A DNA stretch of 55,184 nt from Sandaracinaceae bacterium (GTDB taxonomy: Bacteria; Myxococcota_A; Polyangia; Polyangiales; Sandaracinaceae), in NCBI GenBank assembly GCA_019637095.1, contig JAHBWG010000064.1, forward strand, positions 1-55,184, given 5' to 3'. A model generated the notes under the pieces. It had not been told where the DNA came from. It made no database searches and saw only the letters and a program-made list of their open reading frames with translations. The position numbers were made by a program, and so were the translations under genes. Below, piece by piece: positions 1 through 55,184 of this stretch (its first letter is position 1; each line of letters opens with the position of its first letter).

Positions 1-75
1 CGACGGCCCGCGTGAAGCGTCCGCCGACCGCAGCGCGCGTTGCGCGGCAGCGGCGCGTCGCGGTAGATGGGGCCC

Positions 76-558
76 ATGAGCGAGATCTACGACATCGAGG
101 TCCACACCCTCGACGGGAAGAAGCGCACGCTGGCCGATCACCGCGGCAGGGTGATGCTGATCGTCAACGTCGCGAGCAAGTGCGGCTACACGCCGCAGTA
201 CGAGGGGCTCGAGGCGCTCCATCGCGAGCTCGGGCCGCGCGGCCTCGCCGTCCTCGGGTTCCCCTGCAACCAGTTCGGCTCGCAAGAGCCGGGCACCGCG
301 CAGGAGATCCGCGCGTTCTGCGACGCGAAGTACGGCGTCACGTTCCCGATGCACGCGAAGCTCGACGTGAACGGACGCGACGCGCACGTGCTCTACCGCT
401 ACCTGACGGCGGCCAAGAAGAACGACCTCGGCGAGAAGGACGTGCGCTGGAACTTCGAGAAGTTCCTCGTCGATCGCGAGGGGCGCGTGGTCGGCCGCTT
501 CGAGTCCCGCACGACGCCGGCGGAGCTGCGCGCGCGGATCGAGGCGCTCCTGGGCTGA
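76..558 (+). CDS. Glutathione peroxidase-family thiol peroxidase
   Basis: A 160-residue protein of normal length for the family, which reduces hydroperoxides with a peroxidatic cysteine. The sequence shows the signature around Cys36 (NVASKCGYTP), the FPCNQFG motif with Gln66, and the WNFEKF motif with Trp125-Asn126, so the catalytic tetrad is intact. It uses Cys rather than selenocysteine, and Cys64 and Cys82 are available for disulfide resolution, so thioredoxin is a likely reductant (inference). There is no signal peptide, so it is probably cytoplasmic. An in-frame ATG nine bases upstream is possible, but the internal ATG gives the usual MSEIYD-type N-terminus. It stands alone and converges on the antiporter operon. 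Confidence 0.93.
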   Translation: MSEIYDIEVHTLDGKKRTLADHRGRVMLIVNVASKCGYTPQYEGLEALHRELGPRGLAVLGFPCNQFGSQEPGTAQEIRAFCDAKYGVTFPMHAKLDVNGRDAHVLYRYLTAAKKNDLGEKDVRWNFEKFLVDREGRVVGRFESRTTPAELRARIEALLG

Positions 559-796
559 GTCTCCAACGCCCCAGCCCTCCTCGTCGCTCCCTCTCTCGTC
601 GTCTCCCGCGAGAGACGGCGAAAGACGGGAGGCGAACGAGTCGGAGGCGAAGAGAGCGCGCCTACGGCGCCGGGGCGAGGGTCTCGGCGCAGACGCCTCG
701 ACGGGCGCTCGACCGGGGCCCGTCGCCTCCCGCCTTCGTCACGTGAATCGAAGAGATGACGAGGGCGAGGAGGGTTGGAACGTGGAACCCGCCAGC
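559..796. repeat. Degenerate inverted-repeat element between convergent genes (family 2, copy 1)
   Basis: This non-coding stretch separates two convergent genes. Its ends are roughly inverted: TCCAAC followed by CCTCCTCGTCG near 562-587 matches the reverse of CGAGGAGGGTTGGA near 766-779. Inside is a small hairpin with CGTCTC/GAGACG arms at 600-617. The middle (about 605-690) resembles the reverse complement of the spacer at 17573-17691, sharing GAGAGACGG, GACGGGAGGCGA and CGGAGGCGA blocks in the same order. It may act as a bidirectional terminator or be a decayed MITE-like repeat; no gene was seen. Confidence 0.4.
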
Positions 797-2143
797 TCAG
801 CGGTGGTCCGGCGCGGCGGCGGCCTCGGGCGCGGCGGCGTCCTCGGGCGCGGCGTCGGGGCGGGTCTCGCCGGAGCGGACCAGCGCGCGGCGGAAGAAGA
901 CCGGCGCGAGGATCTCGTTGAGCGCGACGACGCCGAGCGTGAGCGCGGCCGCGTCCGCGCCGAGCTCGGGGAAGAGGCGCGCGAACAAGAGCGAGAGCGC
1001 GATCGCGAGGCCCGCCTGCGGTAAGAGGCCGAAGCCGGCGAACTTGCCGATCTCGGGCGGCGCGCCCGCGAGCTTGGCGGCGACGCGCGTGCCGCCGAGG
1101 AACCCGGCCGCGCGCGAGAGGACGAGCAGGCCCGCCGGGATCCCCACCACGGGCAGCACGTCGAGGTGGATGCTCGCGCCGGCGACCGCGAAGAACACGA
1201 CGTAGAGCGGGAGCGACGCGGCGCCGATCTCCTCGAGCAGGACGTGGCCCTTGTCGCTGAGGTTCTCGACGACGATCCCCGCCGTGAGCGCGATGATCAG
1301 CGGGTCGAGGTGCACGGCCGTGCCGACCTCGGCGACGATCACGCAGACCATCACGAGGAAGAGGCTCGCGCTGCCGCGGACCTTCGAGAGGAACAGGAGC
1401 AGCACGGCCCCGATGACGATCCCCGCGCCGATCGAGCCGAACAGCTCCCACGCGACCGAGCCCGCGGTCTCGCCGATGTCCGCGGTGCCCTGCAGGACCG
1501 CGCGCGCCGCCGCCGACGCGATCGCGAAGAGCACGATGATCACGAGGTCCGCGACGACGACCACGCCCAGGATCGTCTGCGTGACGGGCCCGTCGGCGTT
1601 GGTCTCGGCGCGCACCGCGATCACCACCGCGGGCGACTGCGCCGAGAGCGTGACGCCCAGGACGAGCGCGACGGCCAGCGTGCCCGTCCAGCCGAGGCCC
1701 TCGAGGAACGGGAGCAGCGGGGCGAGCGCGAGCACCACGCCCGAGAGGAGCACCGCGGTCCCGATCACCGCCACGAGGGTGATCCAGCCGATCGTGCGGA
1801 CCAGCGGGCGCATGCGGCGCACGTTGAGCTCGCCGCCCGCGGTCAGCGCGATGAGCGAGATCGCGACGCCGTTCACGAGCTGCAGGCCCTGCACCATGTC
1901 GTGCGTCACGAGGTCGAGCGCGGCGGGGCCGAACAGCATGCCGGCGCCGATGTAGCCGGTGAGCTTGGGCAGGCCGAAGCTCGAGACGAGCTGGCCCGCG
2001 AAGAACGACGCGAGCAGGACGAAGCCGATCGCGAGCGTGAGGCCGGGGCCCGCGCCGAGCCCGCCGTGCACGTCGGGCATGAACGAGCGCGCGGCCCACA
2101 TGAACGAGCCGATGACCACGAGGAGCAGGGCGCGGACGATCAC
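797..2143 (-). CDS. CPA-type (Kef/NhaP-like) cation:proton antiporter, second of a pair
   Basis: A 448-residue polytopic membrane protein with about 12 hydrophobic segments and no soluble TrkA-N domain. The segment TLSAQSPAVVIAV followed by VVVVADLVII corresponds to the ion-binding helices of monovalent cation:proton antiporters, with a single Asp (ADL) where CPA2 members often carry paired acidic residues. The start is a GTG inside the stop of the upstream antiporter gene (GTGA overlap), so the two are translationally coupled and probably made in matched amounts. The C-terminus is a short Ala/Pro/Asp-rich tail. The transported ion cannot be read from the sequence. Confidence 0.85.
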   Translation of the reverse strand: MIVRALLLVVIGSFMWAARSFMPDVHGGLGAGPGLTLAIGFVLLASFFAGQLVSSFGLPKLTGYIGAGMLFGPAALDLVTHDMVQGLQLVNGVAISLIALTAGGELNVRRMRPLVRTIGWITLVAVIGTAVLLSGVVLALAPLLPFLEGLGWTGTLAVALVLGVTLSAQSPAVVIAVRAETNADGPVTQTILGVVVVADLVIIVLFAIASAAARAVLQGTADIGETAGSVAWELFGSIGAGIVIGAVLLLFLSKVRGSASLFLVMVCVIVAEVGTAVHLDPLIIALTAGIVVENLSDKGHVLLEEIGAASLPLYVVFFAVAGASIHLDVLPVVGIPAGLLVLSRAAGFLGGTRVAAKLAGAPPEIGKFAGFGLLPQAGLAIALSLLFARLFPELGADAAALTLGVVALNEILAPVFFRRALVRSGETRPDAAPEDAAAPEAAAAPDHR

Positions 2144-3750
2144 GGGGCCGACTCCTCGCTCGCGGTCGAGACCACGCTCGGGGGCGCGGGCGTCGAGCGG
2201 CGCCCGCGCGCGAGGTAGCGCGACGAGACCTGCACGTGCAGCTCGGAGAAGAGCGCGCCGCCGACGACGGCGGTGACCATGATCGGCACGGTCTCGCCCG
2301 GGTAGAGCGTCTTGAGGTTGACGACGATCGCGATCGAGAGCGCGCCGACCGGGGCGAGCACGAACGCGCGGCTGACCTCCGCCTCCTCGCCGGGCGCCTC
2401 GTGCAGCATGCCGCGCAGGTGCGCGATCTTGGCGGCCAGGGCGCGGCCGAGGAGGCGCGCCGCGACGAACGCCATGAGCAGGATCCAGCCCTCCCACGCG
2501 TCGAAGCGCCAGAGCGCGCCCGCGATGAGGAGGAACATCAGGTAGATGGGGCGCTCGAGCCGCGCGAGCGGCGCCTTCATGATGTCGTGGTGGCGGCCGG
2601 GGAGGTTCGCGATCACGAGGCCGGCGAGGAAGCAGATGACGATCGGCGAGAGCGAGAAGAACGTCGCGCTGCCCGCGGCGAACGCGATGCCGCCGACCAG
2701 GACGACGGTGACCTCGCGCGGGTTGGCCGCGACGCGCAGGACCGCGTACGCGAGCCCGCCGAGGCCGAGGCCGAGGCCGAGCAGGACGAGCAGCCAGCCG
2801 ACGCCGGGGAGCTCCCACGCGATGTGGCCGCCGCTCGGCCGGTAGAACGCGCTCAAGAGCGCGAGGAGCACGACGCCGCCGACGTCGTCGACGACGGCGA
2901 CGGAACGCACGACGTGCGCCGCGCGCTCGGAGAGCGTGGCGGCGAGCAGGGTCGATGCGGTCGGCGCGGCGAGGCAGCCGGCGGCGCCGAAGGCGGCGGC
3001 GTCGCGCAAGAGCGCGTAGGTGTCGGTCGAGCCCAGGAGCGCGTACAGGATGACGCCCGCGGCCCCCGAGATGACCAGGAACGGGACGAAGGTGAGCACC
3101 GCCGTGAGGTTCGCGGTCCCCCTCGGCCACTGGTCCGTCGCGCGCACGTCGAATTGCATGCCCGCGAAGAGGCCGATCCAGCCGAGCCCGAACTCGAGCA
3201 GCGGCGTGAGGTCCGCGAGGAGCGCGTCGGAGAGCAGGTCGACCCGCGGGTGGTGCGCGATCGCGCCGAGCGCGAAGAAGGGCAGGCCCGCGGCGATGAC
3301 CTGCGAGATGCCGAGCCGCTCCTCGAGCCGCTGCACCCTCGGGTGCCCCGCGAGGTAGGCGAGGACGAGCATCCCGAGCAGCGCGAGCAGCGTGCGGATG
3401 ACGACGTCGCTCGGGGTGCGGTCCGTGATGCTCCGGCGATCGAGCGGCTTGTCGGCGCGCGCGACCTTGGCTTGCTCGGGCTCGGCCTCGGCGGTGGGCT
3501 CGGCGGGGGGCTCGGCGGGGGGCTCGGCCTCGGGATCGAGCCCTGCTCCGCCCGCCTCGTCCGCGTCGGCCGGGGCCGCGTCCGGCGTCTCGGTGCCCGC
3601 GTCCGGCGCCTCGGCGCCCGCGTCCGGCGTGCCCGAGAGCTCGCCGGCCTCTTCGGGATCGTCCGGCGGCGCCTGCGCGCTCGCCCCCGCCGCGCGCGCG
3701 AGCGCGAGCACGAAGAGCAAGCAAGGAATCTTGCAGTCGAGACGGCGCAT
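2140..3750 (-). CDS. CPA2-type cation:proton antiporter with signal peptide and acidic leader
   Basis: A 536-residue protein. Residues 1-26 look like a cleavable signal peptide. About 80 residues follow that are rich in Asp, Glu, Ala and Pro, and then about 12 membrane segments. The motif AVVDDVGGVVLLAL carries the paired Asp typical of electrogenic antiporters, and CLAAPTASTLLAATL matches the unwound helix opposite. A secreted acidic leader in front of an antiporter core is unusual and would place the N-terminus outside. Its stop overlaps the GTG start of a second, divergent antiporter-like gene, which suggests a two-subunit transporter or two coupled paralogues. Confidence 0.83.
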   Translation of the reverse strand: MRRLDCKIPCLLFVLALARAAGASAQAPPDDPEEAGELSGTPDAGAEAPDAGTETPDAAPADADEAGGAGLDPEAEPPAEPPAEPTAEAEPEQAKVARADKPLDRRSITDRTPSDVVIRTLLALLGMLVLAYLAGHPRVQRLEERLGISQVIAAGLPFFALGAIAHHPRVDLLSDALLADLTPLLEFGLGWIGLFAGMQFDVRATDQWPRGTANLTAVLTFVPFLVISGAAGVILYALLGSTDTYALLRDAAAFGAAGCLAAPTASTLLAATLSERAAHVVRSVAVVDDVGGVVLLALLSAFYRPSGGHIAWELPGVGWLLVLLGLGLGLGGLAYAVLRVAANPREVTVVLVGGIAFAAGSATFFSLSPIVICFLAGLVIANLPGRHHDIMKAPLARLERPIYLMFLLIAGALWRFDAWEGWILLMAFVAARLLGRALAAKIAHLRGMLHEAPGEEAEVSRAFVLAPVGALSIAIVVNLKTLYPGETVPIMVTAVVGGALFSELHVQVSSRYLARGRRSTPAPPSVVSTASEESAP

Positions 3751-3773
3751 CCGCGAGGCAGTATAGCGATCGG

Positions 3774-4910
3774 TCAGTCGGCGGCTGCCGGGAGGTCACC
3801 GATCGCCTCGTAGCCCGCCATCGTCGCGAGCACGCGCGGGTCGACGCCGTGGTCGCGCTCGAGGACGTCGAGCGCGGCGCGCGCCCGCTCCGCGCGGCCG
3901 AGCCCGAGCGCGGCGAGCAGCGCGACGTCGTGCCCGTCGATGAGGCCCGGCTCGACCGCGATCACGCGCTCGGCGACCTCGAGCGCGCGGGCGTGCTCTC
4001 CCGCGGCGACGTGGATGCGCCCTTCGAACGCGTCGAGGTAGGGGTCCTGGTAGCTCGCGCGGATCGCGTCGAGGTCGCGCAGGCACCCCGCGAAGTCGCC
4101 GGCGAGGAAGTGCGCGTCGAGCATCATCGTGGAGAGCGCGGGATCGTTCGGCATGTTCACCGCGGTCTCGTTCAGGATCGCGAGGTAGCGCGAGGTGTCC
4201 TCGAGGCGCGAGGCGACCTGGACGCGCAGGAGGCGCACCGCGCGTTGCCGCCGGAGCGCGGGCGGGAGCGCGTCGTGCGCGGCGAGCGCCGCCTCCGGGT
4301 CGTCGCCGTTGCTGAGCGCGTTGAACCGCGCGACCTGCTCGATCTCTTCGGCGCTCGCGCCGCCGCCGCCGAGCAGCCGCGCGGCCAGGCTCGAGCCGCG
4401 CCCGAGCAGGAACGCCGACATCCGGCGCATCGACTCGGTCAGGTACTCGCTGCTCGTCAACACGAACAGGTCCACCACGCGCGGCGGCCCATCGGCGCGC
4501 CGCGCGATCACCAGGTCGTGGAAGTTGAAGCCGCCCTCCGGCGGCAGGAAGCGGAAGCGCGCGGTCGGGGCGCCGTCGCGCCAGACGACCCCGCGGAAGG
4601 AGAAGCGCCCGGCGGCGAGCGCGGGCAAGAGGCCGCTGCCGTCGGAGCCGAGCGAGCCGCGCACACCCTCGAGGAAGCCGTCGCGCTCCGCCGGCGAGAG
4701 GCCGGGTGGCGCGGTGCGCTCCGCCATCGACTCCCAGTCGAAGTGGCGCGAGAGGCGCGTCGCGTCGTCCGCGTCCGCCTCGAGCGCGCGCGCGAACGCT
4801 TCGACGGCGCTCGCCTTGAGGTGGACGAGCGGGGTCGGGGCGCGCTGCGCGCACCCGAGCGCGAGCGCCGCGGCGAGGACGAGCGCGCGGGCGTGGGGGG
4901 CGCGGGTCAC
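3774..4910 (-). CDS. Lipoprotein with TPR-like helical repeats
   Basis: A 378-residue protein beginning at GTG with a lipoprotein signal ending in LALGC, so Cys19 is the predicted lipidated residue. The first half resembles a small alpha/beta domain with no family I can name. The second half (from about residue 190) is a run of helices with TPR-like spacing, such as DPALSTMMLDAHFLAGDF and GEHARALEVAERVIAVEPG. It may be an envelope scaffold protein. It lies between the EamA transporter and the antiporter operon on the same strand, 23 bases before the latter, so read-through is possible. Function unknown. Confidence 0.8.
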   Translation of the reverse strand: MTRAPHARALVLAAALALGCAQRAPTPLVHLKASAVEAFARALEADADDATRLSRHFDWESMAERTAPPGLSPAERDGFLEGVRGSLGSDGSGLLPALAAGRFSFRGVVWRDGAPTARFRFLPPEGGFNFHDLVIARRADGPPRVVDLFVLTSSEYLTESMRRMSAFLLGRGSSLAARLLGGGGASAEEIEQVARFNALSNGDDPEAALAAHDALPPALRRQRAVRLLRVQVASRLEDTSRYLAILNETAVNMPNDPALSTMMLDAHFLAGDFAGCLRDLDAIRASYQDPYLDAFEGRIHVAAGEHARALEVAERVIAVEPGLIDGHDVALLAALGLGRAERARAALDVLERDHGVDPRVLATMAGYEAIGDLPAAAD

Positions 4911-4928
4911 GCGGGCTTTGATAACACG

Positions 4929-5831
4929 TCAGCGCGTCGACGCGACCGGGCCCGCGAGCGCGCGCGGCCGGAGCACGCTGAGCGCGACCGCGCCGACGAC
5001 GAGCGTCGCGCCGACCGCGCCGCGCGGATCGAGCCGCTCGCCGAGCACGAGCCAGCCGAGCATCACCGCGATGACCGGGTTGACGAACGAGTGCGTCGCG
5101 AGGAGCGCCGGCTCCACGCGGCGCGCGAGGTAACCGAACGCGCCGAACCCGACGATGGATCCGAAGACCGCGAGGTAGCCGACCGCGAGGCCCGCCTCGA
5201 GCGAGACGGACGTCGGCCACGGCTCGCCGACCGCCGCGCCGGCGAGCGCGAGCGCGACCCCGCCCGCGATCATCTGCGTCGCGCTCCCCATGAGGCCGGG
5301 CGCGCCGCCCCCGCGGTGGCGCAGGTAGAGCGCCCCGACCGCCCACGCGAGCGCGGCGCACGACAGCGCGGCGAGCGCGCCGAGGTCGCTCGAGAGCGAC
5401 GGCCCGGCGAGGATCGCCACGCCCACCAGCCCGAGCGCGAGCGCGGCCCACGTCGCGGGCGCCGGCCGCTCGCCGCGCAGGGCGATCCAGTCGAGGAGCA
5501 CCACCAGGAACGGCGTGATCGCGAGCAGCGTCGCGGCGAGGCCGGAGTCGATGCGCGCCTCGGCCCAGCACACGAGCCCGTTGCCCAGCGCGATCAGGAG
5601 CGCGCCCGCGATCGCGCCGTGCCGCCACGCGCGCGCGCCCGGCGCCGGCGCGCCGCGCGCCCGAGAGAGCGCGTAGAGCGCGCCGCCCGCGAGCGTCCAG
5701 CGCGCCGCCGCCATCGTCAGCGGCGGCAGGTCCTCGACGGCGACCGCGATCGCCGCGTAGGTCGAGCCCCAGATGGAGTAGACGGCAGCGAACGCCGCCG
5801 GGACCGCGAGCGCGCAGAGACGCGTGGACAT
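4929..5831 (-). CDS. EamA/DMT-superfamily transporter (RhaT/YdcZ-like exporter)
   Basis: A 300-residue membrane protein with ten predicted helices arranged as two EamA halves. The N-terminal part has YSIWGSTYAAIAVAVEDLPP and AARWTLAGG, hallmarks of the family, and the second half repeats the pattern with FGSIVGFGAFGYL, VNPVIAVMLGWLVLGE and ERLDPRG. Members usually export amino acids or other small metabolites. It is divergent from a MocR-type regulator, and pairs of this kind commonly have the regulator controlling the transporter, so an amino-acid or vitamin B6-related ligand is plausible (inference). It starts at ATG. Confidence 0.92.
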   Translation of the reverse strand: MSTRLCALAVPAAFAAVYSIWGSTYAAIAVAVEDLPPLTMAAARWTLAGGALYALSRARGAPAPGARAWRHGAIAGALLIALGNGLVCWAEARIDSGLAATLLAITPFLVVLLDWIALRGERPAPATWAALALGLVGVAILAGPSLSSDLGALAALSCAALAWAVGALYLRHRGGGAPGLMGSATQMIAGGVALALAGAAVGEPWPTSVSLEAGLAVGYLAVFGSIVGFGAFGYLARRVEPALLATHSFVNPVIAVMLGWLVLGERLDPRGAVGATLVVGAVALSVLRPRALAGPVASTR

Positions 5832-5894
5832 GCACGGAGCGTGGGCCTCGTCCGTCGACCATCACAGAGGTAGCCGAAGCTGATTGTGACGAGT

Positions 5895-5919
5895 ACAGTT
5901 CGAGCCTCTGCTCGACTGT
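5895..5919. promoter_or_regulatory. Candidate MocR operator (interrupted palindrome)
   Basis: In the 134-base gap between the EamA transporter and the divergent MocR gene, ACAGTTCGAG and CTCGACTGT are inverted around a 6-base spacer, with one extra T in the left arm. This is the only obvious dyad in the gap. A PLP-binding regulator transcribed from here may use it for autoregulation and for transporter control; the binding is inferred. Confidence 0.4.
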
Positions 5920-5965
5920 GCTCCTCCCGCCCGAGCCGGGCTGTGCCTACCGCCGCGCCTCTGAG

Positions 5966-7423
5966 ATGACCATCCCCTCTCTCGTGAAGGACGACGCGCT
6001 CGACAAGCGCCTCTACGAGGCGGTCGCCGATCGGCTCGAGGGCCTGATCGGCGACGGCACGCTGCGCCCGGGCGATCGCATCCCGAGCGTGCGCGGGCTC
6101 CATCGCAAGTGGTCCGTCAGCGTCTCGACCGTGCTCGAGGCGTATCGCCGCCTCGAGGATCGCGGGCTCATCGAGGCGCGCCCGAAGTCGGGCTACTACG
6201 TGCGCGCGACGCCGCGCGCGCTGCCGGAGGAGCCCGGCGCGAGCAACCCGCCCAAGCGGGCGCGGCGCATCCGCGGCTCGATGGCCTATCGGCTGATGGC
6301 GGAGGTGAACCGGCCCGATCTCGTGAAGCTCGGGGCCGCGGTGCCGCACCCGGATCTGCTCCCGCTCGACGCGCTCAACCGGTTGATCGCGAGGGCGCTG
6401 CGGGAGGCCCCCGCGCTCAGCCACGGCTACGCGGTCGACTCCGGGCACGCGCCGCTGCGCCGCGAGATCGCGCGCCGCATGCTCGACGCGGGCTGCACGC
6501 TGTCGCCCGACGACGTCGTCGTGACGAGCGGCGCGCAGGAGGCGGTGTACCTGTCGCTGCGCGCGCTGACGCGCCCGGGCGACACCGTCGTCGTCGAGTC
6601 GCCCGCGTACTACGGGCACCTCGAGACGCTCGAGGCGCTCGAGCTCAAGGCGCTCGCGGTGCGCACGCATCCGCGCGAGGGGATCGACCTCGACGCGCTC
6701 GACGAGGCGCTCGGCGCGACGCGCGTCGCCGCGGTCGCGCTCGTGACGAGCTTCTCGAACCCGCTCGGCTCGGTGATGAGCGACGCGAAGAAGCGCGCGC
6801 TGCTCGACGTGCTCGAGGCGCACGACGTCCCGCTCGTCGAGGACGACGTCTACGGCGAGCTCCCGTTCGAGGGCCCGCGGCCGCACGCGGTCAAGGCGTT
6901 CGATCGCCACGGGCGCGTCCTCTACTGCTCGTCGTTCAGCAAGACGATCTCGCCGGGGGTCCGCATCGGCTGGTGCGCGCCCGGGCGCGCGCTCGACACG
7001 ATCGCTCGGCTCAAGCTCGTGGCGAACACCGCGTCGCCCGCCGCGCCGCAGCTCGCGATCGCCGGGTTCCTCGAGGGCGGCGGCTACGACCGGCACCTGC
7101 GGCGCCTGCGCGCGACCTACCGCGATCACGTGCGCCGGATGACCGCGCAGATCGCCCTCACGTTCCCGGCCGGCACGCGCGCGACGCGCCCGGCGGGCGG
7201 GCACCTGCTCTGGGTCGAGATGCCGCGCGGGGTGGACTCGACGATCCTCTACGAGGCCGCCGCGCGCGAGAACATCTCCATCGCGCCCGGGCCGATGTTC
7301 TCCGCCAACGGCCGCTACGCGCACTGCATGCGGCTCAACGCGGGGCTCCCCTGGTCGCAGCGGCTCGAGGACGCCGTCGCGACGCTCGGCCGCCTCGCGC
7401 AGCGACAGCTCCGGGGGCGCTGA
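5966..7423 (+). CDS. MocR-family transcriptional regulator (GntR HTH fused to aminotransferase domain)
   Basis: A 485-residue protein. Residues 5-80 are a GntR-type winged helix (GDRIPSVRGLHRKWSVSVST), and the rest is a fold-type I PLP aminotransferase domain with SNPLGSVM, VEDDVYGELPFEG and the PLP-lysine motif SSFSKTISPGVRIGW. Such proteins bind PLP or a PLP-amino acid adduct and act as regulators rather than enzymes. An upstream in-frame ATG (5918) would run through the operator-like palindrome, so the ATG at MTIPSL is preferred. It is divergent from the EamA transporter, its likely target. Confidence 0.92.
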   Translation: MTIPSLVKDDALDKRLYEAVADRLEGLIGDGTLRPGDRIPSVRGLHRKWSVSVSTVLEAYRRLEDRGLIEARPKSGYYVRATPRALPEEPGASNPPKRARRIRGSMAYRLMAEVNRPDLVKLGAAVPHPDLLPLDALNRLIARALREAPALSHGYAVDSGHAPLRREIARRMLDAGCTLSPDDVVVTSGAQEAVYLSLRALTRPGDTVVVESPAYYGHLETLEALELKALAVRTHPREGIDLDALDEALGATRVAAVALVTSFSNPLGSVMSDAKKRALLDVLEAHDVPLVEDDVYGELPFEGPRPHAVKAFDRHGRVLYCSSFSKTISPGVRIGWCAPGRALDTIARLKLVANTASPAAPQLAIAGFLEGGGYDRHLRRLRATYRDHVRRMTAQIALTFPAGTRATRPAGGHLLWVEMPRGVDSTILYEAAARENISIAPGPMFSANGRYAHCMRLNAGLPWSQRLEDAVATLGRLAQRQLRGR

Positions 7424-7515
7424 GAGGCGCGCGGTCCCGGGATCCGGCCCCGTTTACACACGCGAAATCTGCTGGCGTCCCCAAACGGTCCACGCATAAT
7501 CGGCGGCCAGCCCCC

Positions 7516-9285
7516 ATGCAGCCCACCGACACCCGCGATCCCGACTACTACCACCGCGTGGTCGACTGCCAGTGGGCGTGTCCGGCGCACACGAACGTCC
7601 CCGAGTACATCCGCCTGATCGCACAGGGGAAATACACGGAGAGCTACATGCTCAACCGCAGGTCGAACGTCTTCCCGGGGATCCTCGGGCGGACGTGCGA
7701 CCGGCCGTGCGAGCCGGCGTGCCGGCGGGGGCGCGTCGAGGAGAAGCCCGTCGCGATCTGCCGCCTCAAGCGCGTCGCGGCGGACCTGAAGGGTGAGGTC
7801 GATCACCTCCTGCCGACGGCGCCGGCCGAGAAGAACGGCAAGCGGGTCGCGCTGATCGGCGCCGGCCCGGCGTCGCTCACGGTCGCCAACGACCTGATGC
7901 CGCTCGGCTACCAGTGCACGATCTTCGAGGCGCTCCCGAAGCCCGGCGGCCTCATGCGCACGAACATCCCGGCGTTCCGCCTCCCCGCCGAGGTCCTCGA
8001 CACGGAGATCGACTACATCCTGCGGATGGGGGTCGAGGTGCGCTACGACCACCGCGTCGAGAGCATGAGGGCGCTGCTCGAGGACGGCGGCTTCGACGCC
8101 GTGTTCGTCGGCACCGGCGCCCCCAAGGGCAAGGAGCTCGACCTGCCCGGCCGCCGCGAGGGCGCGGCGAACATCCACATCGGCATCGAGTGGCTCGAGG
8201 CGGTGCACTTCGGCCACGTCGAGCGCATCGGCGAGCGCGTGCTCGTGATCGGCGTCGGCAACACCGCGATGGACTGCTGCCGCAGCAGCAAGCGGCTCGG
8301 CGGCAAGGACGTGAAGGTGATGGCGCGCCGCACGCGCCCGCACTTCAAGGCCTCGCCGTGGGAGCTCGAGGACGCCGAGGAGGAGCTCGTCGAGATCCTC
8401 GAGAACCACTCGCCCGCGGAGTTCCTGATCGAAGATGGGAAGCTCGTCGGGATGCGCTTCGAGCTCGTCGAGTGGTACGAGGACGAGTCGGGACGCCAGC
8501 GCAGCCGCACCGTGGGGCGCAAGGACATCCCGTGCGACGACGTGATCCTCGCGATCGGCCAGGACAACGCCTTCCCCTGGATCGAGCGCGACATCGGGAT
8601 CGAGTTCGACGAGTGGGGCCTGATGAAGGTCGACAAGAAGACGTTCATGACGACGCGCGAGGGCGTGTTCGTCGGCGGCGACGCCGCGTGGGGCCCCGAG
8701 AACATCATCTGGGCCGTCGAGCACGGGCACCAGGCGGCGATCTCCATCCACCGCCACTGCCAGGGCAAGCCCCTCACCGATCGGCCGCCCAACGCGCTCG
8801 AGCTGACCAGCTCGAAGATGGGCCTGCACGAGTGGAGCTACGCGAGCAGCTACAACCCGAAGCCGCGCGTGAAGATGACGCACGTCGACCTCGCCGCGCG
8901 CCTGAGGGAGTTCTCGCTCGAGGTCGAGCTCGGGTTCGACCCGGACCAGACCGCGCTCGAGGTGCGCCGCTGCCTGAACTGCGACATCCAGACGGAGTTC
9001 ACGGCCAAGAGCTGCATCGAGTGCGACGCGTGCATCGACATCTGCCCGACGAGCTGCCTCACGATGGTCGAGAACGCCGAGGAGCCCGCGCTGCGCAAGC
9101 GGCTCACGGTCCCGGCCGACAACCTGACGCAGCCGCTCTACGTGTCGGCGCCGCTCCCGCAGACCAAGCGCGTCATGGTCAAGGACGAGGACGTGTGCGT
9201 GCACTGCGGCCTCTGCGCCGAGCGCTGCCCCACCTCCGCGTGGGACATGGCCAAGATGGACTTGAAGATTCCCCACGCGAAGTAG
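7516..9285 (+). CDS. FAD/Fe-S NAD(P)H-type oxidoreductase (GltD-like) with two C-terminal 4Fe-4S clusters
   Basis: A 589-residue electron-transfer protein. The N-terminus has the Fer4_20 cysteines seen in glutamate synthase small subunits (C18, C22 and the CDRPCEPAC block at 61-69). Next come an FAD-binding GAGPAS at 115-120, a nucleotide-binding IGVGNTAMD, and the FAD motif VGGDAAWGPENI. The last 100 residues hold two ferredoxin motifs, CIECDACIDICPTSC and CVHCGLCAERCP. It is the first gene of an operon with 2-oxoacid oxidoreductase subunits, so it probably passes electrons from the TPP enzyme to NAD(P)+ or back. The frame stays open upstream, but similarity begins at this ATG. Confidence 0.93.
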   Translation: MQPTDTRDPDYYHRVVDCQWACPAHTNVPEYIRLIAQGKYTESYMLNRRSNVFPGILGRTCDRPCEPACRRGRVEEKPVAICRLKRVAADLKGEVDHLLPTAPAEKNGKRVALIGAGPASLTVANDLMPLGYQCTIFEALPKPGGLMRTNIPAFRLPAEVLDTEIDYILRMGVEVRYDHRVESMRALLEDGGFDAVFVGTGAPKGKELDLPGRREGAANIHIGIEWLEAVHFGHVERIGERVLVIGVGNTAMDCCRSSKRLGGKDVKVMARRTRPHFKASPWELEDAEEELVEILENHSPAEFLIEDGKLVGMRFELVEWYEDESGRQRSRTVGRKDIPCDDVILAIGQDNAFPWIERDIGIEFDEWGLMKVDKKTFMTTREGVFVGGDAAWGPENIIWAVEHGHQAAISIHRHCQGKPLTDRPPNALELTSSKMGLHEWSYASSYNPKPRVKMTHVDLAARLREFSLEVELGFDPDQTALEVRRCLNCDIQTEFTAKSCIECDACIDICPTSCLTMVENAEEPALRKRLTVPADNLTQPLYVSAPLPQTKRVMVKDEDVCVHCGLCAERCPTSAWDMAKMDLKIPHAK

Positions 9286-9292
9286 GCCATCG

Positions 9293-11146
9293 ATGGGTGA
9301 ACCGATCCGAGTGAACGACTTCGCGATCCGCATCGCGACCGTGAATGGCACGGGCTCCGCCAGCGCCAACGGCATGCTCATGCAGGCGATCTTCCGCATG
9401 GGCATCCCGATCAGCGGGAAGAACATCTTCCCGTCGAACATCCAGGGCCTGCCCACGTGGTACGAGATCCGCGTGAGCGGCGAGGGGCACACCGCCCGCC
9501 GCCCGGAGTTCGACATCGTCGTCGCGATGAACGCGGAGACGTACGGGCGCGACGTCGCGGACGTGCGGGCCGGCGGCTGGCTCCTCTACGACTCGACGTG
9601 GCCGCTGGACCCCGCGCTCGCGTCGCGCTCGGACATCCACTACCTCGGCGTGCCGCTCTCCGCCCTGTGCGCGGAGGGCTTCGAGGGCGCGCGCACGCGC
9701 CTCCTCATGAAGAACATCGCGTACGTGGGCGTGCTCGTCGCGCTCCTCGACCTCGACATGGAGATCGTGCGCGGGATGCTCGAGGAGACGTTCGCCGCCA
9801 AGCGCCACCTGATCGACGCGAACCTCTCGGCGATCGCGCTCGGCGCCGACTATGCGCGCGCCCACTTCGCCTGCCCGCTCCCGATCCGCGCGCAGACGAT
9901 GGACGCGACGCGCGACCACATCATGATCGACGGCAACACCGCCGCTGCGCTCGGGTGCGTCTACGCGGGGGCGACCGTCGGCGCGTGGTACCCGATCACC
10001 CCGTCGACCTCGCTCTTCGATGGCTTCACGCGCTTCTGCAAGAAGTTCCGGCACCGCGCGGACGGCAAGGCGAACTACATCATCCTGCAGGCCGAGGACG
10101 AGCTCGCCGCGATCGGCATCACGATCGGCGCCGCCTGGGGTGGGGCGCGCGCGTTCACGAGCACGAGCGGCGCCGGCGTCAGCCTGATGAACGAGTTCCT
10201 CGGGCTCGCCTACTACGCCGAGATCGGTTGCGTGATCTTCGACGTGCAGCGCGTCGGCCCCTCGACCGGGATGCCCACGCGCACGCAGCAGGGCGACATC
10301 CTCTCGAACATCTACGCCTCGCACGGCGACACCGCGCACGTCGCCCTCTTCCCGGCGGACCCGGGCGAGTGCTTCACGATGGCGCGCGACGCGTTCGATC
10401 TCGCGGAGCGCTACCAGACGCCCGTGTTCGTGGTCAGCGACCTCGACATCGGGATGAACGACTGGATGGTGCCGAAGCTGAAGTGGGACGACGCGTACCG
10501 CCCCGACCGCGGCAAGGTGCTCTCCGCGGAGCAGCTGGAGCAGATGGACGCGTTCTACCGCTACCTCGACGTCGACGGCGACGGCGTCGCGTACCGGACG
10601 CTCCCCGGCGTGCACCCGAAGGGCGCGTACTTCACGCGCGGCTCCGGGCACGACAAGTACGGCAAGTACACCGAGGACGCCGCGAAGTACACCGAGGTCG
10701 TCGACCGCATCGCGCGCAAGGTCCGCTCCGCCAAGGAGAGGATCCCCGCGCCGGTGATCGAGCGCGCGGACGGCCCGGCCGACTTCGCGATCGTCACCGT
10801 CGGCGGCTGCGACCGCGCCGTGCGCGAGGCGATCGCGGCGTACGCGAAGCAGGGCGTACGGGTCGACTACCTCCGCGTGCTCGGCTTCCCCTTCGCCGAC
10901 GAGGTCGAGGCCTTCCTGCGCGAGCACGCGATCAACTACGTCGTCGAGCAGAACCGCGACGGCCAGCTCCGCCGGCTGCTCCTGCTCGAGACGGGCATCG
11001 AGCGCGACCGCATCGCGAGCGTGGTGGACTACGGCGGCCTGCCGCTGAGCAAGCACGCGGTGATGAGCGGCATCGCCCGCCTCCGCCCCGACGCGGCCGC
11101 GCCCGAGTCGACGGGGCTCCACTCGAAGCTGGGAGCGCGCGCATGA
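9293..11146 (+). CDS. 2-oxoacid:acceptor oxidoreductase, fused gamma-alpha subunit
   Basis: A 617-residue protein in the layout used by KorA/PorA enzymes with a fused gamma domain. Residues 1-195 form the gamma domain (NGTGSASANGMLMQAIFRMG). The pyrimidine-binding alpha domain then begins at IDGNTAAALGCVYAGATVGAWYPITPSTS, with TSTSGAGVSLMNEFLGLAYY and RVGPSTGMPTRTQQGD. The remainder holds the transketolase C-terminal-like domain. It works with the beta subunit, whose ATG overlaps its stop codon (ATGA). Substrate could be 2-oxoglutarate, pyruvate or a branched-chain or aromatic 2-oxoacid; the sequence alone does not settle it. Confidence 0.93.
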   Translation: MGEPIRVNDFAIRIATVNGTGSASANGMLMQAIFRMGIPISGKNIFPSNIQGLPTWYEIRVSGEGHTARRPEFDIVVAMNAETYGRDVADVRAGGWLLYDSTWPLDPALASRSDIHYLGVPLSALCAEGFEGARTRLLMKNIAYVGVLVALLDLDMEIVRGMLEETFAAKRHLIDANLSAIALGADYARAHFACPLPIRAQTMDATRDHIMIDGNTAAALGCVYAGATVGAWYPITPSTSLFDGFTRFCKKFRHRADGKANYIILQAEDELAAIGITIGAAWGGARAFTSTSGAGVSLMNEFLGLAYYAEIGCVIFDVQRVGPSTGMPTRTQQGDILSNIYASHGDTAHVALFPADPGECFTMARDAFDLAERYQTPVFVVSDLDIGMNDWMVPKLKWDDAYRPDRGKVLSAEQLEQMDAFYRYLDVDGDGVAYRTLPGVHPKGAYFTRGSGHDKYGKYTEDAAKYTEVVDRIARKVRSAKERIPAPVIERADGPADFAIVTVGGCDRAVREAIAAYAKQGVRVDYLRVLGFPFADEVEAFLREHAINYVVEQNRDGQLRRLLLLETGIERDRIASVVDYGGLPLSKHAVMSGIARLRPDAAAPESTGLHSKLGARA

Positions 11147-12195
11147 CCTTCGTGAAGCCCGCAGTCCACCACAAGCGGCTCGAGAAGAACGCGCTCGGGC
11201 TCACCGTGCGCGACTACGAGGGCGCGCTCTCGACGCTCTGCGCCGGGTGCGGCCACGACTCGGTCACCGCCGCGATCATCCAGGCGTTCTGGCACCTGTC
11301 GATCGCCCCGCACCGCGTCGTGAAGCTCTCGGGCATCGGCTGCTCCTCCAAGACGCCGACGTACTTCCTTCGCGAGGCCCACGGGTTCAACTCCGTGCAC
11401 GGCCGGATGCCGTCGGTGGCGACGGGCGCGAACGCGGCCAACCGCGAGCTCCTCTACGTCGGCATCAGCGGCGACGGCGACTCCCTCTCGATCGGCCTCG
11501 GGCAGTTCTGCCACGCGATCCGCCGCAACGTGAACCTCACCTACATCCTCGAGAACAACGGGGTGTACGGGCTCACGAAGGGCCAGTTCTCCGCGTCGGC
11601 CGACGTGGGCAGCAAGGCCAAGCGCGGCGAGGAGAACCGGCAGCAGCCGATCGACCCGGTGATGCTCGCGCTCACGCTCGGCGCGACGTTCGTCGCGCGC
11701 TCGTTCTCCGGCGACAAGGCGCAGCTCGTGCCGATCCTCGAGGCCGCGTTCAAGCACCAGGGCTTCGCGCTCGTCGACGTGATCTCGCCGTGCGTGACCT
11801 TCAACGACCACGTGGGCTCGACCAAGAGCTACATGTACACGCGCGAGCACTACCGCGAGCTGGTCGAGGCGGACCTCGTGCCGCTGCGCAAGCCGATCGA
11901 GGCGGACGGGGCGCGCGCCGCCACGACGCAGGTCCGCATGCACGACGGCAGCCTCGTGACGCTCCGCGGGACTGAGCCGGGCTACGACCCGACGGACCGG
12001 GACCGCGTGTACATGCGCCTGCGCGAGATCGCGAAGGCGGGCGAGATCGCCACGGGGCTGCTCTACGTGGAGGAGGGGGGCGCCGACATGCACGAGATGA
12101 GCGCGACGACCGAGACGCCGCTCGTCGAGGTGCCGTTCGAGGAGCTCTGCCCCGGCGCGGCCGCCCTCGACAAGCTCATGAGCCAGTTCCGTTGA
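11143..12195 (+). CDS. 2-oxoacid:acceptor oxidoreductase beta subunit (TPP-binding)
   Basis: A 350-residue protein with the TPP-binding pattern GDGDS at 110-114 and NN at 138-139 (ENNGVYGLTKGQ). The beta-subunit cysteines for a 4Fe-4S cluster are in CAGCGH (33-38) and IGCSSK (Cys67). It catalyses CoA-dependent oxidative decarboxylation together with the gamma-alpha subunit. The start ATG overlaps the previous stop, so translation is coupled. Residues 130-150 resemble the KorB side more than the PorB side, so 2-oxoglutarate is my first guess, held loosely. The operon appears to end here, in front of the five-hairpin element. Confidence 0.93.
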   Translation: MTFVKPAVHHKRLEKNALGLTVRDYEGALSTLCAGCGHDSVTAAIIQAFWHLSIAPHRVVKLSGIGCSSKTPTYFLREAHGFNSVHGRMPSVATGANAANRELLYVGISGDGDSLSIGLGQFCHAIRRNVNLTYILENNGVYGLTKGQFSASADVGSKAKRGEENRQQPIDPVMLALTLGATFVARSFSGDKAQLVPILEAAFKHQGFALVDVISPCVTFNDHVGSTKSYMYTREHYRELVEADLVPLRKPIEADGARAATTQVRMHDGSLVTLRGTEPGYDPTDRDRVYMRLREIAKAGEIATGLLYVEEGGADMHEMSATTETPLVEVPFEELCPGAAALDKLMSQFR

Positions 12196-12203
12196 GCTTG
12201 CTG

Positions 12204-12343
12204 AGGGGTGCTCCGCACCCCTCCCCCGCTGCGGCAAGCCGCAGCGGGGCCCCCTCCCCAGTGCGAACGCGGCGGAGCCGCGTTCGACCCCATCGCGGGG
12301 CGATGGGGTCCCCTCGGCCCACGGCCATCGCTGCGCGATGGCC
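12204..12343. repeat. Five-hairpin intergenic element, copy A
   Basis: Five consecutive stem-loops fill the gap between convergent genes: 12204-12222 (8-bp stem), 12224-12249 (12 bp), 12264-12286 (10 bp), 12286-12310 (10 bp) and 12323-12343 (8 bp). A related element lies at 28897-29038. The third and fourth hairpins are almost identical in sequence in the two copies. The first and second differ in bases but keep perfect pairing. There is no coding frame with protein-like composition and no transposase nearby. A bidirectional terminator or REP/BIME-like repeat is the simplest reading. From 12344 to 12453 I see nothing further. Confidence 0.75.
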
Positions 12344-12453
12344 TGGCCTCGAACGGCTGTCTCGACGGGTGCTCTACCGCGAGGGCGCTCGGCTATCGCC
12401 AGTCTCCGCGCTCGGCGACAGTCTCCGAGCTCGCGACGTCGGGCTCGGCGCCC

Positions 12454-12963
12454 TCAGGCGCGCGGTGCGCGTCGCCGGGCGCGCGCGAGCAGGGTGAAGA
12501 GGACGAGCGCGAGCGGCGCGGTGGGCGCGGCGCGACCGGCGCCGGCGCGGCATCCCGGCATCGGCTCGCCCGGGCGGCCCGTCGAGAGCGAGCGCGCGCC
12601 GCCGCCCGAGACGCACCGCGGTGCACGGCGGCACGTCCCGCCGCGCGGACAGGCGCCGTCGACGCACGGGCCGCGCGCGACGTCGCGGTAGGTGGCGCGC
12701 GGCGCGTCGCCCGCGAGGCGGCTGTGCGGCGTGTAGCGCTCGCGCGCGATGCAGAGCGCGATCTCCTCACAGCGCTGCCCGCGCTCGCAGCCGCGGCCTC
12801 CCTCACAGCTCGTCGGCGCGCAGTAGGGCCCGGCGTGCGAGGTCTGGCCGACCGAGCCGCGCGGGCAGTCGGCGGGCGGCGGCGGGACGCGATCCGCCGA
12901 GGCGCGCGCGTGCGCGAGCGAGACGAGGGCGGCGACGGCGAGGCCGGAGGCGAGCGCGCGCAT
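12454..12963 (-). CDS. Small secreted Cys-rich protein with Myxo-CTERM-like tail
   Basis: A 169-residue protein with an N-terminal signal peptide (ending near ARASA at 23), a mature part containing about a dozen cysteines (CEGGRGCERGQRCEE), and a C-terminal layout of Gly-Cys, a hydrophobic helix (APLALVLFTLLA) and an Arg-rich end. That tail matches the plan of myxobacterial sorting signals in which a Cys is processed and lipidated. The start is an ATG matching a normal signal peptide. The protein may be surface-attached and disulfide-bonded. No enzymatic motif was seen and the function is unknown. Confidence 0.65.
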   Translation of the reverse strand: MRALASGLAVAALVSLAHARASADRVPPPPADCPRGSVGQTSHAGPYCAPTSCEGGRGCERGQRCEEIALCIARERYTPHSRLAGDAPRATYRDVARGPCVDGACPRGGTCRRAPRCVSGGGARSLSTGRPGEPMPGCRAGAGRAAPTAPLALVLFTLLARARRRAPRA

Positions 12964-13003
12964 GCAGAGAGCCTACTCCGTTCCGCGGGCGCCGGGCCTC
13001 ACG

Positions 13004-14821
13004 TCAGGGAGCGCCCACCGTCAGATCGATCACGAGGTAGCCGCCGGGGTCGGCGGCGACGTCGCCGACGTGGAGGGGCACGCCGAGATCCGGCAGCGCG
13101 ATCGCGACGCCGGAGAGCAGCGGCGAGAGCTGCGAGACGATGAGCCCGTCGACGAGCTCGGCGAGCGTGTCGGCGTTGCGCGGCGCGAGGCCGGTCACCG
13201 CGGTGTCGACGATCCACGTGCGCGAGCTGCTCGCCGCCGCGACGAGCACCGGCGCGAGCGCGCCCTCCGGCGTCGCCTCGAGCGAGAGCCCGAGGCGCAC
13301 GTGCGAGGCGAGCTCGAAGAGCGTCCCCGCGCTCGTGCCGAGCGAGAGCCGCAGGTCGCCGAGCTCGATGAAGACGTCGGCGCCGGTCGCGGACTCCTCG
13401 GGCGTCGCGGCGCGCACCAGCGGCGCCATCTGCGCGTCGACGCCGACGACGAGCGGCGCGCCGCGCGGGATGCGTCCGTCCGCGAGCATCTGCCGCAGCG
13501 GCGGCACGATCCCCGAGAGCGTGTCGATGGTGAAGCCGAGCCCCTCGCCGCCACCCCCGAGGGCGGAGACGTCGGGGATCGCGAACGCGCCGCCGTTCCA
13601 CACGCTGAAGAGGATCTGCGAGACGAGCGCCGGATCGAGGAGCAGGCCGCCGCCCGTCGCGGGCGGCGTGGTCGGCAGGTGCGGCGCGCCGGGGGCCTCG
13701 ATCCCGAGCCCGCCCGGGCCGCGCGCGCGCGTGCCGAGGCGCGCGAGCAGCTGGCCCTCGGGCGAGGGGCCCAGGCCCGTGAGGCAGAGCCCGAGCTCCA
13801 CCGACGTGCCGAGGAAGTCGAGCGTCGTCGTCTCGTCGAGCACGCGCAGCTCCGCGAGCATCGGCCCGACCAGCGGCCCGACCTGTTCCATCAGCTGGCG
13901 CTGGATCATCGACTTCACCGGCCCCTCGATGATCTCGCCGACCACCTCGCCCGCGAGCGAGAGCAAGAGCGAGCCGGACAGGCGCAGGTCGAGATCGAAC
14001 GACGTGATGCGCAGGTTCACGTCGCTCGCGGTGAAGCCCTGGATGCACTGGCCGGGCGCGGGCTCGATGGGCTCGAGGATCATCGACAGCTCCACCGTCG
14101 TCTCGTCGGCCTCGCTCGAGTCGCGCACGGTGATCTCCGTGCCGAGCGCGTTGCAGCGGCCTCCGAAGCCGACGGTGATGTCGGGCACACGCACGACCGC
14201 GAGCAACCTTCCGTCCGCCGTGGGCGCGAGGCGCAGGCTCGGGCGCCCGGTGCTCGCGCGGTTCACGAAGAGCTGGCAGGTGCTGTTGTTCATCAGCGCC
14301 GTGCCCGGCGTGATGAACGAGCCGAGGTCGAGCCCACCCAGGAGCGCGCCGGCGCTCTCGCCGAGCGCGGCGAGCATCGCCTCGTCGGCGGCGAGGACCG
14401 CGGTCTCTCCCAGGAGCTGCCACTCCGGCGTGTACGCCGCGCTGAGCACGGAGCGGTGCCCGTTCACGACGCGCCCTTGCCGGTCGTAGGCGCGCGCCTC
14501 GACGAGCGAGTAGCCCGGCGCGACGGTGGCCGGCGCCGTGAAGCTCCCGCCGGAGTCGACGGGGACGCGCGTCGGCGCCGCGCCTGGACCGATCTCGGCC
14601 CGGTCGACCCCGGCCGAGGCCACCACGTGTCCCCGGATCGTCGCGGTGGTCGCGCCGACCGGCAGGTACGTGTCGCTGCGGCTCGTGTCGATCGACAGGC
14701 TCCAGGCCGCCTCCGGGTCTGGCGCGCCGGGGTCGCCCGGCGCGGGCGCGCCCCCCGTCCCGGTGAGCATCCCGAGGCAACCGCAGAGGCAGAGGGAGGG
14801 CAAGGCGAGGATGGCGCGCAT
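13004..14821 (-). CDS. Large lipoprotein with N-terminal Ig-like domain, possible lipid-binding fold
   Basis: A 605-residue protein starting at the ATG of MRAILALPSL; a more distal start adds seven polar residues before the signal. Its signal ends in a Cys-rich lipobox-like stretch (CLCGCLG). Residues 35-125 resemble a bacterial Ig-like domain (TATIRGHVVASAGVD, SYSLVEARAYDRQG-type strands). The remaining 450 residues are beta-rich with amphipathic helices such as SMIQRQLMEQVGPLVGPML and LVSQILFSVWNGG, a pattern reminiscent of BPI/LBP-like tubular lipid carriers. That fold guess is weak and needs structure prediction. It lies on the minus strand between the Cys-rich protein and the LIC_10091-like gene. 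Confidence 0.75.
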   Translation of the reverse strand: MRAILALPSLCLCGCLGMLTGTGGAPAPGDPGAPDPEAAWSLSIDTSRSDTYLPVGATTATIRGHVVASAGVDRAEIGPGAAPTRVPVDSGGSFTAPATVAPGYSLVEARAYDRQGRVVNGHRSVLSAAYTPEWQLLGETAVLAADEAMLAALGESAGALLGGLDLGSFITPGTALMNNSTCQLFVNRASTGRPSLRLAPTADGRLLAVVRVPDITVGFGGRCNALGTEITVRDSSEADETTVELSMILEPIEPAPGQCIQGFTASDVNLRITSFDLDLRLSGSLLLSLAGEVVGEIIEGPVKSMIQRQLMEQVGPLVGPMLAELRVLDETTTLDFLGTSVELGLCLTGLGPSPEGQLLARLGTRARGPGGLGIEAPGAPHLPTTPPATGGGLLLDPALVSQILFSVWNGGAFAIPDVSALGGGGEGLGFTIDTLSGIVPPLRQMLADGRIPRGAPLVVGVDAQMAPLVRAATPEESATGADVFIELGDLRLSLGTSAGTLFELASHVRLGLSLEATPEGALAPVLVAAASSSRTWIVDTAVTGLAPRNADTLAELVDGLIVSQLSPLLSGVAIALPDLGVPLHVGDVAADPGGYLVIDLTVGAP

Positions 14822-14942
14822 GGCGAAGTGGTGCCTCTGCAACCCGCGATCCTGCGGAGAACTCCGCGGTCCGCCTCGCCTGCTGGGGATTCCGTGCCCG
14901 AGCGCCCCCGCTCGCCGCTGGGGTGTCTCGTCCCCGGAGCAA

Positions 14943-15048
14943 GGGGACGATCCTCGTCATTTCGTCATTCTCCGCCGGTCGCCGCCGCGAGGCGGGCACC
15001 GGGGACGATCCTCGTCATTTCGTCATTCTCCGCCGGTCGCCGCCGCGA
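14943..15048. repeat. Perfect 48-bp direct repeat, two copies at 58-bp spacing
   Basis: Bases 14943-14990 and 15001-15048 are identical, separated by ten bases. The second copy contains the last nine codons and stop of the neighbouring minus-strand gene, so the first copy is a duplicate of that gene's end placed beyond its stop. The identity suggests a recent slip or unequal exchange. Otherwise the gap between the two minus-strand genes (14822-15022) shows no gene. Confidence 0.9.
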
Positions 15049-16663
15049 CGCGCGCGAGCCGCTCGAACAGCACCACCAGCGCGTCGGCGGCGGCGTCCGA
15101 CGCGGCGGCCTCGCGCCCGATCGCGTGCATCGCCCGCCCGATCGCGGCCTCGCGCTCCGGCCACCCGGGGCGCGCGCGCGCGGTCGGCACCGGGCGGATC
15201 AAGCGGGTGGCGTGGCGGCACGCGCGCGTCGCGGCGAGCGCCTCGGGGCTCGCGCCGCGCGCGGGGCGGGCGCGCGCGGGGCAGCGCTCGAGCAGCCGCT
15301 CTCGCATCCGGTAGGCGGCGTAGCGATCCGCGGCGGCGGGCGCGTCGCGCAGGGAGGCGGCGATCGCGTCTTCGCCCGCGCGCGCGTAGAGCGCGGGGAG
15401 CACCTCGCGCGCGACTCCGTCGAGCAACATGGCGTGCAGGTTGTCTTCGGGCTCGGGGACGCGGGGGAGAGCGCCGGGCGCGGGCTCGCCGCTCAGCTCG
15501 ACCGCGCGCCCGGTGCGCGGGTCGGGCGGCAGCACGACGTCGCGCAGGTGCGCGACCTCCGTCCCGGCGAGCTCGACGCGCTCGAGCCGCGCGCGCCGCG
15601 CCGCGTCGAGCGCGGGCGAGACGGCGCGCCGCGTGACCGCGAGCAGGCGCGAGGGACCGCGCGGGCCGCGCAGCGCGGGCGGCGGCGGCGGCGCGTGCTC
15701 GAGCCACCAGCGCCGGCTCGAGGGCGTGGCGTACGCGCGCGTCCGTGCGTCGAGCACGCTCGATCCGTCGGGTCGGTGCGCGACCTCCGAGCGCAACAAG
15801 TCGTGCACGATCCAGCTCGAGTCGGCGTAGCCGTGGTCGCGGATGCGCGAGAGCAGGTCGCCGAGCGGCTGCACGTCGTAGTGCCACATCGAGTCGGCGG
15901 GGGCGCGCGGGAGCCGGCGGTCGCGGAGCGTGCGCAGCACCACCGCGTCGGGCGGGTGGGGCAGCGCCGCGAGGTTGTCGACGAACCGCGGCTCGTAGGC
16001 GAAGTACTCCTCCGCGTTCGACAGGTAGATCACCGAGAAGCGCGCGCCCTCGGCGCGGGCGGCGGCGGCGACCGCGCGCAGCGTGGACGGGCCGCGCAGA
16101 TCGGCGACGCGCGCGACGATCCGCCCGCGCTGCGCGAGGCGGTGGACGTGCGCGTACCAGTCCGCGCGTCCGAGCCAGCTCTGAGTGCTCCGCTGCGCGC
16201 GGACGGAGCGCGCGAGGAGCGGTCGGTGGACGCGGAGCTCGCGGACGGCGCTGCGCGCGTGCCAGTCGTCGCCGAGCGCGCGCGCGACGGCCGCGGCGGT
16301 GCGCGCCTCCTCCTCGGGGGCGAGGCGCGCCTCGAGGCACGCCGCGTCCGGGCAGCCCGCGACCAGCACGGCGAGCGCGCGGTGAAGGCGCGTGACGACC
16401 GGGTCGTAGTCGACGAGCACGACGAGCTCGGCGCCCTGCACGGCGGCGAGCGTGAGGCTCTGGTCGCTGCCGACGCCGAGGTAGGCGCCGCCGCGCCCGG
16501 CGATCGAGGGGAAGAACAGCGCGTGCGCGCGCTCGTTCGTCTCTGCGTAGTGCTCGGAGGTCTGCTCGACCGCTTCGTCGGGGACGGCGTCCCACCGCCC
16601 TTGGGCGGACGCCGACGAAGCCGCCGACGCGAGGAGGAGGACCGCGAAGCTCTGCGCGCGCAT
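15023..16663 (-). CDS. Secreted protein with methyltransferase-like N-terminal motif (LIC_10091-like)
   Basis: A 546-residue protein with a clear signal peptide (ending near ASSASAQ). Soon after comes GGAYLGVGSDQSLTLAAV followed by ELVVLVDYDP, a Gly-rich loop plus acidic strand end resembling a SAM-binding Rossmann fold. Further on, VIYLSNAEEYF and FVDNLAALP resemble a family I associate with Leptospira LIC_10091; I am not certain of that assignment. An upstream TTG start would add four residues. Cleavage of the signal would put a SAM-type fold outside the cytoplasm, which is odd. The final codons lie in the 48-bp repeat. Confidence 0.6.
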   Translation of the reverse strand: MRAQSFAVLLLASAASSASAQGRWDAVPDEAVEQTSEHYAETNERAHALFFPSIAGRGGAYLGVGSDQSLTLAAVQGAELVVLVDYDPVVTRLHRALAVLVAGCPDAACLEARLAPEEEARTAAAVARALGDDWHARSAVRELRVHRPLLARSVRAQRSTQSWLGRADWYAHVHRLAQRGRIVARVADLRGPSTLRAVAAAARAEGARFSVIYLSNAEEYFAYEPRFVDNLAALPHPPDAVVLRTLRDRRLPRAPADSMWHYDVQPLGDLLSRIRDHGYADSSWIVHDLLRSEVAHRPDGSSVLDARTRAYATPSSRRWWLEHAPPPPPALRGPRGPSRLLAVTRRAVSPALDAARRARLERVELAGTEVAHLRDVVLPPDPRTGRAVELSGEPAPGALPRVPEPEDNLHAMLLDGVAREVLPALYARAGEDAIAASLRDAPAAADRYAAYRMRERLLERCPARARPARGASPEALAATRACRHATRLIRPVPTARARPGWPEREAAIGRAMHAIGREAAASDAAADALVVLFERLARVAAATGGE

Positions 16664-16732
16664 GGCCCAGGACAACGACGTGCGCTCGCCGCGCCATTCC
16701 CGCGTCGATCCATCGTGCTAGACCTCGCCGCC

Positions 16733-17572
16733 TTGCCCGAGCTGCCCGAGGCCGAGCACACGCGGCGGATCTTCGAGCGCGTCGCGGTCGGTCGCCGGGT
16801 CGCGCGAGCCGACGTCGCCGAGGACCCGATCGTGCTCGACGGGCGCCCCGCGGCGTGGGTCGCGGCGCGCCTGACGGGCCGGACCGTGCGCGAGGCCCAC
16901 CGGCGCGGCAAGTACCTCTGGCTCGTGCTCGACGAGGGCCCCCACCCGATCGTCCACCTCGGCATGACGGGCACGCTCCGGTCCCCCGGGGACGAGCCGC
17001 TGCGGCTCGCGTCGAGCCCGCGCGCGGTCGATCGATCGTGGCCGCCGCGCTTCACCAAGCTCCTGCTCGCGCTCGACGACGGCGGCGCGCTCGCGTTCAC
17101 CAACGCCCGTCGCCTCGGGCGGATCCTGTTTCGCGACGATCCCGCGGGTGAGCCCCCGATCGCGCGCCTCGGGTTCGACCCGCTCACCGACATGCCGTCG
17201 CGCGCGCGCTTCGCCGCGCTCCTCTCGCGCCGGCCGCGCGCGGTCCTCAAGGCGCTGCTGCTCGACCAGGGCTTCGCGGCGGGCGTCGGCAACTGGATCG
17301 CCGACGAGGTGCTCCACCGCGCGGCGCTCGATCCGCGGCGGCGGGCCGGCTCGCTCGCCGACGCCGAGGTCGCGCGCCTCCACGAGGCGCTCCGCCACGT
17401 CGTCGTCACGGCGGTGCGCGCGGGCGCGTCGAAGGACGCGCTGCCCGCGGACTGGCTCTTCCATCGCCGCTGGGGCAAGGACCCGGACGCGCGCACCGCG
17501 GACGGGGAGCGCGTCGAGCACCTCGTGATCGGCGGGCGCACGACGGCGTGGGTGCCCTCGCGCCAGCGCTGA
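16733..17572 (+). CDS. Fpg/Nei-family DNA glycosylase lacking zinc-finger cysteines
   Basis: A 279-residue base-excision repair enzyme. The start is a TTG, chosen because the next residues must be Pro-Glu for catalysis: this start gives MPELPEAE, the family's invariant N-terminus. Also present are Lys60 in RRGKYLW, the TNARRLGR loop, and the helix-two-turn-helix GVGNWIADEVLHRAALDP. The C-terminal hairpin keeps its DNA-contacting arginine (IGGRTT, about 269) but has no cysteines at all where bacterial Fpg has a four-Cys zinc finger. It therefore belongs to the zincless subset known from plants, NEIL1 and some bacteria. It should excise oxidised purines or pyrimidines; which is unclear. Confidence 0.9.
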   Translation: MPELPEAEHTRRIFERVAVGRRVARADVAEDPIVLDGRPAAWVAARLTGRTVREAHRRGKYLWLVLDEGPHPIVHLGMTGTLRSPGDEPLRLASSPRAVDRSWPPRFTKLLLALDDGGALAFTNARRLGRILFRDDPAGEPPIARLGFDPLTDMPSRARFAALLSRRPRAVLKALLLDQGFAAGVGNWIADEVLHRAALDPRRRAGSLADAEVARLHEALRHVVVTAVRAGASKDALPADWLFHRRWGKDPDARTADGERVEHLVIGGRTTAWVPSRQR

Positions 17573-17691
17573 CGGGCGCCCTCGAATCCCGCCGAGGTCC
17601 TTCCCGCGCGCCGACGGCGCCCTCTCGTCGCCTCCGGGTCTCGTCGCCTCCCGTCTCTCACGGGAGCCGAGGGAGAGTTGGAACGTGCGCC
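17573..17691. repeat. Degenerate inverted-repeat element between convergent genes (family 2, copy 2)
   Basis: The gap between the convergent Fpg and MoxR genes. Read on the minus strand it shares ordered blocks with 559-796: GAGAGACGGGAGGCGACGAG and CGGAGGCGACGAGAG, and at the other edge GTTGGAACGTG, which also occurs at 775-785. A hairpin with CTCCCGT/ACGGGAG arms lies at about 17648-17666. It may serve as a bidirectional terminator. No coding potential was seen. Confidence 0.4.
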
Positions 17692-18621
17692 TCAGCCAAC
17701 CCGGCGCGCGAGCTCGGGCGTCACGCGCCGCACGTCCTCGGCGCGCTTGAGCAGCACGCCGAGCGTCGTGCGCACGAGCTCCGGCTCGAGCGCGCGCGCG
17801 CCGAGCAAGACGAGGGCGCGCGCCCAGTCGATCGTCTCCGCGATGCTCGGCGCCTTCTGCAGCTCGCTCGCCCGGACCGACTGCACGAACGCGACGAGCT
17901 GCCGCGCGAGCGTCTCGCTCGCCTCCGGCACCGCGCGCCGCACGATCGCGAGCTCACGCGCGGCGTCCGGGAAGCTCAGCGTGAGGTGCAGGCACCGCCG
18001 GCGCAGCGCCTCGGTCAGCTCGCGCGTCGCGTTGCTCGTCAGGACGACGTACGGCATCGAGCGCGCCTCGAGCGTGCCGAGCTCGGGCACGCTCACCGCG
18101 AAGTCGCTCAGCACCTCGAGCAGCATCGCCTCGAGCTCGGGATCGGCGCGGTCCACCTCGTCGATCAAGAGCACCACCGGCGACTCGCTGCGCAGCGCGC
18201 GCAGCAGCGGCCGCTCGATCAGGAACCGCTCGTGGAAGAACGCGGCCTCGTGCGCGGCGACGCGATCGACCGCCTCGCTCAGGTCCTTGGCGCCCGCGAG
18301 CGTCGCGCCGAGGGCGTCGCGCAGGAGCTGCGTGTAGAGCAGCTGCTTGCCGTACTCCCACTCGTAGAGCGCCTTCTGCTCGTCGAGCCCCTCGTAGCAC
18401 TGCAAGCGGAGCAGCGCGGTCCCCCGCGCGCGCGCGACCGCCTTGGCGAGCTCGGTCTTGCCGACGCCCGGCGGCCCCTCGACGAGGAGCGGCCGGCCGA
18501 GCGCCCCCGCGAGCCAGCTCACCACGACGGCGTCGCGATCCGCGAGGTAGCCCTCGGCCTCGAGCGCGGCGGCCATCGCCTCCGGCGTGGGGAAGGGCGG
18601 CTCGATCGGCGGCGCGGCCAT
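17692..18621 (-). CDS. MoxR-type AAA+ ATPase
   Basis: A 309-residue ATPase with Walker A GPPGVGKTELAKAVA, the loop YEGLDEQKALYEWEYGKQ typical of one MoxR subgroup, Walker B VLLIDEVDRADPE, sensor 1 TSNATREL, and arginine-rich ALRRRCLHL. MoxR proteins act as chaperones, usually with a von Willebrand factor A partner that is encoded alongside; none is present here. Instead it is the last gene of an operon with two ATP-grasp ligases, whose stop lies 31 bases upstream. A GTG 18 bases upstream is an alternative start. A role in remodelling or assembling the ligase/methyltransferase products is an inference from position. Confidence 0.88.
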   Translation of the reverse strand: MAAPPIEPPFPTPEAMAAALEAEGYLADRDAVVVSWLAGALGRPLLVEGPPGVGKTELAKAVARARGTALLRLQCYEGLDEQKALYEWEYGKQLLYTQLLRDALGATLAGAKDLSEAVDRVAAHEAAFFHERFLIERPLLRALRSESPVVLLIDEVDRADPELEAMLLEVLSDFAVSVPELGTLEARSMPYVVLTSNATRELTEALRRRCLHLTLSFPDAARELAIVRRAVPEASETLARQLVAFVQSVRASELQKAPSIAETIDWARALVLLGARALEPELVRTTLGVLLKRAEDVRRVTPELARRVG

Positions 18622-18652
18622 CGCGCCCTGGCGTAGCACGCGCGGCGCGCGA

Positions 18653-19768
18653 TCACCCGGCGCCGAGCGCGACGGCGCGCGCCGGCTCGTCGAACGGGGG
18701 CGTGGTCGCGCCGTGCCGGCGCCGCCAGCCGTGCGCGAGGACGGCGCCGATCAGCTCCGCCATCGCGCACCCGGACTCGGCGAGGATCGCGCCCGCGGTC
18801 GACGTGTCGTCCGAGGAGAGCCCGCAATTCGCGTTGACCTCGAGCACGCGCGCCGCGCCGGCGCCGCACACGCGCAGATCGACGCGTGCGTACGCGTGCC
18901 CGCCGACCGCGCGGTACGCGGCCCTCGCGAGCGCGGCGAGCGGCGCGGCGCGCTCCGCCTCGACGGCCGCGTAGCGGTAGTACGGCTCGCCGGGCGGCGG
19001 CGGCGGATCCTCGTCGTATTCCTCGCAGTAGCGCTCGAACGTCAGGTAGCGCTCGAGCGGCGGCAGGCCCGGGTGGAACACGCGCTCGCACGGCGCGAGC
19101 ACGCGCACGCCGTCCGGTGCGCGCGGATCGTCGAAGAGCAGTACGGTGTACTCCGGGCCGGGCAGGAACGGCTCCGCGAAGATCGCGCCCGGCGCGAACC
19201 GGCACCCGTGCATGCCGCCGAAGAGCCGCATGGCCTGCGCGACGCCGCTCGCCCGGTCGCGGATCACGGAGCGCACGGTGATCCCCGCGCTCCCGAACGA
19301 GACGTCGGGCTTGAGGAAGAACGGCAAGCCCAGGGCGCGCTCGGCGCGGGCGACGTCGCGCGCGGGCTCGGCGATCTCCACCCACGGTGCGGTCGCGACG
19401 CCCGCGGCGACGAAGCGCCGCTTCATCGCGAGCTTGGAGGTCGAGAGCGCGTAGAAGGCCGCGTCCGCGCCGGTGTGAGCGACGCCGGCCGCGGCGAGCG
19501 CGCGCACCACCGAGAGGCCGGGGTAGCCGTTCACGTCGTCGCCGTCGCAGAGGTTCAGCGCGATCGCGGGGGCCTCGCGCGCGACGCGCCGCACGGCCTG
19601 CTCGACGCCGTCGATCGTCACCGAGACCCACTCCCAGCGCGCGCCGAGCGCAGCCATCCACGAGGCGACGTCGCGGCGCAGCTCGGGCGTGTCGTAGTAG
19701 GGGCTGACGAGCGCCCCGCCCTCGCGGGCGAACGGGACGAGCACGAACACGACCGGCGGCGCCCTCAC
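18653..19768 (-). CDS. ATP-grasp ligase (D-Ala-D-Ala ligase-like), paralogue 1
   Basis: A 371-residue protein with the D-alanine ligase-like ATP-grasp plan. It has NLCDGDDVNGYPGLSV at 72-87 (substrate-side motif), SKLAMKRRFVAAGV as the hinge helix, PFFLKPDVSFGSAGI for ATP contact, YARVDLR, and the Mg-binding LEVNANCGLSSDD at 309-321. It should form an amide between a carboxylate and an amine, with an acyl phosphate intermediate. The ancestral D-Ala-D-Ala role is unlikely given the altered substrate motif and the neighbours. It starts at GTG, 67 bases after the ATP-grasp-SET gene. It is closely similar in motifs to the ligase encoded on the opposite arm of the cluster. Confidence 0.88.
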   Translation of the reverse strand: MRAPPVVFVLVPFAREGGALVSPYYDTPELRRDVASWMAALGARWEWVSVTIDGVEQAVRRVAREAPAIALNLCDGDDVNGYPGLSVVRALAAAGVAHTGADAAFYALSTSKLAMKRRFVAAGVATAPWVEIAEPARDVARAERALGLPFFLKPDVSFGSAGITVRSVIRDRASGVAQAMRLFGGMHGCRFAPGAIFAEPFLPGPEYTVLLFDDPRAPDGVRVLAPCERVFHPGLPPLERYLTFERYCEEYDEDPPPPPGEPYYRYAAVEAERAAPLAALARAAYRAVGGHAYARVDLRVCGAGAARVLEVNANCGLSSDDTSTAGAILAESGCAMAELIGAVLAHGWRRRHGATTPPFDEPARAVALGAG

Positions 19769-19835
19769 GGCGTCCGTCCCCGCGCCTTCGCCGGGGCGCG
19801 CCCGCGCTCTGTCGCGTGCTGCGTCGCGCGCCGCC

Positions 19836-21278
19836 TCACGCGCCCTCGCGCCGCGCGCGCTCGCGGCGGTCGACCGAGTTGCCGGTCGCGCCCGCGATCG
19901 TGCCGCGGCACCGCGCCGCGCCGCACCGGCACGCGAAGGGCTCCATCCCCTCGTCGCAGAACGAGGCGTAGTCGAGCGTGAGCTCCTCCCCCGGCGCGAG
20001 ATCGCGGAGCGCGACGACGTCGAGGCCGTCGTAGGCGGTGCTCGGATCGCACGAGTGGTTCTGCGGCGCCCACGCGGCGGGGTCGGCGTCCCAGAGGATC
20101 CGCACCTCGTCGCTCACCGGGTACGCGTAGCGGCGGTAGGTGAGCGCGTCCTCGGCCGACCAGCGCGTCTCGACGTGCCGTCGCGTCGCGAGCCGCTGCG
20201 CGCGCTCCTCGCCTCGGAACACGACCTCGCCCCGGAGGATGGCGCGCTTGGCCCGGATGCCGAGGCCGGCGCGCGGGCTGCGGAAGACCTCGTAGAGCGG
20301 CTGGCGCGCGCGGTGCCGCGCGATCCCCTCGGCGACCACGTGCCGTAGGAACGCGGCTTGCCCCATGCCGTCGTGCATCAGGATGTAGTCGGCCGTCCCG
20401 TAGGCGCCCTCGCCGTAGAAGATCGAGCACGCGAAGTTGACGTCGAGCAGGCGCGGCGTACCGTCGTGGCCGACGCGGAAGTCCATGCGCGCGTACCCCA
20501 CGCCGCCGAACGCGCGGAACACGGCGCGCGCGGCGTCGCGCAGCGCGCGGTCGAGCGCCGGGTCGTCGCAAGGGACGTTGCGCTCGGGGAGGTAGCGCGT
20601 GGTCTTGAGCTCGTAGGTCTTGAACGGCTCGTCGGGCGAGAAGACGAACTCGACCGGGCGGAGCGCGAGCACCTCGCCGCCCGGCTCCGCGGGCGCCGCG
20701 ACGAGCACCGACAGCTCGCGTCCGTCGACGTACTCGTCGATGATCACCTCGTCGAACTCGTCCATCACGCGGCGCGCGACGCGCCGGAGCGCGGCGGCGT
20801 CCTCGCAGCGCGAGCTCGCGTCGATCCCGAGGCTGTCCCCGCCGCGGTCGGGCTTCACGAACAGCGGGAAGCGCAGCGCGCGGGCTGCCTCCTCGACGTC
20901 CGCGTCGGTCCGCGCGAGCACGTGCTCCGGCACCGCGACGTCGGCGTAGAACGCGACGCGCTTCATGAGGTGCTTGGGCGGGTCGTAGAGCGCCGCGCTC
21001 GGCCCGGTGTACGGCAGCTCGAGCGCCTCGAGCGAGTGGATCACGTCGATCGAGGGGACGTCCCAGTCGAGGTAGCCCTCGCAGAGGTTGACGTAGACGT
21101 CGAAGCCCTCGCGCCGGAGCGCGCGGAGCTGCCGGTAGACGGTCGCCTTGTGGAGCGCGACGTGGGTCACGTCGGCCTCGGGCCAGAGGCGAGAGAGATC
21201 GCGCGGCGGGTCGTAGCTCCGGTAGTCGATGGTCGAGTCTGCCCACGCGGGGGACAGGACGCAGACGCGAGGCGGCAT
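19836..21278 (-). CDS. ATP-grasp ligase fused to SET-domain methyltransferase
   Basis: A 480-residue two-domain protein. Residues 1-315 are an ATP-grasp with VNLCEGYLDWDVPSID at 63-78, LFVKPDRGGDSLGI at 139-152, YARMDFRV and the Mg-binding LDVNFACS at 278-285. Residues 328-465 are a SET domain: NHSCDPS at 407-413 (SAM/substrate pocket), GEELTLDYASF at 430-440, and a post-SET cysteine cluster CRCGAARCRG at 450-459. SET enzymes methylate lysine or related amines. One polypeptide therefore could couple amide-bond formation with N-methylation of the product or of a carrier protein. It leads an operon with a second ATP-grasp and a MoxR ATPase. Confidence 0.9.
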   Translation of the reverse strand: MPPRVCVLSPAWADSTIDYRSYDPPRDLSRLWPEADVTHVALHKATVYRQLRALRREGFDVYVNLCEGYLDWDVPSIDVIHSLEALELPYTGPSAALYDPPKHLMKRVAFYADVAVPEHVLARTDADVEEAARALRFPLFVKPDRGGDSLGIDASSRCEDAAALRRVARRVMDEFDEVIIDEYVDGRELSVLVAAPAEPGGEVLALRPVEFVFSPDEPFKTYELKTTRYLPERNVPCDDPALDRALRDAARAVFRAFGGVGYARMDFRVGHDGTPRLLDVNFACSIFYGEGAYGTADYILMHDGMGQAAFLRHVVAEGIARHRARQPLYEVFRSPRAGLGIRAKRAILRGEVVFRGEERAQRLATRRHVETRWSAEDALTYRRYAYPVSDEVRILWDADPAAWAPQNHSCDPSTAYDGLDVVALRDLAPGEELTLDYASFCDEGMEPFACRCGAARCRGTIAGATGNSVDRRERARREGA

Positions 21279-21386
21279 GCGCGCCGCAGCATAGCGGCCG
21301 CGCTCGAGGTCGGGGCCAACGAACCGCGCGACCGCGCTCCGTCGATCCGCTCTGCCGCCGCGCGATCTAGAGTGCCGCGCCTCACC

Positions 21387-21392
21387 AGGAGG
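21387..21392 (+). promoter_or_regulatory. Strong Shine-Dalgarno for the SET gene
   Basis: AGGAGG lies seven bases before a GTG codon and decides that GTG as the start. The 121-base gap between the divergent arms must hold promoters for both operons, but I see no clear -35/-10 pair in it. Confidence 0.7.
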
Positions 21393-21399
21393 AGCGCGC

Positions 21400-21906
21400 G
21401 TGCTCGACCGACCCCGCCCCGTCCCGTCCGACCCTCACCGGCTCCCCCAGGTCGCGCTCGGCGCGTGCGCTCACGGGGCGGCCGTCGTCGCCGCCGCGCC
21501 GTTCGCTCCCGGCGAGGCGGTGCTCTCGTTCGAGGGGCCGGCCTGCGCCGCGCCGAGCCGCTTCACCGTGCAGGTCGGCGCCGATCTCCACGTCGCGCCC
21601 GACGACGCGCTCTGGGCCTACGTCAACCACTCCTGTGATCCGAGCTGCGTGATCGCGTTCGAGCCCTCGGGCGCCGGGCCCGCGCGGCTCGTCGCCCGGC
21701 GCGCGATCGCCCGCGGCGAGCAGATCACCTTCAACTACCTGACGACGGAGTGGGAGCTGGCCGCGCCCTTCGAGTGCACGTGCGGCGCGCCCGCGTGCGC
21801 CGGGACCATCCGAGGCTTCGCCCACCTCGATCGCGCGGCGCGCGCCGCGCTCGCCTCGTGGCTCGCGCCGCACCTCGCGTCGCGCCTCGACGACGGAGCG
21901 CGATGA
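21400..21906 (+). CDS. Free-standing SET-domain protein (lysine methyltransferase-like)
   Basis: A 168-residue protein that is essentially one SET domain. It has NHSCDPSC at 76-83, ARRAIARGEQITFNYLTTEW at about 99-118 with the active-site Tyr113, and a post-SET cluster C126, C128, C133. It starts at GTG after an AGGAGG ribosome-binding site. The SAM-dependent transfer should be to a lysine or free amine; the target is unknown. The domain resembles the C-terminal half of the divergent ATP-grasp-SET fusion. Its stop overlaps the next gene's ATG, so the SET protein and the third ATP-grasp are coupled, echoing as two proteins what the other arm encodes as a fusion. Confidence 0.88.
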   Translation: MLDRPRPVPSDPHRLPQVALGACAHGAAVVAAAPFAPGEAVLSFEGPACAAPSRFTVQVGADLHVAPDDALWAYVNHSCDPSCVIAFEPSGAGPARLVARRAIARGEQITFNYLTTEWELAAPFECTCGAPACAGTIRGFAHLDRAARAALASWLAPHLASRLDDGAR

Positions 21907-22919
21907 GCGGCGCGGGGCGCGAGGTCCACGTCCTGGTCCCCTGCGACGCCGAGGGGCGGAGCCCGGAGTTCGACACGCCCGCGCACCGCGCCGAGCTCGC
22001 CTCGTGGTTCGCGCCGCTCGGGCTGCGCTGGCGGTGGGTGCCCGTGCGGATCGGCGAGGCGGACGCGATCGCGGCCGCGCTCGCCGGACGCGACGACGCC
22101 GTCGCCTTCAACCTCTGCGACGGAGACGAGCTCGACGGCTACCCCGGCCTCTCGGTCGTCGAGGCGCTCGAGCGCCGCGGCGTGCCGTTCACCGGCGCGG
22201 ACGCCGCGTTCTACCGGACGAGCAGCTCGAAGCTCGCGATGAAGCGCGCCTTCGCGCGCGCGGGCGTCGCGACGCCGCCGTTCGCCGAACCGATCGGCGA
22301 GCTCGACGCGCTCGTCGCCTCCGTCGGGCTGCCGTGCCTCGTCAAGCTCGACACCGGCGCGGCGGGCCTCGGCCTCGGGCGTGCTTCGGTCGCGACCGCC
22401 CGCGCCGAGCTCGAGGCCGCGCTGGCTCTCCCGCGCGCCGGCGCGCGCGGCGCGTTCGTCGAGGCGTTCGCGCCGGGCGACGAGCTCACGGTCCTGGTCG
22501 TCGGTGACGCCCGCGCGGCCGACGCGCTCGCAGCGCTGACCTCGTACCCGGCCGTCGCGATGGACTTCGCGCCGGGCACGCCCGCCACCGAGCGCATCCT
22601 CTTCCACGGGCACCGCCTCGAGCCCTCGCCCCACGCGCCCGGCGTCCCGCACTGCCGCTACCGGCTCGCCGCCCCCGACGCGAGCCGCGCCGCGGAGGCG
22701 CTCGCCCGGCGCGCGTTCGTCGCGACCGCCGGTCGCGGCTACGCGCGCGTCGATCTGCGCGACGGCCCGCGCGGCCTCGAGGTCCTCGAGGTCAATGCGA
22801 ATTGCGCGCTGTCGATCGACGAGCCGACCATCGGCCTCGCGCTCGCGGCGCGCGGCGAGGCGATGAGCGATCTCGCGCGCGCCATCCTGCGCGTCGCGCT
22901 CGACGGCGGGTCGGCCTGA
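21903..22919 (+). CDS. ATP-grasp ligase (D-Ala-D-Ala ligase-like), paralogue 2
   Basis: A 338-residue ligase with the same ordered signatures as paralogue 1: NLCDGDELDGYPGLSV, PFTGADAAFYRTSSSKLAMK, YARVDLRDG and the Mg-binding LEVNANCALSIDE. Its start ATG overlaps the stop of the SET gene (ATGA). The central ATP-contact stretch is PCLVKLDTGAAGLGL, shorter than in paralogue 1. The two paralogues probably arose by duplication and then specialised for different substrates (inference). It ends 38 bases before a convergent lipoprotein gene. No precursor peptide gene is visible next to it. Confidence 0.88.
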   Translation: MSGAGREVHVLVPCDAEGRSPEFDTPAHRAELASWFAPLGLRWRWVPVRIGEADAIAAALAGRDDAVAFNLCDGDELDGYPGLSVVEALERRGVPFTGADAAFYRTSSSKLAMKRAFARAGVATPPFAEPIGELDALVASVGLPCLVKLDTGAAGLGLGRASVATARAELEAALALPRAGARGAFVEAFAPGDELTVLVVGDARAADALAALTSYPAVAMDFAPGTPATERILFHGHRLEPSPHAPGVPHCRYRLAAPDASRAAEALARRAFVATAGRGYARVDLRDGPRGLEVLEVNANCALSIDEPTIGLALAARGEAMSDLARAILRVALDGGSA

Positions 22920-22957
22920 CGGCGGGGGCGGAGTCCGTCCGAGCCTCCTCCGGGTCG

Positions 22958-24184
22958 CTACGGCAGGGCCGCCTCGATCGCGTCGAGCCCGACGCCGAGC
23001 TGCGCGCGCGCGACCGCGTCGAGGACCGCGCGCGGTCCGACGAGGTGGATCGTCCGATGGACGTGCTCGAGCGCCTCGCCCGGCGCGAGGGCGGCGGCAG
23101 GCGACGACGACTCGAGCTCGTAGAACGGCCCGAGCGGCGCGGCGCCGGGCGCGAGGGGGCCGTCGTTGTAGCTGTTCACCACGTCGCCGCCGTACGGCGT
23201 GTCCGTCTCCGCCCACAGGCTGTTCACGTAGCCGTGCGGCGCCGCCTCGGGCAGCGTGTACGTCACGAGCGTCAGCGCGCCGGCCTCGGGGTCGTAGCTC
23301 CCCATCACCGGCCGCGCGCGAGCGAACGACACGCCGATCTTCCCGCGCTCGCCGCCGTCGCCGCGGAAGAAGATCACCGCGCGCTCCGCGTCGACCGAGA
23401 GGCGCGAGCTCGGCACGCGCCCGAAGTAGTCCGCGTTCACGATCGGGCCGAGCTCGGCCTCGGGGCCCGCGCGGAACGGGACGACGATCGTCGTCGCGGG
23501 CGAGGGCCGGTACATGCTCAGGATCCAGATCGACACGAGGCCGCTCGCCGCGGTCCACGCCGCGGTCCCGGCGTTGCGGATGCGGTTGACCGACTCGTAC
23601 GCCACCGCGTGCGCGCCGGGCGCCTCGACCCACGGCGCGATCATCCGCACGGTGCGCTCGATCGCGACGACGAGCTCGGTCCCCGCGCGGTTGACGAAGC
23701 GGGCCTCGTGCGCGAACGCGACCGACGCCGCCTCACGCGCCGTGACCTCCCACGCCGCGAGGTCGATCGCCGGCGGCACCTGCCAGTGCGCGAGCTCGAA
23801 CGGCGCGCCGGGCGCGAAGTAGAGCGCGAAGGCGCCGCCCTCCGGCCCGAGCCAGAGGCGATCCTCGCCGCCGAACACGTTCATGTGTGGCGTCGGCACG
23901 CCGCTCTCGATGCGCGCGCGGTGGATCCAGCCGAAGCTCGCGCCCCCCTCGGTCACCGCGCTCGTCATCACGCGCCCCTGGTAGCCGGGCGCGACCGCCA
24001 CGCGGGCGTCCTCGCGCTCGAGCACCACGAGATCGGGCGCGTGGCGGCGGAGGAAGGCCACGTCGTCCGCGAACGTCGGCGAAGTCGTCATCGAGGGCCT
24101 CTCGGGGTGCGCCGCGCGATCCGGCGACGACGCGCCGGCGCACGCGGTGAGGAAGACCGCGACGAGCGCGTGATCCGATCGCAT
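22958..24184 (-). CDS. Lipoprotein, DUF6786-like
   Basis: A 408-residue protein. The chosen ATG gives MRSDHALVAVFLTACAG, a short lipoprotein signal with Cys15; the frame is open for 61 further codons upstream but these look like non-coding sequence. The mature part is beta-rich with TSAVTEGGASFGWIHR, ESVNRIRNAGTAAW and SIWILSMYRPSPATTIVVPF, which I associate with DUF6786, possibly of a sugar-mutarotase-like fold. That assignment is moderate at best. It could act on carbohydrates at the outer membrane. It converges on the ATP-grasp gene and is divergent from the next secreted protein. Confidence 0.65.
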   Translation of the reverse strand: MRSDHALVAVFLTACAGASSPDRAAHPERPSMTTSPTFADDVAFLRRHAPDLVVLEREDARVAVAPGYQGRVMTSAVTEGGASFGWIHRARIESGVPTPHMNVFGGEDRLWLGPEGGAFALYFAPGAPFELAHWQVPPAIDLAAWEVTAREAASVAFAHEARFVNRAGTELVVAIERTVRMIAPWVEAPGAHAVAYESVNRIRNAGTAAWTAASGLVSIWILSMYRPSPATTIVVPFRAGPEAELGPIVNADYFGRVPSSRLSVDAERAVIFFRGDGGERGKIGVSFARARPVMGSYDPEAGALTLVTYTLPEAAPHGYVNSLWAETDTPYGGDVVNSYNDGPLAPGAAPLGPFYELESSSPAAALAPGEALEHVHRTIHLVGPRAVLDAVARAQLGVGLDAIEAALP

Positions 24185-24332
24185 CCGAGGCAGCCTGCGT
24201 CGGGCGGCGGCGCGCTGTCTACCAGGACATCGCGCGCCGTGATCCCGCGCGCTCCCGCGGCGAACGGCACGAGGCGGCACACCCGGCCATCGGCGGGCGC
24301 CGGTGGTGCGGCCCTTGCCTAGGCGTCGCTGC

Positions 24333-25226
24333 ATGACGAGGCCTCTCGCGATGGTTGCGGTCTTCACCCTCTTGCTCGCGCCGGTCGTCGCGAGCGCCAG
24401 CGAGCCGTGTCAGCGCGGCTGCGCGTGCTCGCAGTACGCGCCGCGCGTGACGATGTATCCCAACGGCTCCGTGCTCGTGCCGACCAACGCGCGGGTGCTC
24501 GTCCCGACGCTGGACGGCATCGCGCCGCGCGTCGCGCTGTTCGCCGACGGAGCGCCCGACGTCTCGCTGCCGGTCCGCGTCGAGCCGGTCGCCGACGCGG
24601 ACGCCGTGTTCGTCACGCCCGCCGCGGCGCTCGCGCCGAGCACGCGGTTCCGGCTCGAAGGGCGCTGGGAGCACGTCGCGGGGGGAGCGCCGTTCAGGCT
24701 CGACTTCCTCACGGCGGAGGGAGCGGATCGCGAGGCTCCGTCGGTCCTGAGCGCCACCGCGGCGCCAGTGGACGACGGGGAGCTCTGCGACGCCTTCGTC
24801 GGCACGCGGGTCACGATCGAGACCGACGACGGGCTGGGCGAGATCTCGCTCTTGCGGGTGGCCGTCGAGCTCGAGGGCGGCGACGTGCACGTGCTCTACG
24901 GCGTGCCGTTCGCCTCGGCGTACCGCACGCTCGTGCTCGGCTCGGGAGGCGAGATCTGCGACGCGGACAGCCGCGAGAGGCCGACGCTGCCCGCGGTGGC
25001 GGCGGGGACCATCGCGCGCATCACGGTCACCGCGATCGACGCGGCGGGCAACGCGAGCGCGCCGTTCGTGCTCGAGGACGTCGCGCTGACGGCGTCGGCC
25101 GCGGGGGACTCGCGCTTCTACGGCGCGTGTTGGGGCTGCAACGCGCCCGGCGTGCCGGGGGAGGGCGGCGCGCTCGCCGCGCTCGCGCTGGCGCTGTTCG
25201 TGGTCGCGCGCGCGCGCCGTCGCTGA
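24333..25226 (+). CDS. Secreted Ig-like protein with Myxo-CTERM-like anchor
   Basis: A 297-residue protein with a signal peptide ending near VVASA, a Cys-containing start of the mature chain (CQRGCACSQ), then about 100 residues like a SbsA/Ig-like domain (ALAPSTRFRLEGRW). A second beta-rich domain follows, and the tail has GCN, GEGGALAALALALFVVA and RARRR. The tail matches the Cys / hydrophobic helix / Arg pattern of myxobacterial C-terminal sorting. An in-frame start 30 bases upstream adds an Arg-rich stretch. It opens a same-strand run of six more genes. Function unknown, presumably cell-surface. Confidence 0.7.
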   Translation: MTRPLAMVAVFTLLLAPVVASASEPCQRGCACSQYAPRVTMYPNGSVLVPTNARVLVPTLDGIAPRVALFADGAPDVSLPVRVEPVADADAVFVTPAAALAPSTRFRLEGRWEHVAGGAPFRLDFLTAEGADREAPSVLSATAAPVDDGELCDAFVGTRVTIETDDGLGEISLLRVAVELEGGDVHVLYGVPFASAYRTLVLGSGGEICDADSRERPTLPAVAAGTIARITVTAIDAAGNASAPFVLEDVALTASAAGDSRFYGACWGCNAPGVPGEGGALAALALALFVVARARRR

Positions 25227-25264
25227 GCGTGCCCGCCACCTCCGCGTGGGTGTACGGTTCGCTC

Positions 25265-26842
25265 ATGCGCTTCGCCGCCGTCTTCGCCTGCATGCTCGCC
25301 ACCGGTTGCCCGGCCAGTCCGTCCGAAGTGGACGCTGGCCCCTCGCCGATGGACGCCGGAGGCGGCGTCGACACGGGGATGCCGCCGGGCGAGGACGCGG
25401 GGACGCCGCCGCTGGACACGGGGACGCCGCCGCCGGACTGCGGCGAGGTCGGCCAAGCGTGCTGCGCGTCGGGCGCGCGGTGCGTGACGGGGGCCTCCTG
25501 CGGCGACGACGGAGCGTGCTGCGCCAACCCGGGCGGCGGCGCGGCGTGCGGCGATCCGAGCGACTGCTGTGGAGAGAACGACTGCGTCGGCGGCAAGTGC
25601 TGCGCGCTCCAGATGGGCTCGTGCCGCTCGTCGGCGGACTGCTGCACGGACCTCCTGTGCGCCGACGGCCTCTGCCTGCGGCCGTTCGAGGAGTGCGGCC
25701 GCGAGGGGCAAGCGTGCTGCGCGGGCGACGCGTGCCGCAGCGGGCTCGAGTGCGCGGGCGGACGGTGCGAGCCGTGCGGCGCCGACGGGCAGCGGTGCTG
25801 TCTGCCGCCGAGCGAGTGTACGGGCGCCCTGAGCTGCCGCGAAGGGCGCTGCGGCGCGCCGGACCCGACGTGCGGCGGCGACGGCCAGCCCTGCTGCGAG
25901 GGCACGCGGTGCGAGGGCACCCTCACGTGCGCGAGCGGGCGGTGCGCGCCGCCCGCGACGGCGTGCGCGTACCTCGACTGCGCGGAGTGCACGCGCCACT
26001 ACCCGTGCGGTTGGTGCGACGGCGTCGGCTGTCGCGAGGGCACCTCGAGCGGGCCGAGCGGCGCGAGCTGCGCGAGCAGCTGGGCGTGGCTCGGGAGCCA
26101 GTGCCCGGGCGCGCCCGATCCGTGCGCGTCCTCGACCGACTGCGCGTCGTGCACCGCGCGCGCCGGCTGCGGCTACTGCGGCGACGGCGCGGGCGCGTGC
26201 CGCAGCGGGACGGGCGCCGGCCCGAGCGCGGGCACGTGCGGCGACTGGAGCTGGGTCTCCTCGGAGTGTGGCGGCGCCGGCACCTGCGCGCGCCACACGA
26301 CCTGCGACGCGTGCACGGGGGAGTACCCGTGCGGCTTCTGCGGGGCGACGGGCGCGTGCACGGAGGGCAGCGCGAGCGGCCCCGACAGCGGGAGCTGTCC
26401 GAGCTGGGCGTGGCTGCGCTCCGAGTGCGTCGCGCCCGATCCGTGCGCCGCCGAGACCGCGTGTGGGGCGTGCACCGCGCGCAGCGGCTGCGGCTGGTGC
26501 GAGTCGGATCGCACGTGCCGCGGCGGCACCGCGGGCGGGCCCACCACCGGCTCCTGCGGGGACTGGGACTTCGGCGCGTCGAGCTGTACGTGCTCGATGG
26601 TGCAAGGCTCGTGTACGACCGCGAGCGACTGCTGCGGCGGGCTGAGCTGCCGGCAGGGCGTGACGTTCGGCGTGCGCTGCTGCGCGGAGGCGACGCAGCC
26701 CTGCGCGGTCGGCGGCGACTGCTGCGGCTACATGGACTGCAACGCCACCACGAGGCAGTGCACGTGCCGCACCGCGGGCCGTGGTTGCCTCGAGAACGCC
26801 GACTGCTGCTCCCGCGTCTGCTCGGCGGGTCGCTGCACTTGA
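25265..26842 (+). CDS. Cys-rich lipoprotein with four PSI-like repeats
   Basis: A 525-residue lipoprotein (lipobox LATGC) with an Asp-Ala-Gly/Pro-rich linker. A first zone has repeated CC knots (GQACCASG, ADCCTDLLC, GQRCCLPP). Four repeats of the form Cys, 4-5 residues, Cys-x2-Cys, 5 residues, CG(W/Y/F)C follow from about residue 237 to 430. These resemble plexin-semaphorin-integrin (PSI) modules, for example CAECTRHYPCGWC and CGACTARSGCGWC. A last zone returns to CC motifs. All cysteines suggest a rigid, disulfide-bonded outer-membrane adhesin. The closely similar repeats indicate internal duplication. No enzyme motif seen. Confidence 0.8.
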   Translation: MRFAAVFACMLATGCPASPSEVDAGPSPMDAGGGVDTGMPPGEDAGTPPLDTGTPPPDCGEVGQACCASGARCVTGASCGDDGACCANPGGGAACGDPSDCCGENDCVGGKCCALQMGSCRSSADCCTDLLCADGLCLRPFEECGREGQACCAGDACRSGLECAGGRCEPCGADGQRCCLPPSECTGALSCREGRCGAPDPTCGGDGQPCCEGTRCEGTLTCASGRCAPPATACAYLDCAECTRHYPCGWCDGVGCREGTSSGPSGASCASSWAWLGSQCPGAPDPCASSTDCASCTARAGCGYCGDGAGACRSGTGAGPSAGTCGDWSWVSSECGGAGTCARHTTCDACTGEYPCGFCGATGACTEGSASGPDSGSCPSWAWLRSECVAPDPCAAETACGACTARSGCGWCESDRTCRGGTAGGPTTGSCGDWDFGASSCTCSMVQGSCTTASDCCGGLSCRQGVTFGVRCCAEATQPCAVGGDCCGYMDCNATTRQCTCRTAGRGCLENADCCSRVCSAGRCT

Positions 26843-26882
26843 AGGCTTGCTTTCACCTGCCGACGACCTCAACGCTATCGTC

Positions 26883-27191
26883 GTGAGCGAGGCTCCGCCC
26901 CGGACGCTCTTCTGCCCGCGCTGCGACGACGCCGTGCGCACGATCGACCCGTGGCGCGGCTGGAAGCCGCTGTGGGTCGCGTGGCGCGTCGGCTTCGTCG
27001 GCATCCTCGTCGGCTTCCCGATCCTGGCGTCGGACTACTGCGTGATGTTGCCTTCGACGATGCTCTACCTCGCCGCCGGCGGGATCCTGCGCGGCTACGC
27101 GCGCGAGCGGCCGGTCTGCCGGAGGTGCTCGCTCGAGCTCGACGAGGCGGCGCGCGGCGGCACGACGATTCGCCCGCGAGCGGCCGGATGA
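26883..27191 (+). CDS. Small membrane protein with split zinc-ribbon motif
   Basis: A 102-residue protein starting at a GTG (MSEAPPRTLF). It has a CPRC knuckle near residue 11, two hydrophobic segments (VGFVGILVGFPILA and TMLYLAAGGILRG), and a second CRRC pair near residue 82. The two knuckles could join to bind one zinc ion on the cytoplasmic side. It lies between the PSI-repeat lipoprotein and another lipoprotein on the same strand, 19 bases before the latter. No family recognised. Confidence 0.6.
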   Translation: MSEAPPRTLFCPRCDDAVRTIDPWRGWKPLWVAWRVGFVGILVGFPILASDYCVMLPSTMLYLAAGGILRGYARERPVCRRCSLELDEAARGGTTIRPRAAG

Positions 27192-27210
27192 GCCTGGTAT
27201 CTTCCGCCCG

Positions 27211-27975
27211 ATGAAGTACCTGCGTCGCTTCGGGCTCTCGTCCCTCGCGCTCGCGCTCGCGCTCGGCTGTGGCGGGGGCGGCGGCGCGACGGGCGGCCGC
27301 ACCGCCACCGCCGCCGCCGAGGAGGCCGGTCCGCGGCCGGGTGGCGCGCTCGACCTGCTCACCCTCGCGCCTTCGAACGCGAACGTCGTCCTGCACGCGA
27401 ACCTCGTCGCGGTCCGCCAGGATCCGGCGCGCTACGAGCGCATCGCCGGGGAGCTCGCGTCGGAGCTCGGCCTCGCGGGCGAGGCGGCGACGCTGCGCGG
27501 CCTGCTCGACCGCACGGACACCGCGCTCGGGGTGTTCGGGCCGGGCGCGGGGACGCAAGAAGGCATGCTGATCTTCAGCGGCCGCTTCACGGACGCCGAC
27601 TTCGAGCGCGCGCTCTCGATCGCGGTGGCGCGGCATGGCTCGCGGCCGGCGCCGGAGGCGGGCGCCGGCGGGCGGACCCTCTACGCGCTCGGCGACGCCA
27701 CGCTCGCGCAGCTCGATCAGTGGACGTGGGCCGTCGCGGTCGGGCCGGGCCTGCGCGCGCACCTCGCGCAGGTCGCGGTCGGCGGCGGGCCGCGGTTCGG
27801 GCGCTCGCTCATCGAGTTCGGGCCGCGCATCGGCTTGCCGGCGGGCAGCGCGCAGGCGTGGGCGAACCAGAACGAGCAGGTCGGCGTCGACATGGTCGCG
27901 CTGGTGTTCGCCGGCGAGAACCCGCAGATGGTCCACAACTTCGTCGCGACGGTCATGCGGCACCTCGGGATCTGA
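27211..27975 (+). CDS. Hypothetical lipoprotein
   Basis: A 254-residue protein with lipobox LALGC, a Gly-rich linker, and a globular domain that begins LLTLAPSNANVVLHANL. That opening resembles substrate-binding-like or DUF3352-like proteins that measure or sequester something in the periplasm, but I cannot place it firmly. Its second half contains DFERALSIAVARHG and LIEFGPRIG. It is followed after 7 bases by a small gene, so the two are probably co-transcribed. Function unknown. Confidence 0.7.
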   Translation: MKYLRRFGLSSLALALALGCGGGGGATGGRTATAAAEEAGPRPGGALDLLTLAPSNANVVLHANLVAVRQDPARYERIAGELASELGLAGEAATLRGLLDRTDTALGVFGPGAGTQEGMLIFSGRFTDADFERALSIAVARHGSRPAPEAGAGGRTLYALGDATLAQLDQWTWAVAVGPGLRAHLAQVAVGGGPRFGRSLIEFGPRIGLPAGSAQAWANQNEQVGVDMVALVFAGENPQMVHNFVATVMRHLGI

Positions 27976-27982
27976 GCGCGCC

Positions 27983-28210
27983 GTGGGCTCGGAGCTCGAT
28001 CGGATCCCGGACGCGCGCGACGGCCTGACCCGGATCGAGCGCGTCGTGCTCTGGCAGCTCCACGAGACCCAGCGGGAGCGCGGGGGACGCGACGTGCCGA
28101 CCGCGACGCTCTACGGGCGCGTCGTCGAGCACGTGGACATCTCCGTCGAGGAGCTCCAGCGCGTGCTCGCGCGCCTCGGGGCGCGCAGAGATCCGTGGTC
28201 GGCGCGCTGA
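27983..28210 (+). CDS. Small hypothetical protein (75 residues)
   Basis: Starts at GTG just after the upstream lipoprotein stop and overlaps the next gene by 16 bases. The chain is mostly helical, with TRIERVVLWQLHETQRERGG, then TATLYGRVVEHVDISVEELQRVLARLG, which could be a compact winged-helix-like domain. Codon use matches its neighbours and spacing is operon-like, which supports it as a real gene. No family recognised. Confidence 0.55.
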   Translation: MGSELDRIPDARDGLTRIERVVLWQLHETQRERGGRDVPTATLYGRVVEHVDISVEELQRVLARLGARRDPWSAR

Positions 28211-28884
28211 ACGAGGCGGCGCTCGCGCGCGAGGCGATCCGCCTCTACCGCCGCTACGCCGTCGAGATCGTCGAGGCGCTCGGCTTCTGCCCCTACGCCG
28301 AGCGGTGCCGGCAGGAGGGGCGCACGCGCGAGGTCGTGATCGCGGAGCCGACCCCGACCGACGAGCGCGTGCTCGAGGCGGTCGAGGAGCTCGCCGAGGA
28401 CCCGCAGGTGGAGATCGGGCTCGTGCTCCTCCCGCGCCTCGCGCTCGGCCAGGCCAGCCTCGGGCGGTGGGTCGAGGTGCTGCGCAAGGCGCACGCGGCG
28501 CGGCGCGACGGCCGCGCGCTCGTCGCGATCGAGGGGTTCCACCCCGCGGCGGCCGCGGACACGAGCACGCCCGAGCGGCTGACCCCCTTCGTGCGGCGCA
28601 CCCCCGATCCGACGCTCCAGCTCACGCGCCTCTCGGTCCTCGATCGCGTGCGCCGCGGCTCCTCGACGGGCACCGCGTTCGTCGACCCGGACGCGCTGGC
28701 GCTCGCGGCGCTCACCGCGCCGCCGAAGCCGCCGCTGCACGAGCGCATCTCCGAGCTGAACCTCGAGACGGTGCGGGCGCTCGGGGTCGAGGACGTCGAG
28801 GCGAGGGTGCAATCCATCTTGCGGGACCGCGACGCGAGCTACCTCGCGCTCGACCCGACGATCATCCGGCGCGCCGGCGCCTGA
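28195..28884 (+). CDS. DUF1415-family protein
   Basis: A 229-residue cytoplasmic protein with the marks of DUF1415: an N-terminal helix ending in LGFCPYAERC, an acidic ELAEDP turn, LVAIEGFHP, and RRTPDPTLQLTRLSVLDR near the middle. The role of the family is unknown; the conserved Cys and His-Pro suggest an enzyme active site, which is speculation. GTG start, overlapping the previous gene's end by 16 bases. It is the last gene before the second five-hairpin element. Confidence 0.75.
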   Translation: MVGALNEAALAREAIRLYRRYAVEIVEALGFCPYAERCRQEGRTREVVIAEPTPTDERVLEAVEELAEDPQVEIGLVLLPRLALGQASLGRWVEVLRKAHAARRDGRALVAIEGFHPAAAADTSTPERLTPFVRRTPDPTLQLTRLSVLDRVRRGSSTGTAFVDPDALALAALTAPPKPPLHERISELNLETVRALGVEDVEARVQSILRDRDASYLALDPTIIRRAGA

Positions 28885-28896
28885 GCGCCAGTCTTC

Positions 28897-29038
28897 GGAG
28901 GGGTTGTTCCAACCCCTCCCCCCATGCGGCAAAGCCGCATGGGGCCCCCCACCCAAGGCGAACGCGGCGAAGCCGCGTTCGACCCCATCGCGGGGCGATG
29001 GGGCCCCCTCGACCGACGCCCGTCGCTACGCGCCGGGC
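28897..29038. repeat. Five-hairpin intergenic element, copy B
   Basis: Stem-loops at 28897-28919 (10-bp stem), 28920-28944 (11 bp), 28959-28981 (10 bp), 28981-29005 (10 bp, last pair lost) and a weaker one at 29018-29038 (5 bp, GCCCG/CGGGC). It is related to copy A at 12204-12343. It lies between convergent genes and its right edge encodes the last residues of the minus-strand SpoIID protein. Confidence 0.75.
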
Positions 29039-30621
29039 TGGTCTCGATGGCGCCGGCGGCCGCTTGCGCTCTTGATTGATCGACCGCCTTTGAGCACCAG
29101 GGCGAGCGCGAGCGCCGCGAGCCACGCGGACGCGCCGGCGGGCGACGAGGTCGCGGCGCACCCGCCGCTCAGGCTCCCGCCGCCGCCGGGCCCGCCGTCC
29201 CCTGCGTCCGCGGCCATCGAGCCCGCGTCCGCGGGCGGCGTCACCACCGCGCCGTCGCGCGGCCGGACGCGGACGCGGACCGTCGCCGCCTCGCCGAAGC
29301 GCCCCACGCCCTCGTGCGCGAGCGAGAACGCCTCGGCCACGTCGCCCTCCGCGGCGACGTCCGGCGCGGTCACCCGGAAGGAGAACGCGCACGTCTCGCC
29401 GGCCGCGCAGCGCGCGACGTCGGGGGCCGTCGCGCTCGCCGCGTCGATCCAGCTCACGTCGTCGAAGAGCGCGGACGGCATCCCGCTCGCGGTCACGAGG
29501 CGCGTGCCTTCGGCGGTCCACTCGCGCCGGCCGGTGTTCTCGAGCCGCACCGTGACGAGCGCGCGCGCGCCGGCGACGAGGCTCGGCGGCGCGTCGACGT
29601 CCACGGCGCGCGCGTCGTAGTCGTCCGCGGCGGGCGCGCCGCCCTCGACGATCGAGCCCGGGTAGTAGTGCGTCGCGATCCAGAGGTGGTCGCGCCCCTC
29701 GATCGCCCACCGCTGCGAGCCCCACTGGCACATGCCGCGCCGGTGCCCGCGGATCTCGAAGCCGTCGCAGAGCGGGTCGACCACGCCGTGGGCGGTCGGG
29801 TTGCCGTTCTCGGCGCTGTACTCGCCCGAGACGAGCGCGTCGTCGCGCGTGATCGCCATGCCCGTCGTGGCGAGCACCGCGGCGGAGGCGCGCTCGTTGC
29901 GCGTGTCGCGGTAGACCTGGCTGCGCGACGTGTCGTCGACGTCGGCGCAGTCGTAGCGACCGCCGCGGCGGACGATGTTCCATGCGTACGTGCGGATCGC
30001 GAGCGCGCCCGCGCGCAGCGACTCCTCGCGCCACGACGGGATCCACTCGTGCGGCAGGACGCCCGCGACGTACTCCTCGAAGGGGATCACGTCGACGCGG
30101 CCGGCGCAGGACTCGGTGGTGCCGTCGAGCCCGCGGCGCCACACGCGGATCGTCGCGGGCGGCGCGTCGAGCGCGGCGCGGGTCGCGGCGACGTCGGAGG
30201 GCGCGCCCTCGATCGGCGGCGGCGGCTCGCCGCGCAGGTAGGCGCGCTCGGCGGGTCGCAGCGCCGGGTCGTCGGGATCGTCGCGCAGCGCGCGCAGGTC
30301 CTCGAGCCGCGCGAGGTGCGCGTCGATCGCGGCGTCGTCGGGGGCGAGCGGCCAGAGCGCGAGCGTCGGGCGGAGGCCGTCGAGGGCGAGCACGCGCGTG
30401 CCGAGGAAGCCCGGCGCGATCGCGTGGAGCGGCGCGCGACCGCCCGGGAGCGCGAAGCGGCCCTCGGCGTCGGTGCGCACGACGACGCCGCCACCGGCGA
30501 CGCGCGCGCCGGCGATCGGTGCGCCCGAGAGCGCGTCGACGACGGCGCCTTCGAGCGTCGGCGGCGCCTCGGCACACGAAGCGAGCGCGGCGGCGAACAG
30601 GGCGAGGCGGAGGGCGCGCAT
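29026..30621 (-). CDS. SpoIID/LytB-domain lipoprotein with Myxo-CTERM-like tail
   Basis: A 531-residue protein. The signal ends in LASC (lipobox). Residues 25-75 are a carboxypeptidase-regulatory-like beta sandwich (LEGAVVDALSGAPIAGARV). The SpoIID core follows: FEEYVAGVLPHEWIPSW, ESLRAGALAIRTYAWN, CDGFEIRGHRRGMCQWGSQRWA. SpoIID enzymes are lytic transglycosylases acting on denuded peptidoglycan, and this may serve cell-wall remodelling rather than sporulation. An Ig-like domain and a hydrophobic tail preceded by GGC follow. The last residues after the helix are encoded inside the hairpin element. The start at MRAL is chosen over one four codons upstream. Confidence 0.85.
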   Translation of the reverse strand: MRALRLALFAAALASCAEAPPTLEGAVVDALSGAPIAGARVAGGGVVVRTDAEGRFALPGGRAPLHAIAPGFLGTRVLALDGLRPTLALWPLAPDDAAIDAHLARLEDLRALRDDPDDPALRPAERAYLRGEPPPPIEGAPSDVAATRAALDAPPATIRVWRRGLDGTTESCAGRVDVIPFEEYVAGVLPHEWIPSWREESLRAGALAIRTYAWNIVRRGGRYDCADVDDTSRSQVYRDTRNERASAAVLATTGMAITRDDALVSGEYSAENGNPTAHGVVDPLCDGFEIRGHRRGMCQWGSQRWAIEGRDHLWIATHYYPGSIVEGGAPAADDYDARAVDVDAPPSLVAGARALVTVRLENTGRREWTAEGTRLVTASGMPSALFDDVSWIDAASATAPDVARCAAGETCAFSFRVTAPDVAAEGDVAEAFSLAHEGVGRFGEAATVRVRVRPRDGAVVTPPADAGSMAADAGDGGPGGGGSLSGGCAATSSPAGASAWLAALALALVLKGGRSIKSASGRRRHRDQPGA

Positions 30622-30637
30622 GGGCGAGGTCACAAGA

Positions 30638-30651
30638 TGACCGATCGGTCA
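30638..30651. promoter_or_regulatory. Perfect 14-bp palindrome, candidate operator
   Basis: TGACCGATCGGTCA is self-complementary and sits in the 105-base gap between the divergent SpoIID lipoprotein and the next lipoprotein gene, 17 bases before the former's start. This size and symmetry fit a TetR-type or similar dimeric repressor site. No such repressor is encoded nearby, so the regulator is unknown. Confidence 0.4.
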
Positions 30652-30726
30652 CGGCCGGTCGAGGTGCGTCCGGCGAGCGCCCCGAACCCCGTTCCGGCGG
30701 CGCCTGCGGCGTGGCAGAGTCGAGGG

Positions 30727-31335
30727 ATGGTGAGGTGGTGGCTGGTGGCGCTCGCGGCGCTCCTCGTCGGCGGCTGCGACGGGGGCGGAGGGGGGACCGA
30801 CGCGGGCGGCGGCCACGACGCGGGCGGCGCTCGCGCCGCGCACGCGAGGGCGTCGTGGCGCATGCGCTGCGCGAGCGGTGAGTGCCCGGCGGTGGAGACG
30901 CCGGCGCGCACGATCGATCACGACCACCTGCAGGACGGGCACGAGGTGCGCTGCGATCTCCCGCTCGAGGGCGCGACGCGCCGCATGGACATCACCGCCC
31001 GCTCGCCCGACGGGTACGGCTTCGAGGTGCGCGGCGCGACGATCGGGGCCGACGGCGGGCGCATCATGGGCTCGCTCTGTCAGATCCGGATCTTCGAGCC
31101 GGGCGACGTGGACCTGCTCACCACCTGCACCAGCTCGAGCCCCGCGCCGGGCACCGCGTGCCAGCTCTCGCGCATCATGATCCGGAGCGTGGACGGTGTG
31201 CCCACGCTGTCGGCGGACCTGCGCTGCGACGACGCGCCGGCGGACGGGCGTCCGTCCGAGCTGCGGGACGTCACCTCGCCGACGTCGGCCGGCGCGAGCG
31301 CGGAGCTCGCGTTCACCGGCTGCACGGGGCTGTGA
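30727..31335 (+). CDS. Hypothetical lipoprotein (202 residues)
   Basis: Signal MVRWWLVALAALLVGGC with lipobox VGGC, then a Gly/Asp-rich linker and a beta-rich domain with several cysteines that could pair (RMRCASGECPA, CQIRIFEPGD, TACQLSRIM, LRCDDAP). No family recognised. Its stop overlaps the GTG of the FHA gene, so it is the first of a three-gene unit with an FHA protein and a sigma54 activator. Confidence 0.75.
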   Translation: MVRWWLVALAALLVGGCDGGGGGTDAGGGHDAGGARAAHARASWRMRCASGECPAVETPARTIDHDHLQDGHEVRCDLPLEGATRRMDITARSPDGYGFEVRGATIGADGGRIMGSLCQIRIFEPGDVDLLTTCTSSSPAPGTACQLSRIMIRSVDGVPTLSADLRCDDAPADGRPSELRDVTSPTSAGASAELAFTGCTGL

Positions 31336-31868
31336 GCCGCCGCGACCACGGCCTCTCGATCGTCCGCGTCGCCGACGAGGCGGCGCGCGAAGGCGCGGCC
31401 CTCGTCGCCCGCCTCGGGCGCTTCGTGCTCGTCGGCCAGCTCGACGAGGACGAGCCTGCCGGCTGGTCGTTCAGCACGAGCGCGATGGTGTCTCCCACCG
31501 TCGCCGCCGAGGTCGGCGCGGGGTTCGACTTCGAGCGCGGCGTCGTCTACCCGCTGCTCAAGCGGACGCCCACGTTCCCGTCCGTGCTGCTCGTCGGGCG
31601 CGCGTCGAGCAACGACGTTTGCATCCAACACCACTCGATCTCGAAGCTCCACGCGCGCATCCGGCTGCGCGAGGACGCGTTCGACGTCGAGGACGCGGGC
31701 AGCCTCAACGGGACGTTCGTCGGCGAGACGCGCATCGAGCGTCCGGTGACCGTCGCGCCCGGCGACCGGCTCGGCTTCGGGACGCGCGACTTCGTCGTGC
31801 ACGCCTCGGCGCGGCTCGTCGAGGTGCTCGCGCGCATCGGCCCGATCGACGCGCCCGACGTGAGGTAG
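31332..31868 (+). CDS. FHA-domain protein
   Basis: A 178-residue protein. After about 90 residues of unassigned sequence comes an FHA domain with LLVGRASSNDVCI, SISKLHARI and AGSLNGTFVG: the conserved Gly-Arg, Ser-x-x-His and Asn-Gly that read phosphothreonine. It should bind phosphorylated partners, perhaps of the kinase at 42.8 kb or of others elsewhere. It starts at GTG overlapping the preceding stop (GTGA). There is no signal or membrane segment, so it is cytoplasmic. The sigma54 activator follows after 47 bases. Confidence 0.9.
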   Translation: MSRRDHGLSIVRVADEAAREGAALVARLGRFVLVGQLDEDEPAGWSFSTSAMVSPTVAAEVGAGFDFERGVVYPLLKRTPTFPSVLLVGRASSNDVCIQHHSISKLHARIRLREDAFDVEDAGSLNGTFVGETRIERPVTVAPGDRLGFGTRDFVVHASARLVEVLARIGPIDAPDVR

Positions 31869-31915
31869 CCTTCGCTCGTGCAGCACGGGGTGCGCCGCTT
31901 CGCGCGGAGGGTGCG

Positions 31916-33445
31916 ATGAGTGAGCCGTCGGACGGGCTCGCCCGCCACGAGCGCCTGCGCGGGGTCACCGTCGCGCGCGCGATCCTGCGCGCCGCGTACG
32001 GGCTCGAGCTGCTCCTCGTCGACTCGCGCGGCCCGCTCGCGCACCAGCGGGGCGGCGTGATGACGGGCTCGAGCGAGGTGTGCCGCGCCGCGCTGTTCTC
32101 GCGCGAGGGGTTCGGTCGCTGCGACGCCTTCTACGCGACGCTCGGCGGGACCGACGCCGGGGGCACGCGCCGCTGTCACCTCGGGCTCGCCGCGACGCAC
32201 GTGGCGGTGATCGTGGACGGCGCGGTGCTCGGGCACCTCGTCGCCTCGGGCTTCGTCGATCCGCGCAGCCGCGCGCACCCGCCGCCCGACCCGGCGGAGC
32301 TCGCCGCGGCGCTCGCCCTGCTCGACCCGATGCTCCCCGATCCGAGCGCGCCCGCGCGCACGCTGCCCGTCGTCGCAGGGGATCGCGTCGGCGTGGTGCG
32401 CGCGATCCTCGAGGCCGCCGCGCACGAGATCGTGGCGCGCGAGGAGGAGTCGCGCGCGCGCCTGCGCGAGGGCGACGAGCTCCCCGGGCGCTACGGCATC
32501 GTCGGCGCGTCCGGGTCGATGCGCGTGCTCTTCGGCCTCATGCAGCGCGTCGTCCAGAGCGAGGCGACCGTGCTCGTCCTGGGCGAGAGCGGGACGGGCA
32601 AGGAGCTCGTCGCGCGGGCGCTCCACGAGCACGGGCCGCGGGCGGGCAAGCCGTTCGTCGCCGCCAACTGCGGCGCGGTCGGCGCCGACGTCCTCGAGTC
32701 GAGCCTCTTCGGCCACGTCCGCGGCGCGTTCAGCGGCGCGATCCGCGCCAGCGTCGGGCTCTTCGGCGCGGCGGACGGCGGCACGCTCTTCCTCGACGAG
32801 GTCGGCGAGATGTCGCCCGCCATGCAGGTGAAGCTCCTGCGCGTGCTGCAAGACGGAAGCTACCTCCCGGTCGGCGCGACCGAGGCGCGCTCCGCGAACG
32901 TGCGCGTGATCGCGGCGAGCCACCGCGACCTCGCGGCGATGGTGAAGCAAGGGACGTTTCGCCAGGATCTCTTCTACCGCTTGCACGTGCTCGCGCTCGA
33001 GGTGCCGCCGCTGCGCGATCGGCCCGGAGACCTGCCGCTCCTGATCCAGCGCTTCACGCGCGAGATCGACGGCGTGCCCTCGCGCATCGGCGACGCGGCG
33101 CGCCGCTGCCTCGAGCGCTACGCGTGGCCCGGCAACGTGCGTGAGCTGCGCGCCGAGGTGGAGCGCTGGGCGCTCGCCGCGAACGGCGAGCCGCAGCTCG
33201 GTCCCGAGCACCTCTCCGCGCCGGTGCGCGCCGCGGGCGGCTACGCTGGCGCGTCGGGGGGTGAGGCCGCCGCCGCCGCCGCCGCGGGTACGGGCACGCT
33301 CGCCGCGGCCGTCGACGCGCTCGAGCGCGCGATCATCGCGCGCGGGCTCGAGCGCACCGAGGGCAACCGCACGCAGCTCGCGCGCGAGCTCGGCGTGAGC
33401 CGCACGACGCTCAACGAGCGGCTCAAGCGCTACGGCCTGGGCTGA
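31916..33445 (+). CDS. Sigma54-dependent transcriptional activator with PocR-like sensor domain
   Basis: A 509-residue regulator. Residues 20-120 resemble a PocR ligand-binding domain ([39 protein letters not shown]), which in other proteins senses small molecules through conserved Cys and His. The AAA+ core follows: Walker [15 protein letters not shown], the sigma54-contact loop as GAFSGA rather than GAFTGA, Walker [13 protein letters not shown], and the NVREL sensor region. A Gly/Ala linker then precedes a Fis-like HTH ([20 protein letters not shown]). There is no receiver domain, so it is not a phosphorelay response regulator. A GGAGG ribosome site precedes the ATG. The ligand is unknown. 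Confidence 0.9.
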
Positions 33446-33463
33446 GCGATCGCCGCGCCGCGG

Positions 33464-36400
33464 TCAGGGCGGGCCGCTCCAGGTGACGCCGATGGGGCTG
33501 CACGCGTAGAAGCGTGGATCGACCTCGGCTCGCACGACACACGTGCCTCCGCCCGCGGTGGGGCATTGGCAGCCGCCTTGCGCTCGCGAGAGCGCGATGC
33601 ACGGCGCGGTCGCCTCCGTCGGGAACGTGTAGGCGCCGACGGTCCAGCCGGTGACCGGGCTGTAGACCGTCACGTCCGGATCGCTCGGGTCCGGGTAGAA
33701 ATTGGTCCTGATCTGGTAGACCGCGCCAACCGCGGTTGCCCGGAGCTCCACTGTGCGGCTCGCCGCGCCGGCGCTCACCACGATCTCCTCGGCCCGGACG
33801 TGGGGCACTGGGTTCTCGAAGTCGAATGTCCTGGGGACCTCCAGCGGCGTCACCGTGATGGTCGCGCGCCCGCCGACCGGGACGGTGCCGCTCGAGGGGC
33901 TCACGCCGAACCAGCTCGGCGCCGGGCGGGTGATGGTGAACGAGAGCGGCGCGTCGCCGCGGTTCTCGACGACGAACCCGCGCGCGCTCGGGCGCGTGCC
34001 GCACCCCGCGGGCCCGAAGTCGACGGAGGTCGGCGCCACGTCGAGCCCGATCTCGCCGATCCCGCGACCCGTGAGGGTGCTCGAGCCGCTCGGCAAGGGC
34101 GCGCAGAGCGCCGCGCCCGCCGGCGCGCGCACGTCGACGCTGAAGGTGCGTGTCCCGACGAGGGCAGGTGAGAAGAGGGCGTGGTAGCGCCCCGGCCCCG
34201 CGATGGTGTCGGCGGTGACCGAGAGCTCGCTCATCGGATCGCTCTCGTCGAACAGGAGCGGCGCGAGCTCGTTGCCTCGCGTCGTGACGCGCACGTTCGC
34301 GCGCGAGACCTCGCCGATCGAGGTGTCGGGCAGCGTGATCATCGTCGCGTCGCGCGACACGATCATCCCGCGCACGATCTGAGAGACGCGCACCACGTGG
34401 GCCGCGCTCGGCGTCGTGATCGCGAGGTCGCGCGCCTGCTCGCCGGGCTCCGCGTGGACTATCGCCCGCGGCGTGATGTCGAGCGTGATGGTCCCGCGCG
34501 CCGGGATCGTCCCGCTCGCCGGCGCGACGTCGAACATCGGCGGCGCCCCCAGGAACGCCGCGCTGAAGGTGACCGCCGCCATGGCGTGGTTGCGGACGCG
34601 CACCGTGCGGCCGGAGGGGGGTGTCCCGCCGCAGCGGTTGTCGCCGAGGGCGACCGACGTGGTGTCGACCGAGCTCGGGGAGAGTGTGCCCTCTCCGGTG
34701 ATGCGCACCTCGGTCGGCGGCGCGCCGCAGAGCACGCCGCTGGTCCCGCCGCGCTGCGTGAGGCGCACGAGGTCGCTGAACGCGCCGGTCGGGATGAGGC
34801 GCGAGAACTCGACGCGCTCGGTCGCTCCGGCCGCGATCGTGACGACGTGCGCCTCGCTCGCCGCGTCGTGCGCGACGATCATCGTCACGGGCGAGCTGCC
34901 GGCGTTTCCGACGCGCACGGTCTGCGTCATCGTCGCGCCGGCGGGGACCGTCCCCATCGCGCTCCCCTCGGCGACGAGCACCGCGCCGTAGCGCGTCGCG
35001 CTGAGATGCACCGCTTGCCAGGGCGTATCGACGAGGCGCAGGTAGATGCTCCCGACGTCGGACTGCGGGCCCGTGCCCGAGCGCGGCGGCGCGGTGACCA
35101 TGAGCGTGTGCGCGCCCGGCGGCAGCGTGACGCGATCCGTGACCGGCGCACCGCCGAAGGCGACCCCGAACGATCCGTCGACGCGCACCTCGACCTCGAG
35201 GGGGCCGGTCGTGAGGTTGGTGACGGGGAGGTACAGCGGCGCGGGGTCGAGCCCGCAAGGCACCGCGCCGAACACGAGCGAGTCGGCGCCGACCACGAGG
35301 TTGGCGGCCCCTCGCGGTCGGAGCTGGAGCACTGGGCTCACCTCCGCGTCCGGGGTGCTGCACGCGTCGGTCACGCCGGTCGACAAGCTCACTTGCCTCG
35401 GGACGTCGGTCGCCGTCGGCGTGTAGACGACGCGCACCGTGTGCCGCTCGCCCGCGCCCAGGCGCAGATCCGTGGCGCCCGCGAACGTCACCGCGGAGGG
35501 CATCGACGCGCGGACGGCGAGATCGGCCGCCTCGGTCCCCGCGTTCTCGACGGTGAACTCGGCGGTGGCCGGCTGACCGACGAGCGTGCGCAGCTCGACC
35601 GTGCGCGCGTCGACCCAGCGGATCACCGCGCCCCCGGCCCGGTGGCGCAGCGCGATCGTGCGCGAGTCGGCGCCGGCCGTGATGTTGAGCAGGTCGCCGA
35701 GGTCGAGCGGCACGGCGGGGGTGAACGGCGCGGCGTCGGGTCGAACCATGATCGTCGCGCTGCCGCCGGCCGCGATCGTGCCCGACGCCGGCGTCAGGGT
35801 GAACGCGCTCGACGCGCCGCGGCCCAGGGCCGCGCTCCACGCGAGGGAGCTGCCGCCCGCGTTCGAGACGGTCACCGACTGCGCGGTGGGCATCGTGCCG
35901 CAGCGCGACTCGCCGAAGTCCACGTCGCCCGAGACGCGCAGCGAGCCGGCCCGGACCGCGCCCGTCACGCTCACCGGCCCGATGATCGATCGGCAGACCG
36001 CGCTCCGCGGCTCGAACGACACGGAGCCCTCGAACTCGCCCTCTTGCGTCGGCGCGAAGCGGATCGTGCCGTTGACGATCGTGTCCGGCGCGACGGTGAG
36101 CATCCCTGCGGCGAGGCCGGGCAGCTCGAGCGTGTACGGCGCAGGGAGGCTCGCCGCGACCGCGAAGGTCACGCTCTGGTCGCCGGGGTTACGTACCGAG
36201 AACAGGTACGAGCTCGTCGAGCCCACGCTCTGATCGCCGAACGCGTGGGTGTCCCCGACGATCGGGTAGCCGCCGGTCGCGGTGAAGCTCGCGTTCACGC
36301 TCAGGCCGCCGATCGCTTCACCGAGCGGGGCGGCGGTGATCTGCTCGGTGATCGCCGTGCGCAGGAGCGGCTGGGCGCCGGGCGCGATCTGTGGGCGCAC

Positions 36401-36835
36401 CGTGAACGTGGCGCTCGCGCCGGGCGCGAGCTCTCCGCCGAGCGTCCCCTCGAGCACGAACCACGCGGCGTAGTCGGGCCCGACGCGCACGAGGAAGCTG
36501 CCGCGCGAGGGGCCGTCGTTGGTCACACGAACCGTGCGCGCGGCCGGCGCCGTGGCGCCGCAGCTCCAGGAGCCGAACTCGAGGTCGCCCTCGACCACCG
36601 CGACGGTGAACGAGGCGGGATCGAGCGGGCCGGCGTCGGCGCCGCCCGCGTCCTGGCCCGCGTCGCTCCCTCCGCCGTCCGCGCCGCCCGCGTCGGCGCC
36701 GCCGTCCTCGGCCGCGGCGGCGTCCGCCGGCGCGCCGGTGTCGGGTCGGGTCCCCGCGTCGGATGTCGCGCCGCCGTCGCAGGCGACGGCCGACAGGAGA
36801 ATGGCGGTGAGGAGCAGGCGCGCGTGTCGAGGCAT
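33464..36835 (-). CDS. Giant lipoprotein made of ASH/Ig-like repeats
   Basis: A 1123-residue protein starting at MPRHARLLLT with lipobox SAVAC (Cys19) and a long Asp-Ala-Gly linker. The rest is roughly nine tandem beta-sandwich modules of 90-110 residues sharing strands such as DVDFGESRCGT, VSNAGGSSLAWS, SGTIAAGGSATIMV and, later, VDFGPAGCGTRPSARGF. The layout is like ASPM-SPD2-Hydin (ASH) domains. The carboxy-terminal segment has extra cysteines (CIALSRAQGGCQCPTAGGGTC is its densest stretch). A surface-exposed spacer or adhesin is likely. The frame is open for 148 codons upstream but those show no signal-peptide character. Confidence 0.8.
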   Translation of the reverse strand: MPRHARLLLTAILLSAVACDGGATSDAGTRPDTGAPADAAAAEDGGADAGGADGGGSDAGQDAGGADAGPLDPASFTVAVVEGDLEFGSWSCGATAPAARTVRVTNDGPSRGSFLVRVGPDYAAWFVLEGTLGGELAPGASATFTVRPQIAPGAQPLLRTAITEQITAAPLGEAIGGLSVNASFTATGGYPIVGDTHAFGDQSVGSTSSYLFSVRNPGDQSVTFAVAASLPAPYTLELPGLAAGMLTVAPDTIVNGTIRFAPTQEGEFEGSVSFEPRSAVCRSIIGPVSVTGAVRAGSLRVSGDVDFGESRCGTMPTAQSVTVSNAGGSSLAWSAALGRGASSAFTLTPASGTIAAGGSATIMVRPDAAPFTPAVPLDLGDLLNITAGADSRTIALRHRAGGAVIRWVDARTVELRTLVGQPATAEFTVENAGTEAADLAVRASMPSAVTFAGATDLRLGAGERHTVRVVYTPTATDVPRQVSLSTGVTDACSTPDAEVSPVLQLRPRGAANLVVGADSLVFGAVPCGLDPAPLYLPVTNLTTGPLEVEVRVDGSFGVAFGGAPVTDRVTLPPGAHTLMVTAPPRSGTGPQSDVGSIYLRLVDTPWQAVHLSATRYGAVLVAEGSAMGTVPAGATMTQTVRVGNAGSSPVTMIVAHDAASEAHVVTIAAGATERVEFSRLIPTGAFSDLVRLTQRGGTSGVLCGAPPTEVRITGEGTLSPSSVDTTSVALGDNRCGGTPPSGRTVRVRNHAMAAVTFSAAFLGAPPMFDVAPASGTIPARGTITLDITPRAIVHAEPGEQARDLAITTPSAAHVVRVSQIVRGMIVSRDATMITLPDTSIGEVSRANVRVTTRGNELAPLLFDESDPMSELSVTADTIAGPGRYHALFSPALVGTRTFSVDVRAPAGAALCAPLPSGSSTLTGRGIGEIGLDVAPTSVDFGPAGCGTRPSARGFVVENRGDAPLSFTITRPAPSWFGVSPSSGTVPVGGRATITVTPLEVPRTFDFENPVPHVRAEEIVVSAGAASRTVELRATAVGAVYQIRTNFYPDPSDPDVTVYSPVTGWTVGAYTFPTEATAPCIALSRAQGGCQCPTAGGGTCVVRAEVDPRFYACSPIGVTWSGPP

Positions 36836-36986
36836 TCGCCGATCCTCGACGCCCCCGCGCGCCGCGACCAGACGGCGCGTTGATGGACCGATGATGGGCC
36901 GCGCGGGGCTCGACGCCCGCGAGAGTGCGCGACGGGCACGACACCGGCGCGCGTGCTCGGCGTTTCCCGCGGCGTCGCGCTGCGGT

Positions 36987-37880
36987 ATGAACCGGCCGAT
37001 GCCGACCCTCGAAGGAGTCCTCCCGGCGCTGGTGACGCCGTTTCGCGAGGGCGCGCTCGACGAGCCCGCCCTGCGCGCGCTCGTCGAGCGCCTGATCGCC
37101 GGCGGCGTCGCGGGGCTCGTCCCCTGCGGCACCACCGGAGAGAGCGTGGCGCTCTCCGACGCCGAGCACGCCCGCGTGATCGCGGCCGTCGTCGCGCAGG
37201 CGCGCGGCCGTGTCCCGGTGATCGCGGGCGCGGGCACCGCGTCGACGGCGCACTCGATCCACCTCGCGCGCCAGGCCAAGGAGGCGGGCGCCGACGGGCT
37301 CCTGCTCGTGTGCCCGTACTACAACCGCCCGACGCAGGCGGGGCTCGAGGCGCACTTCCGCGCGATCCTCGCGGCCGCGCCGCTGCCCGCCGTGCTCTAC
37401 AACATCCCGGGTCGCACCGGCGTCGACCTCGCGGTCGAGACGCTCGCGCGGCTCGCCGACGTGCCCGAGATCGTCGCGATCAAGGAGGCCACCGGCAACG
37501 TGCTGCGCACCCAGGAGATCCTCGCCGCCCTCGGCGATCGCTTCACGGTGCTCTCGGGCGACGACGCGCTCACGCTCCCCGTGCTCGCGCTCGGCGGGCG
37601 CGGCGTGATCAGCGTGACGGCCAACGCGTTCCCGCGCGCGGTGTGCGACGTCGTCGCGCGCTTCGACGCGGGCGATCTCGCGGGCGCGCGCGCCGCGCAC
37701 CTGCGGCTCGCGCCGGTGCACCAGGCGATGTTCCTCGAGAGCAACCCCGGGCCGATCAAGGCGGTGCTCGCCGCCGCCGGCCACTGCGCGCCGGAGGTCC
37801 GCCTCCCGCTCGCGTGGCCTTCCGACGCGACCGTCGCGCGCGTGCGCGCGACCTGCGAGGCGGCGGGGGTGCTCGCGTGA
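36987..37880 (+). CDS. dapA: 4-hydroxy-tetrahydrodipicolinate synthase
   Basis: A 297-residue TIM-barrel enzyme condensing pyruvate with aspartate semialdehyde, the first step of the DAP/lysine branch. It contains GTTGES, the Tyr motif LYNIPGRTG, the Schiff-base lysine in VAIKEATGN, and SGDDALTLP. The first ATG gives MNRPMPTLEG; the second, 12 bases on, gives MPTLEG and is equally possible. Its stop overlaps the GTG of dapB, so the two steps of the pathway are translationally coupled. Confidence 0.97.
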   Translation: MNRPMPTLEGVLPALVTPFREGALDEPALRALVERLIAGGVAGLVPCGTTGESVALSDAEHARVIAAVVAQARGRVPVIAGAGTASTAHSIHLARQAKEAGADGLLLVCPYYNRPTQAGLEAHFRAILAAAPLPAVLYNIPGRTGVDLAVETLARLADVPEIVAIKEATGNVLRTQEILAALGDRFTVLSGDDALTLPVLALGGRGVISVTANAFPRAVCDVVARFDAGDLAGARAAHLRLAPVHQAMFLESNPGPIKAVLAAAGHCAPEVRLPLAWPSDATVARVRATCEAAGVLA

Positions 37881-38665
37881 CGCGGGTCGCGCTCTTCGGC
37901 GCCACCGGGCGCATGGGGCAGGCGATCGCGCGCGTGCTCGCGGGCGACCGCGACGCGCGCGTCGTCGCCGCGTGGGCGCACGGCGGCGACGAGCGGCTCG
38001 GGCTCGACCTCGGCGAGCTCGCGGGGGTCGGGCGGCTCGAGGTCGCGATCGGCGTGCTCGGCGAGATCGACGCCGACGTCGTCATCGACTTCACGACGCC
38101 CGACGGGACCGAGCTGGTCGCGACGGCGTGCGCGGCGAGCGGCGCCGCCCTCGTGAGCGGGACGACGGGCCTCCACGCCGCGGCGGAGGACGCCTTGCGT
38201 CGTGCGGCCGCCTCGGTCCCCGTGGTGCACGCGCCGAACATGAGCGTCGGCGTGACGCTGCTCTTCCACCTCGCGGAGCTCGCCGCGTCGCGGCTCGACG
38301 ACTTCGACGCGGAGATCGTGGAGATGCACCACCGCCACAAGGTCGACGCGCCGAGCGGGACCGCGGTGCGGCTCGCCGAGCACGTCGCGCGCGCGCGCTC
38401 GCTCTCCCCGGAGCGGGCGCTGCGCTTCGCGCGGAGCGGCCAGGTCGGCCCGCGCACCGCCGACGAGATCGGCGTGATGACGCTGCGCGGCGGCGCGGTC
38501 GTCGGCGATCACACGCTGCACCTCGTCGGCGAGGGCGAGCGCCTCGAGCTCACGCACCGCGCGATGGACCGCTCGATCTTCGCGCGCGGCGCGGTGCGCG
38601 CGGCGAAGTGGTGCGTCGATCAGCCGCCGGGCCACTACGGGATGGCCGACGTCCTCGGGCTCTGA
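37877..38665 (+). CDS. dapB: 4-hydroxy-tetrahydrodipicolinate reductase
   Basis: A 262-residue enzyme with the NAD(P)-binding motif ALFGATGRMGQAI near the N-terminus, VIDFTTPDGTE, SGTTGL, and the substrate-binding block EIVEMHHRHKVDAPSGTA with the catalytic His and Lys. It reduces the DapA product in the DAP/lysine pathway, supplying lysine and the peptidoglycan cross-link residue. GTG start within the stop of dapA. Confidence 0.97.
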   Translation: MTRVALFGATGRMGQAIARVLAGDRDARVVAAWAHGGDERLGLDLGELAGVGRLEVAIGVLGEIDADVVIDFTTPDGTELVATACAASGAALVSGTTGLHAAAEDALRRAAASVPVVHAPNMSVGVTLLFHLAELAASRLDDFDAEIVEMHHRHKVDAPSGTAVRLAEHVARARSLSPERALRFARSGQVGPRTADEIGVMTLRGGAVVGDHTLHLVGEGERLELTHRAMDRSIFARGAVRAAKWCVDQPPGHYGMADVLGL

Positions 38666-38715
38666 GGCGCCGCGCGGCCTCGCTGCGAGCCCGTCGCGCA
38701 GGTGTCGGTCGAGAC

Positions 38716-39321
38716 TCAGGTGGGGTTCAGCCCCATCACGCAGGCGCCGCCGCCGCAGATGAACGTCAGCTGCGGCGGATCCGCGACGTACGTGCCCGTG
38801 CAGGTCGTCGGCGCGGCCGCGCCCGGCGTGAGGGTGCCGGCGATACTGCCCGACTCGTTCAGCGTGAACGTCCCCTCGAGGGCGGGCGGCGCGTCGACCG
38901 CCGTCACCACGAACGTGCACGGCGCCGCGGCGTCCTCGGTGATCGTCACCATCTGCGACGCCACCGCCCCGCCGCACGGGACGTCCGCGCTCACGAAGCT
39001 CACCGTCCACGCGGTCGGCGGCATGGCGCAGACGGGGACGGCGGCGTCGGTCTCGCCCGCGTCGGCCTCGCCCGCGTCGGTCTCGCCCGCGTCGTCGTCG
39101 GGCGGCGGCCCGCCGTCGCGGCCCGGCGGGCCCGCGTCGGTCTCGGCGCTCGCGTCCATGCCGGCGCCGCCGCCGTCCGTCCGCGCGCCCGCCGGCTGGC
39201 AGCGGCCGTCGATGCAGGCCTCCAGGAAGTCCGCGCAGTCCGAGTCGAGGACGCACGAGGAGCCCTCGCCGCCATCACAGGCGGCGAGACACAGCGCGAG
39301 CAGGGCAGCGAAGCGGGGCAT
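38716..39321 (-). CDS. Asp-Gly-rich lipoprotein
   Basis: A 201-residue lipoprotein (lipobox LAAC, Cys15). It has a first Cys-knot (CVLDSDCADFLEACIDGRCQ) of the kind common in myxobacterial surface proteins, then a low-complexity Asp-Ala-Gly stretch, and a C-terminal beta domain with paired cysteines. Function unknown. It is on the same strand as, and downstream of, another Asp-Gly-rich lipoprotein; the gap between them holds a hairpin. Confidence 0.75.
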   Translation of the reverse strand: MPRFAALLALCLAACDGGEGSSCVLDSDCADFLEACIDGRCQPAGARTDGGGAGMDASAETDAGPPGRDGGPPPDDDAGETDAGEADAGETDAAVPVCAMPPTAWTVSFVSADVPCGGAVASQMVTITEDAAAPCTFVVTAVDAPPALEGTFTLNESGSIAGTLTPGAAAPTTCTGTYVADPPQLTFICGGGACVMGLNPT

Positions 39322-39415
39322 CTGGAGCAGCGTACCCCGCGTCGCTCCCAGGTGTCGATCGCGGGCCGCTCGATCGGGCCGCTCGATCGCTCGAACCCGG
39401 AGGTTCGAACGCGGA

Positions 39416-39444
39416 CGCCCCGCTCCGGAGGCCGGAGCGGGGCG
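39416..39444 (-). terminator. Long perfect hairpin after a lipoprotein gene
   Basis: A 13-bp perfect stem (CGCCCCGCTCCGG and its complement) with a 3-base loop, 22 bases past the stop of the minus-strand gene that ends at 39467. No U-tract follows on the minus strand, so it may be a terminator of a non-classical type or an RNA-stability element. Just beyond it are a 7-bp hairpin (39391-39408) and two copies of GGCCGCTCGATCG (39364-39376 and 39378-39390). Confidence 0.5.
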
Positions 39445-39466
39445 CCAGGGAGATCACAGGCGCGCG

Positions 39467-40660
39467 TCAGGGCGCGACGTAGTTGTCCTGCCAGACGAAG
39501 AACTGCACACCGTGCGTCGCCGCGAAGGGCGCGCCCGGCGGGAGCAGGCCGCTGATGAAGATCGTGTTGATCGATCCGTCGGCCATGCGCGGCTGGATCT
39601 CGTCCGCCGGCATCGCCGTCGGCCACGCGTCGAGGATGGGGTAGCAGCGCCCGCCGGAGAACGCGGGGGTGCAGCCCATGCCGTCCTCGAGGCGGACGTA
39701 GAGGCCGCCACCCGCCATCGCGGCCGGGATCGTCGGGACGATCTCGGCGCGCTCGGCGTAGGCGCTGACCATGCCGTAGGCGAGCCCGGTCGCGAGCGCG
39801 ACCGCCTCGTCGGCCGGGTTCATGTCGACGCAGGTGCCGTCGCCCGCGGGGTTGGGCACGATGCTCGGGTCGTAGCAGACGGTGAAGCCCGACGGGGGCG
39901 TCGAGTTCACGACCTGGTTCGAGACGCGCACGCGCGTGTTGCCGGAGGCCGGCGCGGTGTCGTCGTCCTCGATGAGCAGGAGCTGCGAGCCCTGCGTGCA
40001 CGCGGCCATGAACGTCGGGGCCGCGGCGGCCGGGTTGCAGATCGACGGCAGGGCGCCGCCGGTCGCGCCGAACGTGTCGGGCAACAGGCCGGAGGTGATG
40101 ATGGTGTAGCGCCCGTTCACCTCGAGGGCGGTCGGCGGGATCGTCGCGATGAGCGCGGCGGTCGGCGCGCCGGCGGCGTTCGGGTCCGCCGGGCACATCG
40201 CCGGGTCGCCGAGGTTCGCCGGCTCGTAGAAGGCCGCGATGTAGTCGAGCGGCGCGATGACCTCGAGGCTCGTGTACGGCGAGACGCCGCGGAACGGCAC
40301 GGGGCCCAGCGTCTGGGTGACGAAGCGGCTCGTGAGGATCGTGGCCCCGGAGGCGACGTAGAGGCAGATGTGGAACCCGCCCGGGCGCGCCGTCGTGCCG
40401 GTGAGGCCGGGCATGTTGTTGACGATGCGGACCTGGAAGGTCTGCGGCGGTCCGGCGTCCGTCATCATCATGCCGGAGTCCTCGCCGCCGCCGCCGTCCA
40501 TCATCGTCATGCCGGAGTCCTCGCCGCCTCCGCCGCCCGCGTCGCGCGGACCCGCGTCCGTGCCCGGCATCGTGCCGGCGTCGGTGCCCCCGTTCCCGTC
40601 GCAGCCCCACGCGCCGAGCGCGAGCGCCACGGCGCATGCCAAGAATCGCTTCGTCTTCAT
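39467..40660 (-). CDS. Asp-Gly/Met-rich lipoprotein with DUF4397-like repeats
   Basis: A 397-residue lipoprotein. The ATG at MKTKRF is chosen because a good AGAGGA ribosome-binding site lies just upstream; the GTG five codons earlier would be in that site. The lipobox is AWGC (Cys20) followed by a low-complexity region with two near-copies of GGGGEDSGM. The folded part opens with QVRIVNNMPG, which resembles DUF4397 domains, and has a second beta domain from about residue 240. Function unknown, surface location expected. Confidence 0.75.
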   Translation of the reverse strand: MKTKRFLACAVALALGAWGCDGNGGTDAGTMPGTDAGPRDAGGGGGEDSGMTMMDGGGGEDSGMMMTDAGPPQTFQVRIVNNMPGLTGTTARPGGFHICLYVASGATILTSRFVTQTLGPVPFRGVSPYTSLEVIAPLDYIAAFYEPANLGDPAMCPADPNAAGAPTAALIATIPPTALEVNGRYTIITSGLLPDTFGATGGALPSICNPAAAAPTFMAACTQGSQLLLIEDDDTAPASGNTRVRVSNQVVNSTPPSGFTVCYDPSIVPNPAGDGTCVDMNPADEAVALATGLAYGMVSAYAERAEIVPTIPAAMAGGGLYVRLEDGMGCTPAFSGGRCYPILDAWPTAMPADEIQPRMADGSINTIFISGLLPPGAPFAATHGVQFFVWQDNYVAP

Positions 40661-40708
40661 GTCGTTCCTCTCCACCCTGGTGCTCCGCGTGAGGCCCTCC
40701 CCCGCGGA

Positions 40709-40736
40709 TTGTCACAACCCTGCGACGTAGAATACT
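40709..40736 (+). promoter_or_regulatory. Candidate sigma70-type promoter for the zinc-ribbon/kinase operon
   Basis: TTGTCA (5 of 6 to TTGACA) and AATACT (4 of 6 to TATAAT) are separated by 16 bases in an unusually A/T-rich stretch of the divergent gap. The -10 box is 65 bases before the first codon. Prediction from sequence only. Confidence 0.3.
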
Positions 40737-40801
40737 GCAACTCGGGCGCGGACCGATAGCTACTAACAAATCGGGGGGTCCCCGGTTACGCTCCGGGCGC
40801 G

Positions 40802-42772
40802 ATGAGCGAGGGGCGGACCTGCGAGAGCTGCGGGCACCAGAACGCGCGCGACGCGGTCTTCTGCAGCAAGTGCGGCAGCAAGGTCGAGGGCGAGGCGCCC
40901 GAGCCGGCGCGCGAGGCGCCGCGCAGCGAGCGGCCGGCGCGCGAGGCGCCGCGCGGCGACCGCCCCGCGAAGCGCGCGCGCCGCGTCGCCGGGCAGGCCA
41001 AGACGATGATCGGCGTCGGCGCGCCGTCCCGCGAGCTGATCGAGGCGGCGAAGGCGGCCGCCGCGGAGGGGCGCGAGGAGCCGGCGCCGCCGCGCGACGA
41101 GGAGGCGCGCGCGCCCGAGGCGAAGCGCGGCGCCACGAGCGGGCGGACCGTGCTCGGGATGCCGACGCCCGACGGCGACGAGGTCGCCGCCGCGGTCGCG
41201 CGGGCGAAGGAGGCGCGCGCGCAGCGCGAGGCGCCCGCGCCGCAGCGCGAGGCGAGCGCCGCCCCCGTCGAGGCGGCGCCGCATCCGGAGAGACGCGAGG
41301 AGCAGCGCACGCCCGAGGCGCTCGGCAAGCGTCCGTCCGCGCGCCCGGAGGCCGCCCTCGACCCGACGACGAACCGCACGATGCTCGGGCAGCCGGCGCC
41401 GCGCAAAGAGGACGTCGAGGCCGAGGTCGCGCGCCGCCGCGAGGCGAAGGCCCAGAAGGAGCCGCGGGGGCTCGAGGACTCGCACGGCTCGGGCCGCATG
41501 CGCGCGCCGGTCGTGTACCCGACGGACACCGACGAGGAGGACGCGCTCACCGTCCTGCCGACGCGCAAGCCGCCGAAGGGGCTCGCGATCGCCGCGCTCG
41601 TGCTCGGGCTCTCCGCCCTCGCGATCGGCGGCGGCGCGCTCGCGTGGGCGCTGCTCTCGAGCGGCCCCGCGATCCGCGCGTCGGTCGTGCAGGGCGAGAG
41701 CGGCGAGCTGCTCGAGCTCGAGGTCCCGGGCGCCGAGCAGGGCACCCGCGTGCGCTTCGGCGGGCGCGAGGAGGCGCTCGAGGCGGGGCGCGCGCGCTTC
41801 CCGCTCTCCGCGGACGCGCTGAGCCTCGGCGACAACCGCCTCACCGTCGACGTGATCGCGCCGGACGGAGACGTCGAGAGCCGCACCGTCGAGCTGCGCC
41901 TCGAGATCCGCGTGCGCGCGGACCTCGGGCCGCTCGCGAGCGCGCCGCCCGCGATCGAGGTCGTGGTCGAGGCGCCCCCCGGCTCGGAGGCGTCCATCGA
42001 GGGCGCGCCGCTCACGCTCGACGCGAACGGGCGCGGGACGCGGCGCTTCGAGATCGACGGGCGCGGCGCGAGCGCGGAGGGGCTCGTCGAGCACGTGGTG
42101 CGCTACCGCGTCTCTCCGCCCGGCGGTGAAGTGGCGCAAGGCTCGTTGCGGACCCGCATCCCGCTCACCACGCTCTCGCTCGATCGGCCGGGCACGAGCG
42201 TCGTGACGGACCAGGCGTCGGTCGAGTTCGCGGGCGCGGTCGGTCCCGGCGCGACGGTCACGATCGGCGGGGAGGCGGTCGCGGTGAGCGAGGGCCGCTT
42301 CGTGCACCGCCTCGCCGTCGACGAGGTGGGCGAGCGCGAGGTCGAGGTCGTCGCGCAGGTCTCGGGGCGCGCGCCCCGCGTGGTGCGCGTCGCGATCCGG
42401 CGCGTCGCGGACCTCGAGGCCGAGGCGGCGGCCTTCCCGCACGACGCGACCCTCACCTACGCGCGCATCGCGCAGAACCCGGCCACGTACCGCGGACAGC
42501 GCGTGCGCTTCGACGGGCTCGTCTACAACGTCGACGTGCGCGGCGGGCAGAGCAACCTGCAGATCCTCGTGCGAGAGTGCCCGGCCGGCGACCAGTGCCC
42601 GCTCTGGGTGACGTACCCCGCCGCGACGGAGATCGAGCGCCGCACGCGGGTGCGCGTGTTCGGGACCGTCGGCGGCGAGCAGCAGTTCCGCTCGCAGTCC
42701 GGCGAGCTCCGCGTCGTCCCGCGCGTCGACGCCACCTTCATCCTGCCCGGCGAGGGGCCGGCGCGACGGTGA
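40802..42772 (+). CDS. Zinc-ribbon membrane protein with repeated TMxG motifs, probable kinase partner
   Basis: A 656-residue protein. Residues 7-24 form a zinc ribbon (CESC and CSKC). A charged, Ala/Glu/Arg-rich cytoplasmic part contains KTMIG (Thr68), RTVLG (Thr116), RTMLG (Thr193) and LTVLP (Thr250), the first three with Gly at the same distance. A membrane helix spans about 261-284, then several extracytoplasmic beta domains. The C-terminal 120 residues have an OB-like start (ATYRGQRVRFDGLVYNV). The threonines sit in one repeated context and are candidate phosphorylation sites for the kinase encoded next. Coupled to that gene with one base between stop and GTG. Confidence 0.78.
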   Translation: MSEGRTCESCGHQNARDAVFCSKCGSKVEGEAPEPAREAPRSERPAREAPRGDRPAKRARRVAGQAKTMIGVGAPSRELIEAAKAAAAEGREEPAPPRDEEARAPEAKRGATSGRTVLGMPTPDGDEVAAAVARAKEARAQREAPAPQREASAAPVEAAPHPERREEQRTPEALGKRPSARPEAALDPTTNRTMLGQPAPRKEDVEAEVARRREAKAQKEPRGLEDSHGSGRMRAPVVYPTDTDEEDALTVLPTRKPPKGLAIAALVLGLSALAIGGGALAWALLSSGPAIRASVVQGESGELLELEVPGAEQGTRVRFGGREEALEAGRARFPLSADALSLGDNRLTVDVIAPDGDVESRTVELRLEIRVRADLGPLASAPPAIEVVVEAPPGSEASIEGAPLTLDANGRGTRRFEIDGRGASAEGLVEHVVRYRVSPPGGEVAQGSLRTRIPLTTLSLDRPGTSVVTDQASVEFAGAVGPGATVTIGGEAVAVSEGRFVHRLAVDEVGEREVEVVAQVSGRAPRVVRVAIRRVADLEAEAAAFPHDATLTYARIAQNPATYRGQRVRFDGLVYNVDVRGGQSNLQILVRECPAGDQCPLWVTYPAATEIERRTRVRVFGTVGGEQQFRSQSGELRVVPRVDATFILPGEGPARR

Positions 42773-42773
42773 C

Positions 42774-44833
<2,060 letters not shown>

Positions 44834-44837
<4 letters not shown>

Positions 44838-45988
44838 GGCGGATCGCGCTCGCCCTCGCGCTCTCGTCGGCGACCGCCTCGGTCGCGCTCGCGCACCCGG
44901 TCCGCGTCGGTCGCTACGCGGAGATCCCCTACGGCATCGATCCGGCGCACCCGCACCCGATGGTGGCGGGAGGGCCCGCGCGCGCGGGGCGGCTGCGCGG
45001 GCGCGCGCCGCTCGAGCGGCCGGATCGCATCTGGGAGCGCGAGCTCTCGCAGCGCCGGCCGCGCGGCCCGACGATCGGCGCGGACGGGACGCTCTACTTC
45101 GCGACGGATCGCGGGCTCGTCGCGCTCGACGCGGACGGCATCGAGCGCTGGGCGGTGGGGCAATGGCACTTGCCCGCTGCGCCGAGCCTGACCCCGGCGG
45201 GGCACGTCGTCGCGGTGTCGCGCGAGGGGTTCGTGATCGACGTGACCCCCGAGGGGGTCGTGCATCGCACCGCGAGCCTCGGCGAGCCGGTGCGCGGCGC
45301 GCCGCTCGTCCTCGACGACGGCTCGGTGATCGTCGGCACGCTCGCCTCGCGCGTCCATCGGCTCGACGCGAGCCTGCGCCGGACGGCGGTGACGGCGGTC
45401 CCCGAGAGCGTGACCGCCGCCCTCGCGCGCACGCGGCGTGGCGGCTTCGCCGCGTCGGCGGGCCGCTGGCTCGTCCTGCTGTCGCCGGACGTGCGCTCCC
45501 TCCGCCAGATCTCGCTCGGCGTGCGCGCCTCCGGGCACCCCGCGGTCGCCGACGACGGCACGGTCTGGGTGCCGACCGCGGACGGAGTGCTCTTCGCGAT
45601 CGACGGCCGCGGCCGCGTCCGCACGCGCACCGAGCTCGGCGCGCGCCACTACGACGACGCGGGGCTCGCGATCGGGCGCGACGGCGCGGTGCGCGTCCCG
45701 ACCAACGGCGGCGGCGTGATCTGCGTCGGGCCGGGCGGCACGCCGCGCTGGAGCGCGGCGACGGACACCGTGTTCATGGGACCCGCCGCCATCGACGAAG
45801 ACGACACCACGCTCGTCGTCGATCGCGGCGCGCGACTCTACGCGTTCGGCGCCGACGGCGCCGAGCGCTGGCGGCTGCTGCTCGGCGCGTACACGTACGA
45901 CGCGCCGGTGCTCGGCGCGAACGGGACGCTCTACGTCAGCACCGAGCGCGGCGTCGTGCAGGCGTGGCGGCGCACGGACGCGGAGTGA
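44834..45988 (+). CDS. Secreted PQQ-like beta-propeller protein
   Basis: A 384-residue protein with a signal peptide ending in VALAH. The rest is a run of about seven blades with repeated GxDGTLYFATDRG, DGSVIVGTLASRVH, DDGTVWVPTADGVLFAID and NGTLYVSTERGVVQAW blocks, the tryptophan-poor PQQ/BamB-like type. It may bind a ligand or scaffold outside the membrane, possibly as the input partner of the kinase encoded just upstream (inference). GTG start in the kinase stop codon. Confidence 0.85.
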
Positions 45989-46039
45989 GCCGCGCGCCCG
46001 GCGGGAGCGTGCTCGAGCGGCGAGGCACCGCTCGGCGAG

Positions 46040-46741
46040 TCACGCGACGAGCCGCTCGGCCGGAGGCAGCCCGACCGCCACGACCGCGCGCGGTCCGTCC
46101 TCGAGCGCGAGCGAGCTGCGCAGCAGGCGCCCGAGCTCGTCGGGCGGGACGTCCGCGAGCTCCCCGCCGTACTGATCGAAGCAGAGCGAGGTGACGAACC
46201 GGGCGAGCTCCGCCCAGCCGGCGTTGCGCGGCAGCACCCCGCAGGTCGTGGCCAAGAGGAGCGCGCCGGGCTCGAGGCGCACCACGTCCGTCGCCGCGCG
46301 CCCGCTGCGCACCGCCTCGACGCCGACCGCCTCGTACGGCGCCACGCCGTCGCGCGGGTCGTGGTGCAGGATCGCGGGCAGGCTCACGTTGAGCAGCTCG
46401 GCGAGGCAGCCGCGGGGCCCGACGCGCAGGATGCCGAGCTCGCACGCGTCGATGCGATCGCCGAAGCGGTGCGCGAGCGCGCGCGCGGTGCGGACCGGGT
46501 CGAGCCCGCGCTCGGCCGCCGCGCGCACGACCGCGTCGACCGAGCTCGCCTCGAGCGCGCGGTCCGGGGGGCTGCCGACGAGGACCACGGTGGTCCAGCC
46601 GAGCCGATCGGTGACGACGTGCCAGCTCGCGCCGCGCTCGACCGTCCCCGAGATGCGGACGGCGCCGCGCGCGAGCGATGCGATCGGAGCGCGGGTCGCG
46701 TCACCGCGCGCGGACCCCGAGGAGAAGCCACGAGAAGGCAT
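46040..46741 (-). CDS. SpoIIE/PP2C-like protein, probably degenerate
   Basis: A 233-residue cytoplasmic protein. It has the PP2C/SpoIIE order: DRLGWTTVVLVGSPP, a helix with VRTARALAHRFGD, LGILRVGPRG, a ghp-like SLPAILHHDPRDG, and LEPGALLLATTCGVL where active members have TDG. The metal-binding Asp in that last motif is Cys here, and the other Asp motifs are also weak. It may bind but not hydrolyse phospho-proteins. It is convergent with the kinase operon, so a link to kinase signalling is tempting but unproven. ATG start; an upstream start gives a low-complexity extension. Confidence 0.5.
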   Translation of the reverse strand: MPSRGFSSGSARGDATRAPIASLARGAVRISGTVERGASWHVVTDRLGWTTVVLVGSPPDRALEASSVDAVVRAAAERGLDPVRTARALAHRFGDRIDACELGILRVGPRGCLAELLNVSLPAILHHDPRDGVAPYEAVGVEAVRSGRAATDVVRLEPGALLLATTCGVLPRNAGWAELARFVTSLCFDQYGGELADVPPDELGRLLRSSLALEDGPRAVVAVGLPPAERLVA

Positions 46742-46928
46742 ATGCGCGACACCAATGCAGGCCGCGTGCCCGGCGTGGCCCGCGCCTCGGCGGGCGCGGA
46801 AGCTGCGCAATTCTCGGACATCGGGGCCTGCGCCGCGTCACTGAGCGTGGACCGTCACCACCTCGTCGCCATGCACATTCGAACCCGACGTTTTCGGATC
46901 TGCACCGCTCGCAGTAGGCTTGGACGCG

Positions 46929-49601
46929 ATGCGAAGCGGACGCTGGGTCGTGCCCGTCGGGCTCCTGGTCGTGGTCGGCTGTACGGTCAACGATCCGCCG
47001 GACCGCATCGACGCGACGGTGCCGGGCTTCGACGCGGGCACCGACGCGGGGCCCGGCGACGCCGGCTACGACGCGGGCCACGACGCCGGCCCGTTCGACG
47101 GCGGGCCGAGCGGCTGCCTCGAGGAGGAGGCGTGCGGCGATGGGCTCGACGACGACTGCGACGGCCGCGTCGACGAGGGCTGCGGGTGCGCGCCGGGCGA
47201 TCGCGCGCCGTGCTTCCTCGCGCCGGGGCGCTTCCGCAACGTGGGGCTGTGTCGGGACGGCGAGATGGTGTGCGAGGGCTTCGAGTTCGGCGAGTGGGGC
47301 CCGTGCGTCGGGGCGGTCGGCCCGGCGCCCGAGGTCTGCGACGCCGCCGGGCTCGACGAGGACTGCGACGGCGCCTCGAACAACGGCTGCGGCTGCGCCG
47401 AGGGCGACCCGGACCTGCCGTGCGGCACCGACGTCGGCGCGTGCGTCGCCGGCGTGCAGCGCTGCATCGCCGGGACGCGCACCGCGTGCGAGGGCGCGGT
47501 CGGGCCCGTCAGCGAGACTTGCAATGGGATCGACGACGACTGCGACGGGAGCACCGACGAGGGGCTCGTGCGCGCGTGCGGCCTGTCGGTCGGCGCCTGC
47601 CGCATGGGCACCGAGACGTGCGAGGGCGGGCGCTTCGGCGAGTGCCGCGGCGCGGTCGCGCCGTCCGAGGAGGTCTGCAACGGGGCCGACGACGACTGCG
47701 ACGGCAGGGTCGACGAGGACGCGCGCGCGATCTGCGGGACGGACGTCGGCGCCTGCCAGGCGGGGACGCGGGCGTGCGTCGGCGGGATGCTCGAGGACTG
47801 TGTCGGGGCGATCGGGCCGAGCGCCGAGACGTGCAACGACATCGACGACGACTGCGACGGGCGCACCGACGAGGACCTCGTGCGCGCGTGCGGCTCGCCC
47901 GTCGGCGCCTGCACCGTGGGCACCGAGACGTGCGCCGCGGGCGCGTGGGGCGCGTGCGCGGGCTCGATCCCGCCGCGCGCCGAGACGTGCGACGGAACCG
48001 ACGACGACTGCGACGGGAGCGTGGACGAGGGCTGTCCGTGCACCGCGGGCACGATGCGCGCGTGCGGCACGAGCGAGGGGCGCTGCGAGCCCGGGACGCA
48101 GGCGTGCAGCGCCGGCGGGACGTGGGGCGCCTGCGTCGACGCGATCCTGCCGCGCGTCGAGACGTGCGACGGGACGGACGACGACTGCGACGGGACCGTC
48201 GACGAGGGCTGCGACTGCATGCTCGGCGCGACGCGCCCGTGCGGCAGCATGGTGGGCGAGTGCCGGCTGGGCATGCAGGCCTGCGATGACGAGGGCCAGT
48301 GGGCCGTCTGCACGGGCGGCGCGGGCCCGTCACCGGAGATCTGCAATGGGCGCGACGACGACTGCGACGGCGCGATCGACGAGGGGCGCGTGTGCCCGCC
48401 GCGGCCGCCCGTCGTGACGTGCCCGGGCGCGCAGTCCGGGGTCGTCGGCGCGACGCTCGCGCTGATGGGCGGGGCGACCGACCCCGACGGCGGCCCGATC
48501 ACCTACCGCTGGACGGTGGTCACGCGGCCGATGGGCTCCTTCGCGGCGCCGACGCCGAGCGACGCCGCCGTCTCGAGCTTCGTCCCCGACGAGGCGGGGA
48601 CCTACACGCTCCAGCTCTGCGCGACCGACGACACCGGGCTGCGCGCGTGCTGTACCGCGCAAGTGACGGCGACGCCGTCGTGCGCGGTCCCGCCCGCCGC
48701 GCCGACCGTCACGCTCTGCGGGACGAGCTGGGATCGGCGCCCGGTGGTGCAGTTCACGCCGGTGCCCGCCGGGATCGAGTACCGCCTGTTCTTCGAGGGG
48801 ACGCCCTACGCGACGGTCGCGACCGCCGGGCACAACTACCACCGCCCGGCGAGCCCGCTCTCCGCCGGCGCCCCGCCGCCCGGTGCCCTGTCGACGATCG
48901 TCGCGCGCGCCTGCCGCTCGGCCGACCCGGCCTGCTGCTCGGCCGGCGTCTCGACCCAGGTGCGCATGGTCGAGGAGTGCACGACGCCGATCCCGCCGAC
49001 GCCGTCCAACGTGGTGTTCAGCGAGTACGTCATCGACGGCGCTCCAAGTGAGGCGGGCGAGGCGATCGAGATCACCAACCTGAGCCACTGCCCGGTCGCG
49101 CTCGACGGCAACCACTTCGGCTACTGCAACTCGACGTGCGCGAGCACCTCGTACCGGTGGATGAACTTCGGCGCGGCCGACGTGATCCCACCCCGGGGCG
49201 TCTACGTCGCGATCCGGGATCGCAGCGTCTCCACGTGCAGCTTCCCGTTCCTCGGGGCCGAGAGCCCGGCGCTCTTCGGGCTGCGCGTCAGCCGGCTCAC
49301 GATGGCTGGACCGAACACCATCAGCGGGTGGTTCGTCAACAACCCCAACCCGCCCGGGCGGCTCCGCGTCGCCACCGGCGAGTGGGTCGACATCCTCACC
49401 GGGACGACGCTCGCGCAGGTCTATCCCTACTCGAACCTGGCGCCCGAGTGCTCCTCGATCGGCTTCAACGCGAGCGGCGACGCGTGCGGGAACATCGGCG
49501 CCGGGGCGGTCCCGACGCAGGTCTTGACGCCCAACCAGCTCGGGCGCCTCTGGCACCCCTGCGACGCGGTGAGCTCGCCCAACCCGCCCGGCTGCATGTA
49601 G
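46929..49601 (+). CDS. MopE-repeat lipoprotein with PKD-like and lamin-tail-like domains
   Basis: An 890-residue lipoprotein (lipobox VVGC, Cys18) with a long Asp-Ala-Gly linker. Then come eight repeats of the MopE/metal-binding type, each with (D/E)DCDG and a following acidic-Glu-Gly turn, such as CNGIDDDCDGSTDEG. A PKD-like domain (PPVVTCPGAQSGVVGATLAL) comes next, then a beta domain, and a C-terminal lamin-tail-like domain (VVFSEYVIDGAPSEAGE, IEITNLSHCPVAL). Similar repeats in other proteins bind calcium or copper. The ATG is chosen over a TTG nine bases earlier. Surface attachment is expected. Confidence 0.85.
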   Translation: MRSGRWVVPVGLLVVVGCTVNDPPDRIDATVPGFDAGTDAGPGDAGYDAGHDAGPFDGGPSGCLEEEACGDGLDDDCDGRVDEGCGCAPGDRAPCFLAPGRFRNVGLCRDGEMVCEGFEFGEWGPCVGAVGPAPEVCDAAGLDEDCDGASNNGCGCAEGDPDLPCGTDVGACVAGVQRCIAGTRTACEGAVGPVSETCNGIDDDCDGSTDEGLVRACGLSVGACRMGTETCEGGRFGECRGAVAPSEEVCNGADDDCDGRVDEDARAICGTDVGACQAGTRACVGGMLEDCVGAIGPSAETCNDIDDDCDGRTDEDLVRACGSPVGACTVGTETCAAGAWGACAGSIPPRAETCDGTDDDCDGSVDEGCPCTAGTMRACGTSEGRCEPGTQACSAGGTWGACVDAILPRVETCDGTDDDCDGTVDEGCDCMLGATRPCGSMVGECRLGMQACDDEGQWAVCTGGAGPSPEICNGRDDDCDGAIDEGRVCPPRPPVVTCPGAQSGVVGATLALMGGATDPDGGPITYRWTVVTRPMGSFAAPTPSDAAVSSFVPDEAGTYTLQLCATDDTGLRACCTAQVTATPSCAVPPAAPTVTLCGTSWDRRPVVQFTPVPAGIEYRLFFEGTPYATVATAGHNYHRPASPLSAGAPPPGALSTIVARACRSADPACCSAGVSTQVRMVEECTTPIPPTPSNVVFSEYVIDGAPSEAGEAIEITNLSHCPVALDGNHFGYCNSTCASTSYRWMNFGAADVIPPRGVYVAIRDRSVSTCSFPFLGAESPALFGLRVSRLTMAGPNTISGWFVNNPNPPGRLRVATGEWVDILTGTTLAQVYPYSNLAPECSSIGFNASGDACGNIGAGAVPTQVLTPNQLGRLWHPCDAVSSPNPPGCM

Positions 49602-49635
49602 CGCCGCGCGCGCGCGCGGCTACGCTCGCGCTCCC

Positions 49636-50667
49636 GTGGACGTCGCCGACCTCGACTACGAGCTGCCCGAGGAGCTCATCGCCCAGCGCCCGCTCGAGGC
49701 GCGCGACGCCGCGCGCCTGCTCGTCGTCGACGGCGAGCGCACCGCGCACGCGAGCGTCGGCGCGCTGCCCTCGCTGCTGTCGCCCTCGCTGTTCGTCGTC
49801 AACGACACGCGCGTGCTGAGCGCGCGCCTGCGCGGCCGCAAGGCGGCGAGCGGCGGCGAGGTCGAGGTGCTCCTCGTCGAGCGCCTCTCGCCGCCCGGCA
49901 CGACCGAGCGCTGGTCCGCCCTCGCGCGCGCGAGCAAGCCGCTGCGCCCGGGCGCCGCGCTCGCCCTCGGCGCGATCCGCGCGACCGTGGAGGACAAGCG
50001 CGACGGACACGTCGTCCTCGCGCTGTCCGCCGACGAGCCGATCGACGCGATCCTCGAGCGCGAGGGCGAGGTGCCTCTGCCGCCGTACATCCGCCGCGAC
50101 GTCGAGCCCGCCGATCGCGCGGCGTACCAGACCGTCTTCGCGGCGCACCCCGGCGCGGTCGCCGCGCCGACCGCGGGGCTGCACTTCACGCCGGCGCTCC
50201 TCGACGCGCTCGCCGCCGCCGGCCACGAGCTCGCCGCGATCACCCTGCACGTCGGCCCGGGCACGTTCCGCCCGGTGAAGGCCGCGCGGCTCGAGGACCA
50301 CCCGATGCACGTCGAGCGCTACGCGATCGCGCCCGCGACGGTCGAGGCGATCGCGCGCGCCAAGCGCGAAGGCCGCGCGGTCGTCGCGGTCGGCACGACC
50401 GTCGTGCGCACCCTCGAGGCGGCCGCGAAAGAGGGCGCGATCCGCGCCGGGGAGGGCGCCACCGACCTCTTCATCCGGCCCCCGTTCGAGTTCCGCGTGA
50501 TCGACGCGCTGCTCACCAACTTCCACCTCCCGCGCTCCACGCTGCTCGCGCTCGTGATGGCCTTCGCGGGCGTCGCGCCGACGCGGGCCGCGTACGCCGA
50601 GGCGGTGCGTGCGCGCTACCGCTTCTTCAGCTACGGCGACGCGATGCTCGTCCGGAGCCGCGCGTGA
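49636..50667 (+). CDS. queA: S-adenosylmethionine:tRNA ribosyltransferase-isomerase
   Basis: A 343-residue QueA with a GTG start. Marks include DLDYELPEELIAQRPLEARD, VNDTRVLSARLRG, TAGLHFTPALLDAL, HVGPGTFRPV, EFRVIDALLTNFHLPRSTL and RYRFFSYGDAMLV. It adds the cyclopentene-forming ribosyl unit to preQ1 in tRNA, the penultimate step to queuosine. The stop overlaps the GTG of tgt. Confidence 0.97.
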   Translation: MDVADLDYELPEELIAQRPLEARDAARLLVVDGERTAHASVGALPSLLSPSLFVVNDTRVLSARLRGRKAASGGEVEVLLVERLSPPGTTERWSALARASKPLRPGAALALGAIRATVEDKRDGHVVLALSADEPIDAILEREGEVPLPPYIRRDVEPADRAAYQTVFAAHPGAVAAPTAGLHFTPALLDALAAAGHELAAITLHVGPGTFRPVKAARLEDHPMHVERYAIAPATVEAIARAKREGRAVVAVGTTVVRTLEAAAKEGAIRAGEGATDLFIRPPFEFRVIDALLTNFHLPRSTLLALVMAFAGVAPTRAAYAEAVRARYRFFSYGDAMLVRSRA

Positions 50668-51848
50668 GGCCGGGGTTCGCGTTCGCGTGCGGCGCGACCG
50701 ACGGCGTCGCGCGGCGCGGCACGTTCACCACGCCGAGCGCGGTGGTCGAGACGCCGGCGTTCATGCCCGTCGGCACGCTCGGCACCGTCAAGGGGCTCAG
50801 CCCCGCGGAGGTCGAGGCGACCGGCGCGCGCCTGATCCTCGCGAACACCTACCACCTCTGGCTCCGGCCCGGCGCCGAGCGCGTCGCCGCGCGCGGCGGC
50901 GTGAAGCGCTTCATGGCCTGGCCGCACGCGCTGCTCACCGACAGCGGCGGCTTCCAGGTGTTCAGCCTCGCGAGCGCCAACCGCGTCGACGACGACGGCG
51001 TCACCTTCAAGTCGCACCTCGACGGCGCGAGGCTGCGGCTCACCCCCGAGGAGTCGATGCGCGTCCAGGGCCTGCTCGGCGCGGACGTCGCGATGCTCTT
51101 CGACGAGTGCCCCCCCGCGGACGCGGCGCGCGACGTCATCGAGCGCGCGATGCGCCGCACGAGCGCGTGGGCGGCCCGCTGCCTCGCGACGCCCGGGCCC
51201 GCCGCGCAGGCGCGCTTCGGCATCGTGCAGGGCGGCACGCACGTGGACCTGCGCCTCGCGCACCTCGACGACATCGCGGCGCTCGACGTCGACGGCGTCG
51301 CGCTCGGCGGGCTGTCCGTCGGCGAGCCGATCGTCGAGATGTACCGCGTGCTCTCGGAGGTCGCGCCCCGCATGCCCGCCGACCGGCCGCGCTACCTGAT
51401 GGGCGTCGGCACGCCCGCGGATCTCGTGACGGCGATCGGGCACGGCGTCGATCTCTTCGACTGCGTGCTGCCGACCCGCAACGCGCGCAGCGGGCAGGCG
51501 CTGACGTGGTCGGGGCGCGTGAACCTGCGCCAGGCCCGGCACAAGGACGACGACACCGCGCTCGACCCGACGTGCGGTTGCCCCACCTGCGCCACGTTCT
51601 CGCGCGCCTACCTGAACCACCTCGTGCGCGCCAAGGAGATGCTCGGGCCGCGCCTCCTCACGCAACACAACTTGCACTTCTATGGGGAGCTCACGCGCGC
51701 CGCGCGCGCGGCGATCGAGCACGGTGAGTATGCGCGCTGGGCCGCCGCCACGCTCGCGCGGATGCGCGAGCGCGACGAGGTCGGCCCGGCCGATCCCAGC
51801 GCGCGCTCGCCGCGCACCGCCGCGCACGCGGGGCGCGAATCGGAGTAG
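50664..51848 (+). CDS. tgt: Queuine/preQ1 tRNA-ribosyltransferase
   Basis: A 394-residue Tgt. It has TPAFMPVGTLGTVKG, NTYHLWLRPGAE, the base-binding TDSGGFQVFSL, GIVQGG, and the catalytic Asp in LFDCVLPTRNARSG. The zinc site is CGCPTCATFSRAYLNHL plus a later His. It exchanges G34 in GUN-anticodon tRNAs for preQ1, upstream of QueA. The C-terminal 25 residues are a low-complexity extension beyond the usual end. GTG start inside the queA stop. Confidence 0.97.
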   Translation: MRPGFAFACGATDGVARRGTFTTPSAVVETPAFMPVGTLGTVKGLSPAEVEATGARLILANTYHLWLRPGAERVAARGGVKRFMAWPHALLTDSGGFQVFSLASANRVDDDGVTFKSHLDGARLRLTPEESMRVQGLLGADVAMLFDECPPADAARDVIERAMRRTSAWAARCLATPGPAAQARFGIVQGGTHVDLRLAHLDDIAALDVDGVALGGLSVGEPIVEMYRVLSEVAPRMPADRPRYLMGVGTPADLVTAIGHGVDLFDCVLPTRNARSGQALTWSGRVNLRQARHKDDDTALDPTCGCPTCATFSRAYLNHLVRAKEMLGPRLLTQHNLHFYGELTRAARAAIEHGEYARWAAATLARMRERDEVGPADPSARSPRTAAHAGRESE

Positions 51849-51898
51849 CCTCGGTGCGCCGCGGCTTCGCGCCGCCCCGACGACGGAGACCCCGCGCC

Positions 51899-52453
51899 AT
51901 GGACGCCATCGAGCTGCTCGAGACCCGCGCTTCGCAAGGAAAGCTGACCGCGCCCGCGCCCGACGACGCCGCGCTCGCCGCGATCGTCGACGCGGCGCTG
52001 CGCGCGCCCGATCACGGCGCGCTCCGCCCGTGGCGCGTCCTCGCGATCCGCGGCGAGGGGCTCGCGCGGCTCGGCGCCCTCTTCGCCGGCTCGCTCGCGC
52101 GCAAGGATCCGGCGGCGGACGCCGAGGCGCTCCGGCGGGCCGCGGACAAGGCGCTGCGCGCGCCGCTCGTCGTCGTGATCGCCGCGACCCCGCGCCTCGG
52201 GAAGATCCCCGAGATCGAGCAGGTGCTCGCGGCCGGCGCGCTCGCGCACGGGATCTTGCTCGGCCTGCACGCCCGCGGGTTCGGCGGGATCTGGCGGACG
52301 GGTGATCCGGCGTACGACCCCGAGGTGAAGCGCGCGCTCGGCCTCGCGCCCGAGGACCACCTCGTCGCGTTCCTCTACTGCGGTACCCCCGCGCAGCCCG
52401 CGCCGGCCGCCTCGCGCCCGAAGGCGGCCGACCTCCTCCGTCGCTGGCCGTGA
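51899..52453 (+). CDS. YdjA-like nitroreductase
   Basis: A 184-residue FMN enzyme matching the size and layout of E. coli YdjA: MDAIELLETRASQGKL, AALRAPDHGALRPWR, and LHARGFGGIWRTGD. The missing loop that other nitroreductases have is typical of this minimal subgroup. It probably reduces quinones or nitro compounds, physiological role unclear. A GGAGA site precedes the ATG, which is preferred over an in-frame start 45 bases upstream. Confidence 0.9.
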   Translation: MDAIELLETRASQGKLTAPAPDDAALAAIVDAALRAPDHGALRPWRVLAIRGEGLARLGALFAGSLARKDPAADAEALRRAADKALRAPLVVVIAATPRLGKIPEIEQVLAAGALAHGILLGLHARGFGGIWRTGDPAYDPEVKRALGLAPEDHLVAFLYCGTPAQPAPAASRPKAADLLRRWP

Positions 52454-52485
52454 CGCCAAGGGGCGGGGTCGGACGCGGCCTCAGC

Positions 52486-55065
52486 TCACTCGCAGGTGCC
52501 CGCGGTGCAGGTCGCGCTCGCGCAGTCCCGCGCGAGCGCGCACATGCGGGCCGCGGCGCAGGGCGCGCAGATGGTGCCGCCGCAGTCGACGTCGGTCTCG
52601 TCGCGGTTGCGCACCCCGTCCGCGCAGCGCGGCGTCATGCCGAGGTCGAAGCGGCCCGGCGCGCCGTCGCCGCCGCGGGCGCCGATGAAGAGCGACCCGC
52701 CGCCCTCGCCGCCGCTGACGTCGACCTCGCCCATGCTCACGTCCGGGAGCGTGCGCTCCGCGATCAGCAGCACCCAGCCGCCCGAGCCGCCGCCGCCGCC
52801 GCCGCCGTCGCAGAACTCCTCGCCGCCGCGGCCGCCGCGCGCGAGCACGCGGCCGGTGATCACGAGCCGCCGGTGCGCGTCGAGGATCAACACGCCGCCG
52901 CCGCCCCCGCCCGCGCCGCCGCCGTCGTCCGACTCGTCGAAGACGCCGGCGGGCGGATCGTCGTCGCCCGCGCCGCCGCCGCCGCCCGAGCCGCCGGACC
53001 GATCCGAGCAGCCGCCGCTCGTGCCGCCGATCACCGCGTAGCCCGCCCCCGCGCTCGCGCCGCCGCCGCCCGAGCCGTCGAGCCCGCGCGTGCCGTCGCC
53101 GCCCCCGCCGGCGCGCACGCGCCCGGTCGCGAGCTCGAGGAACGCGCGCCCGTCGCAGCCGGCGCCGCCGACGCCGTCGTCCCCGCGGCCTCCGTCCGCG
53201 CCGTGCGCGGAGTCGCGCGCGAGCGTCGGGTTGTCGTCGCAGAAGTTGCAGACGCCGCGGTTGGTCGGTGCGTTGTACGTCAGCTCGCCGCCCACGCCCG
53301 CGCGCGCGCCGCGGCCCGGGCTCGGCGCCGGGTTGGGCACCGCCACGCGCAGCACGGCGTCGAAGTCGCAGACGCCGCCGACCGTGAAGTCCGTGCAGCC
53401 GGCGTTGCCGCACGGCCGCCCGTTGACGCAGCCGAGGTTCGGGCACGCCGCCGCGCCGCCCGCGCCGCCGCTGACGTCGGAGCCGCCACACGTCTTGCGA
53501 CCTCCAGCGCCGCCGGCGAACGTGCCGCAGGGCGAGCCCGCGTCGTTGCCGTCGCGCCCGTTCGCCCCGCCGGTCCCGTCGAGGTCGGCGAGGGAGGTGA
53601 AGCCGAGCTCGCCGAGGCGCGCCGTCGAGTCGAGCCCGTTCGCGCCGTCCGAGCCGCGCCCCGCGAAGATCGACAGCGCGCCGAGCGTGACCTCGGGCCC
53701 GCAGCGATCGAGGAAGACCGCCGTGCTGCCCTCGCCCGCGCCGACCGCGTCGGCGCCGAAGATGGTGAAGCCGTCGACGGCGGTCGGCGTGCGCACGTTC
53801 GTGCACGTGAGCGCCGGCACGCCGGGCGCCGGAGCCTCGAGCACGACCGCGTAGAGCTCGAGGTCGCGGTCGCGGAAGTCCGGCCGGTAGCCGCCGAAGA
53901 TCGAGACGCCGGCGACGAGCGCGACGGGGCCGCGGTAGATCCCGCGCGCGACGAGCACGGACTTGCCCTGCGCGCGCGCTCGCGCGAGCGCGGCGTTGGG
54001 CGTGCGCATCGGGCGCGCGAGCGTGCCGGGGTTGGTGTCGCTGCCCGTCGTGGTGACGTAGACGAAGTCGTCGGTGTCGTCGGGGACGCCGTCGCAGTCC
54101 GCGTCGCCGCCGACCGCGGGCGGCGGCCCGACGCCGTCGTAGCGCTCGCACTCGCAGCCGTTGGCGAGGATGCCGTCGACGTCGACGAAGCCCTCGAGGC
54201 ACTCGATTTGACAGCGCACGCCGGCTCCGTCGGGCGAGCACTCCGCCAGCATGTTGGGCCCCGGCTCGACGCAGGGGATCGCGCAGCCGCCGCAGTGGAG
54301 CCGATCGACGTAGCGGCCGTCGGCGTCGCGGAAGTCCTCGTCGATCGCGCCGTCGCAGTCGTCGTCCTGGCCGTTGCACGCCTCGCCGAGCGCGGGCTCG
54401 CACTCGCCCGGGCCCTCCGCGCCACAGCGGCGGACGCCGACGCAGGCGTGCCCGTCCTCGTCGACGCGCAAGAGGCACGCGAGCTCCGCCCCCTCCGTGC
54501 TCTCGTCGCAGCCGCACCAGCCGCTCGCCGGCGCGCACTGGCCCGCCGCGCACGCGAAGCCGTCGGGGCAGGGGGCGCTCGCGTCGCACGGCTGGCCACA
54601 GCGCGCCTGCCCGCTCCCCGTCTCGAGGCAGCGCGCGCCCTCGATGCGCAGCGCGCAGTCCGCGTCCGTCGTGCACGGCAGGCAGAGCACCGGCACGTCG
54701 GGCACGCACGCGCCGTCGCCCGCGCGGTGGAAGCTCGGCGGACAGCTCGCGATGACGCACGCCGGGCCCTCGGGGCCGTCGACGCACGCGACCGCCTCCG
54801 CGCTCGGGAACGCGTTCGCGCAGCTCACACCGCAGGTGCCGCAGTGCTCGGGCGAGCGGTAGGCGCCGTCGGCGTCCACGAAGTCCTCGTCGACGAGGCC
54901 GTCGCAGTCGTCGTCGAACAGGTTGCACACCTCGACGCTGCCGCACTCGTGGCGGCCGTAGCAGCCACCGAGCGCGAGCGCGAGCGTCGCGAGCGCGCTC
55001 GACAATCGCAAGAAGAGTTGCGCCGAGCGCCGCGCCGCTCGTTCCCCGTCAGTCCACGCGGACAT
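52486..55065 (-). CDS. Gly-rich MopE-type lipoprotein (PGRS-like)
   Basis: An 859-residue lipoprotein with lipobox LALGGC (Cys35). Two canonical MopE motifs (LFDDDCDGLVDEDF and QDDDCDGAIDEDF) and a DADCDGVPDDTDDF variant lie in the N-terminal 330 residues among Cys-rich knots. A DUF1565/beta-helix-like start (GTLARPMRTPNAALARARAQ) leads into a 350-residue zone of GGAGG, GGGG and GSGG repeats like mycobacterial PGRS proteins. A final Cys-rich segment ends the chain. The ATG overlaps the end of an upstream gene by 17 bases. A helical/sheet surface layer or adhesin is likely. Confidence 0.85.
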   Translation of the reverse strand: MSAWTDGERAARRSAQLFLRLSSALATLALALGGCYGRHECGSVEVCNLFDDDCDGLVDEDFVDADGAYRSPEHCGTCGVSCANAFPSAEAVACVDGPEGPACVIASCPPSFHRAGDGACVPDVPVLCLPCTTDADCALRIEGARCLETGSGQARCGQPCDASAPCPDGFACAAGQCAPASGWCGCDESTEGAELACLLRVDEDGHACVGVRRCGAEGPGECEPALGEACNGQDDDCDGAIDEDFRDADGRYVDRLHCGGCAIPCVEPGPNMLAECSPDGAGVRCQIECLEGFVDVDGILANGCECERYDGVGPPPAVGGDADCDGVPDDTDDFVYVTTTGSDTNPGTLARPMRTPNAALARARAQGKSVLVARGIYRGPVALVAGVSIFGGYRPDFRDRDLELYAVVLEAPAPGVPALTCTNVRTPTAVDGFTIFGADAVGAGEGSTAVFLDRCGPEVTLGALSIFAGRGSDGANGLDSTARLGELGFTSLADLDGTGGANGRDGNDAGSPCGTFAGGAGGRKTCGGSDVSGGAGGAAACPNLGCVNGRPCGNAGCTDFTVGGVCDFDAVLRVAVPNPAPSPGRGARAGVGGELTYNAPTNRGVCNFCDDNPTLARDSAHGADGGRGDDGVGGAGCDGRAFLELATGRVRAGGGGDGTRGLDGSGGGGASAGAGYAVIGGTSGGCSDRSGGSGGGGGAGDDDPPAGVFDESDDGGGAGGGGGGVLILDAHRRLVITGRVLARGGRGGEEFCDGGGGGGGSGGWVLLIAERTLPDVSMGEVDVSGGEGGGSLFIGARGGDGAPGRFDLGMTPRCADGVRNRDETDVDCGGTICAPCAAARMCALARDCASATCTAGTCE

Positions 55066-55183
55066 CGACCGCTCCTCCCGCGGCGCCGTCGCCGCCCGGT
55101 GCCGCGCCGCCGCCGCCGCGCCCCGCGATGCCGGGGCGACCGAGGCGGAACGTGTTGCCGGCGCGGACGGGCGCGACGTCGGC
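55049..55183 (-). CDS. C-terminal fragment of an upstream Gly-rich protein (partial)
   Basis: The last 44 residues of a minus-strand gene that continues beyond the window. They include NTFRLGRPGIAGRGGGGAAP and end in VDVRVD. The Gly-rich end resembles the PGRS-like zone of the next gene downstream, with which it overlaps, so the two are probably a coupled pair of surface paralogues. Confidence 0.6.
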   Translation of the reverse strand, partial: ADVAPVRAGNTFRLGRPGIAGRGGGGAAPGGDGAAGGAVDVRVD

Positions 55184-55184
55184 G

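Follow-up and report, generated by a model that had tools for sequence, protein, structure and literature searches.

The window analysed here is a 55,184-nucleotide stretch from a Sandaracinaceae bacterium, in which the following features lie between positions 17692 and 22919.

17692-18621, minus strand: MoxR-type AAA+ ATPase gene (MoxR/MadB-like), judged to be a neighbouring resident gene outside the cassette
18653-19768, minus strand: AG1, a stand-alone Ddl-like ATP-grasp ligase of 371 aa (Pfam PF07478, E = 2.3e-9)
19836-21278, minus strand: AGSET, a Ddl-like ATP-grasp domain (residues about 1-325) fused to a SET domain (about 338-460) (PF07478, 1.3e-14; PF00856, 1.6e-8)
21279-21399, no strand: divergent intergenic gap of 121 bp without a conserved small ORF
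21400-21906, plus strand: stand-alone SET protein of 168 aa, BurB-like by sequence (Pfam SET, 2e-9)
21903-22919, plus strand: AG2, a second stand-alone Ddl-like ATP-grasp ligase of 338 aa (PF07478, 9e-6)

The five genes named by a first-pass annotation of this DNA (two ATP-grasp ligases, an ATP-grasp-SET fusion, a lone SET and MoxR) are all present; Pfam matched Dala_Dala_lig_C in each of the three ligases and SET in two proteins. Its description of operons diverging from a shared gap also holds, and the 121-bp gap presumably contains the promoters of both arms. On the plus strand, the start of AG2 and the stop of SET share 4 bp, and the two genes form one operon.

We found AGSET homologues in 18 other genomes (48-65% identity over about 460-480 aa; one truncated by a contig end). 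Together with some 40 loci in which AG1 and AGSET occur as a pair, these show that the gene set reflects more than chance. AG1 adjoins AGSET in Gemmatimonadota, Pseudomonadota, Bacteroidota, and Verrucomicrobiota, and in most cases it lies immediately upstream in the same orientation; for one locus (L005) without an adjacent AG1, the gene lies elsewhere in the same genome. Overall, AGSET and AG1 form a conserved pair spanning five phyla, to which a lone SET and an exporter are often added in relatives, and the conserved neighbourhood anticipated by the first-pass annotation exists across phyla for AG1, AGSET, and SET but not for MoxR. Most clade II genomes carry AGSET without AG1 or an exporter. 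Matches were found in 36 of 346 sampled Gemmatimonadota genomes (about 10%) and in 19 of 379 sampled Myxococcota genomes (5%), about seven of the latter matching mainly the ligase part. A locus labelled 'Candidatus Kuenenia' (L014) was left out of the phylum count, as the same contig (16,891 bp) occurs in a genome of the Gemmatimonadota search (G677). In both the AG1 and the AGSET trees, the window groups with a betaproteobacterial MAG (L001; local support 0.82 and 0.99, respectively), which indicates that the two genes moved together; the same MAG has the divergent SET/AGSET layout of the window. The core genes have thus been transferred horizontally between phyla. AGSET had no match in the plasmid database PLSDB. 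Apparent AG1-AGSET gene fusions in two loci (L139 and L144), produced by a crude gene caller, were rejected because the AG1 match coordinates place AG1 in a different frame from the long ORFs, in which Pfam matched just one ligase and SET. Peptidases of families M14, M28, M20, M15, and S51 lie near many cassettes in inconsistent arrangements.

We then compared the ligases with D-Ala-D-Ala ligase (Ddl). The structure model of AGSET (pLDDT 87.7) matched the Ddl fold with a Z-score of 30.1 over 287 residues, and the ATP/Mg residues of the Ddl-type site (Lys, Arg-x-Asp, Glu/Asp-x-Asn) are kept, with K142, R264, D266, and N281 invariant in AGSET and R295, D297, E310, and N312 invariant in the AG1/AG2 alignment. 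Residues invariant in the AG1 family are also present in AG2, which nests among AG1 proteins in the tree. The NTxPGMT stretch is the acceptor/oxyanion motif of Ddl. This motif is absent from the alignments, where NxxCS stands in its place in AGSET and NxxC-x-x-S in AG1/AG2, and the N-terminal domain of Ddl (PF01820) had no Pfam match in the ligases. None of the three reached the cut-off of the curated NCBIfam Ddl families (NF002378, TIGR01205), scoring 64 (AG1), 70, and 41 bits compared with a cut-off near 243. Judged from sequence, the ATP-grasp proteins are therefore not the ordinary D-Ala-D-Ala ligases that would have undercut the original proposal.

The NHxC motif, the SET tyrosine, and the CxCx4C zinc site are intact and invariant in the SET-bearing A2 and A4. 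The profile of the lone SET family scored 100.6 bits with BurB compared with 54 bits with KMT2A, matching BurB at 5e-28 over 137 positions that include the T/S-x-Q and STE motifs, and the three best Foldseek matches of the lone SET were all BurB. Profile comparison thus places the lone SET with BurB and not with histone methyltransferases, while structural alignment did not separate BurB from ASH1L (Z 13.8 vs 13.3). The fused SET of AGSET is about equally near to both groups (BurB, 62 bits over 58 positions; KMT2, 55 bits over 130). In four Myxococcota loci ATP-grasp-SET-SET is encoded in one frame, so that the lone SET there is the third domain of AGSET, and this second SET keeps the BurB-like Y-P-[SA]-T-E motif.

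Exporters were encoded within the cassette or at most 1.8 kb away in 22 of 41 loci, at a density of 0.19 per kb near the cassette vs 0.010 per kb further off, an enrichment that is inflated because the exporter queries were picked from genes seen near the cassette. These exporters belong to unrelated families, namely ABC B-type, PF13748 (a transmembrane-only ABC protein), MATE, and MFS_3. At least 15 loci had no match to the exporter query families within 1.8 kb, and in the window, which has AG1, AGSET, and SET, tblastn found no exporter.

Several other explanations were weighed. The version first proposed, in which MoxR serves as chaperone to a five-gene system, agrees with the gene order, as MoxR follows AG1 in the same orientation after 31 bp; the protein scored 340 bits against NF047784 ('MadB family AAA-type ATPase', cut-off 475). 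However, 59 of 145 genomes from the order encode MoxR orthologues (47-79% identical), and most of these carriers lacked AGSET in the search of the 379 Myxococcota genomes. The inspected orthologues are never beside the cassette and have differing neighbours, the orthologue and the cassette lie on different contigs in one genome (G198), and the other cassette loci gave no MoxR match. We therefore rejected MoxR as a member of the system; the gene is probably a bystander, and the five-gene version is the least probable of the readings considered. The accompanying remark that MoxR has no VWA partner was right within the window, where just a chance match of 36 aa and no credible VWA_CoxE match was found; one VWA_CoxE match lies near a MoxR orthologue in another genome (L093). 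A graspetide-like RiPP, in which the AG proteins would crosslink and the SETs methylate a ribosomal precursor peptide, also seems very improbable. Graspetide clusters do pair an ATP-grasp with an exporter, but the present ligases are Ddl-type, and the search for a small precursor peptide suggested by the first-pass annotation yielded no conserved small ORF in the 121-bp gap, so that a precursor there is not supported. The gap of L001 shows no clear conservation with that of the window, and in the relatives inspected the genes lie so close together, some of them overlapping, that a precursor peptide gene would hardly fit between them. A precursor gene adjoining the ligase, as expected of graspetides, was thus found neither in the gap nor among the overlapping genes of relatives, although a precursor could lie farther away.

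The Ddl fold would also allow the AG proteins a role in altering cell-wall stems, as divergent ligases of the D-Ala-D-Ala or D-Ala-D-X type. In line with this, a D-Ala-D-Ala dipeptidase (M15) adjoins AG1-AGSET in one locus (L136), with a gene of the same cluster in another (L137), and the source genome yielded no Ddl that passed the cut-off. The ddl-region block was not found in a DNA-level search either, however, which is consistent with a gap in this 96% complete assembly, and canonical Ddl is present in relatives without AGSET. Together with the low family scores, the unmatched PF01820, and the replaced NTxPGMT motif, and given that SET and exporters have no role in peptidoglycan precursor synthesis, this makes such a function quite improbable. 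Modification of a protein, with amino acids added by the ligases and one of its lysines methylated by the SETs, is unlikely but deserves more weight. Most SET enzymes methylate lysines in proteins, KMT2 is almost as good a match to the fused SET as BurB is, clade II carries the fusion without an exporter, and the tubulin ligase-like eukaryotic protein TTLL12, to which such a system would be analogous, likewise combines SET-like and ATP-grasp (TTL) domains (PMC3520985). Against it stand the repeated association of exporters with the cassette, an ATP-grasp nearest to the small-molecule ligase Ddl, a lone SET nearest to an enzyme of free amino acids, and neighbourhoods that, where examined, share no conserved target gene.

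Of the two products envisaged by the first-pass annotation, a ligated and methylated small molecule therefore fits better than a modified carrier protein, since unrelated exporters repeatedly adjoin the cassette and the lone SET groups with BurB. With moderate confidence, we propose that the four genes at 18653-22919 form an NRPS-independent cassette for a small metabolite, an amino-acid conjugate of di- or tripeptide size, that is methylated by SET enzymes and usually secreted. In this scheme, the BurB-like SET would methylate a free amino acid or an amine; methionine is one candidate, with S-methylmethionine as its product, and methylation may fall on N or S. AG1 and AG2 would use ATP to form an amino-acid acyl-phosphate and join it to an amine, after which AGSET would attach a further unit and its fused SET would methylate the growing product. 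The product would then leave the cell, presumably in the Sandaracinaceae source organism too; in many relatives it would do so through an exporter encoded beside the cassette. More tentatively, these loci could represent a new, horizontally spreading class of natural-product pathway, in which SET domains, otherwise familiar chiefly from chromatin, have free amino acids or small peptides as substrates and are fused to the ligase that builds the peptide, yielding a methylated and possibly sulfonium-bearing di- or tripeptide that leaves by interchangeable export pumps.

The cassette thus probably makes a small methylated peptide-like compound, often exported and seemingly undescribed so far. If so, it would be a widespread and compact biosynthetic route of two to four genes without NRPS or precursor peptide, it would add to BurB a further case of SET enzymes working on small molecules instead of protein lysine, and the ATP-grasp-SET fusion would offer a genome-mining handle for an undescribed metabolite family.

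In agreement with the first-pass statement that no characterised pathway with this combination was known to it, the open-access text searched contained no description of the combination. The cassette ligases share with Ddl the fold (Z 30 for AGSET) and the conserved Lys/Arg/Asp/Glu-Asn of the ATP/Mg site, but they fall far under the family cut-offs, have another N-terminal region, and carry NxxC in place of NTxPGMT. The proposed mode resembles BacD-type L-amino-acid ligase pathways, in which an ATP-grasp makes peptide bonds without NRPS and an exporter is close by; the AG1 profile matches BacD at 3e-7, much more weakly than it matches Ddl, and to our knowledge SET methyltransferases are absent from BacD-type dipeptide pathways. 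TTLL12, the nearest case in the literature, unites SET-like and ATP-grasp/TTL domains in one polypeptide as AGSET does, but in reversed order and with a TTL-type instead of a Ddl-type ligase, and it has reportedly lost critical residues and has no methyltransferase activity (PMC3520985). The best solved relative of the lone SET is found among the BurB/MSMT methionine S-methyltransferases of the DMSP and malleicyprol pathways, with which it shares T/S-x-Q, STE, and the SET tyrosine; BurB S-methylates free methionine (PMC12542666). The lone SET family retains the NH of the SET motif where BurB has LH, and its substrate may differ from that of BurB, which lacks this Asn. Unlike BurB/MSMT, moreover, the lone SET, whose activity is predicted from sequence, adjoins and is in places fused to ATP-grasp ligases.

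Five genes at 17692-22919 make up the cluster that the first-pass annotation had described as an ATP-grasp/SET/MoxR set diverging from a 121-bp gap. All were present, and Pfam confirmed the domains: three proteins carry an ATP-grasp (Dala_Dala_lig_C) and two carry a SET. The window (G+C ~76%) is contig 159 of a 9.25-Mb assembly, 96.4% complete. The cluster and its surroundings are as follows.

15023-16675 (-), flanking DUF7790 protein (E 5e-63)
16718-17572 (+), C-terminal part of a long ORF (12962-17572) that runs convergently to the MoxR gene; by eye this part is Fpg/MutM-like (formamidopyrimidine-DNA glycosylase)
17692-22919, the five genes: leftward-running, the ATP-grasp–SET fusion (AGSET), the stand-alone ATP-grasp AG1 and the MoxR-type ATPase; rightward-running from the gap, the lone SET protein and the second stand-alone ATP-grasp, AG2
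22958-24367 (-), flanking DUF6786 protein (E 6e-131)
24407-26842 (+), cysteine-rich protein with CGxxGQxCC-type repeats, possibly secreted

A Stig1-like repeat protein lies just upstream of the cassette in G198, a genome of the same order (L048:7178-9019). The window's genome encodes a third SET protein, remote from the cassette (G000:C154:144469-144837; L161).

The three ATP-grasp proteins scored 64, 70 and 41 bits against the D-Ala-D-Ala ligase (Ddl) model (NCBIfam; 243 required), so by sequence these are not the ordinary Ddl enzymes that would have refuted the first-pass reading. The predicted AGSET structure (pLDDT 87.7) retains the Ddl fold (residues 1-325, Z = 30) and its ATP/Mg residues (invariant K142, R264, D266 and N281); the corresponding invariant residues of AG1/AG2 are R295, D297, E310 and N312 (AG1 numbering). 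In all three, however, NxxC stands where Ddl has its NTxPGMT motif. The proteins are thus predicted to be ligases, with an acceptor that may differ from that of Ddl. No canonical ddl above cut-off was found in the window's genome; Ddl passed in 17 of the 19 genomes of the relatives search, this genome being among the 19. A relative's ddl region had essentially no DNA match there except a repeated kinase-like segment. The absence probably reflects an assembly gap rather than a takeover of the Ddl role by the AG enzymes; a real loss is possible.

NHxC, the SET tyrosine and the zinc cysteines are conserved in the lone and the fused SET alike. The lone SET profile was nearer to BurB (E = 5e-28, 100.6 bits), which methylates the sulfur of free methionine (PMC12542666), than to the histone methyltransferase KMT2A (1e-13, 54 bits). 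Its T/S-x-Q and STE motifs, common to both it and BurB, map at or beside residues that line the substrate site of BurB (T73, and V130 and M132, which follow STE; PMC12542666); the remote third SET protein has no BurB-like STE motif. The fused SET domain was about as near to BurB (62 bits) as to KMT2 (55 bits), and structure comparison gave no discrimination between BurB and histone methyltransferases.

Using one genome per species, we found AGSET in 18 further loci (48-65% identity, nearly all across most of the length) from Pseudomonadota, Gemmatimonadota, Bacteroidota and Verrucomicrobiota. Within-phylum sampling gave 19/379 Myxococcota genomes (about seven weaker ones matching mainly the ligase domain) and 36/346 Gemmatimonadota genomes. 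The homologues form two groups. In Clade I (48-65%, window included) AGSET is paired with AG1, usually immediately upstream on the same strand; AG1 is downstream in the window and in the betaproteobacterial L001, which also have the divergent SET/AGSET layout in common, and lies on a different contig of the same genome in L005. The first-pass annotation had asked for conserved synteny of the five genes; the AG1-AGSET pairing recurs across several phyla. Clade II shows 36-44% identity and comes mostly from Myxococcota, with some members in Gemmatimonadota. Its loci carry AGSET by itself, except for four in which ATP-grasp, SET and SET are joined in frame; the final domain of these proteins is similar to the lone SET protein. 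AG1 was not found in four Clade II genomes tested; the fifth genome tested, G198, has AGSET flanked by two AG1 genes. For AGSET and AG1 alike, the window's copy groups with L001, not with G198, and AGSET is absent from the five same-family genomes listed in the Myxococcota sampling: the core genes moved together by horizontal transfer. L014 (CALQGY020000092.1) carries a Candidatus Kuenenia label; since the same 16,891-bp contig occurs in G677 of the Gemmatimonadota search and its cassette groups with that phylum, the bin is likely mislabelled and belongs with Gemmatimonadota.

Exporter genes are frequent neighbours of the cassette, and they belong to mutually unrelated families.

Exporter types beside cassettes
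B-type ABC exporters: L001, L009, L013, L018
Transmembrane-only ABC protein (PF13748): L002, L004, L006, L010, L011, L014, L015, L144 and others
MATE exporter: L131, L133, L138
MFS_3 exporter: L150; also L146 and L147, there with VTT/DedA proteins

By tblastn, exporter-family density was 0.19 genes/kb in the cassette or within 1.8 kb versus 0.010/kb further out, a ratio inflated because the query families were taken from such neighbours; 22 of 41 loci were positive within that distance. Whether DedA proteins export anything is uncertain, and a few of the 41 loci are Clade II. More weight falls on the fact that unrelated exporter types recur. No gene of these families was found in the window itself. 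Peptidase genes also occur near cassettes: a D-Ala-D-Ala dipeptidase (M15) gene directly before AG1-AGSET (L136:10754-11839), a same-cluster gene at the matching place in L137, and M28, M20, M14 and S51 peptidases elsewhere.

The MoxR gene, counted as part of the system in the first-pass annotation, is best read as a neighbour. It matches the MadB-type ATPase at 340 bits (NCBIfam; 475 required). Orthologues (47-79% identity) occur in 59/145 genomes of the order and, where inspected, lie away from the cassette and beside varied genes (FeoB, M74 peptidase, DUF4388 protein, radical SAM, VWA); none lies near any other cassette locus, and G198 carries both on separate contigs. Membership was therefore rejected.

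The first-pass annotation had suggested checking the gap or flanking DNA for a conserved precursor peptide. A RiPP pathway is disfavoured, as the 121 bp hold no conserved small ORF and the relatives' operons are tight. Instead, amide-forming ligases, small-molecule-type SET enzymes, in-frame fusions, recurrent exporters and mobility together point to a pathway that needs no NRPS and yields a methylated amino-acid conjugate, which would usually be secreted. In such a pathway the ligases would form amide bonds, the SET enzymes would methylate the conjugate or its amino acid on N or S, and an exporter would usually secrete the product. No paper on ATP-grasp–SET pairing in bacteria turned up in the open-access texts searched; the sole related architecture found was eukaryotic TTLL12, in which the domain order is reversed relative to AGSET and loss of activity has been reported (PMC3520985).
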